From positions 1 through 43,511 of IMG/VR virus record IMGVR_UViG_3300012917_000009: a stretch of DNA of 43,511 bases; one strand, given 5' to 3'. The stretch is from a virus. Below are positions 1 to 43,511 of the stretch, one piece after another; position 1 is the stretch's first letter, and each line of letters starts with the position of its first letter. The translations under genes were made by a program, and so were the position numbers. A model generated the notes under the pieces. That model was not told the DNA's origin and made no database searches. It saw only the letters and a program-made list of their open reading frames with translations.

Positions 1-717
1 GCTCTCATTCTGCCGGCTGCGTGGAAAACCATGACTATTCGACCGTTGCGGCTGCTTTCCAACCGGCTGCCGATCGGCTTCCTTCCCAAGACCGCGCCCC
101 GTAACACGCGCTTTCGGATTGACGCCATCGCCGCGAGCATGTGCGTTACCGGTCACAGATTCCCTGATCGCGGCTGCGTCGTAGTAGTACCGCTCGCGCT
201 TGCTCAGCAGGAATAGGTACTCATGCGCCTTCGTCGGGCGGTCGGTCACCGACTCCGGCATGGGATTGGGCTTTGACCAAATGATGTCGGAACGGAGGTA
301 CCAGCCGGCCGCCTGGAGGGCGAAGGCCACGCGCCAGGGGATCCCCACGAGATCCTTCTCTTTCATCTGACCGTCAACGATCGACATCCGCGTGCGCCCT
401 TCAGCTTTCAACTCGACCCACGACTTTTGTAGATCAGGCGAGTCGAACCCAAGGCTAGTCTGATGACTACTCTTTTGCGTCGCGTTACGGTTGTTGTAGC
501 TGTCCCCCAAGTTCAACCAGACCGTTCCATCGTCGCGGAGCACCCGCCATACCTCCGCGAACACCGTCAGTAGGCTCGCCACGTACGCCTCGGGCGTCGG
601 CTCGAGTCCAATCTGCCCAGCGTGTCCGTAATCGCGGAGGCCCCAGTATGGCGGCGACGTGACGACGCACTGGGCGCAGCCATCCGCGAGCGGCAACTGG
701 CGCGCATCGCCACGCAT
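1..717 (-). CDS. DNA amino-methyltransferase (N6-A/N4-C class), partial at left edge
   Basis: Site-specific DNA methyltransferase that would move a methyl group from AdoMet to the exocyclic amine of adenine or cytosine, probably to protect phage DNA from restriction. From the ATG at 717 the catalytic motif IV TSPPYW is at residues 20-25. A block typical of the family follows: DIIWSKPNPMPESV at 144-157, DRPTKAHEYLFLLSK at 159-173 and RYYYD at 176-180. Motif IV precedes the AdoMet-binding FxGxG motif in this subgroup, and FxGxG is not reached within the 239 visible codons, so the C-terminus lies beyond base 1. The start shares TGATG with the stop of the upstream nuclease. Base specificity cannot be read from this fragment. 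Confidence 0.9.
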   Translation of the reverse strand, partial: MRGDARQLPLADGCAQCVVTSPPYWGLRDYGHAGQIGLEPTPEAYVASLLTVFAEVWRVLRDDGTVWLNLGDSYNNRNATQKSSHQTSLGFDSPDLQKSWVELKAEGRTRMSIVDGQMKEKDLVGIPWRVAFALQAAGWYLRSDIIWSKPNPMPESVTDRPTKAHEYLFLLSKRERYYYDAAAIRESVTGNAHARGDGVNPKARVTGRGLGKEADRQPVGKQPQRSNSHGFPRSRQNES

Positions 718-989
718 CAGCATCCCGCGTTCACGCCGACGGCCGTCAGTGCCTCCTGGACCGTATGGACCACCGTCACCGGTACCCGGGCATGGAAAAA
801 CTCCTGATCCGCGGTCAAGCGCCCCCGCGCGGACTTGATCTCCATCAAGACGAACCCCGTGTCGCCGTAGACCAAGAGGTCGGGCACCCCCCGGCCGATG
901 GAGGATAAGTCAATCACCACGGCCCCACACCGGCGGAGGGCGGTCATGATCGCCTGCTGGGGGCCGTCGGTACGACCGCGGCGTCTCAC
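717..989 (-). CDS. VRR-NUC-like endonuclease
   Basis: Small 90-residue protein with the core of a PD-(D/E)XK nuclease of the VRR-NUC type. GRGVPDLLVY at about residues 32-41 supplies the catalytic aspartate and VLMEIKS at about 47-53 the ExK pair. Such stand-alone phage proteins are thought to cut structured or damaged DNA; the cellular relative is FAN1. It overlaps the upstream Cys-rich gene by 4 nt (ATGA) and the downstream methyltransferase by TGATG, so the three are translationally coupled. Pairing with a methyltransferase could suggest restriction-modification, but VRR-NUC genes are common alone in phage replication blocks. Confidence 0.75.
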   Translation of the reverse strand: MRRRGRTDGPQQAIMTALRRCGAVVIDLSSIGRGVPDLLVYGDTGFVLMEIKSARGRLTADQEFFHARVPVTVVHTVQEALTAVGVNAGC

Positions 990-1501
990 CGGCCGATCCG
1001 CGTTGGTTTCGATTTCCCAGCCGCATGGAAATCCGTCGGCTCAGGTTTTGGCTGACTTCGAAATCGCGCACCGGCTGGACACGAGCACGGCCAGCCGTAG
1101 GTGTGGGGACGCGAACACGGCCAGGTGCTGTTGTCCGCCGTATGGACGCGCGGTCGCCCGCAGGTTCTCGCCTCACCACCAGGACACTGCGCCATCACGA
1201 GCCCGTAGTCATCACACGCAGAACAGAGGTAGTGCCATTCCCGTGTCTGCGGCCAGGCCGCCCGTAAACTCTGCTCGAGGCCCCGTTGCCGTTCCTCGAG
1301 CGAGATCCCCTCCGCTTTCTGCGCATCCCATAACCGCATCGCCGCTCGATACGTCTGCGCGAGGGGCCCGAGTTGCTCGGCTGCCCGTGCGGCGCGGAGT
1401 TGTCGTCGCACGTGACGATGCGCCTCCCGTAACGCCTCGGCGGTGTCGGCCGCCGCCAATTGTTCCACGGCCCGCGTCAGGTCATCCGACTGCGAATCCA
1501 T
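986..1501 (-). CDS. unknown, helical N-terminus with Cys/His-rich C-terminus
   Basis: I do not recognise this 171-residue protein. Residues 1-85 are Ala/Arg/Glu-rich and probably helical. From about residue 91 there are many cysteines (CSAC at 93-96, then CPGG, CGRP, PCSRP, PCSCP) with histidines, consistent with bound zinc. It overlaps the end of the replication initiator by 20 nt and the nuclease by 4 nt. Its place directly after an initiator would suit a helicase-loader or primosome accessory role, but no Walker motif is present, so that remains a guess. Confidence 0.6.
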   Translation of the reverse strand: MDSQSDDLTRAVEQLAAADTAEALREAHRHVRRQLRAARAAEQLGPLAQTYRAAMRLWDAQKAEGISLEERQRGLEQSLRAAWPQTREWHYLCSACDDYGLVMAQCPGGEARTCGRPRVHTADNSTWPCSRPHTYGWPCSCPAGARFRSQPKPEPTDFHAAGKSKPTRIGR

Positions 1502-2324
1502 GTGCCACCTCCCACGCTTTCAAGCGATCATCGGCCCAGGAACATTTTAGCGCAAAGATCTTAAAACTCCGGTCGGTCTTCGCAATCCAGACGTCGTCAG
1601 TCGTCAGAATGATTTCGGCCAGTTTCGCGAGCGTCGCATCGTCCCAGAGTGCCACGAGTGAACAGGCATCGTGCCAATCGAGATGCTCCCGTTGCCGATA
1701 GCGCGCGCCATGCCGGAATTTCGTGTAGAGCGCCTGATACAAGCGCACGAGATTGCCAGCACGCTCGGCCTCCGCATCATCGACGCCAGATCGAATCGTC
1801 GGCCACGCGCGCACATCGGCGGCCACGTGCGGACGCGTGACCACCGGAGCCGGCGCAGCCGACTCGCCTTCCTTGCGATCCGAGAGATCCGAAGATCCCG
1901 AAGATCCCGAAGATCCCGCCCGGCTCGCCATGTCCTTGGCCTGTCCTAGGTCTGTCCTAGGCCTAACCTTGGATCGACCTTGGCCACGCGCGTAAATTGG
2001 TGCTGGTAAAACACTTGCGGCTTCGCGTGGGTGGGGATGCTGATGTGATTTGAAGGTGATTACGTGAATATACGACTTGTTTTTGACTTGATATCGAGTG
2101 ATTAGCTTTGATTGTTCTAACGCGGTGAGCGCCGCATCCACATCTAGCTCTTCGGTGGGGAACAACTGGAGCTTGATCGCAAGCGGGCGATCCTCGAGCC
2201 GGCCTTCGCGATCGGCCAGCGTCCAGAGCCCCGCAAATAAGAGCCGCGTGAGCGCCGGCAACGCGAGGAGATCTTCGTTAGTAAAAAAGGTGGGATGGAG
2301 AAGACGAATCCGCGCCGTTCGCAT
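1482..2324 (-). CDS. phage replication initiator, winged-helix (O-like/DnaD-like)
   Basis: Likely origin-binding replication protein of 280 residues. The N-terminus (RIRLLHPTFFTNEDLLALP, then RLLFAGLWTLADREGRLEDRP and an LFP motif) is the typical start of phage replisome-organiser winged-helix proteins. A low-complexity Ser/Gly linker (about residues 135-150) separates it from a C-terminal helical domain with many Trp and Asp residues. I chose the ATG at 2324, ten bases after an AGAGG ribosome site; a GTG at 2333 is also open. The linker DNA holds an origin-like repeat array. No helicase or polymerase is visible in the window, so this protein would recruit host replication proteins. Confidence 0.75.
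   Translation of the reverse strand: MRTARIRLLHPTFFTNEDLLALPALTRLLFAGLWTLADREGRLEDRPLAIKLQLFPTEELDVDAALTALEQSKLITRYQVKNKSYIHVITFKSHQHPHPREAASVLPAPIYARGQGRSKVRPRTDLGQAKDMASRAGSSGSSGSSDLSDRKEGESAAPAPVVTRPHVAADVRAWPTIRSGVDDAEAERAGNLVRLYQALYTKFRHGARYRQREHLDWHDACSLVALWDDATLAKLAEIILTTDDVWIAKTDRSFKIFALKCSWADDRLKAWEVAHGFAVG
1877..1915. repeat. cluster of five GATC sites in 39 bp
   Basis: GATC occurs at 1877, 1886, 1894, 1903 and 1912; the last three belong to a tandem 9-bp unit GATCCCGAA. It encodes part of the Ser/Gly linker of the initiator, so a codon-driven origin is possible. It lies immediately beside the CCTWGG array and may belong to the same origin. Confidence 0.75.
1934..1983. repeat. iteron-like array: five CCTWGG boxes at 11-bp spacing (candidate origin)
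   Basis: CCTTGG or CCTAGG begins at 1934, 1945, 1956, 1967 and 1978, each exactly 11 bp after the last, about one helical turn. The first three are extended by TGT upstream (TGTCCTWGG). Because 11 is not a multiple of 3, the period is not a by-product of codon repetition in the initiator gene that contains it. The array is followed at about 2041-2122 by visibly AT-richer DNA that could unwind. This arrangement resembles the lambda origin inside gene O. Confidence 0.65.
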
Positions 2325-2454
2325 GTGGGGCACCTCTCTGAAAGGTGAAGAAGTGAGCGAGGGGTCCCCGTGTTCAGAGCACGGCGACGTAAAGCAACGG
2401 CCGGCCAGCCGTCACCTCGCTCGAGATCGATGCTACAACATTTGGGCCGGGAAG

Positions 2455-2483
2455 ACTGTACGCAACCTGACACTCGCCGTCAA
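2455..2483 (-). promoter_or_regulatory. sigma70-like promoter for the replication block
   Basis: On the minus strand TTGACG (2483-2478) is followed by 17 bp and TACAGT (2460-2455). It sits between the terminator of the upstream operon and the initiator start at 2324, leaving a leader of roughly 120 nt. Nothing else in 2334-2623 looks like a gene. Confidence 0.5.
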
Positions 2484-2592
2484 CCTCAACCCTACCATTA
2501 CGGCTGGGCTGTGGCCCACAGGTACACCTCAGCTAGTACTTTCGTGTCGGCTTCGTCACTCGGTGGTTAGCTTGCGTCGCCACGGAGCAGAC

Positions 2593-2608
2593 TGTGCAAT
2601 AGTGCACA
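2593..2608. promoter_or_regulatory. inverted repeat, possible operator
   Basis: TGTGCA-ATAG-TGCACA, a perfect 6-bp dyad with 4-bp spacer, lies between the upstream terminator and the promoter of the initiator gene. It has no T-run, so a protein-binding site is more likely than a terminator. No other copy was noticed. Confidence 0.3.
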
Positions 2609-2623
2609 CTTTCCACCAACGCC

Positions 2624-2652
2624 AAAAAAAGCCGGTTCGCTCGGGAACCGGC
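2624..2652 (-). terminator. intrinsic terminator of the early operon
   Basis: Read on the minus strand, GCCGGTTC pairs perfectly with GAACCGGC across a 6-nt loop (2652-2631) and is followed at once by seven T residues (2630-2624). It lies 15 bp after the stop of the last gene of the early operon, whose coding region ends at 2667. Confidence 0.85.
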
Positions 2653-2666
2653 CCTCGACTGTTCGA

Positions 2667-2957
2667 TCAGATGTGGCGGATCACCGAGTCAATGGCGCGC
2701 GTGCTCCGCAGGTCTAAGAGTTTCGCGCGGAGCCGCACGCTTCGCTCCTTGCGCACCTGTTGCTCGTGTTTGTATTTCTGCTCCTCGCGGGTTTCGGCCG
2801 CCTCGATCGCCGCCCGGCTAGCGGGATCGTCGCGCGATATCATCCGGCCCAGGAGACTCGCCATGATTTGACTGCCGAAATCCTTCGATTCCCACGCTTC
2901 GAGGGCTTCGAGCAGGACCGCGATGTCATCGTCAGTGAGATAGGCATCAGTCATCAT
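2667..2957 (-). CDS. unknown, charged helical protein
   Basis: A 96-residue protein with an acidic start (LTDDDIAVLLEALEAWE) and a long, highly charged probable coiled coil from about residue 45 rich in Glu, Arg and Lys. No family is recognised with confidence. ATG codons at 2957 and 2954 are possible; a GGAG lies 3 and 6 nt upstream respectively, which favours 2954. It is the last gene before the intrinsic terminator at 2624-2652. Confidence 0.65.
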   Translation of the reverse strand: MMTDAYLTDDDIAVLLEALEAWESKDFGSQIMASLLGRMISRDDPASRAAIEAAETREEQKYKHEQQVRKERSVRLRAKLLDLRSTRAIDSVIRHI

Positions 2958-3029
2958 GGGCTCCAAGGTGCCGCACTCTGGCGGCCGTCACGCCACTTCA
3001 GCTTCCCGGCTGGCGTTCACCGCCCGAGG

Positions 3030-3317
3030 TTAGCCTTCGTTCTGATCCGGCAAAAACGCGCCGTCCGTGATCTCCACGTCTCGCAATCGGACCGGCGTCG
3101 GGACTTTGTCATTCCCCACGCACAGGAACACCGGCGAGAAGCCCGGCATGTCCCCGATTTGAATGATCCGCACTTTCTCCCCGTCCACGCGGCCCCGGAT
3201 CGCTTGCGTGTAGGGCGCCGCCCACGTCGTGCCCGGCGCAAGCGTCAACGCTCGACCCGCCTGCTGCGTCGCGATCTCTTCCTGCTGTTGGAGCACCGAT
3301 TTCGCTCGAAGACCCAT
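3030..3317 (-). CDS. unknown small protein
   Basis: A 95-residue protein of unknown role. A Gln-rich N-terminal helix (LQQQEEIATQQ) is followed by a beta-rich region (IRGRVDGEKVRIIQIGDMPG, then VFLCVGNDKVPTPVRLRDVEI). The start has a GGCAGG ribosome site. The 125 bp upstream (3318-3442) contains only a 22-codon open frame starting MRVYSVLP at about 3398, not annotated because it has no independent support. Confidence 0.6.
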   Translation of the reverse strand: MGLRAKSVLQQQEEIATQQAGRALTLAPGTTWAAPYTQAIRGRVDGEKVRIIQIGDMPGFSPVFLCVGNDKVPTPVRLRDVEITDGAFLPDQNEG

Positions 3318-3442
3318 GAGACACCTGCCTTCCCTTCAGCCTCGCGCGGCGGGAATTCGTCGATTCACGGGCTGCAGGGGAAGGACGGAATATACGCGCA
3401 TTTCTCCAAACGGCAAGCCCCTTTATGTGGTGATGCCTGATC

Positions 3443-3664
3443 TCAATCGGCAGTAGCTTTTGGGCGAATGCCGTTGATCGTGGTCACGTGGCGCTTCCGC
3501 CGCCGATTCGCCTTCGGTAAGGGATGCTCTTCGATAGCCATGACCTGAACCACAAACATCTTCCCGTCTGGCGCGCGCATTTCTGAGCGCGCGATAAGCG
3601 AGCCTGGTACATGGTTCCAAATCCGCATACGATCCACGCGGAAGATACCGTCCTCGAAACTCAT
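3443..3664 (-). CDS. unknown small basic protein
   Basis: A 73-residue protein with an N-terminal beta-like segment (SFEDGIFRVDRMRIWNHVPG), a central stretch FVVQVMAIEEHPLPK and an Arg/Lys-rich C-terminus (NRRRKRHVTTING). It starts 4 nt after the stop of the preceding gene. No function is assigned; the basic tail could bind nucleic acid. Confidence 0.55.
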   Translation of the reverse strand: MSFEDGIFRVDRMRIWNHVPGSLIARSEMRAPDGKMFVVQVMAIEEHPLPKANRRRKRHVTTINGIRPKATAD

Positions 3665-3668
3665 ACGT

Positions 3669-3980
3669 TCAGCCGGCCGTAGGTTTCGGGCACGTCACCT
3701 GGCGCGGCTCCGGGTCCGGCGGTTCCGATTGTTTCACGCGCTTGCCGTCGTCAATGTCTCGTTTCTCAAACACCGCGTCGTAGACGATGCCCTGCGTATA
3801 TGAACGGTCGCCGTCCATGTGATGCGTCAGGTGCGCGAGTCGATAGCCGGCCTCAAGGTAAATGTTCGCGACCTGCGCGAAATAGAAGGACCATGCGCTC
3901 ACGGTCACAATCGGTTTTCCCTCAGCCGCGGCGGCCGTGTGCCTTGATCGGCCCCAGTTGGCATCGTCAGCATCGGTCAC
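3669..3980 (-). CDS. unknown phage protein
   Basis: The frame is open from 4034, but the GTG at 3980 overlaps the TGA of the upstream gene as GTGA, the junction type used throughout this operon, giving 103 residues. A conserved-looking core (KPIVTVSAWSFYFAQVANIY, then YRLAHLTHHMDGDRSYTQG) precedes a Pro-rich tail containing DPEPRQVTCPKP. I do not recognise the family. Confidence 0.6.
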   Translation of the reverse strand: MTDADDANWGRSRHTAAAAEGKPIVTVSAWSFYFAQVANIYLEAGYRLAHLTHHMDGDRSYTQGIVYDAVFEKRDIDDGKRVKQSEPPDPEPRQVTCPKPTAG

Positions 3981-4342
3981 GCCGGCTCGCCTTCTGGCGT
4001 CTCCGCGAGGACCGCCGCCTGCTGCTGATCCCAAAGCATGGCGGCGTATTCGAGTGTGGTGGCGACGTTCTCTTGCGTTTGTCTGGTGGCGTTGTTCCAG
4101 ACCGGAATCGCAAAGGCGGGAGCATCCCCCAACCCCAACACCTCGCCGATCACGCCTTGGGCGGCCCGGAAGTGGATATAGTTCCGATGCTTCACGTTCA
4201 AGGCCTCCGTCGCGCAGCCAAAACAGATACGCGCGAGGGCGCCATTCGCACAGACATTGCGGTCGTCATCTTCGAGGACATACCGACACCAGCCTTTCCG
4301 CACTTCCACCGCCGCTTGTCGCAAGATCTCACTCGTGGTCAT
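3977..4342 (-). CDS. conserved phage protein, DUF6197-like
   Basis: A 121-residue protein with the pattern GWCRYVLEDDDRNVCANGAL near residues 17-36, followed by EALNV and, towards the C-terminus, IPVWNN with TRQTQENVATTLEYAAML. This matches my memory of DUF6197-type phage and actinobacterial proteins, whose function is unknown. The ATG at 4342 follows GAGGCGAG; a GTG three bases upstream is also open. It overlaps the next gene by GTGA. Confidence 0.65.
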   Translation of the reverse strand: MTTSEILRQAAVEVRKGWCRYVLEDDDRNVCANGALARICFGCATEALNVKHRNYIHFRAAQGVIGEVLGLGDAPAFAIPVWNNATRQTQENVATTLEYAAMLWDQQQAAVLAETPEGEPA

Positions 4343-4376
4343 CACGTCTCGCCTCCTGACCGCTCACCGCTCACAG

Positions 4377-4790
4377 TTACGGCCATTCCAGTACCACATC
4401 CGTCGGATGGAGTGGCTGCGTCCATTTCCAGGAATTCGTATTCGTGATGATGCGATCCCAGCCGTTGCCTTCCATGTTGGACACCAGAATCCGTTCTTTC
4501 TCGGTGGCTCTGGCCTTCACGTCGTCGAGCGTCTCGATGGTGCCCCCGAGGTAGTAGAGCGGGCTCGTGGCCGTCACGCGCGAATCGAGGTCGCGTTCCT
4601 CGCGGCTGCGCGTCGTGAATTGGAAACCATACGGCGTTGCGGCGTGGCGTTCTTTGATGCCGCGGGCGATGCGTTTCGCCTCTTCTATGTCCCACGATGC
4701 GATCGGGCGGGTGGTCGCTTCGGCCACAAACGTACCGGGACTGAAGAGCGTCACGAAATGCGCGATCACCACAGCGGTCTTCTTCTTCAT
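4377..4790 (-). CDS. conserved phage protein of unknown function
   Basis: A 137-residue protein starting MKKKTAVVIAHFVTLFSPG at an ATG that overlaps the HNH stop as ATGA; the frame is open to 4820 but that part lies inside the HNH gene. The C-terminal half contains SPLYYLGGTIETLDDVKARA and then RILVSNMEGNGWDRIITNTN with SWKWTQPL, a recurrent motif of small phage proteins with no known role. The N-terminal stretch is hydrophobic but too short and broken for a clear signal peptide. Confidence 0.65.
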   Translation of the reverse strand: MKKKTAVVIAHFVTLFSPGTFVAEATTRPIASWDIEEAKRIARGIKERHAATPYGFQFTTRSREERDLDSRVTATSPLYYLGGTIETLDDVKARATEKERILVSNMEGNGWDRIITNTNSWKWTQPLHPTDVVLEWP

Positions 4791-5116
4791 CGTCCACTCC
4801 CGTGCCGTTTCTGGTGACAATTCGCACAGAGCACGCGACCGTTTTTGGGATCGAACTTCAGCGCCGGACTGGTCGACCGCGGTTTAATGTGATCGACATG
4901 GCCGGCATCCGCCGTGAGCTCAATCGTCCGTTTCACGCGCCGCCCGCAGAACGCGCACACGTACTTGGAATCGCGCCACACGTGATTTCTGAACTTCACT
5001 TCCCGCTGACTGTCGGCTTTCCGCTGCGCGTCGCGATCCACAACACGCGCCTTGTCCTTCGGCTGCGGACGGCCGACTTGGTCCCCCAGAGTCGGGAGCT
5101 CGCTGAATCGGGTCAC
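4787..5116 (-). CDS. HNH endonuclease
   Basis: A 109-residue HNH nuclease. The zinc-binding CAFC is at residues 54-57, the first catalytic His is in AGHVDHIKPR at 71-80, and LCANCHQKRH at 96-105 supplies the second Cys pair and the final His. The frame is open to 5299, but the GTG at 5116 forms a GTGA overlap with the upstream stop and gives a compact protein. It could be a free-standing homing nuclease or a nicking enzyme; it lies far from the terminase, so a packaging role is less likely. Confidence 0.85.
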   Translation of the reverse strand: MTRFSELPTLGDQVGRPQPKDKARVVDRDAQRKADSQREVKFRNHVWRDSKYVCAFCGRRVKRTIELTADAGHVDHIKPRSTSPALKFDPKNGRVLCANCHQKRHGSGR

Positions 5117-5325
5117 GGTTTGACTCGTTTCGACGGGAAGATTTCCGCTTCGATGCGTGGCAGCAAGTGACGCGCATCGGCCCGTAGCGGCTCGTGACTG
5201 ATCGGCCAGCGCGGCGTGGTGAAGACTTGCCAGAGCGAGCGCGGACGGTTCTCTCGCGCCATATTGCTCAGCACGACATGGCAATCGCACAAGAGACACT
5301 GAAGCATCTGTTCCCGCTCAGTCAT
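5113..5325 (-). CDS. unknown small Cys-containing protein
   Basis: A 70-residue protein with CLLCDCH near residues 10-16, possibly metal-binding, then a Pro/Arg-rich remainder. The ATG at 5325 has a GGGAG ribosome site 5 nt upstream and also overlaps the stop of a 33-codon minigene as ATGA; its own stop overlaps the HNH GTG. Function unknown. Confidence 0.6.
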   Translation of the reverse strand: MTEREQMLQCLLCDCHVVLSNMARENRPRSLWQVFTTPRWPISHEPLRADARHLLPRIEAEIFPSKRVKP

Positions 5326-5423
5326 TCAGGCTCCCACGATTCTCGCGCGGTCCACGCCTCGGGAGCACAGCGCTTCTCGGGCTCACGACGGAAGTGTCGT
5401 GCTCCGGTCGCCCTGGAGGTCAA
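5322..5423 (-). CDS. 33-residue minigene with TTG start
   Basis: This short frame fills the gap between two accepted genes exactly. Its TTG (5423) overlaps the upstream stop as TTGA and its stop overlaps the next ATG as ATGA. The product is basic (ARHFRREPEKRCAPEAW, then ESWEPE) and has one Cys. I do not recognise it. The double-coupled junctions, the same as those of its neighbours, are the main evidence that it is translated. Confidence 0.5.
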   Translation of the reverse strand: MTSRATGARHFRREPEKRCAPEAWTARESWEPE

Positions 5424-5707
5424 AAGGGTGGCTCTTCGTCTGGCAGCATCGCCCGATGTTCGTCACCCCAAATCGGTTCGTTGGTGCCGACGGCTTCATC
5501 TCTGATGTGTGTCCCAGGAGGCGGCGGATCCTTCGGCTTCGGTTTCAGTACGATCCAATCAGGCGCCTTGCTGCCTTCCGCTTTCTTCTGGTTGCGAAAC
5601 ACGACACACGGTTGCCCGTCGATCTGGCCCGTGAAATACGTGCCTCGTTGGCCGGTGCGTGTCCACAACACGCCGCGTTCGTTGGGATCCTTCGTGAATT
5701 CAGGCAT
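5420..5707 (-). CDS. unknown phage protein
   Basis: A 95-residue protein (MPEFTKDPNERGVLWTRTGQ, then YFTGQIDGQPCVVFRNQKK) with a repeating beta-strand pattern and a Pro/Lys-rich segment LKPKPKDPPPPGTH before an acidic tail. The frame is open to 5758, but the ATG at 5707 has a GGAG ribosome site and begins the conserved-looking part. It resembles a small beta-barrel, which is an inference from residue pattern only. Confidence 0.6.
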   Translation of the reverse strand: MPEFTKDPNERGVLWTRTGQRGTYFTGQIDGQPCVVFRNQKKAEGSKAPDWIVLKPKPKDPPPPGTHIRDEAVGTNEPIWGDEHRAMLPDEEPPF

Positions 5708-5764
5708 AGACGGGCTCCGCTCTTTTCTCAAGGTCCAGAACCGTTGAAAGTTCCGCATCGATCA

Positions 5765-6346
5765 TTAAGCAGCCTTCCAAATCCGACCGGCTCGAATATT
5801 GGAGATCGTGCAAGCCTTGACGCCATAGAGCGCCGCCAGCACAGCCGGCCGCTCCGACGACTGGCGAATCGCGCCGATGTCTCCCCATGTGAGCTTCGCG
5901 CGGGCGTGGCGTTCGCCGTATTGATGACGCCGCTTGCTCACCATGTCATGGGCATTGTCGCCGGCCGTTCCCAAGAACAAATGCGACGGATTGACGCAGT
6001 GGCGAACATCGCAGCGATGGCACACGCACGTGCCATGAAAACCTTTACCGGTCGGAATCGGTCCATACGCGAAAATCCACGCGAGGCGATGCGCGGCCAA
6101 ACTCCGACCAGCCTTCCCGTCACTGAATCGGCCATACCCAAAATTCGTGATCGTGCCGCGCCACGGCCAGCACTCATCGGGGCCGCGTTTGTCCACATGC
6201 GTCATGAATCGTTCTTCTGGAGTGCCAACCTGAATCGCCGCGTTGTGGCCCCAGATGAAGCGCTGCGGCCCGTCCTGGCGTCGCGTGCGACTTCGCCATT
6301 GCGACCGGAGCGGTTGGCCGCAGCCGCACTCACACAAGGCAGACAT
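5765..6346 (-). CDS. HNH homing-type endonuclease with C-terminal HTH
   Basis: A 193-residue HNH nuclease of the type found as mobile genes in phages. It starts with a Cys cluster (CECGCG, then a WGHN motif). The nuclease core reads [41 protein letters not shown] and GDNAHDM, with zinc-binding Cys and catalytic His residues. The C-terminus ([15 protein letters not shown], then [15 protein letters not shown]) is a NUMOD-like helix-turn-helix that would set DNA specificity. The ATG at 6346 follows GGAGAG. It lies inside the recombination module and overlaps the exonuclease gene by 17 nt, suggesting insertion at a gene boundary. Confidence 0.88.
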
Positions 6347-6986
6347 CACGCTCTCCTTGCAATTGCCGCACGCTGTCTAGCTCGTCCTGAACTTCTCGCA
6401 AGAATTGCCGCACGAGTAGTTCATGGCTATCCCGTTCCGCCTGAGACATCGTGACGCGCACCAGTTTTACGCGCAGTGAGGCGGGAAAGTCCGGGTTGTA
6501 GGAGAGCCAATCACACCACGGCGCGCCCATGACCCACAGTAAATGCTGGATCTGTTTCAGATAGTCGCCCGGCACGATCCCGGTTTTCAGCGTATCCAGA
6601 TGCGTCGCCGGCAGCGGACACTTAGCCTCCACCAATCCGTCGCCCACCACGCCATCGGGGGAGCCGCCCGCCATCAACGTGGCATGGGCGACAAACCCGA
6701 TCCGCTCCACCAGCTCGCCTGTCACGGCTTCGTATTGGGCGAGGGCTTCAGCTTCCCGCTCGATGCCCTGCAACATCGCCGGCGACTGGTAGTCCCGCTC
6801 CTGACTGCGGCCTGTCAGCCGCTCGAGCACGAGTTGGACCCGATAATTCCGTCGGCCGGCCGCTTCCCCGCCGCTTTTGAGCGTCGCGAGCATGTCCGCG
6901 GCCCGGCTCGAGGTCGCCCGACCGAGTCTGGCCTGAAACCACGCCTCGGACCGCTGAGGCGCTTCACAGACGGTGAACTCACGCAC
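6330..6986 (-). CDS. YqaJ-type recombination exonuclease
   Basis: A 218-residue protein of the lambda-exonuclease/YqaJ fold that degrades one strand of double-stranded DNA ends to expose single strands for annealing. Visible are [16 protein letters not shown] near residues 12-27, a Glu in the [12 protein letters not shown] helix, GGSPDGVVG with the catalytic Asp and VEAKCP with the ExK pair, then [10 protein letters not shown]. It begins at a GTG (6986) overlapping the end of the ERF gene by 8 nt, so the two partners are coupled. Together they form a Red-like pair. Confidence 0.9.
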
Positions 6987-7665
6987 GGCTGGCCTTCGGC
7001 CGCATCTTGGCGACGGCTTCCTCGTGGGCGAGCTCGGGACTGACCGGTGTTTTTGTCGTATCGACGAACGTCGCCCGCTCTTTCAGCGTGTCCACGGTCT
7101 TCGGCGCGGTCTGCATCAGGAAATCGCGCATCGTCTGGGGCGATTCCCGCCAAAACGCTCGCATCGACTCTAACCCGCTTTCGGCCGCTGTGGTGAAGCC
7201 GGTCAACCAGTCGCTATACCCCGGCGGCATTTGGGGCACCAGCACCGGTTTCTGGGTCTTGCCGTTCCCGCGGCCTTCGGCGGCTTCCCCGTCATCGTCG
7301 GTGTCAGGAGCCACGCCCACCATGGATGTCAACTGAAAACGCTTGAGATAGGTAATGCAGCTCCCCACCGCTTGCGGGCCCGGATCCTTCGCCTGCACCT
7401 GCAACACATCGCTCTCGATCCACTCTCCGCTGCTGTGGGCTAGTTTGGTGGTCAGGCGCACAAGCACGCCGTCCGTGGAGGGAGATTGGATGAACGCAAT
7501 CTCGTTGGACGCGAGCGCGGCGCGACACGCGTCCATGACGGCGGTCAGGCTGCTATAGCGCGAGCTGTAATGTGGATTGCGCGAATCTTTCTCGGCGTTC
7601 TCGATCGTGCCCTGCGCTTTCGCCAGGGCCATGGCGATCTTGGCGATGGATTCAGACTGCGTCAT
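6979..7665 (-). CDS. erf: ERF-family single-strand annealing protein
   Basis: A 228-residue recombinase of the P22 Erf family, which binds and anneals single-stranded DNA. The N-terminal domain shows the typical run ALAKAQGTIENAEKDSRNP, then YSSLTAVMDACRAAL, a GVLVRLTTKLAHSSGEWIES segment and GSCITYLKRFQLTSMVGVAP, followed by an acidic DTDDDGEA linker. The C-terminal 90 residues are variable. It is coupled to the downstream exonuclease. Replication of circular or concatemeric phage DNA and circularisation of ends are the usual roles. Confidence 0.9.
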   Translation of the reverse strand: MTQSESIAKIAMALAKAQGTIENAEKDSRNPHYSSRYSSLTAVMDACRAALASNEIAFIQSPSTDGVLVRLTTKLAHSSGEWIESDVLQVQAKDPGPQAVGSCITYLKRFQLTSMVGVAPDTDDDGEAAEGRGNGKTQKPVLVPQMPPGYSDWLTGFTTAAESGLESMRAFWRESPQTMRDFLMQTAPKTVDTLKERATFVDTTKTPVSPELAHEEAVAKMRPKASRA

Positions 7666-7667
7666 GC

Positions 7668-7874
7668 TCAGTGCCTTTTGGTGAAGCCTTTCGGGCCTCG
7701 AAACTCGTGATTAATGGCTTTCAGGAGACGCTGGCGTTCCGCCTCGTGCTGATCCTTGTTGATCGTTTCGTCTAGATGGCTATCGCGCGTGCGGTACCCG
7801 CGGGTGCTCGCGTACAAGCCCACCGCGGTCGCCACGGCGATGATCCCGATCCATACCGCGTCACTGAGCGTCAT
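7668..7874 (-). CDS. small single-pass membrane protein
   Basis: A 68-residue protein with one N-terminal transmembrane segment (VWIGIIAVATAVGLYAST, about residues 7-24) followed by a charged tail rich in Lys, Arg and Glu. Its ATG overlaps the upstream stop as ATGA. Function unknown; position just before the recombination genes gives no clear hint. Confidence 0.6.
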   Translation of the reverse strand: MTLSDAVWIGIIAVATAVGLYASTRGYRTRDSHLDETINKDQHEAERQRLLKAINHEFRGPKGFTKRH

Positions 7875-8242
7875 CGCGTCCCCTCCGGTCCCCGCCGTTC
7901 ATCGCGGGCGGCATGTTCGACGCCATTGCCCGAGCGGCGATCTCCGCCATCCCAGACCGGCGCTGGCGGGAGTTCGGCTTTCTCGATGGCAGCGCGAGCC
8001 TTGCCGCAAATCGTGTCATAGTGCTCAGGCCGATACGCCTGCATGAGCGGCGACAATTCCGCGAGCGTGTCCTTCAGCGCCTCGAGCAGCTCCGGCGCCG
8101 CCGCGATCAGGCGCGCATTGGCATCCCAGATCTCTTGGCGTTCTCCAGGCGAATGGCCGATGGTCAGCCAGATGCGGAAGTTTCCGGCGGCGATTTGCAG
8201 ATCGGGCTGCAGGATCCACGGCCCCGGCGTGAACGCGCTCAT
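7871..8242 (-). CDS. conserved phage protein with ANARLIAAAPELLEAL motif
   Basis: A 123-residue protein beginning MSAFTPGPWILQPD at an ATG that overlaps the upstream stop as ATGA (the frame is open to 8305). It carries DANARLIAAAPELLEALKD near residues 39-57, a hallmark of a very widespread but uncharacterised phage and prophage family, and an acidic/basic C-terminal tail. The N-terminal TPGPW motif is also typical of that family. Role unknown. Confidence 0.75.
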   Translation of the reverse strand: MSAFTPGPWILQPDLQIAAGNFRIWLTIGHSPGERQEIWDANARLIAAAPELLEALKDTLAELSPLMQAYRPEHYDTICGKARAAIEKAELPPAPVWDGGDRRSGNGVEHAARDERRGPEGTR

Positions 8243-8685
8243 CGGAGTGTCGCGTTTCTGGCGGCGACACCCATTAACGCCATTCCGCCGCCGTAGCCGA
8301 TACACCGCGCCAGCACGGGATGCTGCGGCATCAACTGGTGGACGGCGAACACGAGCGCCGCGGTCGTGCCGAGCTTCACGGCGACCAATCCTGTATCGCC
8401 GCCATGTGAGAGAATCGGGTTGCCTTCCGTGGCACCGGGCACCGTGTGGAGCGCCACTAATGTCGTCGCAAGGTCCGCTCCGGAGCCGGCTAAGAGCGCG
8501 AGCGAGGGAAAGAGTGGTGACGCGTGACGGATTTGCACCGCCATTGGCGACTCGTCAGTCACCACTCGGACTAGCGGCGCACCGCCCGATCCGGGTGTCT
8601 GCTGTATTTGCACCAACGCGTCCAGCGACTGCGCGCGAACGGGAGCGGCCACGAGGAGCAGCGAGACAATGACAATGATTTTCAT
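8239..8685 (-). CDS. exported polytopic membrane protein, DUF5658-like
   Basis: A 148-residue protein with a clear Sec signal peptide (MKIIVIVSLLLVAAPVRAQS, predicted cut after about residue 19). The mature part has hydrophobic segments near residues 60-78, 96-116 and 125-140. The sequence GADLATTLVALHTVPGATEG followed by NPIL resembles membrane proteins of DUF5658 type, whose function is unknown. A Sec-exported membrane protein inside an early operon is unusual and would fit superinfection exclusion or host-envelope remodelling, but no evidence distinguishes these. Confidence 0.65.
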   Translation of the reverse strand: MKIIVIVSLLLVAAPVRAQSLDALVQIQQTPGSGGAPLVRVVTDESPMAVQIRHASPLFPSLALLAGSGADLATTLVALHTVPGATEGNPILSHGGDTGLVAVKLGTTAALVFAVHQLMPQHPVLARCIGYGGGMALMGVAARNATLR

Positions 8686-8981
8686 ATTTGAACCTTTTCG
8701 ACCATCGCGCGGTGACCGACTTCGGCCTCATCCCAGGTTGAATAGCGCTCGCACTCTTGATCGTGTGGACCGCCGAAGACCATGGTTTCAAAGAGCAACG
8801 GATCACCGCCGCTTTGGTCGAAACGGTGATCGAGTCCAATAAACACCGTGGACACACGCACGTCGTTGGTGAGCCAATTTTCGCCGACACGTCGATCAGC
8901 GTTTTCAAACCACCGTGCCCACGTCAGGAGATCCGGCTCCACGATCGCCGTGCGGCCATTGAGGATGTACTTCCGGATCAT
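8682..8981 (-). CDS. conserved phage protein of unknown function
   Basis: A 99-residue protein with the recognisable pattern DLLTWARWFE, then VRVSTVFIGLDHRFD and PLLFETMVFGG, ending with RYSTWDEAEVGH. This arrangement recurs in small early phage proteins of unknown role. Both ends overlap neighbours by ATGA, so it belongs to the same coupled operon. Confidence 0.75.
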   Translation of the reverse strand: MIRKYILNGRTAIVEPDLLTWARWFENADRRVGENWLTNDVRVSTVFIGLDHRFDQSGGDPLLFETMVFGGPHDQECERYSTWDEAEVGHRAMVEKVQI

Positions 8982-9148
8982 CGCCGTGTATCCTTCGGGC
9001 CGTGCGTGCGAAGCAACTCGACGACGCGTTGCGCGATCAGTTCGATGAGCGTCTTGGCATCGAGGGGCGGCGCAGTGTCGTCGTGGTTGTCGTTCAACAG
9101 CACGGCGAGCACGGCACGCGGTTCCGGCGCCTGATAGAACGGGCTCAA
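8978..9148 (-). CDS. unknown small protein, TTG start
   Basis: A 56-residue protein starting at TTG 9148, which overlaps the upstream stop as TTGA and has an AAAGGA ribosome site 5 nt before it; the longer frame open to 9502 runs antisense-free but inside the upstream genes and is unlikely. The product (LSPFYQAPEPRAVLAVLLND, acidic middle, then TLIELIAQRVVELLRTHG) ends in HGPKDTRR, nearly identical to the tail of the gene ending at 9375. Function unknown. Confidence 0.6.
   Translation of the reverse strand: MSPFYQAPEPRAVLAVLLNDNHDDTAPPLDAKTLIELIAQRVVELLRTHGPKDTRR
8993..9009. repeat. 17-bp direct repeat, copy 1
   Basis: TTCGGGCCGTGCGTGCG occurs here, about position 8993, and again at about 9390-9406. 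Both copies encode the HGPKD part of the C-terminal tails of two neighbouring small genes, suggesting duplication or gene conversion between their 3' ends. Confidence 0.6.
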
Positions 9149-9378
9149 AGTAGGTCCTTTTGGAGTGTGTCGATGTGGTGTTCCAGCCAATTCATCTCGA
9201 TTTCGAGCACGGCCTGATCCCCTGCTGGTCCCGGCAGCATCGTGAACCTCGCGCTGGAATAATCCACGCCAGATGTGAACAACACGACCCCGCCCAGCGT
9301 TTCGAGCGAAAACCCGTGGGGCTGGAGCGGCCGAATCAGTAACGGGTCCTTGGCGCTGAATAGAAACGGCAAACTCAT
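9145..9378 (-). CDS. unknown small protein
   Basis: A 77-residue protein from the ATG at 9378, which overlaps the upstream stop as ATGA. The frame extends further, but only this part avoids overlapping the upstream gene. The sequence (MSLPFLFSAKDPLLIRPLQP, GVVLFTSGVDYSSARFTMLP, then EIEMNWLEHHIDTLQKDLL) suggests beta strands followed by a C-terminal helix. No family recognised. Confidence 0.6.
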   Translation of the reverse strand: MSLPFLFSAKDPLLIRPLQPHGFSLETLGGVVLFTSGVDYSSARFTMLPGPAGDQAVLEIEMNWLEHHIDTLQKDLL

Positions 9379-9590
9379 CGTCGGGCGTCTTTCGGGCCGT
9401 GCGTGCGGTCCCATTCGGCCAGCGCATCGCGAAGGGCGGAACACGCATCGCACAAGTCCCCGACATCCTCGCGGCCTTTGAAGAACGCGAGTCCACATTC
9501 ACGACAGATCGAGTTTGCGCGGACGTGGCCGAAGTTCAGCGCGTCCTGCTCGTCATCGCCGGAGCGGGTCTTGTAATCGTCGTATCCCAT
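9375..9590 (-). CDS. small zinc-ribbon protein
   Basis: A 71-residue protein with two CxxC pairs (CREC near residue 29 and CDAC near 47) spaced like a zinc ribbon, and a C-terminal helix ending in THGPKDARR. The tail matches that of the gene at 8978-9148 at protein and DNA level. It starts directly after the TAA of the preceding gene. Function unknown; zinc ribbons of this size often bind nucleic acid or partner proteins. Confidence 0.6.
   Translation of the reverse strand: MGYDDYKTRSGDDEQDALNFGHVRANSICRECGLAFFKGREDVGDLCDACSALRDALAEWDRTHGPKDARR
9390..9406. repeat. 17-bp direct repeat, copy 2
   Basis: Second copy of TTCGGGCCGTGCGTGCG, about 397 bp from the first and in the same coding frame at the 3' end of the zinc-ribbon gene. 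The codon after it differs (Ala here, Thr in the other copy). Confidence 0.6.
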
Positions 9591-9860
9591 TTATCGGCCC
9601 TCCGCTTTCGCGATCGCGGCGTGCGCTTGTCCCCACCACACGCCGAGCGGCGGATCGGCGGCTAACGTCTCTTGAGGGATGGCGTCCACCAGATCGCGCA
9701 ACGCCGTCAGCAGGTCGGCCTTCTCAGCGCGCAACTGGTCGATCAGCTCGCACGCGCGATCGATCGACATCTCCAAGCCGCTTAAATCGACACGTTCTTC
9801 GCGTGGTTCGTCTTCGCGGTCGAGCCGACGAACAAGGTTGAGATTGTGAGTGTCGCTCAT
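9591..9860 (-). CDS. unknown phage protein, helical
   Basis: An 89-residue protein from the ATG at 9860 (ATGA overlap with the upstream gene; frame open to 9905). It has a charged N-terminus, a helix ACELIDQLRAEKADLLTALR, and a C-terminal WWGQAHAAIAKAEGR. The LLTALRDLVDA and AIAKAEG motifs recur in a broad set of small phage proteins of unknown function. Confidence 0.65.
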   Translation of the reverse strand: MSDTHNLNLVRRLDREDEPREERVDLSGLEMSIDRACELIDQLRAEKADLLTALRDLVDAIPQETLAADPPLGVWWGQAHAAIAKAEGR

Positions 9861-10054
9861 CGCATCCTCCCGATGGCCAAGGTCGCGTCTCGCATGATCC
9901 GGCACGCCTCAGACAGCGGCACGGGATTGACGACTTCGTTCAGCGCCTTGACCGCGAGAAAGAGTTCAAAGCGGCCCCGGCTGCGTGTCTCGCTGAGATA
10001 GCGCACGCACGCGTTGAGAGCGTCGTAGACGGCCAGCCGTTGGTGATGACTCAT
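9857..10054 (-). CDS. unknown small helical protein
   Basis: A 65-residue protein from the ATG at 10054, which overlaps the upstream stop as ATGA (frame open to 10105). The sequence is mainly helical (LAVYDALNACVRYLSETRSR, then FELFLAVKALNEVVNP) with a C-terminal RIMRDATLAIGRMR. No family recognised. Confidence 0.6.
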   Translation of the reverse strand: MSHHQRLAVYDALNACVRYLSETRSRGRFELFLAVKALNEVVNPVPLSEACRIMRDATLAIGRMR

Positions 10055-10182
10055 GACTTCGTGCCTTTCATCGTCGCCACAAGCCTCGCTGTCGTCACGG
10101 CGCACGTATTCGCCAGCACGAGCATGCGCGCAAGTTCGGCCTCATATTCGAGGTGAATCGCCAGCCGGTCAGCTTGTGTCAT
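10051..10182 (-). CDS. small helical protein, first gene after the operator-promoter
   Basis: A 43-residue protein (MTQADRLAIHLEYEAELARM, then VLANTCAVTTARLVATMKG). The ATG at 10182 has a perfect GGAGG at 10195-10191, 8 nt upstream, whereas the earlier open codons have none. It is the first gene downstream of the promoter at 10205-10234, with a leader of about 16 nt, and its stop overlaps the next gene as ATGA. Function unknown. Confidence 0.65.
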   Translation of the reverse strand: MTQADRLAIHLEYEAELARMLVLANTCAVTTARLVATMKGTKS

Positions 10183-10204
10183 GTGCGAAGCCTCCATAAC
10201 CAGA

Positions 10205-10234
10205 AGTATATGCCAAGCGCTTGGCATCTGTCTA
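10205..10234 (-). promoter_or_regulatory. early promoter with palindromic operator in the spacer
   Basis: On the minus strand TAGACA (10234-10229) and TATACT (10210-10205) are separated by 18 bp, each one base from consensus. The spacer is filled by the perfect 16-bp palindrome TGCCAAGCGCTTGGCA at 10211-10226. A dimeric repressor bound there would cover both boxes. The half-site TTGGCAT also lies in the spacer of the neighbouring promoter, at 10584-10590. Confidence 0.7.
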
Positions 10235-10246
10235 CAATTAAATTGT
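10234..10246. promoter_or_regulatory. AT-rich inverted repeat
   Basis: ACAATT-A-AATTGT, a symmetric 6-bp dyad around one base, abuts the -35 box of the early promoter and contains the stop codon of the 53-residue gene. It could be a second operator or an UP-like element. Confidence 0.35.
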
Positions 10247-10399
10247 GACATTTCTATGACAGGCGCGATGGTGTGTTTGGCAAAGCCAACGAACTGCTAA
10301 GGGTTTTGCGTAGTCATCGTGATGTGCTTCTGTGGCCACACTGCCACACACCTCACAGGCGGCCTTCACCAAGGTCCCGTTCTCATTGATAGCGACCAT
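10238..10399 (-). CDS. small HNH-like/zinc protein with CxxC...AHHDDY...HH motif
   Basis: A 53-residue gene with a strong motif: CEVCG at residues 15-19, AHHDDYAKPLAVRWLC at 25-40 and HHRACH at 43-48. This pattern belongs to a common family of tiny phage proteins resembling the metal site of HNH nucleases; whether they cut DNA is not known. It starts at an ATG (10399) inside the end of the preceding gene, overlapping it by 17 nt, and stops within the dyad next to the early promoter. The remaining bases between it and the next gene are the operator region. Confidence 0.75.
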   Translation of the reverse strand: MVAINENGTLVKAACEVCGSVATEAHHDDYAKPLAVRWLCQTHHRACHRNVTI

Positions 10400-10565
10400 T
10401 CACGACGCGAGATTGACGATATCCAAGTTCTTCTTCGGCCTGTTTTTGTTGTTTCCTGAGCCACGCGGACACCGCGGCATTGCGCCGATTTGCCACGGTT
10501 TTTCTTGGGCTTTTGGCTTTGCCGCCCAAGCGCCCAAGAGCGACCGCGTTTGGATTCTTGCTCAT
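10383..10565 (-). CDS. small basic protein, GRLGGKAKSPRK family
   Basis: A 60-residue very basic protein (MSKNPNAVALGRLGGKAKSP, then RRNAAVSAWLRKQQKQAEEE). The NPNAVALGRLGGKA motif occurs in many short bacterial and phage proteins, some next to toxin genes, so an antitoxin-like or DNA-binding role is possible; no toxin partner is obvious here. The ATG at 10565 lies 7 nt after a strong promoter's -10 box, implying a leaderless or nearly leaderless message. Confidence 0.65.
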   Translation of the reverse strand: MSKNPNAVALGRLGGKAKSPRKTVANRRNAAVSAWLRKQQKQAEEELGYRQSRVVNGRYQ

Positions 10566-10568
10566 GAC

Positions 10569-10598
10569 TTGCATCGTATGCGGTTGGCATGCTACTGT
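10569..10598 (+). promoter_or_regulatory. possible divergent promoter
   Basis: TTGCAT, 18 bp, then TACTGT ends 7 nt before the plus-strand ATG at 10606. Both boxes are weak (three of six bases each), but the placement mirrors the minus-strand promoter it overlaps, and the gene has no ribosome site. Confidence 0.25.
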
Positions 10599-10601
10599 CA
10601 A
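10573..10601 (-). promoter_or_regulatory. strong sigma70-like promoter, nearly leaderless
   Basis: On the minus strand a consensus TTGACA (10601-10596), a 17-bp spacer and TACGAT (10578-10573) are followed by only 7 nt before the ATG at 10565. The spacer contains TGCCAA, half of the palindrome found at 10211-10226, so both promoters may answer to one repressor. Confidence 0.65.
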
Positions 10602-10605
10602 GCGC

Positions 10606-10830
10606 ATGGCTGACACAAATCCTGCGGTGCATCTCGTCTGGATGCTCTTTCTCGTCGGCTGGTGGCTCACCTGGGCACGACCCCGCCTGAGTGTGGTCAA
10701 CCGCATCTGGACGTGGCTGGAAACCATCGATGTGCGTCCCGCCCTTACGGGGTTCCTGGTCTATCTGCTGGTGCCGGCGGGGAGCGTGTTCGCGCTCGTC
10801 AAATTCGTGAAATGGGCCTGGACGTTTTAA
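10606..10830 (+). CDS. small two-pass membrane protein
   Basis: A 74-residue hydrophobic protein with two likely membrane spans: AVHLVWMLFLVGWWLTW (residues 7-23) and LTGFLVYLLVPAGSVFALV (about 48-66), ending in Trp/Phe. It is divergent from the early operon and has no ribosome site, so it may be read from a leaderless message. The size and topology would allow a holin or a superinfection-exclusion protein; neither can be chosen from sequence alone. Confidence 0.6.
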   Translation: MADTNPAVHLVWMLFLVGWWLTWARPRLSVVNRIWTWLETIDVRPALTGFLVYLLVPAGSVFALVKFVKWAWTF

Positions 10831-10848
10831 ACGAACGGCGCGCGAGCC

Positions 10849-11103
10849 ATGAAACCAATGCGCCGGTGGCTTGTTGTTGGGCCTGAATACGGCACCAAGA
10901 TTGATATCGGGCTTGACGATGGCACGGGGCCGCTGGAATATGGGTGCGATGTGGTTGTGATCGAAGCGGAGACGGCAGAGGATGCGCGAATCCTCGGCGT
11001 GAAAGCGCTACGGGCTCAACCCTATCTGCAACGGTATTCTGATGAGAATCCGTTTGCAGGCGTTCGCGTCAGTCCACAAGGAAGAACATCAGACTTAACA
11101 TAA
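10849..11103 (+). CDS. conserved phage protein of unknown function
   Basis: An 84-residue protein with a clear conserved core: WLVVGPEYGTKIDIGLDDGT near residues 7-26, GPLEYGCDVVVIEAETAEDA at 27-46, then NPFAGVRV near 67-74. The pattern recurs in phage genomes but has no assigned role. It follows the membrane protein by 18 bp on the same strand and probably shares its transcript. Confidence 0.7.
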   Translation: MKPMRRWLVVGPEYGTKIDIGLDDGTGPLEYGCDVVVIEAETAEDARILGVKALRAQPYLQRYSDENPFAGVRVSPQGRTSDLT

Positions 11104-11131
11104 GATCCGTTATCAGACATAGGAGGCTGAA

Positions 11132-11341
11132 GTGAATTTCAATATTGGCGCCCACGGACCCGCGCAAGAGATGGCGAAGGCCACAGGCGGGATCGGATCC
11201 TACAAACCGCGCTCGCTCCGCGAGCAGATCCAGGACCAAATCGCGTATCATGGGGGCAAAATCGAGGACCTCATCGCCGCCAAGGCGGCGTTGACACCAG
11301 ATGTTGAAAAGGCGCTCGACGCCTTACCGAAACTTGGGTAA
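11132..11341 (+). CDS. unknown small protein with strong ribosome site
   Basis: A 69-residue protein starting at GTG 11132, five bases after a perfect AGGAGG (11121-11126). The C-terminal half is helical (SLREQIQDQIAYHGGKIEDL, then AAKAALTPDVEKALDALPKL). A family of small phage proteins with an N-terminal glycine-rich patch and this kind of helix is common but uncharacterised. Confidence 0.65.
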   Translation: MNFNIGAHGPAQEMAKATGGIGSYKPRSLREQIQDQIAYHGGKIEDLIAAKAALTPDVEKALDALPKLG

Positions 11342-11470
11342 TAATATACTTGCCTAATCTGAGGCACGCTGTTACGGTTTCGGGGCGTGACAGGCCGTCG
11401 CTCTCGCCGGGCAGGTTCCGTGGTTTGTGTTACAGTTCAGGTGCGCTCAGGGGTTTGCAACCGCTAGCCC
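11342..11470. other. intergenic region with imperfect direct repeats
   Basis: Between convergent genes. Two imperfect copies of a TGTTAC-GTT-C-GG-GCG pattern start at 11370 and 11428, and a small dyad TGCCT-6-AGGCA (11351-11366) follows the last plus-strand stop. No terminator with a T-run is evident. The repeats might be protein-binding or attachment sites, but there is no integrase to support the latter. Confidence 0.3.
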
Positions 11471-11611
11471 TTACGTCTTCTTCCGGACGACCAGCCGCCA
11501 CGCTTTCCGTCCGTAAGCCGACGCATAGAGCCGCTTGCCGTTCCGGAGGGTAATGAAGGCCGAGTACACGACCTCATAGCCTTCCGGAACACGTTCGTCT
11601 TCCTTCTTCAC
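11471..11611 (-). CDS. small conserved protein, GYEVVYSAFITLRNGKRLYA family
   Basis: A 46-residue protein: VPEGYEVVYSAFITLRNGKR at residues 8-27 followed by LYASAYGRKAWRLVVRKK. This short beta-rich, basic motif is common in phage and some bacterial small proteins of unknown function. The GTG start at 11611 has GGAGG 9 nt upstream (11625-11621). It stands alone on the minus strand, convergent with the plus-strand trio before it. Confidence 0.7.
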   Translation of the reverse strand: MKKEDERVPEGYEVVYSAFITLRNGKRLYASAYGRKAWRLVVRKKT

Positions 11612-11628
11612 ATCGCTTCACCTCCAAT

Positions 11629-11648
11629 CCGACGGGGCGTCCCGTCGG
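11629..11648. promoter_or_regulatory. hairpin in the leader of the 46-residue gene
   Basis: CCGACGGG-GCGT-CCCGTCGG, a perfect 8-bp stem with 4-nt loop, lies 3 bp upstream of the GGAGG ribosome site of the minus-strand gene at 11471-11611. It could influence translation or stop plus-strand transcription, although no T-run follows. The rest of 11649-11777 holds no convincing gene; a 26-codon minus-strand frame (GTG near 11737) was seen but lacks support. Confidence 0.4.
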
Positions 11649-11777
11649 GCCGCAGCAACGGTCAGCCGCTGTCGGTGGCGATGAAGATGTGCGCCTGCGC
11701 GTCAGGAAAGCGGAACCCCCGAGCGCGGACACACTGTATCACGAATCCCCGCGCTCGTGTGGGGGATCTGATCTCGA

Positions 11778-11806
11778 TTGCAATAAAATCCCCAATCCCC
11801 TAGAAT
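11778..11806 (+). promoter_or_regulatory. promoter abutting the regulator ATG, with AATCCCC repeats
   Basis: TTGCAA (11778-11783), 17 bp, then TAGAAT (11801-11806), six bases before the ATG at 11813, so the transcript should be leaderless. Three AATCCCC units (about 11788, 11794 and 11804) overlap the spacer and start site, and GGGGGAT at 11761-11767 is the inverse half. This looks like an autoregulatory operator. Confidence 0.5.
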
Positions 11807-11812
11807 CCCCTC

Positions 11813-12214
11813 ATGGCCCTCAGGAAGGCAACCCTCACCGATTTACGACGCGAACTGCGGACGCTGCAAACGCAGTACGTGAAGTGGGGAGAACGGATTG
11901 AGGTCTTACAGAAAATCCTCGCGGATGACCGGCCGCGCGAGGCAAAACCGGCTCCCCCTCGCGCTGTGCCGCGAAGGCGTTCGCGGTCGGTGCGTGGGAA
12001 GGTGGTGACATCATCGGACGTTCTGAATGCCTTACGTCAGCATCCTGGATCGAAGGCCGCTGCCCTCGCGAAGGTCATGGAACAGCAGGGTTTCAAGACA
12101 ACGGGACGAATGAGCCATCGGGTCTACAACGAATTGTGGAGGCTGGCGCGTGAAGGCAGAATCACGAAAACGTCGAACGGCCGCTTTTCCCTGAAGGAGG
12201 GAACGGCCGCATAG
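11813..12214 (+). CDS. winged-helix transcriptional regulator with coiled-coil N-terminus
   Basis: A 133-residue protein. Residues 1-40 form a probable coiled coil (ATLTDLRRELRTLQTQYVKW, then RIEVLQKILADD). A basic Pro/Arg linker (RAVPRRRSRSVRGK) follows, then a winged-helix domain at about 64-130: VLNALRQHPGSKAAALAKVM, SHRVYNELWRLAREGRI and TSNGRFSLK as the wing. It is the only plus-strand regulator near the divergent control region and may act on these promoters. A dimerising coiled coil plus winged helix fits a repressor or activator; which one is unknown. Confidence 0.7.
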   Translation: MALRKATLTDLRRELRTLQTQYVKWGERIEVLQKILADDRPREAKPAPPRAVPRRRSRSVRGKVVTSSDVLNALRQHPGSKAAALAKVMEQQGFKTTGRMSHRVYNELWRLAREGRITKTSNGRFSLKEGTAA

Positions 12215-12235
12215 AATTCACTCGAGATCGAGAGG

Positions 12236-12270
12236 TGGGATCGGACGCGTAATCAGCACGTCCGATCCCA
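12236..12270. terminator. strong hairpin after the regulator gene
   Basis: GGGATCGGACG (12237-12247) pairs perfectly with CGTCCGATCCC (12259-12269) across an 11-nt loop, 22 bp after the regulator stop. There is no T-run, so it is either a factor-dependent terminator or a binding site. Confidence 0.45.
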
Positions 12271-12370
12271 AGGTCACACCGCCCGACCGAAGTGTCCTTC
12301 GGCGAACTGCGTAGCCCCGTAGACCGTATTATCGGCCTGCCTTCGCAGAGCGTCAAGAACACACCTGAAA

Positions 12371-12481
12371 GTGGGCGGTTTCTCCAAGAGCTGTCTCTTC
12401 TGCGGCCCTGACAACTGCGGCGGCTTTACCTACGATCCAGAAGCTACGCTCTTGATGGATATCTTCGCCGACGACATCTAG
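12371..12481 (+). CDS. possible 36-residue zinc-knuckle peptide
   Basis: A short frame from GTG 12371 encodes GFSKSCLFCGPDNCGGFTYD followed by an acidic tail ending FADDI. The CxxC plus further Cys is suggestive and the composition looks coding, but there is no ribosome site and upstream in-frame codons offer no ATG. It may also be a remnant of a longer gene. Confidence 0.25.
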   Translation: MGGFSKSCLFCGPDNCGGFTYDPEATLLMDIFADDI

Positions 12482-12509
12482 GGCCCGCAGATCGCCAGCA
12501 CCCGCCAGG

Positions 12510-12842
12510 TCATGGCGTGATGATCACGACCACCGGCGCATTCGGCACCTTGAACGTCTGCGTGACTTCGGCCGACCGTGGACTCGTCAATCCAGACGTA
12601 TTGACGGCTTGCAGCACAAAGAAGTACGTCCCCGGTTGCGTGATGGTGAAACTGAAGGAGAGGACGTTGCCCACCGAGAAGACCGTCGTGTAGACACCGC
12701 TCGCCGTGCCGTACGAGAGCACGTACCCAGCGATGTCAGATTCTGGATTCGCGGTCCACGAGGCCGTCACCGCCTGCAGACGCGTCGCCCCCAGCACGAG
12801 CGCGAGGAGGATCGCGATGCACCGCCGTGTGATGGTCCTCAT
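12510..12842 (-). CDS. exported fibronectin type III protein
   Basis: A 110-residue protein with an N-terminal signal peptide (RTITRRCIAILLALVLGATR, then LQAV) and a single fibronectin type III domain: ASWTANPESDIAGYVLSYG, then GTYFFVLQAVNTSG and a short PRSAEV strand. Fn3 domains in phages usually sit on virion surfaces, but a Sec signal implies delivery into or through the host envelope. The protein ends PNAPVVVIITP, a tail echoed by the next gene and the gene at 15397. ATG 12842 was chosen because it begins the signal peptide; ATG 12872 and GTG 12908 are also open. Confidence 0.7.
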   Translation of the reverse strand: MRTITRRCIAILLALVLGATRLQAVTASWTANPESDIAGYVLSYGTASGVYTTVFSVGNVLSFSFTITQPGTYFFVLQAVNTSGLTSPRSAEVTQTFKVPNAPVVVIITP

Positions 12843-12909
12843 TGGAGTGGGCACGTCGCCATCGCCTTCCATGCCGTCCCCGTCCAGGATCCGGGAGCCA
12901 AGACCCACG

Positions 12910-13347
12910 CTACGGCGTTAGGACGATTGCCGTTGGGGCATTGGGGGAGGTTCCCGGTTCCGAGAAAGGGTTGGAGCCCGGTGAACTCGGCGACGCCCCC
13001 ACGCTATTGACGAACGACGCGACCATCGTGTCTATGGCCGAACCAAACGGCAGCTTGGAAATGGGGCCATTCGTCCCGTTGTCCTTGAGCACGCACCACG
13101 GCCCGGTGAGCAGGCCCGTAGGATTGAGGATCGGATCTGGGACCGAGATGGTCCGAGGATTGAGCACGGTTCCCGATGGCGTCACGGGGGCGGGCTGATT
13201 ACAGGTCCAGGCCGTGAGCACGGTTACGCTGGGCGTGCCCACCGGCGTCCCGCCCGTCATGGCCTGGAGGGTGATGCCAGTGATCGTCTGCGCGTGCGCG
13301 AGGGTGGGCACGAGCAGGACGGCGAGTATCAAAAGCAGACGTTTCAT
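12910..13347 (-). CDS. exported protein of unknown function
   Basis: A 145-residue protein with a textbook Sec signal peptide (MKRLLLILAVLLVPTLAHAQ, cut after about 19). The mature part is Pro/Thr/Gly-rich and probably beta-stranded, with two Cys (TAWTCNQPAP and GPWCVLKDN) that might form a disulphide. It ends SPNAPTAIVLTP. AAAGG lies 8 nt before the ATG at 13347; the frame is open to 13425 but that part has no signal character. Confidence 0.65.
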   Translation of the reverse strand: MKRLLLILAVLLVPTLAHAQTITGITLQAMTGGTPVGTPSVTVLTAWTCNQPAPVTPSGTVLNPRTISVPDPILNPTGLLTGPWCVLKDNGTNGPISKLPFGSAIDTMVASFVNSVGASPSSPGSNPFSEPGTSPNAPTAIVLTP

Positions 13348-13351
13348 GCGA

Positions 13352-13681
13352 TCAACCTTTCGACTCGGACACCGCCGAGACGGGAGCATTACTCGGAACG
13401 GAGCACGGGCGCGCATCGCGGCCATACCACGTGTCCCGTTGTTGCGTGGCCGTATTCCAGGCCGCCAAGCACGTGAGCAGGTACTGGGCGAGGATAAAAT
13501 CCGGGGTGTTCGAGGCGTTCTCGCGGCTGAATCGGTTAATCAATGATTCCAGGCCGCTGGCAAAGGCTTCCTCCGCGGTCGGATACCGGCGCCCGCAGTG
13601 GAGGCAGTTCCCGCCAGCCGTCCACTCATGCTGCCGAGCGGTTCCTTTGTCGCACCACTCAAGACTCGCTGGCATCGCCAT
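13352..13681 (-). CDS. unknown protein with zinc-binding Cys
   Basis: A 109-residue protein (MAMPASLEWCDKGTARQHEW, then GGNCLHCGRRYPTAEEAF). CLHC with the earlier Cys and His could hold zinc. A helical middle (LESLINRFSRE, then FILAQYLLTCLAAWNTA) follows. The ATG at 13681 has AAGGGTGA upstream, just after repeat copy 1. Family not recognised. Confidence 0.6.
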   Translation of the reverse strand: MAMPASLEWCDKGTARQHEWTAGGNCLHCGRRYPTAEEAFASGLESLINRFSRENASNTPDFILAQYLLTCLAAWNTATQQRDTWYGRDARPCSVPSNAPVSAVSESKG

Positions 13682-13691
13682 AGCTCACCCT

Positions 13692-13726
13692 TTCAGTGCC
13701 CGGCGCCAGGCCGGGGCGGGAGCCGA
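13692..13726. repeat. GC-rich dispersed repeat, copy 1
   Basis: TTCAGTGCCCGGCGCC followed by AGGCCGGGGCGGGAGCCGA. It lies between two minus-strand genes, 2 bp after the stop of one and just before the ribosome site of the next. CCCGGC and GCCGGG arms can form a hairpin. Same family as 14064-14092, 14593-14622 and 14714-14749. Confidence 0.75.
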
Positions 13727-13727
13727 A

Positions 13728-14048
13728 CTATGAACGTGGTTCAGTCCGTTGAATCACGCGCCCATCCGTCGCGACGCTGACCGTGCGCATTGTGGGCCAT
13801 TCTTCGTGATCGAAATGTTCGCCCTCATGCCCTGCACGCAATCGACAGCGCATCCGATGATGCGAGGGACCGAACCATTGCCAGCACCAGGACGGCTTCC
13901 GGTCGGTCGGTTGCGCATCGTCTCGTGACGCACGCTCATCAATGAGTACTTCCGTTTCATTGAGACCACGCCGACAGGATGGGCACCCATCATCCTTCGC
14001 CGTGTCCACGAAACCACCGCATCCATGCGGACAGGCGATAATCGTCAT
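13728..14048 (-). CDS. unknown multi-Cys protein
   Basis: A 106-residue protein with an N-terminal zinc-ribbon-like part (CPHGCGG at 6-12 and CPSC at 22-25) and a second motif MRCRLRAGHEGEHFDHEEWP near 66-85, the CxL-x-GHxGxH pattern common in uncharacterised phage proteins. GGAGTG precedes the ATG. It lies between repeat copies 1 and 2. Confidence 0.65.
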   Translation of the reverse strand: MTIIACPHGCGGFVDTAKDDGCPSCRRGLNETEVLIDERASRDDAQPTDRKPSWCWQWFGPSHHRMRCRLRAGHEGEHFDHEEWPTMRTVSVATDGRVIQRTEPRS

Positions 14049-14063
14049 TGCCCCTCACTCCTA

Positions 14064-14092
14064 TTCAGCGCCCGGCGACCGGCCGGGCGGAA
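14064..14092. repeat. GC-rich dispersed repeat, copy 2
   Basis: TTCAGCGCCCGGCGACC followed by GGCCGGGCGGAA; slightly shorter than the other copies. On the minus strand it encodes the last residues (SARPVAGR) and the stop of the gene at 14065-14304. Confidence 0.75.
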
Positions 14093-14304
14093 ACCTGCTT
14101 CGAGAATGTCTTCTTGAATCGCTGACGCACCGACGCCGTCTCGCGGTCATCGCGCTCTGCGGCCAGATACACACGACGCGACTTCGTCAGGCGCACACTT
14201 ATGACATGCACCAGCCCACAATCACAGCAGGCGAGCGCGTATCGGCGCGTGAGTGGCACTCTGAAGAACGCGCCATCCGTCCGCCAGGTGTAGCGGCGAT
14301 CCAT
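14065..14304 (-). CDS. unknown phage protein with CCDCGLVHVI motif
   Basis: A 79-residue protein starting MDRRYTWRTDGAFFRVPLTR and continuing ALACCDCGLVHVISVRLTKS, then a basic helical tail. The RVPL-xx-RYALACCDCGLxH pattern is recurrent in small phage proteins of unknown role and may bind a metal. The ATG at 14304 shares TAATG with the upstream stop. Its 3' end is formed by repeat copy 2. Confidence 0.65.
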   Translation of the reverse strand: MDRRYTWRTDGAFFRVPLTRRYALACCDCGLVHVISVRLTKSRRVYLAAERDDRETASVRQRFKKTFSKQVSARPVAGR

Positions 14305-14561
14305 TAACTCACTCCGCTCGCCGTGCCGACCGGGCGAGGGGACCGCTGAGCGCGGAAGACGGTGAGCGATAGTGGTGTCGCATCTCCACGACAGCCGCGA
14401 CACACCATGTTCTCGAGCGGCGGGGGGACATTGCCGGTCAAGATGGCGCAGACGTGGCCGCAGCTCAGGACAACATCCCACCAGCCCGGACGAGACGACA
14501 ACGGCTCAATGGTCCGTACCGATCGCAGGAATCGGGAGGGTGCCTTATCGTAATGACTCAT
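14304..14561 (-). CDS. small zinc-ribbon-like protein
   Basis: An 85-residue protein with WWDVVLSCGHVCAILTG and ENMVCRGCRGD, giving Cys-His and CxxC ligands typical of a single zinc site. The tail (PLSLTVFRAQRSPRPVGTAS) is basic. I chose the ATG at 14561; the frame is open to 14654 but overlaps the preceding gene. Function unknown. Confidence 0.6.
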   Translation of the reverse strand: MSHYDKAPSRFLRSVRTIEPLSSRPGWWDVVLSCGHVCAILTGNVPPPLENMVCRGCRGDATPLSLTVFRAQRSPRPVGTASGVS

Positions 14562-14772
14562 CAGTCTTCTCGTTGTCGTTCTTCGTCCTGTCGTGCCCGG
14601 CGACCGGCCGGGGCGGGAGACGCAGGGCCGGACAGATGACAGGCTCGTTTCCAACGAAGTCTTCGCACATCAACGACTTACCGTAGACAGATGCACGATC
14701 ATTTCCGCACCATTTCAGCGCCCGGCGACCCGGCCGGGGCGGGAGCCGACAAACTTTGCGGGCCGTTGCCAT
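14545..14772 (-). CDS. unknown Cys-containing protein built around two repeat copies
   Basis: A 75-residue frame from ATG 14772: MATARKVCRLPPRPGRRALK, then WCGNDRASVYGKSLMCEDFV and GNEPVICPALRLPPRPVAGH. Repeat copies 4 and 3 both encode RLPPRP in this frame. The four cysteines and the ICP-LRLPPRPVAG wording resemble other small phage proteins. The ribosome site is weak, and the frame remains open to 15216, so the start is uncertain. A shorter version could begin at ATG 14670. Confidence 0.45.
   Translation of the reverse strand: MATARKVCRLPPRPGRRALKWCGNDRASVYGKSLMCEDFVGNEPVICPALRLPPRPVAGHDRTKNDNEKTDESLR
14593..14622. repeat. GC-rich dispersed repeat, copy 3
   Basis: GTGCCCGGCGACCGGCC followed by GGGGCGGGAGACG, lying about 32 bp upstream of the ATG at 14561 and inside the 75-codon frame. 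Confidence 0.75.
14714..14749. repeat. GC-rich dispersed repeat, copy 4
   Basis: TTCAGCGCCCGGCGACCC followed by GGCCGGGGCGGGAGCCGA; the longest copy, with one extra C in the core. It is 92 bp from copy 3. Confidence 0.75.
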
Positions 14773-14963
14773 CTGTTCACTGTCCCGTCGGTAACGTGGA
14801 GATTCCTCTTCCCTCAGAGTGCTCGGACGAAAGGGCCCCACCGCCCAGGAAATGAGTGGGTTGGACCGTATGTACGACGCGTTAGACAATCTGAGTGTTA
14901 CCCCGGACACCGCCAGTTCCCAACGGGTTACCTGCGCCACCTGAAGGCTTGCACCCGCATGAG

Positions 14964-15320
14964 TTACGCCGCTGCCTGCCGCATCAACTGAGCCAGTTCG
15001 GCGCGCAACCGCTCCGCCGTGATCCGGTCCACCTCCCGATCCACGCGACGGATCAAGCGTTCGAGACGGGCATCGAACCGCCGATAATTTTCTGGCCGGC
15101 TCCGTCTGCTGGTCTTCTTCGCCTGGAGGGGACTGATTTCCCGGTGCGCGTCCAGCCGGGCACAGGCGGCCGCGCACCGCTCCAGGCTCCCCAACAAGCG
15201 ATCCAAGGTCTCCCACCCGTAGCAGGACTGACGGACCCCGACGAGTTGAATCATCAGGGTGCTCGGCTTCCGCGTTCCCTGAGTCACGGTGTCGAGATCG
15301 GTCTGGTGTCGGCGATCCAT
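14964..15320 (-). CDS. unknown basic helical protein
   Basis: A 118-residue, strongly basic protein with a long helical C-terminus (RFDARLERLIRRVDREVDRI, then ERLRAELAQLMRQAA) and three Cys in the middle (SCYGWE, ERCAAACARL). The ATG at 15320 shares TAATG with a tiny upstream gene. No family recognised; the 190 bp after it (14773-14963) hold no gene I can support. Confidence 0.6.
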   Translation of the reverse strand: MDRRHQTDLDTVTQGTRKPSTLMIQLVGVRQSCYGWETLDRLLGSLERCAAACARLDAHREISPLQAKKTSRRSRPENYRRFDARLERLIRRVDREVDRITAERLRAELAQLMRQAAA

Positions 15321-15400
15321 TACCACTGCTCCCACCAGACGGCGATCTGCTCGCGCCAGAGACTCAGCCGAATGATCAGCGCCGCAAGGTAATAGCTCAC
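15320..15400 (-). CDS. 26-residue Trp-rich minigene
   Basis: A tiny frame bounded by overlaps on both sides: GTG 15400 forms GTGA with the upstream stop, and its TAA forms TAATG with the next start. The product (SYYLAALIIRLSLWREQIAV, then WWEQW) is amphipathic and carries four Trp. Such a peptide could insert in a membrane. The coupled junctions are the main support for translation. Confidence 0.5.
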   Translation of the reverse strand: MSYYLAALIIRLSLWREQIAVWWEQW

Positions 15401-15738
15401 GGCGTCACGACAATCGCGCCCGGCGTGTTGATCTGCTTCGTCAACTTGTTCGCGATATCGATCCCAGCCGTCAACCCCTCAGCGACGACAGCGTTCAACG
15501 TCGTCGGATCCACGAGCACGGTCGCGCCCGTCGGGTCGTGCGCGAGATTGGCCGCCGAGACCATATCGACGGCGAGATGCTGGACGTGCGCCAGCTTTTG
15601 CACGCCAGTCTCCGGGCCCCAGAGCTTTTCGGCTTCGACGACGCCATCGACAATCTGACTCGTGACCGGGACGAGGGTTGGTTTCAGCCAGCCGAGGATG
15701 CCGGGAAGAAATCGGAGGACGACGTCGAACCATTTCAT
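15397..15738 (-). CDS. unknown phage protein, possibly holin-like
   Basis: A 113-residue protein beginning KWFDVVLRFLPGILGWLKP, a possible membrane-associated helix, then QIVDGVVEAEKLWGPETGVQ and KLAHVQHLAVDMV. The AE-x-GxxK-H pattern vaguely recalls LLH-type holins, but the hydrophobic segment is weak. It ends INTPGAIVVTP, like the two exported proteins at 12510-13347. The ATG at 15738 overlaps the upstream stop as ATGA. Confidence 0.55.
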   Translation of the reverse strand: MKWFDVVLRFLPGILGWLKPTLVPVTSQIVDGVVEAEKLWGPETGVQKLAHVQHLAVDMVSAANLAHDPTGATVLVDPTTLNAVVAEGLTAGIDIANKLTKQINTPGAIVVTP

Positions 15739-15905
15739 GCGAGCGCTCCTTGATCGGGCCATGTGCGCCTAGTGCGGCAGACTGCGCAGATCCACGTCCA
15801 GTGCTTCGTGGTCACGCCAGGCGTCGGACCCCACTGCAACAACATCTGCCCGTGGCCATGCGGACAGGGACAGGGCGTCAACGGATTCGGCCAGTCCTCA
15901 GCCAT
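15735..15905 (-). CDS. small zinc-ribbon protein
   Basis: A 56-residue protein (MAEDWPNPLTPCPCPHGHGQ, then WTWICAVCRTRRTWPD) with Cys/His pairs that would form a zinc ribbon. The ATG at 15905 overlaps the end of the methyltransferase gene by 8 nt. No function recognised. Confidence 0.6.
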   Translation of the reverse strand: MAEDWPNPLTPCPCPHGHGQMLLQWGPTPGVTTKHWTWICAVCRTRRTWPDQGALA

Positions 15906-16548
15906 GCCGCAACGCCTGCAGGAGCTGCTTGCCAATGAACGTCGTATACGCTGGCGGGATCGCCTGCGTGAGTTCGGCCGCCGTCATCCAGTCGATGCCC
16001 ATTTCGCGCGCCCACACTTCCTTGCTCGAGACCAGCATCGGTCGTGAGCCTTTTCGCCAGGCGCCGCCCTTGCCGTGACAGTGCCCGTAGACGCCCGTGA
16101 TGGGGTTCGAGTGATCACAGGGTTGTGGATGGAGCCCGAAGAGCGCCGGGGCCTCGAAGTGTCGATGCCGCTTCACGCCGAGCCCGAACATCGACCCGCA
16201 GAGGGTGAACGAGGGAACAACGGGCGCACCGGGTACGTTCTCGATCACCCACACGCGACCGGACCGAATCAACGCGTCCCGTGTTTGCGGCACGAGTTTC
16301 GGATACATCGCTTTCTTCGTGTGGTGAATCATGCCACTCTGTAAGTAGCCCTGACACGGCGGGCTGGCATGGATCGCATCGAACCCCGCCCCGAACGACT
16401 TCACGAACTCCAGCGCATCGGCTTGCACGAACTGAAACGGATACCGCGGCTGCGGTTTGATGTCCACGCCGACGATTTCCTCGAAGCCCGCGCGATGATA
16501 GCCCACCGCTGCCCCGCCCGCCCCGCAGAACAAATCCAGCAGTCTCAT
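15898..16548 (-). CDS. C5-cytosine DNA methyltransferase, compact
   Basis: A 216-residue enzyme that would methylate cytosine C5 using AdoMet. Motif I DLFCGAGGAAVG is at residues 5-16, motif IV ASPPCQGY with the catalytic Cys at about 61-68, motif VI VIENVPGAP near 100-108, motif VIII KRHRHFE near 125-131, and motif X AYTTFIGKQLLQAL near the end. It is much shorter than bacterial enzymes (usually over 300 residues), with a small target-recognition region, as in several phage versions. It is coupled to the zinc-ribbon gene upstream by ATGA and probably protects phage DNA. Confidence 0.92.
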   Translation of the reverse strand: MRLLDLFCGAGGAAVGYHRAGFEEIVGVDIKPQPRYPFQFVQADALEFVKSFGAGFDAIHASPPCQGYLQSGMIHHTKKAMYPKLVPQTRDALIRSGRVWVIENVPGAPVVPSFTLCGSMFGLGVKRHRHFEAPALFGLHPQPCDHSNPITGVYGHCHGKGGAWRKGSRPMLVSSKEVWAREMGIDWMTAAELTQAIPPAYTTFIGKQLLQALRHG

Positions 16549-16766
16549 GGCCGCAACGCCTTGTCGATCTGCCGCTTCATCCTGAGTCGCTCACACGCCC
16601 GGACCCGACAGCGGAAACACCGCCAATAGCGTGGCGGCTGAGCCATCGGCTGCCGGCAATCGACGCAGAGACCGTCCGCCCGTTGCTGGTGATTCCAGGT
16701 GCGATGGCGGACACGGATCCGCAGGCGCCGATCGGCCTCAGATGAAAAGGGTGCCGTCCTCGTCAT
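16545..16766 (-). CDS. basic zinc-ribbon protein
   Basis: A 73-residue, Arg-rich protein with CVDC near residue 34 and CFRC near 50, spaced as a zinc ribbon, followed by a basic helix VRACERLRMKRQIDKALRP. This would suit nucleic-acid binding. ATGA overlaps link it to the methyltransferase gene downstream and the membrane gene upstream. Confidence 0.65.
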   Translation of the reverse strand: MTRTAPFSSEADRRLRIRVRHRTWNHQQRADGLCVDCRQPMAQPPRYWRCFRCRVRACERLRMKRQIDKALRP

Positions 16767-17014
16767 GGGAGTTTATCCTTCAACTCCCGAATCTTGATCA
16801 GCACATCCTTGGTGCGCTCTTGGGCCTCATGATGGGCGACTTCAGCCGCCTCCTCGATCCGCGTCAATTGTCCCTTGATCTCCTGCACAATGACGGCGCC
16901 CTCCGCCTGAGAACGATTCAAACGAGAGCGATCCACCCGTCGCAACCAGACCGTCACGATAGGAACGGCCAGGACAATCGCCACGAGCACCCATCCTAAC
17001 ACCTGACGCCACAC
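16763..17014 (-). CDS. membrane-anchored coiled-coil protein, possible i-spanin-like
   Basis: An 83-residue protein with an N-terminal membrane anchor (VLGWVLVAIVLAVPIVTVWL, residues 5-24) and a long coiled coil to the end (VIVQEIKGQLTRIEEAAEVA, then HEAQERTKDVLIKIRELKDK). This topology matches inner-membrane spanins, but no outer-membrane lipoprotein partner was found. The GTG at 17014 shares TAGTG with the upstream stop. A role in virion assembly is an alternative. Confidence 0.55.
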   Translation of the reverse strand: MWRQVLGWVLVAIVLAVPIVTVWLRRVDRSRLNRSQAEGAVIVQEIKGQLTRIEEAAEVAHHEAQERTKDVLIKIRELKDKLP

Positions 17015-17268
17015 TATCGGGCCCCCCGTCGATAGAAGAGTCCGAACAATTGGAGGGCCGAGGCGCCGACCACGCCATACCCGAGCGTCTCAATCCGGCT
17101 CAGCCGTTCGTTCATGGCGCCGATTTCGGTTTCGAGCACCGAGAGCCGATGCTCGTTCTCTAACACTTTGAACTCGACGGGTTGCGCGGCCGCCACAATC
17201 AAGAGCAGCCCGAACCCGATCTGGGCCGCGCCGACACACCAGAAGGCGAGCCGGCTGAGACCACTCAT
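17014..17268 (-). CDS. two-pass membrane protein with central coil, possible holin
   Basis: An 84-residue protein with a membrane span at about 7-28 (LAFWCVGAAQIGFGLLLIVA), a coiled-coil middle (VLENEHRLSVLETEIGAMNE, then RLSRIETL) and a second hydrophobic stretch at the end (GVVGASALQLFGLF). It resembles small holins or XhlA-type membrane proteins. It is followed by the spanin-like gene and overlaps the upstream structural gene as ATGA, so lysis is plausible but unproven. Confidence 0.5.
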   Translation of the reverse strand: MSGLSRLAFWCVGAAQIGFGLLLIVAAAQPVEFKVLENEHRLSVLETEIGAMNERLSRIETLGYGVVGASALQLFGLFYRRGAR

Positions 17269-18689
17269 CGCATTTGCTCCAAGAGGGCATTCCGCTGCGC
17301 GGTCAGGGGGGATACCTGCAAATTCTTGAGGGCCTGAAGCGACGCGCGCCGTCTGGCCGACTCCGCCACCTGGCCTGCGGTCGTCGCCGCTTGATCCTCG
17401 TCGGGCACCGCAAAGAGCGGGGAGTCGGGATTGGCGTCTCGGAGCCGGCTCATCTGTCGAGCGTCCAAGCGCGCCCGCGCAGCGGCGACGGCTTCGGGCG
17501 ACGGTTGATTCGCGGCCGAAAATCCGGCTCGCGGCCGGTACGCGGCGTTGGCGCTCGCGACGTCGGCATCGGTCGGGATGCGCTGGCCCGCTCCTGGAAT
17601 CGCGTCGGCGCTCGTCAAGCCCAAGCGCGGAGGCGGTCCCCCTTCGGACTGGAAGACGCGGCCAAACCGTTCCTGCGCCCGTTCCTGGGCCACGGAGCGA
17701 CCGCTCCCGAGCTGGTCTGAGAGATCGATTTCGGTCGCTGCGGGCGCGGCGCGCGGCGCGCTGGCGGCTGCACGCATCCCTTCCAGGGAGGGCGCCATCG
17801 CGGGCGCGGACGCAGGGCCGGTGCCGCCCCCCGGCTTCAGGTACGTGGCGACGGCCTGCTGCATCTGCTGCTCGATCGCGGCGTTTTTCGCCGCACTGGC
17901 GGCCTGATCGGCCGGGGCGGCGGACGTTGGAGGTCTCCCACGCGGATACGAGGATCCGGGGACTTCGGTGCTCCGGATGGGCCAGCCTGTCTCATGGGGC
18001 GCGTTGCTGCTCACATTCGGCGCTTGTCGGTAGACGGGAACACGATTCCAGCTGCTGAGGTCCGGCGCTCCGGCTGAGACATCCCCCGCAGTGGCATCCC
18101 ACAGGTTCTTGAGGATCTTCCCACCTTTGGCGTATTTCCCGATGATCGGCAACTTCGAGGCGATGCCAAGTCCGGTATCCACAGCTTCGCTGCTCGGTCC
18201 GCGCAGGCCCTTTAAGGCTTGCCACGCGGCCGGGGCATATTGCAGCGCCTTGGCTCCCCCGTACGTGAGTGCGGCATCCCGGACTGGGCGATAGACCGCA
18301 TCGGTCATCGATTGGGGCGCCTTAGGGTCGTCGCGCGCCGCTTGTAAGGCTTCAGCGAGGGCCGAGGCACCTCCAACGACGCCAGCCGCGACGGGAATCG
18401 AGGCCCCAAACGTCGGCAACGAGGCGGCGAGTCCTGCTGCGGTCACGAGTTTCGTTGGGGTCGCCGCCTCGCCGACGCCACTCCTGAGACCCTTCCACCA
18501 GGAGCTGCCAGGCGACTCACTATCCGAGAGTCCTGGATGGTAGCCGTCGGCGCTCGGGTGCGCGTGCAACACGTTGGCGAGAAAATCCAGCGGCCCTTGC
18601 GGGGCGGTATTCTGCGGTGTCGCTGGCGGCGGCTGGCCGCCCGCCTGTCCCGTCCGTTGATCGTGGAAATCACTCAACCGTTGCGGCAT
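17265..18689 (-). CDS. putative internal virion/ejection protein 1
   Basis: A 474-residue, Ala/Pro/Gln-rich protein. Residues about 78-115 are hydrophobic (TKLVTAAGLAASLPTFGASI, then VAAGVVGGASALAEAL) and could enter a membrane; most of the rest is low complexity with short helices (MQQAVATYL, VAAARARLDARQMSRL). Long, Ala-rich proteins next to the portal-tail genes of podoviruses are often ejected with the DNA. No lytic domain is visible. It is the first of four such genes in a row. Confidence 0.5.
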   Translation of the reverse strand: MPQRLSDFHDQRTGQAGGQPPPATPQNTAPQGPLDFLANVLHAHPSADGYHPGLSDSESPGSSWWKGLRSGVGEAATPTKLVTAAGLAASLPTFGASIPVAAGVVGGASALAEALQAARDDPKAPQSMTDAVYRPVRDAALTYGGAKALQYAPAAWQALKGLRGPSSEAVDTGLGIASKLPIIGKYAKGGKILKNLWDATAGDVSAGAPDLSSWNRVPVYRQAPNVSSNAPHETGWPIRSTEVPGSSYPRGRPPTSAAPADQAASAAKNAAIEQQMQQAVATYLKPGGGTGPASAPAMAPSLEGMRAAASAPRAAPAATEIDLSDQLGSGRSVAQERAQERFGRVFQSEGGPPPRLGLTSADAIPGAGQRIPTDADVASANAAYRPRAGFSAANQPSPEAVAAARARLDARQMSRLRDANPDSPLFAVPDEDQAATTAGQVAESARRRASLQALKNLQVSPLTAQRNALLEQMR

Positions 18690-18692
18690 GAC

Positions 18693-20123
18693 TTACTGCC
18701 CTTGTTCCGCGAGTCGAATCACGCTGAGCGCGTGGGGACCCAGTTGACCATCCAGGAACTGTTCGAGGTGCTTGCTCCCGCCGGCCTGTTTCCGCATCGC
18801 ATCATACGCGCCGTGCAGGAGTTGCCCTTGCTGAGCGACGTACCCCTGGATCTGATCGTCCGAGCTGTTGGAGGTGATTCCGCCGCCCATCGATTGGCGC
18901 AACGCATCGGTGCCGCCTGTGCCAGCCAAGAGCCGTCCCATCTCGCTTTCAACCCCCACTTGCTGGAGCTTGAATTGCGATTGGCGCTTATCGCCCAAGA
19001 GGAGACTATCAAAGGCGTTCACGGCGGTGTTGACCGGCTTGCCACCAAAATTCACGTTGTTCAGGTTCTTCCCGAGCTTGTCGAGCGTGTACAGATGCTC
19101 CGCCGCCTGATTCAAGCTCCGCAGACGTTGGCTGAGCTCCCCAGAGGTCGCATCGACCCGCAATTTCTGGCCCGCATCGTATTTCGTCAAGTCGAACTCC
19201 GGGTCGATCTGCCGTGCGAGATTAGCGAGGTGGCTCCAGCGTGGCGATCGGGCCAGCATGTATCCGGTCATCGGCGTGTCGTAGTTCAGGAGGCTTTTGA
19301 CATCGGCCTGACTCGCCGGGTCGAGTTGACTCATGATTTGTTGCCCGTGCTCGCTAGCGAGGGGATCCGCCGCGCCTGACGGCGATGATGCGGCGCCTGG
19401 CACGCTCCGCACTGACGGGGTTGGCGATTCAGCGGGCGCCGCCGTCGCCCCGCCTTGCAGGGGCGGCATGATCCCTTGCCCGATACCGGCGAGCCGTTCC
19501 TTGCCCGTCTGCTCACGATTCGCGAGAATCGATCCGGCGGCACCCGTGGCCGCGAGGTTCTCGCCCTGCCCCTTTCCATAGGCGGTCGCTTGCGCGGTCT
19601 GTCCCCCTTCTTTGATCTGCTGCTGGCGCATCGCCGCCACGGCTGGTGTATTATAGGTGGTCGTCTGAACCCCCGCGGCATCGGCTGCGTCTTGCTGCTG
19701 TTTCGCCCGCGTGGCGACGTTGGCATCGCTGTACGGATTCGCGTTAGCCGATTGTTCTTGCATCCCCAACAGCGCGCGGAGACTCGTGTTGCTCCGGTCC
19801 TGATCGCTGGCCATCCCCGCCGCCTTGCCCGGATCCAGGCCCATTTGCGAGACGGGATTCCGGAGCGACGTCGTCAGGGCGTCCTCGACTTCGCCTTGTC
19901 GTGCGGATTGCAAAGACGCGAGAGCTAAGCCAGCATTCGCGCCCCCCACGTCGCCCTGTCCTGGGAGCATGAACCGCTTGAGCGCGTCCTTGCCGTAATC
20001 GCTGCCAGCCACGGGTCGGGTCGTCGCCCCGCTCAGATCGTACGGTTCGCCTGGACCTGGATCCATCGTGAGGTCCACGAGTCGTCGCTTCGGTGTCAGC
20101 AGATCCATGAAGGCATTCGCCAT
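18693..20123 (-). CDS. putative internal virion/ejection protein 2
   Basis: A 476-residue protein from the ATG at 20123 (TAATG junction; frame open to 20351). The N-terminal half is low complexity (Ala, Gln, Gly). From about residue 280 there is a defined domain: YMLARSPRWSHLANLARQID, DPEFDLTKYDAGQKLRVD, SLNQAAEHLYTLDKLGKNLN and YVAQQGQLLHGAYDAMRKQ. A similar SPRW...SLNxxxxHL...L domain occurs in DNA-transfer or internal proteins of several podoviruses, as I recall; no enzyme motif is seen. Confidence 0.6.
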   Translation of the reverse strand: MANAFMDLLTPKRRLVDLTMDPGPGEPYDLSGATTRPVAGSDYGKDALKRFMLPGQGDVGGANAGLALASLQSARQGEVEDALTTSLRNPVSQMGLDPGKAAGMASDQDRSNTSLRALLGMQEQSANANPYSDANVATRAKQQQDAADAAGVQTTTYNTPAVAAMRQQQIKEGGQTAQATAYGKGQGENLAATGAAGSILANREQTGKERLAGIGQGIMPPLQGGATAAPAESPTPSVRSVPGAASSPSGAADPLASEHGQQIMSQLDPASQADVKSLLNYDTPMTGYMLARSPRWSHLANLARQIDPEFDLTKYDAGQKLRVDATSGELSQRLRSLNQAAEHLYTLDKLGKNLNNVNFGGKPVNTAVNAFDSLLLGDKRQSQFKLQQVGVESEMGRLLAGTGGTDALRQSMGGGITSNSSDDQIQGYVAQQGQLLHGAYDAMRKQAGGSKHLEQFLDGQLGPHALSVIRLAEQGQ

Positions 20124-20551
20124 TAGACCGGTCTCCGATTGGTCGGATTGATACGCCGCATCGCCTGCTCCGCGGGGGTCATCGGGGCGTCCGTAGTCGG
20201 ATCCGCGGCGGCTTGCAACCCTGCGAGCGACGGTTGCGACGTGGAGGTACTCATCCCGGACGCCAATCCGCCCATTGACACGCGCGGCCCGAGCGCCTCG
20301 AAAAATCCGGGTGAGGCCACCGGATTCGCCTTCGATTGTGCCTGGGACCACCCTTTATTGAACAGGTCGATCCCGGTCAACGGGCCGTACTGTTCCCGAT
20401 CGGCCGCATCGCGCAATTGCTGGTGCTGTTGGGCGCGCTGATTCCAGAATTGCGCATTATGCTCGGGACTCCACGCCGGTTGATCGGCTTCAAAGGCGGA
20501 GAGCTGACCGTGCGCCGAATCGGGTGTCGCGCCTGGGAATTTCTTGGGCAT
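20123..20551 (-). CDS. unknown structural-block protein
   Basis: A 142-residue protein from the ATG at 20551 (MPKKFPGATPDSAHGQLSAF), with a Gln/His-rich coil (HNAQFWNQRAQQHQQLRDAA) and a C-terminal segment MTPAEQAMRRINPTNRRPV. It sits between the tail fibre and ejection protein 2 and probably belongs to the virion, perhaps as an assembly partner for those proteins. Confidence 0.5.
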   Translation of the reverse strand: MPKKFPGATPDSAHGQLSAFEADQPAWSPEHNAQFWNQRAQQHQQLRDAADREQYGPLTGIDLFNKGWSQAQSKANPVASPGFFEALGPRVSMGGLASGMSTSTSQPSLAGLQAAADPTTDAPMTPAEQAMRRINPTNRRPV

Positions 20552-20552
20552 G

Positions 20553-22124
20553 CTAGAGCACCTCGAGTTTGAGATGGATGGCATACGTCATCCCGGCGAG
20601 ATTCGACGCGTAATTCACCGTTTGGTACTGGATCGTCGTGGACGCCTTCACGTTGACCACAATCACGCCAGAGGACGCCGTTCCGACCGTGTTCGCCGTC
20701 AACGCGCCGGTCTGGCCAATCCCCGCCACGCCCAGAACTGGCGTCGCGTCCATCGTGATGCTCCCGCCCGTGTCGGTGTCCGTATACACGAGTTGCACAT
20801 TCGGCAAGGTCGATGATAGTGACCCGGCCGTCGTTTCGACCACGTACGCAGAGACGCGGTACATCCCGGCGCCGCTCGCGGGCACGGCATACAACGTGGT
20901 CGCGCCCACATTCGCCGTCAGGCCGGTCGTGTCAATTGTCGCGTACTCGGCTGGTACGCCACTACTGACGGTCGCGACCCCGTTGTAGCTGGTGACGCTC
21001 TTGCCGATCTGGATCCCGCCGGCCGCAAGAATGCGCAGGCGTTCAACGGGTTGCGTCGCCGTGGTGACATCCCGCGTCCCGAAGACGAGATCGCCTTTCG
21101 TGTTCCCAGAATCAACAATCTCTTGATACCCGATGTACGCCGGAGAAAAGTTCGTCGAGACACCCGATGAATAGCCCAAGCCAATGAGCGCATAGCCATT
21201 GGCCGCAAACCCCAACCCGCCAATGTGCAGATACAAGTCTGCGTTCGTGAGCGTCGCGGGTAGTGCTCCGTCCGACAGCTTCGAGAGGGTCAAGAGTGAG
21301 GCAAACGTGTTGGACCCCAGTGCAACGGCGCCATCGTTGTGCACGCGGAAGAGACTGACATTGGAGGAATTCAGCAGCTGAAAAGCCGACGTCGCGCTGG
21401 TGGCGCCATCGCCTTTGACCGTCAATAGCGCATTATCGGCCGCCCCATTGAGGAGCAGATGCCCGCCCTTGGTCAGCGTCGCGCGCACGAGCCCATTCGT
21501 GAACAGCAGGAAATCATGGTTTGTGAGCGTCCCGAGCTGGGCATTGCCGGCCACGGCAATATAGGCATCGAGCTGCACCGTGCCGTCCGTGAGCCGCAGT
21601 TGCGGGACACTATCCGAGGCCGCGCTCAGGACCGAGAGGGGCCCCGCGGGGCTCGCCGTCCCAATCCCTAATCGAAAGGTCGTGTTATCCCAGAAGAACT
21701 TGGCGTTGTCTTGACTGTAGAGGCCGCTGGTGCCCGCGAACACAATCGACCCCGGCGTCATCACCGTCGAGACCCCTGTTCCGCCATTCGCGACGCCGAG
21801 AATCCCACTGACCGCGGTCGTGAGACTCACTTTCCCCCAGGACGGGGCGCCGCCCACGCCGCCACTCAGTAAGGCATTCCCGGTCGCAATATCCGCCAGC
21901 CGGTTCAAGGACGTCGTCGAATCCGCATAGAGGAGATCCCCGATCACATACAGCCCGCTTCCGGTGCCTCCGCGGACCACCGCGAGGATCCCCGTGGTGA
22001 TTTGGCTCGCATCCGTCAAGGCTTGATCAATGAACAGGATCTCGAACATTTCATTGATGTTGGCGCCCAGCTCTGGCGTCCAGACCGGCCCGATGTGATA
22101 CGGCTTCGATCGATAGAGGGCCAT
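20553..22124 (-). CDS. tail fibre/receptor-binding protein
   Basis: A 523-residue protein typical of phage fibres. It has repeated NGGTG-type turns (GILAVVRGGTGSGLY and SGILGVANGGTGVS), GDLLYADSTTSLNRLA and WDNTTFRLGIGTASPAGPL, all common in fibre shafts, then a repetitive beta region and a C-terminal domain beginning YATIDTTGLTANVGATTLYA, YRVSAYVVET. That end resembles a globular receptor-binding tip. No intramolecular chaperone cleavage motif was seen. The long variable beta region would set host range. Confidence 0.8.
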   Translation of the reverse strand: MALYRSKPYHIGPVWTPELGANINEMFEILFIDQALTDASQITTGILAVVRGGTGSGLYVIGDLLYADSTTSLNRLADIATGNALLSGGVGGAPSWGKVSLTTAVSGILGVANGGTGVSTVMTPGSIVFAGTSGLYSQDNAKFFWDNTTFRLGIGTASPAGPLSVLSAASDSVPQLRLTDGTVQLDAYIAVAGNAQLGTLTNHDFLLFTNGLVRATLTKGGHLLLNGAADNALLTVKGDGATSATSAFQLLNSSNVSLFRVHNDGAVALGSNTFASLLTLSKLSDGALPATLTNADLYLHIGGLGFAANGYALIGLGYSSGVSTNFSPAYIGYQEIVDSGNTKGDLVFGTRDVTTATQPVERLRILAAGGIQIGKSVTSYNGVATVSSGVPAEYATIDTTGLTANVGATTLYAVPASGAGMYRVSAYVVETTAGSLSSTLPNVQLVYTDTDTGGSITMDATPVLGVAGIGQTGALTANTVGTASSGVIVVNVKASTTIQYQTVNYASNLAGMTYAIHLKLEVL

Positions 22125-22126
22125 CG

Positions 22127-22927
22127 TTAGTACTGAAAACTCGCCCCCGCCCCGGTCAACCCCTGCATCGCTTGCTGCAAGAGACCCATCGACGCGAGCT
22201 GTTTCTGCATGGCCAAGGTCGCCGCCGCTTGTTGCGCTTGAATATCCTGTCCCCGCTGTTGGATCTGTCCGGAGTACCGTGCTTCCTGCTGGCCGATGTC
22301 CTGGCCTCTCGTCGTGATCGCGTTCTCGGCGGATTTGGTCGCCAGATCGCTACTCGTTTTCGCGAGGTCTTCGGCGCCGTGCGCGATGATGTCTTTCGTG
22401 CCTTGGACCTGGGCCCCCGATCCACTCAAGCCTTGACTGGCGAGTTCGTCATTCAACGAATTGACCGCGCCGCGGGATTGTTGCCCGACTTGGTCCTTCG
22501 CCGTCGCAAACGCCGCATTCTGGGTGGTCGTCGCGCTGTTCTCCGCGCCGCCCCCGGCCCCGCCGTCGCCCATGGTTGGCGATCCAATCGGCACGGGCCC
22601 GCCCGACGATCCCGATCCTCCGCCTGGCCAGCCGACCGTCGGGCGGGCGCCGGTCGTGCCCCCGCCCGCGCCTCCCGTCACTCCGGTGCCGCCCGCGCCG
22701 CCGGTCCCACCGCCTACGGCGAGTAGTCCGGCGAGCGGCCCTGAATTGTACGCCCCGCTCTGAAATTGCCCGACGCGCGATCCGGCATCGGTCGGCGTCC
22801 GCCCCACGAGCCGCGTTAAGGGATCGAATTCATAGCCCGACGGCAGCCGCTTGGGATCGAATCCAGGCAGATTCGGGTTGAAGGTCGGATCGAACTGACT
22901 ATTCGTGACCCCGCCCAAGACTGGCAT
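22127..22927 (-). CDS. Gly-rich/coiled-coil virion protein
   Basis: A 266-residue protein with a Gly-rich middle (about residues 70-130) and an Ala/Gln-rich coiled coil after it (GAEDLAKTSSDLATKSAENA, then GQIQQRGQDIQAQQAAATLA). The order resembles small ejection or needle proteins of podoviruses. The start shares TAATG with the stop of the beta-propeller gene upstream. Confidence 0.55.
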   Translation of the reverse strand: MPVLGGVTNSQFDPTFNPNLPGFDPKRLPSGYEFDPLTRLVGRTPTDAGSRVGQFQSGAYNSGPLAGLLAVGGGTGGAGGTGVTGGAGGGTTGARPTVGWPGGGSGSSGGPVPIGSPTMGDGGAGGGAENSATTTQNAAFATAKDQVGQQSRGAVNSLNDELASQGLSGSGAQVQGTKDIIAHGAEDLAKTSSDLATKSAENAITTRGQDIGQQEARYSGQIQQRGQDIQAQQAAATLAMQKQLASMGLLQQAMQGLTGAGASFQY

Positions 22928-24504
22928 TAGCGTTCTCCGATCACGGTGTACGGGACATCAAACCCAAGCAAGGCAAAGTCTTCATTCAGCGTCGCGGTGT
23001 CAAATTCTAGCGTGAGGAATTTGCCGGCCCCGAGAATCGGCAACCGATGCCGACTGAGCGTCAGATCCCAGAGCATCGGACTTTGCGCCGTCGCGCCTTC
23101 GAGTTCTCCGACCGTCGGGACCACGTTCACCGTGCCACTGGGTTGAATCTTCCCGAAAATGGTCAGGTTACTCCAGAGTTTCTCCATCTGCTGCGTATCG
23201 TTCCCATAGGATTTCGTGCGAAGACTACAGACAATCGGGGAGAGGCCCCAATCGCTCTTGGTCTGCGTATCCATCGAGAGATAGCCCTCGAGCGATCCGA
23301 CCATCGCGTACGGATGCCCATCGGCCCCGACCGCCGTGACTTTACTCGTCGGCGTGAAGGCGTCGGTCTTGTGCGGGCCCCACCAGGTCTTGGTCTGGAG
23401 GTCGTATTCGATCCAGCGATTCAACGCGGTCGTACCGGCCGCCGCCAGATAGAGCCGATACTTCAAGGTCTCCGGCTCGATTTCTCCGAAAGCGCGCGGA
23501 AACATGGCGCGGTTGAAATACGTGCCCGTGGTAAACCACGTCCGCACGGCCCCGTCGGTAATGTTCTGCACCCCGTTCGAGTCCCACTGATAGACGCCGT
23601 CGCGCCAGAGCCAATAGGCCGTGTCGTTGAAGACCTCGACCGATTCTTGCGAATCACACCCGACCTGTTCCCCGATGACCGACGGCATGAAGTTGGTCGT
23701 GGCCGTCCCGGTGACACTCGTGAGCGTGTTTTTCTTCGCGACGCCGAGCGCGTTTTTTCGTGGAATCAACGCCGTAATCCCGTACGCATCGGCGCCGACG
23801 TGCGCGATCGGCAACGTATTCAACGCCCCCCAGGCGTACATCGTCCCCGCTTCGGTATACCGGAGGTTATCGATGTCCGTCCGACCCACGCCCCAGAGCC
23901 GCCCTTTCCATTCACAGATGAGCGTTAAATCGGGGGCCGTGCCGAGCGTGGGTCCGCTCACCGTCGGCAGGCCGGCATCCGACAGATCGTCCTGCACCGC
24001 CGTGACCGTGTTGCTGTCGGTCGAGATCCAGCTGAAGTACACGGCCCCCGTGCTGGTCGTGCGATAGATGCGCGCCCCCGTCACCGCTTCCGGCGAGAGA
24101 TTGATATTGGCCGCTTTCAAGTATTTCGCGGCAATGACGGTGCCGCCGTTCGTAATCAGCGGGCCGTAGTCACTTTCCGCGATCACATTCGCCGCCGGAT
24201 CCAACACGATGTAGGTTTGCCGCGCGAGATAGGTCCCCGTCAGCGATCCCCCAGCCACGCCGGACAGCACGAGCGGCGTCGTCGGGGGCAGGGGCGTCAA
24301 CAGTCGCACCGTGCCCGCCTGGTCAATACTCACCGGCCGTGAGCAACTGTTGACCATCACCAGATACTGCTTGAACCGCGCAAACCGGGGCGTATAGAGC
24401 GGCGAAACGGTGACGCTTGCGGGCAAGGTCAAGGGCGTACTGATGGCCCCGTTGCCATTGAGGCTTTGCAAACCGCTGCCGGCCTGGACGAGCGTGTAAC
24501 TCAT
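22927..24504 (-). CDS. beta-propeller tail-hub/DNA-stabilisation protein (P22 gp10-like)
   Basis: A 525-residue, beta-rich protein with propeller-type strands (ICEWKGRLWGVGRTDIDNLR, RKNALGVAKKNTLTSVTG, TAYWLWRDGVYQWDSNGVQN, RWIEYDLQTKTWWGP). This matches the character of head-completion/tail-hub proteins that seal packaged DNA in P22-like podoviruses. Adjacent to it is a second beta-propeller protein. It lies between the head-tail adaptor and the fibre, as expected for a short tail. Confidence 0.7.
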   Translation of the reverse strand: MSYTLVQAGSGLQSLNGNGAISTPLTLPASVTVSPLYTPRFARFKQYLVMVNSCSRPVSIDQAGTVRLLTPLPPTTPLVLSGVAGGSLTGTYLARQTYIVLDPAANVIAESDYGPLITNGGTVIAAKYLKAANINLSPEAVTGARIYRTTSTGAVYFSWISTDSNTVTAVQDDLSDAGLPTVSGPTLGTAPDLTLICEWKGRLWGVGRTDIDNLRYTEAGTMYAWGALNTLPIAHVGADAYGITALIPRKNALGVAKKNTLTSVTGTATTNFMPSVIGEQVGCDSQESVEVFNDTAYWLWRDGVYQWDSNGVQNITDGAVRTWFTTGTYFNRAMFPRAFGEIEPETLKYRLYLAAAGTTALNRWIEYDLQTKTWWGPHKTDAFTPTSKVTAVGADGHPYAMVGSLEGYLSMDTQTKSDWGLSPIVCSLRTKSYGNDTQQMEKLWSNLTIFGKIQPSGTVNVVPTVGELEGATAQSPMLWDLTLSRHRLPILGAGKFLTLEFDTATLNEDFALLGFDVPYTVIGER

Positions 24505-26124
24505 TTACGGCTGATTCATCCCGAACAGCACGGGAATCGAAAACCCGCTATTGGTGTACGGAAAATTCGCGCTGGCATCGGTAAACGTGATCCCGTCACT
24601 CGACCACAGGAACACGGGCCGCGCCGCCAGCGCCGTTTTGGTCCCGAAGGCGTACAAGACCCCGTTATCGACTTGCAAGGTCACCGGATGTGCGGTCCCC
24701 GCGGCGCTGCCCGTCCACGGTGTCGTCCACGTCGTACCATCAAAGCTATAAATTTTCGCCAGCGAGGTCGTGTTGTACCAACTCGCGAAGAGCTTGTTGT
24801 TGAAGACCACCATGGAGACAAAGCCGTTCGGCGTCTGCGCCCCAGCGGCATCCGTCGCTTGTAAGACCGAGGTCGAGACATTCAGGCTCGTATAGCTGTA
24901 GATGCGCGCGAAGGTGGCGCCATGCGAGACATCGCCCACATATAAGAGGCCATTGTAGACCGCGAGACAGCCGACGTCCCCGATATTGGCATCGGCAATC
25001 GTGTTCGTGAAGGCCGTGCCCCACCCGAGCGTAAAGGTGGGATCGGGCCGGAGTTCCGCGAAGGTCGCCCCCGCCGTGCCGCCGGTCCAGGCCCCGACCC
25101 ACACCCGCCCGAGGAAGTTCGCCAAGGCAAATGGCACGACCGGCGTCCCACTCAACGCTCCGTAGCCGCCGAGCAGGCTGTTGAAGATCTCCGCGATCGT
25201 GTAGCTGCCGCTATCGAGGCCGGCGATCCGCAAGACGCGACCGTAGGATCCCGTCGAGACCCCCGAGGTCACGCTATCGAAGACCGCGCAGTACAGCGCA
25301 TCGCCGTTGCCCGATTCGGTGATCATCGCGTTGACCGACAGCGCGTGACTCGGCATGGGCGTAATCGCGAGCACCAGCGGATTATCGGGAATCGTCGCCA
25401 CGACTTTATCGGAGAGGCCATCCGGGGTGAGCCGTCGAATCACCGGCAACACCGGACTCACGGCCGGTGATGCGGTGCCTTGTGGGTAATAGAGCACGCC
25501 ATTGGCGATGGTCGTTAATTGCCCGGCTGCCGACGGCGCGCCGAGCGCCTGCACTTGGGTGCCACCTGGCGGCCCGGCTGGTGTTTGGCCCGTCCCCGTT
25601 CCCGTGAACACAATCGAGGCGACGTCGGCAAAATTCGCATCGCTCACAAACCAGCTATTGCCGTAATCGTTGGTCGCTTCGGTCGTGTCTCCGCGGCCAA
25701 TCACCACGAGCCGCGCACCATTGAACAACCGCGTTGGCGTGAAGATCGTCGGCGCAGGGGTACCGCCTGGCGTGCCGCCAGGTGGAGGCGTCGGCGTCCC
25801 TGGCGCCGCAATCGGTCCCCCGGGCGGAGGTGTCCCGGTCGGGCTGTTCGGATCGCTCACGGTTGGTGGCGCTCCTGCGGTGCCGACGACCGGCATCGCG
25901 AGGCCGCCCAAGACCGCGCCGCCGAGCGCTACTTGATTGAACCGCATCAATCCCGGCCGACAGCGGACCGCGCCGCCATAGCTCGCGGTCGCATCGTGGG
26001 ACACGTTTTGCGCGAGCACCACCTGATTGTCGGCGATGAGGAGCGGGTCCATGTCGATATGGACCCCACCCATGCCAAGGGAAAGCACTTTGAGTGACTC
26101 GTCTTGTGACTGCGGATCCGACAT
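24505..26124 (-). CDS. second beta-propeller-like tail protein
   Basis: A 539-residue protein starting with LSLGMGGVHIDMDPLLIADN, close to the N-termini of tail-hub proteins, followed by a Pro/Gly-rich linker (about 90-125) and then repeated blade-like strands such as NGLLYVGDVSHGATFARIYS, NNKLFASWYNTTSLAKIYSF and NGVLYAFGTKTALAARPVF. It probably forms part of the tail tube or hub together with the downstream gene, perhaps as a partner or diverged duplicate. Confidence 0.65.
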   Translation of the reverse strand: MSDPQSQDESLKVLSLGMGGVHIDMDPLLIADNQVVLAQNVSHDATASYGGAVRCRPGLMRFNQVALGGAVLGGLAMPVVGTAGAPPTVSDPNSPTGTPPPGGPIAAPGTPTPPPGGTPGGTPAPTIFTPTRLFNGARLVVIGRGDTTEATNDYGNSWFVSDANFADVASIVFTGTGTGQTPAGPPGGTQVQALGAPSAAGQLTTIANGVLYYPQGTASPAVSPVLPVIRRLTPDGLSDKVVATIPDNPLVLAITPMPSHALSVNAMITESGNGDALYCAVFDSVTSGVSTGSYGRVLRIAGLDSGSYTIAEIFNSLLGGYGALSGTPVVPFALANFLGRVWVGAWTGGTAGATFAELRPDPTFTLGWGTAFTNTIADANIGDVGCLAVYNGLLYVGDVSHGATFARIYSYTSLNVSTSVLQATDAAGAQTPNGFVSMVVFNNKLFASWYNTTSLAKIYSFDGTTWTTPWTGSAAGTAHPVTLQVDNGVLYAFGTKTALAARPVFLWSSDGITFTDASANFPYTNSGFSIPVLFGMNQP

Positions 26125-26127
26125 GCG

Positions 26128-26520
26128 CTAGCCGCCCAGGAATAAATCAAAAGTACAGTTGCCCGTGTCGGGATTCAACGTCAAGGTCGTGATCCCCGCC
26201 GTCGCGCTCGTGACGGTGTGCCAGAAGAGCAGCACGCCGCCAGGCCCGAGCTTCTGTGAAATATTCGCCGCGCCGCCTTGCGGCGTCCAGGTCACCGTGA
26301 TCACGGCCGTTGCATGCGTGTTTTTCAAGAACAGTTGCAAGACGATCGCGGTCGGCAACGTGATCGCGACAGGCGTCGCAATCGTGACGAGGATCCCATC
26401 GGTCCACTGGCCCACGACACCCGCAAAGGTGACGGCCCCGACGGTCCGGTTCAAGACGTTCACGCCCGCGCTGTCTTGTTGGTTAAGAATCAGCGAGAGG
26501 TTGTTCTGGGAGGCGCTCAT
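26128..26520 (-). CDS. small beta-sandwich virion protein
   Basis: A 130-residue, Thr/Val/Ala-rich protein with alternating strands (GAVTFAGVVGQWTDGILVTI, LQLFLKNTHATAVITVTW) and no enzymatic motif. The pattern fits decoration or tail-accessory proteins. It lies between the head-tail adaptor and the propeller genes, overlapping the adaptor gene by ATGA. Confidence 0.55.
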   Translation of the reverse strand: MSASQNNLSLILNQQDSAGVNVLNRTVGAVTFAGVVGQWTDGILVTIATPVAITLPTAIVLQLFLKNTHATAVITVTWTPQGGAANISQKLGPGGVLLFWHTVTSATAGITTLTLNPDTGNCTFDLFLGG

Positions 26521-27242
26521 AATTGAAAAAAGTCCTCAACGATTTCTGGCTCTTGTTCCTGCCGTGGTGTCATGCGGGTCAGGATCTGCTGTTTTTCAGT
26601 CGCATACACAGACAACCAGCCCGCGTCAGGGATCCGTTCCTTCGTTTCTTTCGCGCGCGCGTAACTGATGACCCAGGCTTTTAAGGCGTTGTCGCTCATC
26701 CCCGGAATCGGATTCTGATCCCCGCGCGTCAAGGACGGGTTATACACAAAGCGGAGCGGGATCGCCGTCGCGACGGGCGGCGCGGTCAAAATCACCGGAG
26801 GCCCGATCGGCGGCCCGACGTTGCTCACATCGTAGAAAATCTGCCCCCAGTTGCTCGCGCCCAGGTTCGTTTGGCTCTGCTGCCGTGCGTACGAAAAATC
26901 CGCGCTGTTGTATTTCCGGGGCGTGAAGATGGTCGAGCCGAACGCCCCGGTCGAGGTCGTGTTCACGGGTTCAATCAGTTGCACGCGGAAACAGTTATCC
27001 GGCACGCCGGTCAGTTGACTCATCCCCGGCTGTAAGCTGACATCGGTCGTATTCACGATGTAGAAATGCGCGGCGTGCAAATCGAGAATCGCGCCCCACA
27101 AGTCATAGGCGCCGAGCCAGAAAATGTCGGTGAGCTCTGAATCGGTCGCCGTCGTTTCTCCCGGTGACCAGAATTTCGGCGCGAGCTCGATCAACTGGCG
27201 TCGGGCCTGCGTGAGAATCGATCCGACTGTCGTGCCGGCCAT
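26517..27242 (-). CDS. head-tail adaptor (neck) protein
   Basis: A 241-residue protein with an N-terminal helical segment (TVGSILTQARRQLIELAP, then SELTDIFWLGAYDLWGAILD), a middle beta part ending in RFVYNPSLTRG and C-terminal helices (LKAWVISYARAKETKERIPD, YATEKQQILTRM). This layout is that of the adaptor proteins that bind under the portal in podoviruses. It starts right after the TAG of the Gly-rich gene upstream. Confidence 0.6.
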   Translation of the reverse strand: MAGTTVGSILTQARRQLIELAPKFWSPGETTATDSELTDIFWLGAYDLWGAILDLHAAHFYIVNTTDVSLQPGMSQLTGVPDNCFRVQLIEPVNTTSTGAFGSTIFTPRKYNSADFSYARQQSQTNLGASNWGQIFYDVSNVGPPIGPPVILTAPPVATAIPLRFVYNPSLTRGDQNPIPGMSDNALKAWVISYARAKETKERIPDAGWLSVYATEKQQILTRMTPRQEQEPEIVEDFFQL

Positions 27243-27629
27243 CTAGCCCTTGCCCTTGTTGTAGTGCGGTGGACTGTCGGCCATCGGCCCGGTGGTCGCC
27301 GTCCCGGTCCCCGTGTTCGTGCCTTTCTTCGCCTTCCAAGCGTTGCCGTGCCCGCTGATCGCTTTGGCGGCGGCTTTCAAGCCGTGCATCGAGGCCCCAC
27401 CCGCGGCGCCTTTCTGCTTGCCGGGAATCCCCTTGCGGGTGGTCGATTGCGCGAACGCGACCGGATGAAACGGCGTCGCGGCAAAGCCCATCCCGGTCCC
27501 CGTGGATCGTTGCTGTGTCCCGGTGGTCGAACCGCCGAACTGACTCCCGGACTCGCCTGGCCCTCGTCCGGAGCCGAGACTGTCCTTGTTGCCGGTGTTG
27601 CCGCCGCGGCCGCGTCCACTCCCGAACAT
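27243..27629 (-). CDS. Gly/Ser-rich basic protein
   Basis: A 128-residue low-complexity protein rich in Gly, Ser, Thr and Lys (MFGSGRGRGGNTGNKDSLGS, a central LKAAAKAISGHGNAWKAKKG, ending PPHYNKGKG). No domain is recognised; the basic, disordered character might suit DNA binding in the head or a flexible linker. AGG lies 6 nt before the ATG. Confidence 0.5.
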   Translation of the reverse strand: MFGSGRGRGGNTGNKDSLGSGRGPGESGSQFGGSTTGTQQRSTGTGMGFAATPFHPVAFAQSTTRKGIPGKQKGAAGGASMHGLKAAAKAISGHGNAWKAKKGTNTGTGTATTGPMADSPPHYNKGKG

Positions 27630-27631
27630 GG

Positions 27632-28288
27632 TTAGCCTGCTTTCTTGAGGCCGCCGAGCGAGGGTTGCGATTCCCCGAGTCGCGGTTCCCCGGGCGGGTT
27701 GTCGATGCGAATCGACCAGTCCTGCCCGATATAGAGGATTCCCCCCGGATGCACATGGGGCCGGAGAAACAAGAATTCCGGGTTGATCTCGCCCCCAATG
27801 CCTCCGCCCGGATCGGCAATGCCTTCCAGGATCGTGGAGCCTCGCGCGTGGCCGACGACCAGATGCACCTGGGGAGAGACCACGAGGGCGCGCATCGTCG
27901 GGACAAACCGCGCGAGATAGGTGTTCAACGCTTCCCCATTCGGGGCCAGCTTGCTCGCTTTCTTGATCAGCTTCTTCAACTCCGGGAGGACGTCCACGAC
28001 TTTCTGTCCCGCGAGATCACCCGTGTTCCAGTCGCGAATATGGGCGTCTGGGGTCGCGGGTTGGCCGATGATGTCCCCGATGATCTGGGCCGTGTGGCTC
28101 GCACGGTGGAGATCCGAGGCCGTGAAGGTCGCAAACCGCGAAGGAGGCAAACGGTGCGCCGCTTCGTGGGCCTGGCGGATCCCCACCATCGTCAACGGGG
28201 CTGGCAACCAGCCACGTAATCGTTCTTCATTCCCGCCTTTGTTCAGCGCAGTCGCGCCGTGGCGAATATAAACGAGGGGCGTGGTTAC
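27632..28288 (-). CDS. histidine phosphatase family protein with atypical (GTA) start
   Basis: A phosphoglycerate-mutase-type histidine phosphatase, 218 residues if it begins at GTA 28288. The catalytic RHG is at residues 9-11 (VYIRHGATALN). Further family motifs are SDLHRASHTAQII, a DWNTGDLAG segment, PNGEAL and VVGHARG with the second active-site His. No ATG, GTG or TTG is in frame between a stop near 28376 and RHG; the first is TTG 28207, after the active site. GTA overlaps the upstream TAA (GTAA), which looks like the usual GTGA junction with one G-to-A change. AAAGGAG lies just upstream. Substrate unknown; its place in a virion operon is unusual. Confidence 0.75.
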   Translation of the reverse strand, partial: VTTPLVYIRHGATALNKGGNEERLRGWLPAPLTMVGIRQAHEAAHRLPPSRFATFTASDLHRASHTAQIIGDIIGQPATPDAHIRDWNTGDLAGQKVVDVLPELKKLIKKASKLAPNGEALNTYLARFVPTMRALVVSPQVHLVVGHARGSTILEGIADPGGGIGGEINPEFLFLRPHVHPGGILYIGQDWSIRIDNPPGEPRLGESQPSLGGLKKAG

Positions 28289-28533
28289 ATCACTCCTTTC
28301 AGTCCCGCGAGGCTCATCGGCGGCATCCCGGATGGTCCTCCGCCCGCTTGGGCGCCAACAGGCTGGTAATAATTACAACAGCCTTTCGCATCGACTTGCC
28401 CCTGTTGCTCGTTCACGACTTGCGGCTGCGAACATGACGACGGACCACGGAAATACGTGCAGTGGTCACATTCAAACGGGCCTTGACTGGGATCCATGTA
28501 ACTCGCCGGAGAGCCCGGAATCGTCTGGCTCAA
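28285..28533 (-). CDS. Cys-rich phage protein
   Basis: An 82-residue protein starting at TTG 28533, which overlaps the upstream stop as TTGA and gives SQTIPGSPASYMDPSQGPF at the N-terminus. The core PFECDHCTYFRG, SCSQPQVV and KGCCNYYQP has Cys spacing like a small metal or iron-sulphur site. A Gly/Pro-rich C-terminal tail follows. An ATG at 28497 is the alternative start. Such proteins recur near podovirus portal/adaptor genes; role unknown. Confidence 0.65.
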   Translation of the reverse strand: MSQTIPGSPASYMDPSQGPFECDHCTYFRGPSSCSQPQVVNEQQGQVDAKGCCNYYQPVGAQAGGGPSGMPPMSLAGLKGVM

Positions 28534-28799
28534 TTCGCGCCCGCTTGTGGCGCAATCACGCACCCGACGGTCACCTGGATCGGGGATCCCGTCGTCCGGT
28601 CGAAGCTCACGCTCTGAATGACGTATCTCTTCATGCACCGCTTGCAGGTCACCATCAGATTGAGACCCGCAATCAGGAACGGTTTATTCTCGGGTGAGCA
28701 CTTACAGCGCGCGGGGACGACGACGTGCGGATCGAAACACTCGAACGGCTCGCCGATCGTCGGCACCCCGACGTGCGCGAATTCCGGCGGCAGTTCCAT
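28530..28799 (-). CDS. unknown protein with Cys pairs
   Basis: An 89-residue protein with CKCSP near residue 32 and TCKRCMKRYV near 51, a probable zinc site, followed by beta strands (SVSFDRTTGSPIQVTVGCVI). It overlaps the downstream Cys-rich gene as TTGA. The composition suggests a small structural or assembly protein. Confidence 0.6.
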   Translation of the reverse strand: MELPPEFAHVGVPTIGEPFECFDPHVVVPARCKCSPENKPFLIAGLNLMVTCKRCMKRYVIQSVSFDRTTGSPIQVTVGCVIAPQAGAN

Positions 28800-28809
28800 C
28801 CATCACCTG

Positions 28810-29325
28810 CTATCCACCGAGCGTGCCAGGCGTCGTAAAGCCGACGTTCGCGGAGCCGGGATTGCTATCCGGTCCGACGACGAATTCATGGCCGCGCACC
28901 GAGGTCGGTCCCGCGGGCGCGATGGTGGAGGCTTCAGACATCGCCATCGTCGAGGTTTGTTTGCTGTAGGCTTCCCACGTCACGGCCCCAATCGCGCCGC
29001 CTCCGGTAATCACGAGTTGAAGACTCGCGGCTTCGGTCAAGGGATACCCTTCCGCCCCGAGATCGATATCCGCGAGCGGGGGCGGCAAGGCGGCGGCGAC
29101 GGACACGGCCGGGGTAATCGGCACGCCGGTACTGTCGATGAGTTGCCAGGTCGCGCCCGCTTGTGGACTCGCGACGACGAAATGCACCTTTTGCAACATC
29201 AGGCTGCGATGGACCTTGACGACGGTGAGCGTGAACGTCCCCGACAAGAGCGCCGTCACCGGCAAGGCGCCGCTCATGTTGCCGTAGATGCGTTGATTGC
29301 GACTGTAATCGCCCCCGGCCGCCAT
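28810..29325 (-). CDS. putative decoration/minor structural protein
   Basis: A 171-residue beta-rich protein (GNMSGALPVTALLSGTFTLT, VHRSLMLQKVHFVVASPQAG, GAIGAVTWEAYSKQ) with a Ser/Gly tail. It begins directly after the TAG of the next structural gene. Genes of this size and composition downstream of the capsid gene usually encode capsid decoration or minor head proteins. Confidence 0.55.
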   Translation of the reverse strand: MAAGGDYSRNQRIYGNMSGALPVTALLSGTFTLTVVKVHRSLMLQKVHFVVASPQAGATWQLIDSTGVPITPAVSVAAALPPPLADIDLGAEGYPLTEAASLQLVITGGGAIGAVTWEAYSKQTSTMAMSEASTIAPAGPTSVRGHEFVVGPDSNPGSANVGFTTPGTLGG

Positions 29326-29994
29326 CTACTTCTCCACAAACCCGAGTTCGTATTCCATCGTCGCACCAGTGGAATATGTTGCCCCCCACGCGTGAATCGC
29401 CAACATCATGCCGGGCGGAATCACCAGCGGCGACGTGACATACATGATGTGCGCGCGGCTCGCGGCATCGACCGGCAAGCCCGATGGATCGACGAGTTCA
29501 CCCGATCCATAAGAGAACTGATAGACATCGCCGATCACGCCGATGTTCGCGCCGACGGTGGTGGGCCGAAACGGTCGATGGCTGACGATCCGCCGATTGG
29601 CCGTCGCCGTAGTCAAGGTCACCGCACCCGCATTCACTTGGGCCATGGAGGTGGCGGTGCTGTTCATGTTCTGATTGACCGGCGTCAAGGCGTTCCCCGC
29701 GACAAACGCCGAGAACCGATTGCCCTGATCGAGCACGGTCGTAAACTGCACCATCGTGTTCCCGACCGAGGCTACGGTGACGGTCATCCGCAGATAGAGC
29801 GGATAGATGGTGAGCGCGCCCCCGTTGAACACCTGGAAGATGGCCTTCGTTTCGACAAAGGTGGTCGACACGGCATGCCCGAGCAGCCCCGTACCAGGCA
29901 CCGTCGAGGCGGTATAGAACGCCCCGAGATCGGCCGCCACGGTATCGCGGCTGAGGATCGGCGCAACGACCGTCGCAGTCCCTGCCAAGCTCAT
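29326..29994 (-). CDS. minor structural protein, paralogue A
   Basis: A 222-residue protein clearly related to its neighbour at 30007-30696. Shared blocks are APILSRDTVAADLGAFY, LTIYPLYLRMTV, LDQGNRFSAF, ANRRIVSHRPFR and GVIGDVYQFSYGSGELVDPS, and both end with an F/Y-GxVEK-like sequence. The beta-rich character suggests a capsid-associated or tail-associated protein present in many copies. GGGGAG precedes the ATG. Confidence 0.65.
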   Translation of the reverse strand: MSLAGTATVVAPILSRDTVAADLGAFYTASTVPGTGLLGHAVSTTFVETKAIFQVFNGGALTIYPLYLRMTVTVASVGNTMVQFTTVLDQGNRFSAFVAGNALTPVNQNMNSTATSMAQVNAGAVTLTTATANRRIVSHRPFRPTTVGANIGVIGDVYQFSYGSGELVDPSGLPVDAASRAHIMYVTSPLVIPPGMMLAIHAWGATYSTGATMEYELGFVEK

Positions 29995-30006
29995 CGCACG
30001 TCTCCC

Positions 30007-30696
30007 CTACTTCTCGATGTAGCCAAACTCGATCTCGAACGCCGGCGCCGTGGTCTGGCCCGTAGCCCACTGCATGACGAGCCACGTCTGATTCTGGCCA
30101 ATCACGACCGGGGCAAAGCTGTACGTCACGTTACAGATCGCGGTGCCGGTTTCGACCAGTGACATCGGATCGAGCTGTTCGGTGGACCCGAAGTTGAACT
30201 GATAGACATCGCCGACGACGTTGATCACGCCGCCATTGCGGAAGGACTGATTCCCAGTGATGCGCTTGTTGGCCGTGGCCGCGGACGCGACAATCCCGGT
30301 CCCCGCGAGAATCTGCGCTTGGGAACTGTTGGGACTCCCCATGTTGACGTTGTTCTTCGTCAACACCCCGGCGGCGGCTGGGGCCGTGGTGATCCGGTTG
30401 CCCTGGTCGAGTTCCATCGTGAACCGCAGGACCGTGGCGACGGCTTGTGCCGCCGTACACGTCAACCGCAAGTAGAGCGGATAGATGGTGACGGGCGCGG
30501 AGGCGGAACTCGCATTGTAGACGCTCAGATAGGGCGAGATTTCCGCCTGCGCGAGCGTGGTTTCGATGGTGACCGTATTCGCGATCCCAGTCCCGGGCGT
30601 CGGACTGATCGCCACGTAGTAGTAGCCCTGATCCGCCAGGACGGTATCCCGGTTGAGGATCGGGGCCAGAGTCGTCACACCGGTCGTGAGGGGCAT
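30007..30696 (-). CDS. minor structural protein, paralogue B
   Basis: A 229-residue protein paralogous to the gene at 29326-29994 (APILNRDTVLADQGYYY, VTIYPLYLRLTC, LDQGNRITTA, ANKRITGNQSFR, NVVGDVYQFNFGSTEQLDPM, ending FEIEFGYIEK). The tandem arrangement with 12 bp between genes points to duplication and divergence, perhaps giving two decoration proteins. AAAGGA precedes the ATG. Confidence 0.65.
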   Translation of the reverse strand: MPLTTGVTTLAPILNRDTVLADQGYYYVAISPTPGTGIANTVTIETTLAQAEISPYLSVYNASSASAPVTIYPLYLRLTCTAAQAVATVLRFTMELDQGNRITTAPAAAGVLTKNNVNMGSPNSSQAQILAGTGIVASAATANKRITGNQSFRNGGVINVVGDVYQFNFGSTEQLDPMSLVETGTAICNVTYSFAPVVIGQNQTWLVMQWATGQTTAPAFEIEFGYIEK

Positions 30697-30708
30697 AGAC
30701 TGAATCCT

Positions 30709-31299
30709 TTACACGAAGAACGGCGTCACGACAGTCGTGCCGTTGGGGCAGATGATGTGCCCGTCGACTTGCCACTGTGTGGCGGTGATCGCGTGGACGG
30801 TGAACCACGAGCCGATACTCCCGCCCGTGGTGGTGCCGTTCAGGGAGATTTCCACGAAGTTACTCGCCGCCACGGCCTGGAACCACTTCGGCCCCGGATT
30901 GGCCGCGGGCGTTTCGTTGACCGTCCCGATTTGCACCGCGCCAATCAGGAAGTCCGTGCCCTCGACCGAGGTCGAGACTTCATGGGCGAGCGAGGTGGGC
31001 AAGACCGCCGAGAAAAACTTGAACCACAACCCGACGGTAATGGCCGGCAAGATCGCGATCTGGCCCGCGGCGGTGTTAAAGACGACGGTGGAGCCGGACT
31101 GCGCGGCCGTGAGTGTGGTCGACGCGGCGGCGAGGGTGATGACGGGCCGGATGTTCGACCCGATGACCGTTTCGGTCGTGCCCGAGCCCGAGACAATCGC
31201 GCGGATCGAATTGTCCGAGCTGTTGTTGTAGATCGGCGCGGTCGTGGGTGTCCCGACGCCGTTCGCGGCGGCGCGGCGGGCGATCCCTTTGACAGACAT
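30709..31299 (-). CDS. putative decoration/minor structural protein
   Basis: A 196-residue protein from the ATG at 31299 (MSVKGIARRAAANGVGTP; AGGAG upstream). A Thr/Ala/Ser-rich beta region follows (STTLTAAQSGSTVVFNTAAG, LWFKFFSAVLPTSLAHEVST) and the end is WFTVHAITATQWQVDGHI. It resembles phage proteins with a jelly-roll-like capsid-decoration domain. The frame is open to 31608, but that part overlaps the next gene antisense-free and lacks a start signal. Confidence 0.6.
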   Translation of the reverse strand: MSVKGIARRAAANGVGTPTTAPIYNNSSDNSIRAIVSGSGTTETVIGSNIRPVITLAAASTTLTAAQSGSTVVFNTAAGQIAILPAITVGLWFKFFSAVLPTSLAHEVSTSVEGTDFLIGAVQIGTVNETPAANPGPKWFQAVAASNFVEISLNGTTTGGSIGSWFTVHAITATQWQVDGHIICPNGTTVVTPFFV

Positions 31300-31319
31300 G
31301 CGAGACTCCTGACTGATGA

Positions 31320-31348
31320 CGAGGCGCCCCCCCCTGCAGGACGCCTCG
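31320..31348. terminator. hairpin between structural genes
   Basis: CGAGGCG (31320-31326) pairs with CGCCTCG (31342-31348) around a C-rich loop, in the only sizeable gap (62 bp) of the head block. There is no T-run; it may attenuate or process the transcript so that capsid genes are expressed above downstream ones. Confidence 0.45.
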
Positions 31349-31361
31349 CCTGTTACGCCAG

Positions 31362-31898
31362 TTAGGCGGTAATCAACACGAAGCCGTTGAACGAATCGGC
31401 CTTGAGACTCTGCGTGGTGCCATTCCCCGCCGTGACGGTGCCGACGGTGATCCCGGTCGCAAAGGGCAGCCCGGCTGACAAGAGCGTGCTCGCGGCGCCC
31501 GGCCCGCCGTAGAACTGAAAGAATTCCGTGCCCTGGACCTTGCCGTTGATCGACAACTGATCGCCCGTGCCCGAGAGGACGGTGGCGGAATTGTTGACTT
31601 TGAACCACGCATCCACGGTCCCGGCGCCGGTTTTTCGGGCGTAGATCGCGCGCAAGGTGCAGGCCCCCGAACAGACGACCGTCGCCGCGTTGCCCCCGTC
31701 CGATCCGTTCGTCACCGAATCGAACTGCACAAACTGCATGATCGGATTACCCTTGTCTTGGGCGAGGTACTTGCGGAAGGCTTCAAACGCCATGCGGGCG
31801 CCGGGCGAGGCGCCTTGAATCGTGCCGCCCGCCGAGCCGTCAAGGACGACGCGCACGCGCTGCCAGGTCAGTCCTGCGGATTCACCGGTAAACGCCAT
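31362..31898 (-). CDS. putative decoration/minor structural protein
   Basis: A 178-residue protein starting MAFTGESAGLTWQRVRVVLD, with GGAG 9 nt upstream. Beta-rich segments (PIMQFVQFDSVTNGSDGGNA, CTLRAIYARKTGAGTVDAWF, TEFFQFYGGPGA) resemble those of the following gene, suggesting related folds. No enzyme motif. Probably virion-associated. Confidence 0.55.
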   Translation of the reverse strand: MAFTGESAGLTWQRVRVVLDGSAGGTIQGASPGARMAFEAFRKYLAQDKGNPIMQFVQFDSVTNGSDGGNAATVVCSGACTLRAIYARKTGAGTVDAWFKVNNSATVLSGTGDQLSINGKVQGTEFFQFYGGPGAASTLLSAGLPFATGITVGTVTAGNGTTQSLKADSFNGFVLITA

Positions 31899-31901
31899 GT
31901 C

Positions 31902-32435
31902 TTAGACTCCGACGGCTGCCTGGATGACGTGCGGCGATCCTGTCCCAGCCGAGCGTGCAACAGGGGCCTGGAGTTTCGTCCGTTGACCGGTTCTCGCTTG
32001 ATAACTGCGCCAGGCATCGCCAGCGCGATGCCACATGTCGTCGCGAATCGTGCGCTTGAGCTTCGCCCGGTCACTCACATCGAGTGCATCGGCCTTCTCG
32101 GCCATCTGCGGATCGCGCCAGGTGTCTCTGGCCCGTAAATCCCGCAAGAGGTTGTCGATCGACCACACCGGCCCCGTCTGAAAGATCAACGACACGGGCA
32201 CATAGCCGTACTGGTGGCACATACTCGTGTCCGTCTCCCGTCGAAAGAGCTTCGCGGGCGTGGCCATGAACGACCGGCGCGCTTTCCGGGCGAGGACATA
32301 GGCATAGGGCCGCTGGCGCGACGGGAGTACCGCGAGGTCGGGGTCGAAGTGATACAGCTGTCGTAACCAGAACGCGGGCGGGGTCGCCATCTTCGGGTTG
32401 TCGGCGATGAAATTGACCCCGACCCACGAGTTCAC
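31902..32435 (-). CDS. unknown head-block protein
   Basis: A 177-residue protein starting at GTG 32435, which overlaps the upstream stop as GTGA (the frame is open to 32588 but less likely). Recognisable text: NSWVGVNFIADNPKMATPPA, FWLRQLYHFDPDLAVLPSRQ, YAYVLARKARRSFMA. It occurs directly after the capsid genes, and similar proteins are found in podovirus head modules as I recall. Function unknown. Confidence 0.55.
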   Translation of the reverse strand: MNSWVGVNFIADNPKMATPPAFWLRQLYHFDPDLAVLPSRQRPYAYVLARKARRSFMATPAKLFRRETDTSMCHQYGYVPVSLIFQTGPVWSIDNLLRDLRARDTWRDPQMAEKADALDVSDRAKLKRTIRDDMWHRAGDAWRSYQARTGQRTKLQAPVARSAGTGSPHVIQAAVGV

Positions 32436-32863
32436 GAATCGGCCTCGAACGATCCGACATGGGCGCGCGCTTCCCGCGCGCTGATCGGTTTCCCGCGCAG
32501 GACTTCGTGCTTTTTCTTGTCGGACACGAGATCCAGGTTGGCCAGCTCGCGATTGATGCGTGACGGTTTCCCGAGATGCGCGTACCACTGCTCCATCGTC
32601 AGTTCGGGATCGTCGTCGCCTTGTTCCCCGCCATTCACCACCGCCACGAGGTAGCGCGAGCCGGTGATCGTCGGATCGTCGGGATCTTCGGAGCCCATGA
32701 CGGGGTTCTGTTGTTTCGCAAAGCGCACGGCGACTTTCGGAAACCCGGGGTTGTCGCCGGGGAGAATGTCTTGCCGGCGGCCGTCGTACTGGACGCGTAG
32801 CGTGACCTTCGCGGCCTTCGGCGTCAGATTCCGCAGCGTGACGGTTTCACCGAAAATCGACAT
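32432..32863 (-). CDS. unknown head-block protein
   Basis: A 143-residue protein with a beta-rich N-terminus (ETVTLRNLTPKAAKVTLRVQ, then YDGRRQDILPGD) and a charged helical C-terminus (RINRELANLDLVSDKKKHEV, then GKPISAREARAHVG). It follows the major capsid gene with a 68-bp gap, so it could be a head-completion or decoration protein. GAGG precedes the ATG. Confidence 0.55.
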   Translation of the reverse strand: MSIFGETVTLRNLTPKAAKVTLRVQYDGRRQDILPGDNPGFPKVAVRFAKQQNPVMGSEDPDDPTITGSRYLVAVVNGGEQGDDDPELTMEQWYAHLGKPSRINRELANLDLVSDKKKHEVLRGKPISAREARAHVGSFEADS

Positions 32864-32931
32864 GACGCCTCAGCAGGAAATCCGCGTGTGAGGCGTGAAG
32901 GAGGGCACGCACCACACGCGGGCAGTCACGA

Positions 32932-34233
32932 TTACTCGTCTCTCACAACGACTAGGGTCTGCCCGGTCACCGCGTCCCAGCGTCCGTTGTAGCCGGGGTT
33001 TTTGCAGAAGTACTGCTTCCGCATGAAGTACGTCGCTTCGTACGCATGCCGCGCCGTGGTGCCGGTGCCTTCTCGCAGCCACACAGTCCCGTCCCGGTCC
33101 ATGAACTTCCCCGGTTCGGCGACATACCGCTTGAAGCCCGATTTCTTGGTGTCGAGGAAAAACACCTGGTCGAGGCCGATGGTCCGGATCGCCTTGATCG
33201 GAATTTCCCCGAGCGTCAGATCGCCTTGCTTCATCGCGGCCGTGCCGGCATCCGGCTTCATCAGGTACGGCGCGCCGACGTAGCGGCGATCGTCCTGCAC
33301 GAGCTTGATGTACTCCCGGCGCACGCTCGGATGCATGACGAGCAAGTCGATTTCGCCGCCCAACTTTTCGTAGCAGACATCCGCGGTCCGCTGCGCCAAG
33401 TCGAGCGAGAACGCGCCCGTCGAGGCATTCACGAAGCTCTGAAGATTCGGGTAGTCCGTTCTGGCCACACCGAAATACAGATCGCGGTTCGTCCCGTCGT
33501 CCACCAGCGCCGGAAGGCCCCAGAACGATTTCTCGTAACTGGTATCCAGAATGTCCGTGGTCGTGGTATTCGCCGCTTGGACAATGAAATCGGTCGCGAG
33601 CCAGCCCGATCCCGTCGTGGTGCAGGTGACGCTCGCGCCCGAGGCCGCGACGCCGGTCACGGTCGCCATGGTCGCGCGCAAGACGCCTTGCGGGCTGACG
33701 GCGGCGAGGATCTGGCCCTTGAACACGAACCGATTGCCGAAGCTCGTATTCGCGATATTGCCCGGGCCGTTCAAGGCCAAGGTCGTGGCCGTGTTCGGCG
33801 AGGCACCGGCCAAGGCCAAGACGCCGCGGCCATCGGTCGAGAGCGCGTACTCTTCCTTTTTCGCGACGTCATCGATGAGGCGGGTTTTCTCGTCCGTCAT
33901 CCCGTTGCGAAAACTCGCTTCGCTCGAGACCAGATCGTTCATCGCCTCTTCCGTCATCCGGATCCGGGCGATGAGCTTCCGCATGTCGATGCGGCCCTTG
34001 ACGTGCTGCTGGCTCGTCGCCACGGGATAGGCCGAATCTTCTCCCGCGAAAAACGGTGACTGGTTGCGCCCGACGTGCGCGGCCCAGACCAGACCGTCTC
34101 CACCTTTCCAGTCGACGGCTTCGGTCGGGAATTCCTTTGCGAGCGGAAACGAGTTGTTGACGCCTTCGGTCACGCCTTGTTCAAAGACGTCTTTGGCGAG
34201 CCCGGAGAGGGCGGTGGTGTCAGCGCCTGCCAT
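32932..34233 (-). CDS. major capsid protein (HK97-fold)
   Basis: A 433-residue protein in the right place (after scaffold, before small head proteins) and with HK97-like character: an N-terminal helix region, RIDMRKLIARIRMTEEAMND, a long variable domain, GEIDLLVMHPSVRREYIKLV and a C-terminal part VFFLDTKKSGFKRYVAEPGK, RHAYEATYFMRKQYFCKNPG. The middle contains Thr/Gly-rich loops. No cleavage site or delta domain is obvious; a separate scaffold gene is present instead. It would be the most abundant product of the window. Confidence 0.85.
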   Translation of the reverse strand: MAGADTTALSGLAKDVFEQGVTEGVNNSFPLAKEFPTEAVDWKGGDGLVWAAHVGRNQSPFFAGEDSAYPVATSQQHVKGRIDMRKLIARIRMTEEAMNDLVSSEASFRNGMTDEKTRLIDDVAKKEEYALSTDGRGVLALAGASPNTATTLALNGPGNIANTSFGNRFVFKGQILAAVSPQGVLRATMATVTGVAASGASVTCTTTGSGWLATDFIVQAANTTTTDILDTSYEKSFWGLPALVDDGTNRDLYFGVARTDYPNLQSFVNASTGAFSLDLAQRTADVCYEKLGGEIDLLVMHPSVRREYIKLVQDDRRYVGAPYLMKPDAGTAAMKQGDLTLGEIPIKAIRTIGLDQVFFLDTKKSGFKRYVAEPGKFMDRDGTVWLREGTGTTARHAYEATYFMRKQYFCKNPGYNGRWDAVTGQTLVVVRDE

Positions 34234-34239
34234 ACGGCA

Positions 34240-35061
34240 TTACCTGTGGTGCCCGAATGTGCCGCCGTGTTCCGTGAAGGAAGCGACCATCGCGTCCTCG
34301 ACAGCTTTCGGGTCGTTGAAATCGATTTTGGTTTTGCCAGTCGTCACCGGCTGCGTCGCCCGCCCGTTCGGGACTCTTCGCTGCTGGCCGACGGCGGTTT
34401 GGGTCACGCGTCTGCGGGCCGGCTCGAACCAATCCTCGACCCAGGCTTTCGCGAATTCCTGGATCAGCTTCTGGTCTCCGGCTTCATGCCGCGCGAGAAA
34501 GTCCGGATCCTGTTCCGCGTTCCGGATGTAACTCGCCACGAGCGCCGCTTTCTGCCGATCGGTCAGATCGCCCCCGAGTTCATCGCCCACGGCTGAGGCC
34601 AGATCGGTGAGCATCCCCGTCGCATGTTGTCGCCAGTAATGCTGCGTGGTCTGCTCGAGGCTCTGGCTCGAGTCGGAGAGCGCGATGATTTTCTCGATTT
34701 GCTGATCGCTGAGCTTCGCGAGTCCTGGAAAAAGCTGAGCGAACCGCGCCCGTACTTCCTCTTCCTGGGCCTGATCGGGCGACGGCGTTCTCGCGCCGGT
34801 CAAGGCTTGGATCTGGCGATTGCGTTCCTCGAGCTGCGCTTGCCACTGCTGGGCCTGCTGACGGTGTTGCTCGAATTGCTGCTGGAGCTGCTGCCGTTGC
34901 TGGCGTTCGCGCTGGAGATCCGCGAGCAAGCCTTTATCCGGCCCGGTGTCTCTACTCCCAGATTGAACAGGGCTGGGGCCCTGAGGAGACGCGGGCGCGG
35001 CGGGCGCACTCGGCTGAGCTGGCGCGGCTGGAGATTCGACGACGGCGGTGTCTTCGGCCAT
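34240..35061 (-). CDS. capsid scaffolding protein
   Basis: A 273-residue protein from the ATG at 35061 (GGAGT upstream). The N-terminus is Ala/Pro-rich, followed by a long Gln-rich coiled coil (LLADLQRERQQRQQLQQQFE, then QHRQQAQQWQAQLEERNRQI), a helical middle and a C-terminal basic patch (ARRRVTQTAVGQQRRVPNGR) ending in a short acidic segment. This is typical of phage scaffolds, and its place directly before the capsid gene supports it. Confidence 0.8.
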   Translation of the reverse strand: MAEDTAVVESPAAPAQPSAPAAPASPQGPSPVQSGSRDTGPDKGLLADLQRERQQRQQLQQQFEQHRQQAQQWQAQLEERNRQIQALTGARTPSPDQAQEEEVRARFAQLFPGLAKLSDQQIEKIIALSDSSQSLEQTTQHYWRQHATGMLTDLASAVGDELGGDLTDRQKAALVASYIRNAEQDPDFLARHEAGDQKLIQEFAKAWVEDWFEPARRRVTQTAVGQQRRVPNGRATQPVTTGKTKIDFNDPKAVEDAMVASFTEHGGTFGHHR

Positions 35062-35100
35062 CCGGTTACTCCGTTGGTGACCCGGTGAGCGCCGGGATCG

Positions 35101-35118
35101 GTGGCATGGGTGTGCCAC
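35101..35118. promoter_or_regulatory. inverted repeat upstream of the plus-strand gene
   Basis: GTGGCA-TGGGTG-TGCCAC is a perfect 6-bp dyad between the scaffold start (35061) and the divergent gene starting at 35164. It could be an operator for either. No clear sigma70 boxes were found beside it. Confidence 0.35.
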
Positions 35119-35163
35119 TGAGCGTGAGGGGTCGGACGGCGGGTGTCTTACGAAAGGCGTAGA

Positions 35164-35568
35164 ATGAGGGCCATGGCTGACCGATTACGCGTACCGATGC
35201 CACGCAAGACGGGTTGGATTGGCGAGGACGATGTCCATGTCTCAAGCACTCAAACGCCAATGGTTGGGCGGCGATTTTCGATGGATATCAACGAAGATCT
35301 GCTCGCGCAGGTGGGCGCGAGAGCGCTCGAACACGCGATCGAGAAGCTCGGCCAGCACGTCGCCTATGAGCACCTCGGGGACATTCAACGTGCGGTGGAT
35401 GCCTGTCTCATGGACAAGGCATGGATTCAGCCGATCCTTGAAGATGAGCTCCGCCGCTGCACCCGCGATTTTGTACTGAGCCTCTGGAGTGACGACGAAA
35501 AGAAGGCGCAACGCGAGTGGTTCGACGTGTTCACGAACAAATTCAAGCGCGCGAACGAGTCTCAGTAG
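35164..35568 (+). CDS. plus-strand accessory gene (moron candidate)
   Basis: A 134-residue protein encoded against the direction of the surrounding virion operon. Residues from about 40 look like a real helical protein: MDINEDLLAQVGARALEHAI, EKLGQHVAYEHLGDIQRAVD, then RRCTRDFVLSLWSDDEKKAQ and REWFDVFTNKFK. AAGG lies 6 nt before the ATG at 35164; ATG 35173 is the alternative and has GAGGG close by. No family recognised. The gene ends overlapping the start of the convergent RHH-like gene region by 26 nt. Confidence 0.55.
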   Translation: MRAMADRLRVPMPRKTGWIGEDDVHVSSTQTPMVGRRFSMDINEDLLAQVGARALEHAIEKLGQHVAYEHLGDIQRAVDACLMDKAWIQPILEDELRRCTRDFVLSLWSDDEKKAQREWFDVFTNKFKRANESQ

Positions 35569-35764
35569 GCAATATTTCCAAACATTCTTCCGCCGCATCC
35601 AAGAGCACGTCTCGCGTAAATTGACTCACCGTCTGGTGATTCGCCTTCGCGGCGAGCTTCACGCGCTCCCGTTCCGCGGGACTCATTCTGGTATTCGTGA
35701 CCACGCTGACGGCTTCCGCCCGCAAGGGACGCCCGGTCGTGGTCCGCGTCGCGTCCAGCTTCAT
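35543..35764 (-). CDS. ribbon-helix-helix-like DNA-binding protein
   Basis: A 73-residue protein from the ATG at 35764 (ATGA overlap; frame open to 35791). The C-terminal half reads VVTNTRMSPAERERVKLAAK, then QTVSQFTRDVLLDAAEECLE, the beta-strand plus two-helix pattern of Arc/MetJ-type proteins. Such a protein could regulate transcription or help DNA handling near the portal. It overlaps the 3' end of the convergent plus-strand gene. Confidence 0.6.
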   Translation of the reverse strand: MKLDATRTTTGRPLRAEAVSVVTNTRMSPAERERVKLAAKANHQTVSQFTRDVLLDAAEECLEILPTETRSRA

Positions 35765-35970
35765 GGTTTCAAGCGATAGACGGGCGGCCATGATTCCTCA
35801 TCGGTGCGTTCAAATCTGGCGCGATGAAACGACAACGGTGGGCGATCTTCCGGCTCACCGGCCCAGACTTCGACCGGCTCATCCGGCATCGGGATCAGCA
35901 TCACCGGCACCAGATCCGACACCTCGTATTCCCGCACATGGCCGACCCCATCGATCAAGAGCACCAGCAT
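35761..35970 (-). CDS. unknown small protein
   Basis: A 69-residue protein (MLVLLIDGVGHVREYEVSDL, VPVMLIPMPDEPVEVWAG, then SFHRARFERTDEES) with Pro-rich beta-like segments. It follows the TAG of the preceding gene directly and overlaps the next as ATGA. Function unknown. Confidence 0.55.
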   Translation of the reverse strand: MLVLLIDGVGHVREYEVSDLVPVMLIPMPDEPVEVWAGEPEDRPPLSFHRARFERTDEESWPPVYRLKP

Positions 35971-36156
35971 CTACCGCGGCACCGACTTCAATGTCTTCTC
36001 GGCGATTTCCAGCTCAGGATTCCGCACCGCCACCGTACCATCGCCAAAGTCGCGAATGACGACGTACTCACGCGGAATCAGCCACTGGCCGTTCTTTTCG
36101 ACCCACCCTTGTTTGAGTTGGGCCCGTGTCACGAGCAACCACGGCGCGATCGTCAT
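35971..36156 (-). CDS. unknown small protein
   Basis: A 61-residue protein (LLVTRAQLKQGWVEKNGQWL, then PREYVVIRDFGDGTVAVRNP). It overlaps the end of the portal gene by ATGA, and its size and position suggest a virion or portal-associated helper, but there is no family match. Confidence 0.55.
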   Translation of the reverse strand: MTIAPWLLVTRAQLKQGWVEKNGQWLIPREYVVIRDFGDGTVAVRNPELEIAEKTLKSVPR

Positions 36157-38717
36157 CGCGGGCCGGCGTTCTGACTCCCCTGCCCGAGCCCATGCGGGAC
36201 AATCCCGGTTGTTGTGGAATTCCGGTTACTGTTCGCCATCGTCATCGAGGCCCCGCCAGGTTTCCCGTTCGGCGGCTGCAGGGGCGGCTTGGGCATCGCG
36301 GCCAGATCCGCCGGGGACAAGGTGATCCCGGCTTGCTGCGCGAGCTGGCCCTGGCCATCGGCGGGCAAATCTTTGAACGCGATCGACGTCGAGGGTGGTT
36401 TCCCCGCGCCCCCTTGCCCGACGGCTTGATGCAGTTCCGTCAAATGCTGTTCGAGGAGCTTTTCGGCTTGCGGTTTCGCGCGCAGGAGTTCCCGGATGCG
36501 ATCGGAATTCGCCCACTTCAGAAATTCCTGGAGGTGAATCGGCGCGTTGTACCAGGGGCGCCATTTGAGCGGCGTAAACATCAGCGGGGACGGGGGCGGC
36601 GGCAGATCCACCGGAGGGACGGGTTGTCCGAGCGGCATCTGCATCGCTTGCTGTTGATGTTGCTGCATCGCTTGGGCGGCTTGCTGCTGGAATTGCTGGA
36701 CGGCCTGATCAAGTTGCATCATCGAATCTTGGACCGCCTTCGGGTCGGCCATCCAGTCCTCAAACGCCTGCTGCTTTTCGAGCGCGGCTTGGACGTTCGC
36801 CTCGAGGCCCGGCATCAAATCATTGAGGCCGAAACTCGCGAGGATCGCTTGTTGCGTTTCGGGATTCTGCGGATTGATGACTTTCAACTGCGCGGCGTGT
36901 TCGATCGAGGCCCGGCGGCCGAGCGCGGTTTTGGGCTGATTGCTTCCGGCTTCGACGACAATCGTCACGGAGCCTTGCAGCTGCGTCTTTTTGAAGTTTT
37001 GAAACGTGTACCCGCGCGACGAGGTGAGAATCGCTTGCGTGCGTTCGGCGGGTCCCCACGCGCGCTCCAATTCGAGCGCCACCTGATACCAGCCTTTATA
37101 GGCCTGCCCCCGCGATTCAAACGTACTCGCGAATCGGGACTGGGATTGCTCCACCAGGAGCTGCATGGCGCTGAACGCGGACACATCCGAGGGCCGATCG
37201 CCCTTCAGAATGTCGTACGTGCCCATGCCGTCTTGGATGTCTTTTTTGTAGAGCTCGCGGAGGGTAAAGAGTTCCGCGCCTGGCATCGTCCCAGGGACCC
37301 GTTCGGGTTTGCCTTGTCCACCGGCCGTCAAGGAATCCCACTTCACGACGAGGCCAGGTTCCCCGGTGAGTTTTTCGATTTCCGTGCCTTTCGTGACGAC
37401 CCAATACGGGTTGGCGACGCGGTTCACGATCATCTGAAACATCGAGTCGAGTTGATTCAGTTGATTGTGCTTATCGATGACCGGATCGAGTGCGCCGGAT
37501 CCCAGCGCCCGGCCCCCGACATGCTCATACGCCGCGTGCTGAAACGGCCAGAGCGGGCGCCCAGCGGCATCTTTGTACGGCATCGGCCCCGGGAGGGATT
37601 CGTCCTCCAGGCGGAGGATCTTCGGATTCGCATCGCCCACAATCCGCATGACGAGGCCGTCCGGGTAGGCGTCATCGGGTTGTTGCCAGAGTTCGTATTC
37701 GGTCGTGCCCTCTTCTTCCGTGCTACTCGAGGTCCCGGTCCAGCCAAACGGCGTCATCCCGAGATCGTTTTGCAGGGGCAACGCTTTGAAAATCTGCATC
37801 GTGCGGTCGTTCGGCGTTTTCTGCCACGGGTAGCCCTGCATCAGCTTGCTGAGGGTCTCGGAATTCTCGTAATAGCTCCGGGCGCGCCAGCGCAGCAGGA
37901 TGACGCGCGGCACATCGCTAAAGCGGGCATAGGTGGGGGCGAAGGCAATTTCGAGCGGCGAGAGCGCGCGGGTTTGCCCTCGGCCGACGGGTTTGAGGTC
38001 CGAGAGCGGTTGCTGCGTCACCGGATCGAGGGCGGGGGTGAACGACGTGCCCTGACACTGCGGGCAGACCGGTTGCGCCCCGGCGAGTTGATCGGAGCCG
38101 GTGACGGTCCCGCAGCCGAGACATTGCTCTTGGTTGACCGTGACCGTGCCATATTTCGGATCCTGGTCCCAGTACGTGTAGAACCACGCATTGCCGCAGA
38201 CGGTCAGCCAGTAATCGAAGTCTTTCAGCACCTGATCCATGTTGTGCTCGTCATGGAGCAAGGGCGCGAGTTCATCGGCGGTCGCCGCGGCCGTGACATT
38301 TTCCGGCGCGTGGCCATTGTGCCGGACATTCACGCCGGGTTTGGTGGCGGTGAGCATCGCGCGGATGGACTGGACGCCGATTTTGAGATCGTGATTGACC
38401 GGGCGGGGGATCCACTTCGCCATCCGCTTATCGGTCCATTCCCCCATGCGACTGTTGTATTGAATCCACTGTCGGCCGAGCACGTAATAAATATTCCTAA
38501 TCCACTGGCGCTCAAAGATCCAGCGTTGGTCGAAGGCTTCGCGCTTGGCCTTGGTCCAGAGGTCCAGGAGCGCGGCGTCATCGAACCCGCCGGTCGTCGT
38601 GGGCGTTTGTGGACCGGTGGTGCTGGACGTTTTCCACGGCAAGCCACCCGCCGCCGGCAGTGAGCCGCTGCTCAGCGACGATCCGGAGGGGCCGGCCGTG
38701 CCTGGCGGAAAGGCCAT
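36153..38717 (-). CDS. portal protein (P22-type), with internal zinc ribbon
   Basis: An 854-residue portal protein, longer than P22 gp1 (725). The N-terminal third has RRQW-type wing text (QRWIFERQWIRNIYYVLGRQ, WIQYNSRMGEWTDKRMAKW) and RPVNHDLKIGVQSIRAMLTA, and the core has LPGPMPYKDAAGRPLWPFQH and DPVIDKHNQLNQLDSMFQM. The C-terminus is Gln-rich (QQFQQQAAQAMQQHQQQAMQ), then a barrel-like end. CLGC at 199-202 and CPQC at 218-221 form an inserted zinc ribbon. The ring it makes is the entry port for DNA and the tail attachment site. Confidence 0.88.
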   Translation of the reverse strand: MAFPPGTAGPSGSSLSSGSLPAAGGLPWKTSSTTGPQTPTTTGGFDDAALLDLWTKAKREAFDQRWIFERQWIRNIYYVLGRQWIQYNSRMGEWTDKRMAKWIPRPVNHDLKIGVQSIRAMLTATKPGVNVRHNGHAPENVTAAATADELAPLLHDEHNMDQVLKDFDYWLTVCGNAWFYTYWDQDPKYGTVTVNQEQCLGCGTVTGSDQLAGAQPVCPQCQGTSFTPALDPVTQQPLSDLKPVGRGQTRALSPLEIAFAPTYARFSDVPRVILLRWRARSYYENSETLSKLMQGYPWQKTPNDRTMQIFKALPLQNDLGMTPFGWTGTSSSTEEEGTTEYELWQQPDDAYPDGLVMRIVGDANPKILRLEDESLPGPMPYKDAAGRPLWPFQHAAYEHVGGRALGSGALDPVIDKHNQLNQLDSMFQMIVNRVANPYWVVTKGTEIEKLTGEPGLVVKWDSLTAGGQGKPERVPGTMPGAELFTLRELYKKDIQDGMGTYDILKGDRPSDVSAFSAMQLLVEQSQSRFASTFESRGQAYKGWYQVALELERAWGPAERTQAILTSSRGYTFQNFKKTQLQGSVTIVVEAGSNQPKTALGRRASIEHAAQLKVINPQNPETQQAILASFGLNDLMPGLEANVQAALEKQQAFEDWMADPKAVQDSMMQLDQAVQQFQQQAAQAMQQHQQQAMQMPLGQPVPPVDLPPPPSPLMFTPLKWRPWYNAPIHLQEFLKWANSDRIRELLRAKPQAEKLLEQHLTELHQAVGQGGAGKPPSTSIAFKDLPADGQGQLAQQAGITLSPADLAAMPKPPLQPPNGKPGGASMTMANSNRNSTTTGIVPHGLGQGSQNAGPR

Positions 38718-38720
38718 GGA

Positions 38721-38963
38721 TTATCCCGGGCGCCGCGTGCTTGGGTGATAGCGCACGATCTCGCCCGGCACGCCAGTGATGATCCCCGCCGCACGAGCGG
38801 CTGCGAGATCCGCCGGATTGGGCCTGTACGGATGCGCGCGCTTCCATCGGTGGCGGCGATACTGGGCGAGCAGATCGCTCGCAATGAACACGATCGGCCC
38901 CACATTGAGCACCAGCGCCACGCCGGCACCCACGACCGCGCTCAACACCATGGTGTGAATCAT
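38721..38963 (-). CDS. small membrane protein
   Basis: An 80-residue protein with one N-terminal span (TMVLSAVVGAGVALVLNVGP, then IVFIASDLL), and a basic C-terminal region (YRRHRWKRAHPYRPNPADLA). It lies between the portal gene and the terminase cluster. Function unknown. Confidence 0.55.
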   Translation of the reverse strand: MIHTMVLSAVVGAGVALVLNVGPIVFIASDLLAQYRRHRWKRAHPYRPNPADLAAARAAGIITGVPGEIVRYHPSTRRPG

Positions 38964-38975
38964 AAATACGTGCTT

Positions 38976-39257
38976 CTATTCCGTCAGTCCGCACGCCGTC
39001 AGGAGGTCGCGTCTGATTCGGTGGAAACGTGTGTCGAGCCTCTCAAACGCATGGTCGGCCGCCAGAGCGATGGTCGACCATTCGTTCGCCGCGAAGTGAT
39101 GGAGATGACGCAATCGATTGAGTGGACACATGGGATACCTATCCGCTGGACATTCTCCGAGTTGAGGCGGCCCAGCATAGCGAATGGCCCCGTCGTGATT
39201 GAGGAACCAATCGCGCGGCGTCAGTGTGAGTTCACGTAGAAACATGGCGTAGTCCAT
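38976..39257 (-). CDS. unknown phage protein
   Basis: A 93-residue protein (MDYAMFLRELTLTPRDWFLN, HDGAIRYAGPPQLGECPADR, then YPMCPLNRLRHLHHF). The W-x-GxIR...C-P-CP-L pattern occurs in small phage proteins of unknown role and may bind a metal. It begins directly after the stop of the gene at 39258. Confidence 0.65.
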   Translation of the reverse strand: MDYAMFLRELTLTPRDWFLNHDGAIRYAGPPQLGECPADRYPMCPLNRLRHLHHFAANEWSTIALAADHAFERLDTRFHRIRRDLLTACGLTE

Positions 39258-39647
39258 TTACTTCTGGCTTTCTTCGAGTGGGAAGGGTTCCGGTCCCGTC
39301 GTAAACCAGTCGGGATGCGCTTTGAACGCCGGGTCGTCGTCCTCGACATGCCCGAAATCGGGGAGCATGTTCGGATTCGCCTGTTCGGTGGGCGCAGCTT
39401 CGATTTTCGGCATGGGCAGTTCGATGCCGGTCTTACTGTAGAGCACGGACGCGAATTGGCGCTCGACGTGATTGATGCGAACCCTGGCCCAATCGGCAAA
39501 CACGACATCGCGGGCGTGTTGTTCGCGCAGTGTGCGATTTTCCGCGAGCGCCTGATTGAGTTCCGCATACAGCGTCGCGCGTTCATGCAGCGCATCACGT
39601 CGCTCGTTATTCACGGTGTCAAATGCTGCACGACTGATCCACATCAC
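39258..39647 (-). CDS. conserved phage protein, helical
   Basis: A 129-residue protein (MWISRAAFDTVNNERRDALH, then ADWARVRINHVERQFASVLY and GIELPMPKIEA) with a long N-terminal helix and an acidic tail. The DWxRVRINxxE...GIELPxPxI motif is widespread in phages, with no role known. It starts at GTG 39647 or ATG 39644, the latter sharing TGATG with the terminase stop. Confidence 0.7.
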   Translation of the reverse strand: MMWISRAAFDTVNNERRDALHERATLYAELNQALAENRTLREQHARDVVFADWARVRINHVERQFASVLYSKTGIELPMPKIEAAPTEQANPNMLPDFGHVEDDDPAFKAHPDWFTTGPEPFPLEESQK

Positions 39648-41221
39648 CAGAATCCTTCCTGCGCGCCCGGCCCGAAAAAATCCCCAATCGGGAACCCTTC
39701 ATCGCCCACCTCGAGATCCACGCTCTTATCTTTCGCGTTGAAGTCACGCACGCGCTGAATATCCAGCTTCGTCCGATCGTCCAAGCGGTCCCAGCGTTCG
39801 CGCGCTTGCACATCCACGGGACCGACCGACGGCAGTTCAGGCCAAGCCATCGCGCTATAGCGGACGTCGTCGCAGAGTTCGTCGTCCTTTTTGAAGACTT
39901 CTTCGGTCTGCCGCTTCTGGCCGTCAACGCTGTAATTGTCGGCATAGCGGTACGCGAGCATTTGCGCGACTGTTTTGGGCACCAGAAAGATCACAAACCA
40001 GAGCTGTTTCGCGTGCAACCACGATTGGACGCGCTGGATCCCGATCGCGTGCTTGTTTTCGGCCTTGACCAGTCCGATCCCGCGCAAGCCAAATTCGAGC
40101 CGGAGTTGCGCCTCGTTTTTATTGGCGGCCCACGTCACATCGCGATGCGGCGAGCCCGGGCCGACGTGAAACTGCTGACAAATCGCCGTAAAATGGACCG
40201 ACAGGGCCTGATGCCGCGCGAGATATTCATCAATGACGATGAGGCCGCTCGGCGTCACCACCATTTTGGTCGCGCCAAACGGGTGATCGGCACCGGAATC
40301 CAACCCAATCACGATCGGGCGGGATGGGTCGATGTCCGGCCACTCGGGAATACGTTTCTTCAACTCTTCGAGCGTGTGAATCGTCTGCTGCGTGACGAGT
40401 TGGCCATAGATCGCCCCCGTGAACGTGACATCTTCGCCCTCGTATTCCGCCGCGAACACATCCGGTGGTAAGGTGGCCCGCGCGAGGTCGATTTGCGCGC
40501 GCGCATCGGGGCGTTCGGTGAAAATCGGGGAATCGATCGTCTTGAATTTCATCGCCCAGAAGCCTGGGCGTTTGTCGAGGACCGCCGGCTTGTAGAACGT
40601 GTGATAGCTCCAATCGAATCCGGCCGGGGAGGTGGTCGAAATCACGACCCCGGCCCGGGTGACGAGGGAGGGACTTAAGACGTGCCACGCGCGCTCGAGA
40701 ATCTTGGCGCATTCATCGAGCCACACGCCGTCCAAGTGGGGCCCGCGTCCGCGTTCCGGGTCGTCGAGCGAGCGCATCTGCGCCACGGCGTTGTTGATGA
40801 GAATCAATTCGAGGTTGTCTTGGTTCCAGTTCTTGACCCAGTCCGGGGGAATCAACCGGAGCAAGGTCGGCATCGTGGAATCGTGGAGGACTTTGAAGGT
40901 CGGTCCACAGACCCACCAGCGGGAATTGGGGACGAGGAGTTCTTCGCGGACGGCATGGGCGCCGCCTTTGGATTTTCCACTCTGGCGACCGGCCCGGAGA
41001 TGCAGGGATTGAAATTGGCGCGGCGCGGTGATCGTCGAGTCGTGCGTGCGCCGGCAGGTCGGACACACGAACACGCCGGCGCCTTCGGCCATCGATCCGA
41101 TCGTCTTGCAGCCGGTGCAAAATCTCAGGCGTCGGGCGGCTTGGAATGCGAGCTGATAGGGATTCGCGAGCAAGGGCTCGTGAATGTCGAGGCCGCAACC
41201 CGGGGGTAATCTTTTATTCAG
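39644..41221 (-). CDS. terminase large subunit with N-terminal zinc ribbon and CTG start
   Basis: ATPase-nuclease that packages DNA into the capsid. With the CTG at 41221 (CTGA overlap with the upstream stop, AGGA 6 nt before) the protein has 525 residues; the first TTG is 41173. A zinc ribbon (CTGC 35-38, CPTC 53-56) precedes Walker A GRQSGKS (78-84), Walker B GVWLDE (about 165-170) and the nuclease domain starting at VIGLDSGADH (Asp about 308), with further acidic residues in KDDELCDDVRY. The N-terminal extension reads NKRLPPGCGLDIHEP before LLANPYQLAFQAARRLRFC. Packaging strategy cannot be told. Confidence 0.92.
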   Translation of the reverse strand: MNKRLPPGCGLDIHEPLLANPYQLAFQAARRLRFCTGCKTIGSMAEGAGVFVCPTCRRTHDSTITAPRQFQSLHLRAGRQSGKSKGGAHAVREELLVPNSRWWVCGPTFKVLHDSTMPTLLRLIPPDWVKNWNQDNLELILINNAVAQMRSLDDPERGRGPHLDGVWLDECAKILERAWHVLSPSLVTRAGVVISTTSPAGFDWSYHTFYKPAVLDKRPGFWAMKFKTIDSPIFTERPDARAQIDLARATLPPDVFAAEYEGEDVTFTGAIYGQLVTQQTIHTLEELKKRIPEWPDIDPSRPIVIGLDSGADHPFGATKMVVTPSGLIVIDEYLARHQALSVHFTAICQQFHVGPGSPHRDVTWAANKNEAQLRLEFGLRGIGLVKAENKHAIGIQRVQSWLHAKQLWFVIFLVPKTVAQMLAYRYADNYSVDGQKRQTEEVFKKDDELCDDVRYSAMAWPELPSVGPVDVQARERWDRLDDRTKLDIQRVRDFNAKDKSVDLEVGDEGFPIGDFFGPGAQEGFW

Positions 41222-41442
41222 GGCGTGTCCTGTTCGAGAAATTCTTCAGCCTGACGCCACGGGCAGGAGCGCGAACACTGATCGATGCGCTTGAGATGGC
41301 TGCCGGCTTCGTCGTAATGCTCGCTCGCCAGCGCCCCGCAGGACTTGCACGCCAGTTGCCCATAGCCGCGATCGTTCCAGCGAAACCCCAACAGTCGCCG
41401 GATGATGTCCTGGGCGGTGAGCGCCGCCGCTGGCGCGGTCAT
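41218..41442 (-). CDS. small zinc-binding protein next to terminase
   Basis: A 74-residue protein with CKSCG near residue 32 and CSRSCPW near 56, probably a zinc site, and a C-terminal EEFLEQDTP. It overlaps the small terminase gene (ATGA) and the large terminase gene (CTGA), so all three are translationally coupled. No known terminase accessory was recognised. Confidence 0.65.
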   Translation of the reverse strand: MTAPAAALTAQDIIRRLLGFRWNDRGYGQLACKSCGALASEHYDEAGSHLKRIDQCSRSCPWRQAEEFLEQDTP

Positions 41443-42020
41443 TCGGTGGTCTCTCCTTCTAAGAAGCGCGGCGTGCCGCCTCCACTGCCCTCTCGGATCG
41501 CCGTGACCGGTCCACTCGTTTCGATTTTGATGGCGAGGACGTTTGTGGGCGATTGGGCGGGGGCGTTCTGCTGATCGTAGGATTTGAAGATCGTCTCTTT
41601 CGCGACCTGGAGGCTCATCGCTTCCGCGCGGTCGGCGTCCGGACTATCCAGCGCCGTTTCGATGCGGTTCAGGGCTTTGGTCACCATGACGTAGTCGATC
41701 CGATCGCGCGCATCGAGGAGTTGTTGACTGGTGATGAGTTTGCGTTTCCCGGCATCGCGGAGGTACAGGTTCACGGTCGCCGGCTTGAGGTGCATCACCT
41801 CCCCGATTTCGGCGGTGGTCTTCCCGTCGAGTTTTAGGGCGAGGATCGTGAGGGCGCGTTTCCGGAGCGTGCGGTCTTTCAGGGGTCGATGCGGGAGTTT
41901 CGGGGCGGTTTTGACGAGCCCGCGGGCAAACGCCGCCCGGTCGGCGGCGGAGAAGCCAGACGAGGTATCGCCGGGCGGATCGGCCATAAAGTTGGACGGC
42001 TGCGTGTTCAACCTTAGCAC
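41439..42020 (-). CDS. terminase small subunit
   Basis: A protein of up to 193 residues that would recognise phage DNA and hand it to the large subunit. The N-terminal half contains a helix-turn-helix (ALKLDGKTTAEIGEVMHLKP, ATVNLYLRDAGKRKL) and the rest is helical with a variable C-terminus. The start is uncertain: GTG 42020 or ATG 41987 (MADPPGDTSS), neither with a clear ribosome site. Identification relies on the HTH and on being coupled to the large terminase. Confidence 0.7.
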   Translation of the reverse strand: MLRLNTQPSNFMADPPGDTSSGFSAADRAAFARGLVKTAPKLPHRPLKDRTLRKRALTILALKLDGKTTAEIGEVMHLKPATVNLYLRDAGKRKLITSQQLLDARDRIDYVMVTKALNRIETALDSPDADRAEAMSLQVAKETIFKSYDQQNAPAQSPTNVLAIKIETSGPVTAIREGSGGGTPRFLEGETTE

Positions 42021-42073
42021 ACACTAGGGGTCGGGGCCTTGACTTTCTCGGGCAGAGGCCCCACGCTCAACAC

Positions 42074-42310
42074 ATGGAGGCGGCGCTGTGCGCCACGTGT
42101 GGTCGCCCGATGCCGGAGGCGTTTGGGTTTAGTCTTGTGCGCCTGCTCCACGCCGACGATTTCGATTATCGCGTGGACGGGCCTCACCCGTGGGCATGGT
42201 CCCTCTGTTCGGTCGGATGCCTCACGGAGTGGGCGTGGCAGCTTCGCGAAGCCCAGCCGAAGCTGTCGAAATCGAAACATGAGGACGCGCCTGACGGCGC
42301 GCCGATCTGA
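42074..42310 (+). CDS. unknown Cys-containing protein
   Basis: A 78-residue protein with CATCGRPMPEAFGFSLVRLL at its start, then CSVGCLTEWAWQLREAQ, giving four Cys that could bind zinc. There is no ribosome site; TTGACT (42039-42044) with a poor -10 six bases before the ATG would mirror the leaderless layout of other control genes here. Function unknown. Confidence 0.6.
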   Translation: MEAALCATCGRPMPEAFGFSLVRLLHADDFDYRVDGPHPWAWSLCSVGCLTEWAWQLREAQPKLSKSKHEDAPDGAPI

Positions 42311-42513
42311 TGGCGGACCCGATGGTTGTCACGCCGGAATTCACCATGGTTCATAATCCGCGTGGTGACGAGATCATCATCTGGACGCGCGAAAGTGCGG
42401 ATCTCGCCTTCGGGCCGTCTATTCGGTTTCCCGCGTCGGCGTTGTCCGTGTTGCTCGCGAGCTTGCGCGAACTCGCGGACGCGGCGCGTCTGTATCAGGG
42501 TCCGCCCGTCTAA
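42310..42513 (+). CDS. unknown small protein
   Basis: A 67-residue protein (MADPMVVTPEFTMVHNPRGD, EIIIWTRESADLAFGPSIRF, PASALSVLLASLRELADAAR). It shares TGATG with the preceding gene and TAATG with the next, so the three are coupled. Function unknown. Confidence 0.6.
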   Translation: MADPMVVTPEFTMVHNPRGDEIIIWTRESADLAFGPSIRFPASALSVLLASLRELADAARLYQGPPV

Positions 42514-42719
42514 TGCCGGACCTCTTGACGCGCGGACAGGTGGACGCCCTCGTTGAATCTGAGGCCTTGCGTGTCCGCGTGCATCTCGCGCTCCATCGAC
42601 TCTGGACGCAAGCCGTGGGAACAGACGGCTACGAGAAACGACTCTGGTTGGACCTGGAGGCCGCGCAAGACGCGCTGGTGAAATTCGCGCGCGAGGTCAT
42701 CGAGCATCCCCGTGCGTGA
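42513..42719 (+). CDS. unknown small helical protein
   Basis: A 68-residue protein (MPDLLTRGQVDALVESEALR, VRVHLALHRLWTQAVG, then DLEAAQDALVKFAREVIEHP). Predicted to be helical. The short amphipathic helices would suit a protein-protein contact. No family recognised. Confidence 0.6.
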   Translation: MPDLLTRGQVDALVESEALRVRVHLALHRLWTQAVGTDGYEKRLWLDLEAAQDALVKFAREVIEHPRA

Positions 42720-42930
42720 CCGCCCAAGCGATCAGCATCGGACCATCGCCCAGGCCCAACCGGGCGAGCTCGTGCACCACGCCGACGAAAACAAAGCCAA
42801 TAACGCGCCCGCGAATCTGCAAAAAACTTTCAGCCGCGGCGCGCACACGACCTGGCACAACACGCATCGCCCCCTCAGCCGCCTCCGGAAAAGCCTGCGG
42901 ATGGTCGCCGAGCGCAAGAAGCTGTACTAG
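42712..42930 (+). CDS. HNH-like endonuclease, minimal
   Basis: A 72-residue protein with the core of an HNH/His-Me nuclease: PGELVHHADENKANNAPANL near residues 17-36 and then FSRGAHTTWHNTHRPL. The HH-x-DENKxNNxxxNL pattern and the final WHN are typical, but the upstream zinc-binding part of larger HNH proteins is missing. It starts at GTG 42712, overlapping the previous gene by 8 nt. HNH genes beside terminase often assist cutting at cos, so a packaging role is possible even though it is on the opposite strand. Confidence 0.65.
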   Translation: MRDRPSDQHRTIAQAQPGELVHHADENKANNAPANLQKTFSRGAHTTWHNTHRPLSRLRKSLRMVAERKKLY

Positions 42931-43232
42931 GGGCGCATCCAGCGCAGCAGGACCCACGCCACCATCGGCCAGAGCAGGCCGATGGCCAGCTTCGCCCAAT
43001 CCATCGGCCTGTCGTCTTTCTTGTCGTCCGTCGCATGCGTGGCGATCTGCGCCAGGAACAGGAGCGCGGCAAAGGACCAGAAGGGAATCGCGCGCCCGCC
43101 AAGCGGCACGACAAACCACGCCCACGTCGGATAGAGCCACCACGCGCGCCACATAATGCCAAGGAGGGCAAGACCTAAGATCGCGGGAACGGCGACGACC
43201 AGCAGCCCGAAGAAGGCCAGCAGGTCGGTCAC
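42927..43232 (-). CDS. polytopic membrane protein, possible holin
   Basis: A 101-residue hydrophobic protein from GTG 43232 (GTGA overlap; the frame is open to 43343). Membrane spans lie at about 3-27 (LLAFFGLLVVAVPAILGLAL), 35-45, 48-62 (IPFWSFAALLFLAQIA) and 78-98 (LAIGLLWPMVAWVLLRWM), separated by a charged loop HATDDKKDDRP. This would suit a holin or antiholin but also several unknown membrane families. Confidence 0.5.
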   Translation of the reverse strand: MTDLLAFFGLLVVAVPAILGLALLGIMWRAWWLYPTWAWFVVPLGGRAIPFWSFAALLFLAQIATHATDDKKDDRPMDWAKLAIGLLWPMVAWVLLRWMRP

Positions 43233-43511
43233 TCCTGCCCTTCTTCTTCGGGATGCGACCTCAGATATTCTTGCCGGGCTATCCGTCGCCGTTCGATCTC
43301 GCGGGGACTTAAGGGCCGGCCATTGTCGTGCTCCTCGCCCCACAGCTCCGACGGCGTGACGTGCGCGACCATCGCGCGCAGGTGAGCGACGGTTGGCTTC
43401 GGCCGGTTCGGCAGGCCCATCACATCCGAGAAGATCGGATCACCGTGGATGTCCCGAGGTTGCTGCAACTGCTCATCCGCCGTTTTCAGCACCGGTTCCC
43501 CGCCCGCCAGC
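43229..43511 (-). CDS. unknown protein, partial at right edge
   Basis: The frame is open to the right edge of the window; a GTG at 43492 is available, but the codons before it (AGGEPV...) look coding, so this is probably the C-terminal part of a longer protein. The visible part has PRDIHGDPIFSDVMGLPNRP, AHLRAMVAHVTPSELWGE and a charged tail ending EEEGQE. It overlaps the membrane protein as GTGA. Function unknown. Confidence 0.5.
   Translation of the reverse strand, partial: LAGGEPVLKTADEQLQQPRDIHGDPIFSDVMGLPNRPKPTVAHLRAMVAHVTPSELWGEEHDNGRPLSPREIERRRIARQEYLRSHPEEEGQE

Follow-up and report, generated by a model that had tools for sequence, protein, structure and literature searches.

An iteron array inside a phage initiator gene as the probable core of a replication origin

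The array of five CCWWGG cores phased at 11 bp within the replication initiator gene P0001 very probably constitutes the initiator-binding core of the phage's replication origin. This reading, drawn from sequence comparison and structure prediction, was already that of the first-pass annotation; it is supported by the arrays found throughout the initiator family, by their order and by the covariation of two residues with the iteron, while the accompanying claims on GATC sites and on an AT-rich flank had to be revised. To our knowledge, most phage origins are unmapped. The window, which is the whole stretch of 43,511 nucleotides analysed here, is the linear IMG/VR virus record IMGVR_UViG_3300012917_000009, whose matches to portal, terminase, head and internal virion proteins give it the look of a tailed phage. 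The features on which the argument is built are the following.

1482-2333, minus strand: replication initiator gene P0001 (phrog_16167, E=3e-39; phrog_12556, E=4e-33)
1995-2324, minus strand: winged-helix domain at the N terminus, residues 1-110 (most block means of the AlphaFold2 model 92-98)
2037-2118, no strand: AT-rich stretch, possible unwinding region, the lowest-GC 82 bp of the record
2022-2045, minus strand: HQHPHPRE motif, residues 94-101, in which PR at 99-100 covaries with the iteron and H at 96 with the kind of second array
1779-1991, minus strand: predicted disordered linker, residues 112-182, holding both arrays (mean pLDDT 35-56 in blocks 111-180)
1934-1983, no strand: iteron array, five CCWWGG cores spaced by 11 bp, to which the N-terminal domain is predicted to bind
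1876-1918, no strand: second array of 9-bp repeats, GGATCTTCG on the coding strand, containing five GATC, at the same position as the CTGATTCC or GGRYCTTC arrays of the relatives

Results

The initiator and its genomic context

P0001 encodes a protein of 280 residues if translation starts at the ATG at 2324, or of 283 residues from the GTG at 2333, and the starts of its relatives align near the ATG position. Over its N-terminal domain it matches phrog_16167, a replication initiation protein (E=3.4e-39), and phrog_12556 (E=3.6e-33), and its matches to PHROG families 16167, 12556, 2149 and 1408 span E=3e-39 to 1e-18. No Pfam match rises above threshold for the window protein. In the AlphaFold2 model the N-terminal domain, whose first ten residues average 82, is made of helices 24-36, 47-54 and 62-71 and of a hairpin at 75-88, and it is conserved across 73 aligned sequences; no secondary structure is predicted in blocks 111-180 of the linker, and the C-terminal helices are predicted with low confidence. 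The best solved structures matched by the model, 4pt7 and 4pql, are N-terminal domains of RepA_N type, and the matches are weak (E 3e-3 to 3e-2), the top one having an E of 3e-3 and a TM-score by target of 0.46. A sequence search of solved structures with P0001 gave no meaningful match, and the C-terminal part used as a query against viral contigs retrieved no relatives.

Among the scanned proteins of the record no helicase was recognised. A YqaJ-like exonuclease (PF09588) lies beside an Erf-like annealing protein at 6330-7665 and forms a recombination pair with it. An ORF open at the record end (1-723) is DNA methyltransferase-like (TSPPYWGLRDYG), and a second methyltransferase gene, matching phrog_363, occupies 15898-16548. 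A run of large minus-strand ORFs extends over 17265-26124; five of these, of 474-552 residues, were scanned against PHROG at E<=0.001, which gave an internal virion protein for one and nothing for the other four.

The 11-bp array is selected at the DNA level

The cores (CCTTGG at 1934, CCTAGG at 1945 and 1956, CCTTGG at 1967 and 1978) stand exactly where the first-pass annotation had placed them, within the minus-strand gene 1482-2333, and they fall in frames 1, 2, 0, 1 and 2 of the coding strand. Anywhere else in the 43.5-kb record, CCWWGG occurs at most twice per 60 bp. The spacers vary between the 11-bp units. The autocorrelation of the linker at 11 bp, a measure of self-similarity, scores 20.4, a value reached by none of 20,000 synonymous recodings that keep the peptide and follow the phage's own codon usage, the best of which scored 14.6; codon shuffles of the window gene (n=20, over all periods) gave a top score of 12.4. 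The failure of every recoding to reach the score, together with the presence of the cores in all three frames, argues for selection at the DNA level, and the earlier view that an 11-bp period is no codon repeat and points to such selection is thereby upheld. The motif and its phase are also found in the genes of loci L023, L047, L063, L101 and L108; in L023, the closest relative found, CCTAGG/CCAAGG at 11 bp is retained within a linker that is largely different. The GC skew is uninformative in this record, which is linear and has most of its genes on one strand; a clear switch at 2 kb was not seen.

A second array and an AT-rich stretch flank the iterons

The five GATC sites at 1877, 1886, 1894, 1903 and 1912 form the densest GATC cluster of the record, as had been noticed earlier for 1877-1915, and they are the content of a 9-bp repeat, GAAGATCCC. 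The corresponding stretch of L023, L063, L101, L108 and L047 contains no GATC, which rules out GATC, or Dam methylation, as a conserved origin feature: the sites exist, and they are a by-product of the 9-bp array. As its unit is a multiple of three, this array is conceivable as a repeat of codons (SSG), and its score is reached by one of 20,000 synonymous recodings.

In most relatives the second array is made of CTGATTCC-like 7-mers, in place of which the window phage and its nearest relatives have units of 8 or 9 bp. The 7-bp arrays consist of two TGATTCC units followed by GGATTCC, CTTAACC or an offset where the stop codon TGA would arise in a third unit, and the same frame order is found in all 110 tandem 7-mer pairs. 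As a 7-mer cycles through the three frames, its third copy would bring TGA in frame, and an order that avoids this stop is expected for a DNA array kept within a coding frame. The peptide DSLNLIPDSLNLIP, which recurs in phage initiators, is therefore most readily understood as the in-frame translation of a 7-bp DNA repeat from which stops are kept out.

On the other side of the iterons, the AT-rich stretch 2037-2118 has a GC content of 34.1%, against 62.2% for the record, whose least stable 80 bp start at 2040. The GC content of 2041-2122 lies below that of 99.6% of 20,000 synonymous recodings (P=0.004); the AT-richness is thus partly due to codon choice in the window phage. Across the family the AT bias is due to the amino acids encoded in the wing region (dGC -0.12, dGC3 +0.07), and an AT-rich signal acting at the DNA level was rejected for the family on that account. 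The flank proposed earlier at about 2041-2122 is thus present, and even stronger than stated, while its family-wide bias is driven by the protein. It is possible that it serves as the unwinding element in the window phage.

The two-part design across the family

Searches with the N-terminal part by tblastn gave 74 phage records at E<=1e-3. Single-protein searches for close relatives in viral and bacterial contigs found none and alignment-based searches were needed; these yielded 80 viral and 80 bacterial loci, which together with the window and annotated phages make a survey set of 147 non-redundant genes. Nucleotides 288-600 of each gene were compared with the gene's own codon-shuffled linker, a test in which 3.7 genes are expected above the shuffle at each period. 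Period 11 was found in 104 of the 147 genes, and the phasing is therefore kept where codons differ; periods 22, 7, 14 and 21 were found in 90, 103, 76 and 96 genes, respectively. The same test gave values near background for the upstream, downstream, N-domain and C-terminal segments, and on lambda O, taken as a control, the statistic recovered the annotated iterons at periods 20 and 23.

Both array types are present in 107 of the 147 genes. A significant 11-bp family is missing in 36, and relatives that have the linker and neither type of array, the observation that would have spoken against the origin, are uncommon (4/147). In the 65 genes that have significant arrays of both types, the 11-bp one lies without exception 5' of the second. 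The window gene, with its 11-bp and 9-bp arrays, matches this linker pattern, in which a short-period array comes after the 11-bp one and which is described here and does not belong to the definition of the PHROG families. The initiator gene of Mycobacterium phage Fishburne, a member of the present family called 'RepA-like' in one record, combines an 11-bp with an 8-bp array. The two-part intragenic design is thus widespread in a family met with in phages and prophages from many bacterial phyla. PHROG families 16167, 12556, 2149 and 1408 carry a functional label only, and among open-licence papers we found no published description of intragenic arrays in their proteins.

Within the initiator gene of L138, about nine 15-bp units (TGATTCCTGATCCCT), read in frame, form a near-perfect array at nucleotides 418-551. 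In Pseudomonas phage SG_WM_Sew_P27 (L016, 2004-3086) the linker seems to be interrupted by an HNH-endonuclease-like insertion, and neither array type reaches the threshold.

Blind scans of viral DNA

The arrays were also looked for in 2.9 million viral contigs with no protein as reference. A scan for three phased GCAC iterons returned 16 matches, every one inside an initiator gene of the present family, positions 99-100 reading R-D in 11 cases and VR, VK, IK, KD or KN in the remaining ones; the single match of the AAGCCC scan lies in an initiator gene reading HPHHRE. The CCWWGG scan is unspecific: of its 24 matches, two fall in a recognised initiator frame (L187, on the same contig as L047, and L188), a third (L190) in an initiator that has the sequence HQHPHPRE and is truncated at the end of its contig, and the remainder are mostly simple 11-bp tandem repeats, or minisatellites. 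Phased CCTAGG/CCAAGG/CCTTGG arrays at L206 (5752-5790), L189 (8283-8321) and L191 (9205-9243) lie outside frames of at least 40 residues, with no recognisable initiator in the fetched stretch; they are possibly minisatellites or sites of other proteins.

Residues 99-100 covary with the iteron

The columns of the protein alignment were ranked by their association with repeated 5-mers of the linker after control for overall protein identity, with no use of iteron classes. Column 99 comes first and column 100 second of 102, as they also do among the 56 variable ones (z 6.0 and 4.7). They are unremarkable with respect to the neighbouring N-domain DNA and to the second array; column 99 also ranks first, weakly (z 2.9), for the C-terminal 100 residues. 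With iteron classes that were defined after inspection of the motifs, residue class and iteron class are associated with a chi2 of 211 among the genes with a called iteron: V, I, C or L goes with GCAC in 45 of 46 genes, R/K followed by D/N with GCAC in 15 of 15, G with AACGT in 14 of 15, H with AAGCCC in 13 of 16 and P with CCTAGG in 6 of 10. Within the motif HQxPH-xx-E, both R/K-D and V/I/C/L pair with GCACnnTGC. PR at 99-100 accompanies CCTAGG in the window, L023, L047, L101 and L108; CCW2-3GG cores in 11-bp phase occur in 7 of the 10 P-R genes, the window among them, and in none of the 6 P-K genes. Furthermore, protein pairs that are 65-75% identical share their iteron class in 4% of cases when their residue classes differ, against 99% when they are the same, and at 50-60% identity the corresponding values are 9-15% and 80-93%.

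These observations support the view that the N-terminal domain of the initiator reads the iterons and that residues 99-100 are involved. The strongest covariation lies just after the wing, outside the predicted helix 62-71, so that of the earlier proposal of binding through the winged helix, the role of the N-terminal domain is retained and the helix is not where the signal falls.

The covariation could also reflect linkage in mosaic phage genomes, the codons for 99-100 and the array travelling as one module with no contact between protein and DNA. This alternative, which we judge unlikely, draws on the proximity of the motif codons to the array, about 40-95 bp, and on the indecisive outcome of the tree-based independence test: the tree of residues 1-93 has too few supported branches to count independent changes, and with so poor a resolution part of the covariation may be shared descent. 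Against it, the variable columns nearer to the array (103 and 108) rank below 99 and 100, the N-domain DNA next to the motif has no association with 99-100, and same-class proteins only 50-60% identical still share their iteron class in the large majority of pairs given above. If true, it would weaken the claim of recognition and leave that of an origin untouched.

For the second array it is column 96 that ranks highest (z 5.9), and N at this position goes with TGATTC arrays in 79 of 86 genes, R or K in 0 of 16. Over about 140 genes, residue 96 (2037-2039 in the window) is N, S or T mostly with TGATTC arrays, and H, R or K mostly with other repeats. The same segment could read the second array too, or the association could be one of shared descent, and we take it as a lead only. 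Could the segment HQ-x96-PH-x99-x100-E then read both arrays, residues 99-100 setting the 11-bp iteron and residue 96 varying with the kind of second array (CTGATTCC for N/S/T, mostly other repeats for H/R/K), in a very widespread class of origins? We put this forward tentatively, with a little less than even confidence. If so, it would amount to a recognition code, and a phage could switch its origin specificity through two or three residues.

Discussion

From the computed arrays, their conservation, their order and the covariation at 99-100, we infer binding, melting and helicase loading as follows. The N-terminal winged-helix domain would bind the five 11-bp-phased CCWWGG iterons, all of them presented on about one face of the helix, with a specificity set partly by the HQHPHPRE segment. 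The bound initiators would form an ordered complex that strains the flanking DNA, and one flank would open: the second array at 1876-1918 on one side, or the AT-rich stretch at 2037-2118 on the other. The host helicase would then be loaded at the opened flank by the C-terminal part of the initiator or by a partner, and the linker would be a tether under little protein constraint, which leaves its DNA free to serve as origin. The opening of a flank and the loading of a helicase by iteron-bound initiators have been described for lambda O and for plasmid iteron initiators (PMC5043065). As to the flank, the AT-rich stretch is physically the weakest, and the second array, on the other side, is the conserved partner of the iterons; since it is the conserved one of the two, we lean slightly towards the second array as the opening or loading element of the family.

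Iterons of plasmid initiators often serve a control role, and the arrays might similarly be an autoregulatory operator or a copy-control site, acting by self-repression or handcuffing, with the origin elsewhere; the covariation suggests that the N-terminal domain reads the repeats and says nothing on the effect of binding. We nevertheless regard this as improbable, because the array lies deep in the gene, away from the promoter, and is accompanied by a second conserved array in a fixed order, and intragenic sites of this kind are the origin in lambda O (PMC7466680) and in pSK41 rep (PMC5703833). A low-complexity linker born of codon slippage or minisatellite expansion and devoid of DNA function is strongly disfavoured, and we give it hardly any weight: the linker is indeed predicted to be disordered, the unit of the 9-bp array is a multiple of three and encodes repeated SSG, and 11-bp minisatellites that share the core exist elsewhere in viral contigs, but an 11-bp period is impossible as a codon repeat, the spacers vary, no synonymous recoding reaches the score, and the period recurs in more than two-thirds of the surveyed genes, with motifs that differ with residues 99-100 and with no such period in other segments.

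The intragenic origin thus remains the preferred reading, and its consequences extend beyond one phage. The origin would be readable from sequence across a large initiator family, in which two residues would predict the binding motif of each gene; origin specificity, incompatibility among related prophages and the way in which a DNA site evolves within a coding sequence become directly testable; and a protein linker can be shaped by a function of its DNA, as exemplified by the peptide DSLNLIPDSLNLIP.

Comparison with known systems

In phage lambda, the origin lies in the middle of gene O, the unwinding region adjoins the iterons and the helicase is recruited by the initiator system (PMC7466680, PMC5043065). 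The window resembles it in having its repeats in the middle of the initiator gene, the iterons starting at nucleotides 351-395 of the gene as compared with 349-416 of O for lambda iterons 1-4. The lowest-GC 82 bp of the record adjoin the array and may correspond to the unwinding region of lambda; in the family, the AT bias is driven by amino acids. It differs from lambda O, with its 18-bp iterons at 20-24 bp, by an 11-bp spacing and 6-bp cores, by an AT-rich stretch located 5' of the iterons in the gene and, in the family, by a second array of short period that takes the place of a plain AT-rich tract. No homology between P0001 and lambda O was detected (BLASTP E 2.6, hhalign probability 0.1).

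In the pSK41 rep gene the origin is central and the linker dispensable, and RepA_N proteins combine a winged-helix N-terminal domain of about 120 residues, a central linker that encodes the origin and a variable C-terminal domain (PMC5703833); 4PT7 is named as a RepA_N protein (PMC7145576). As in the RepA_N initiators of pSK41 and pTZ2162 and the RepA of the satellite PLE, the N-terminal domain of the window initiator is predicted to be a winged helix, possibly of the RepA_N/DnaD fold, and the array is central in the gene; the linker is predicted to be disordered. Unlike them, the window protein and nine relatives do not match RepA_N (PF06970), and the structural match is weak; the iterons of pSK41 and pTZ2162 are 8-9 bp repeats around a poly-A tract, those of the window short cores in 11-bp phase. 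For the RepA-like initiators of mycobacteriophages Miko, Rachaly and Jeeves, the origin is expected beside or within repA, as in lambda, and no repeats were reported in the regions between the tail genes and parS-L (PMC7157519).

In conclusion, the window adds a further case to a large group whose arrays we did not find described in the open-licence literature. The absence of homology to lambda O, the different geometry of the iterons and the lack of a RepA_N match place its system, by the tests made, in neither of the two families; it would work like lambda O and pSK41 rep.
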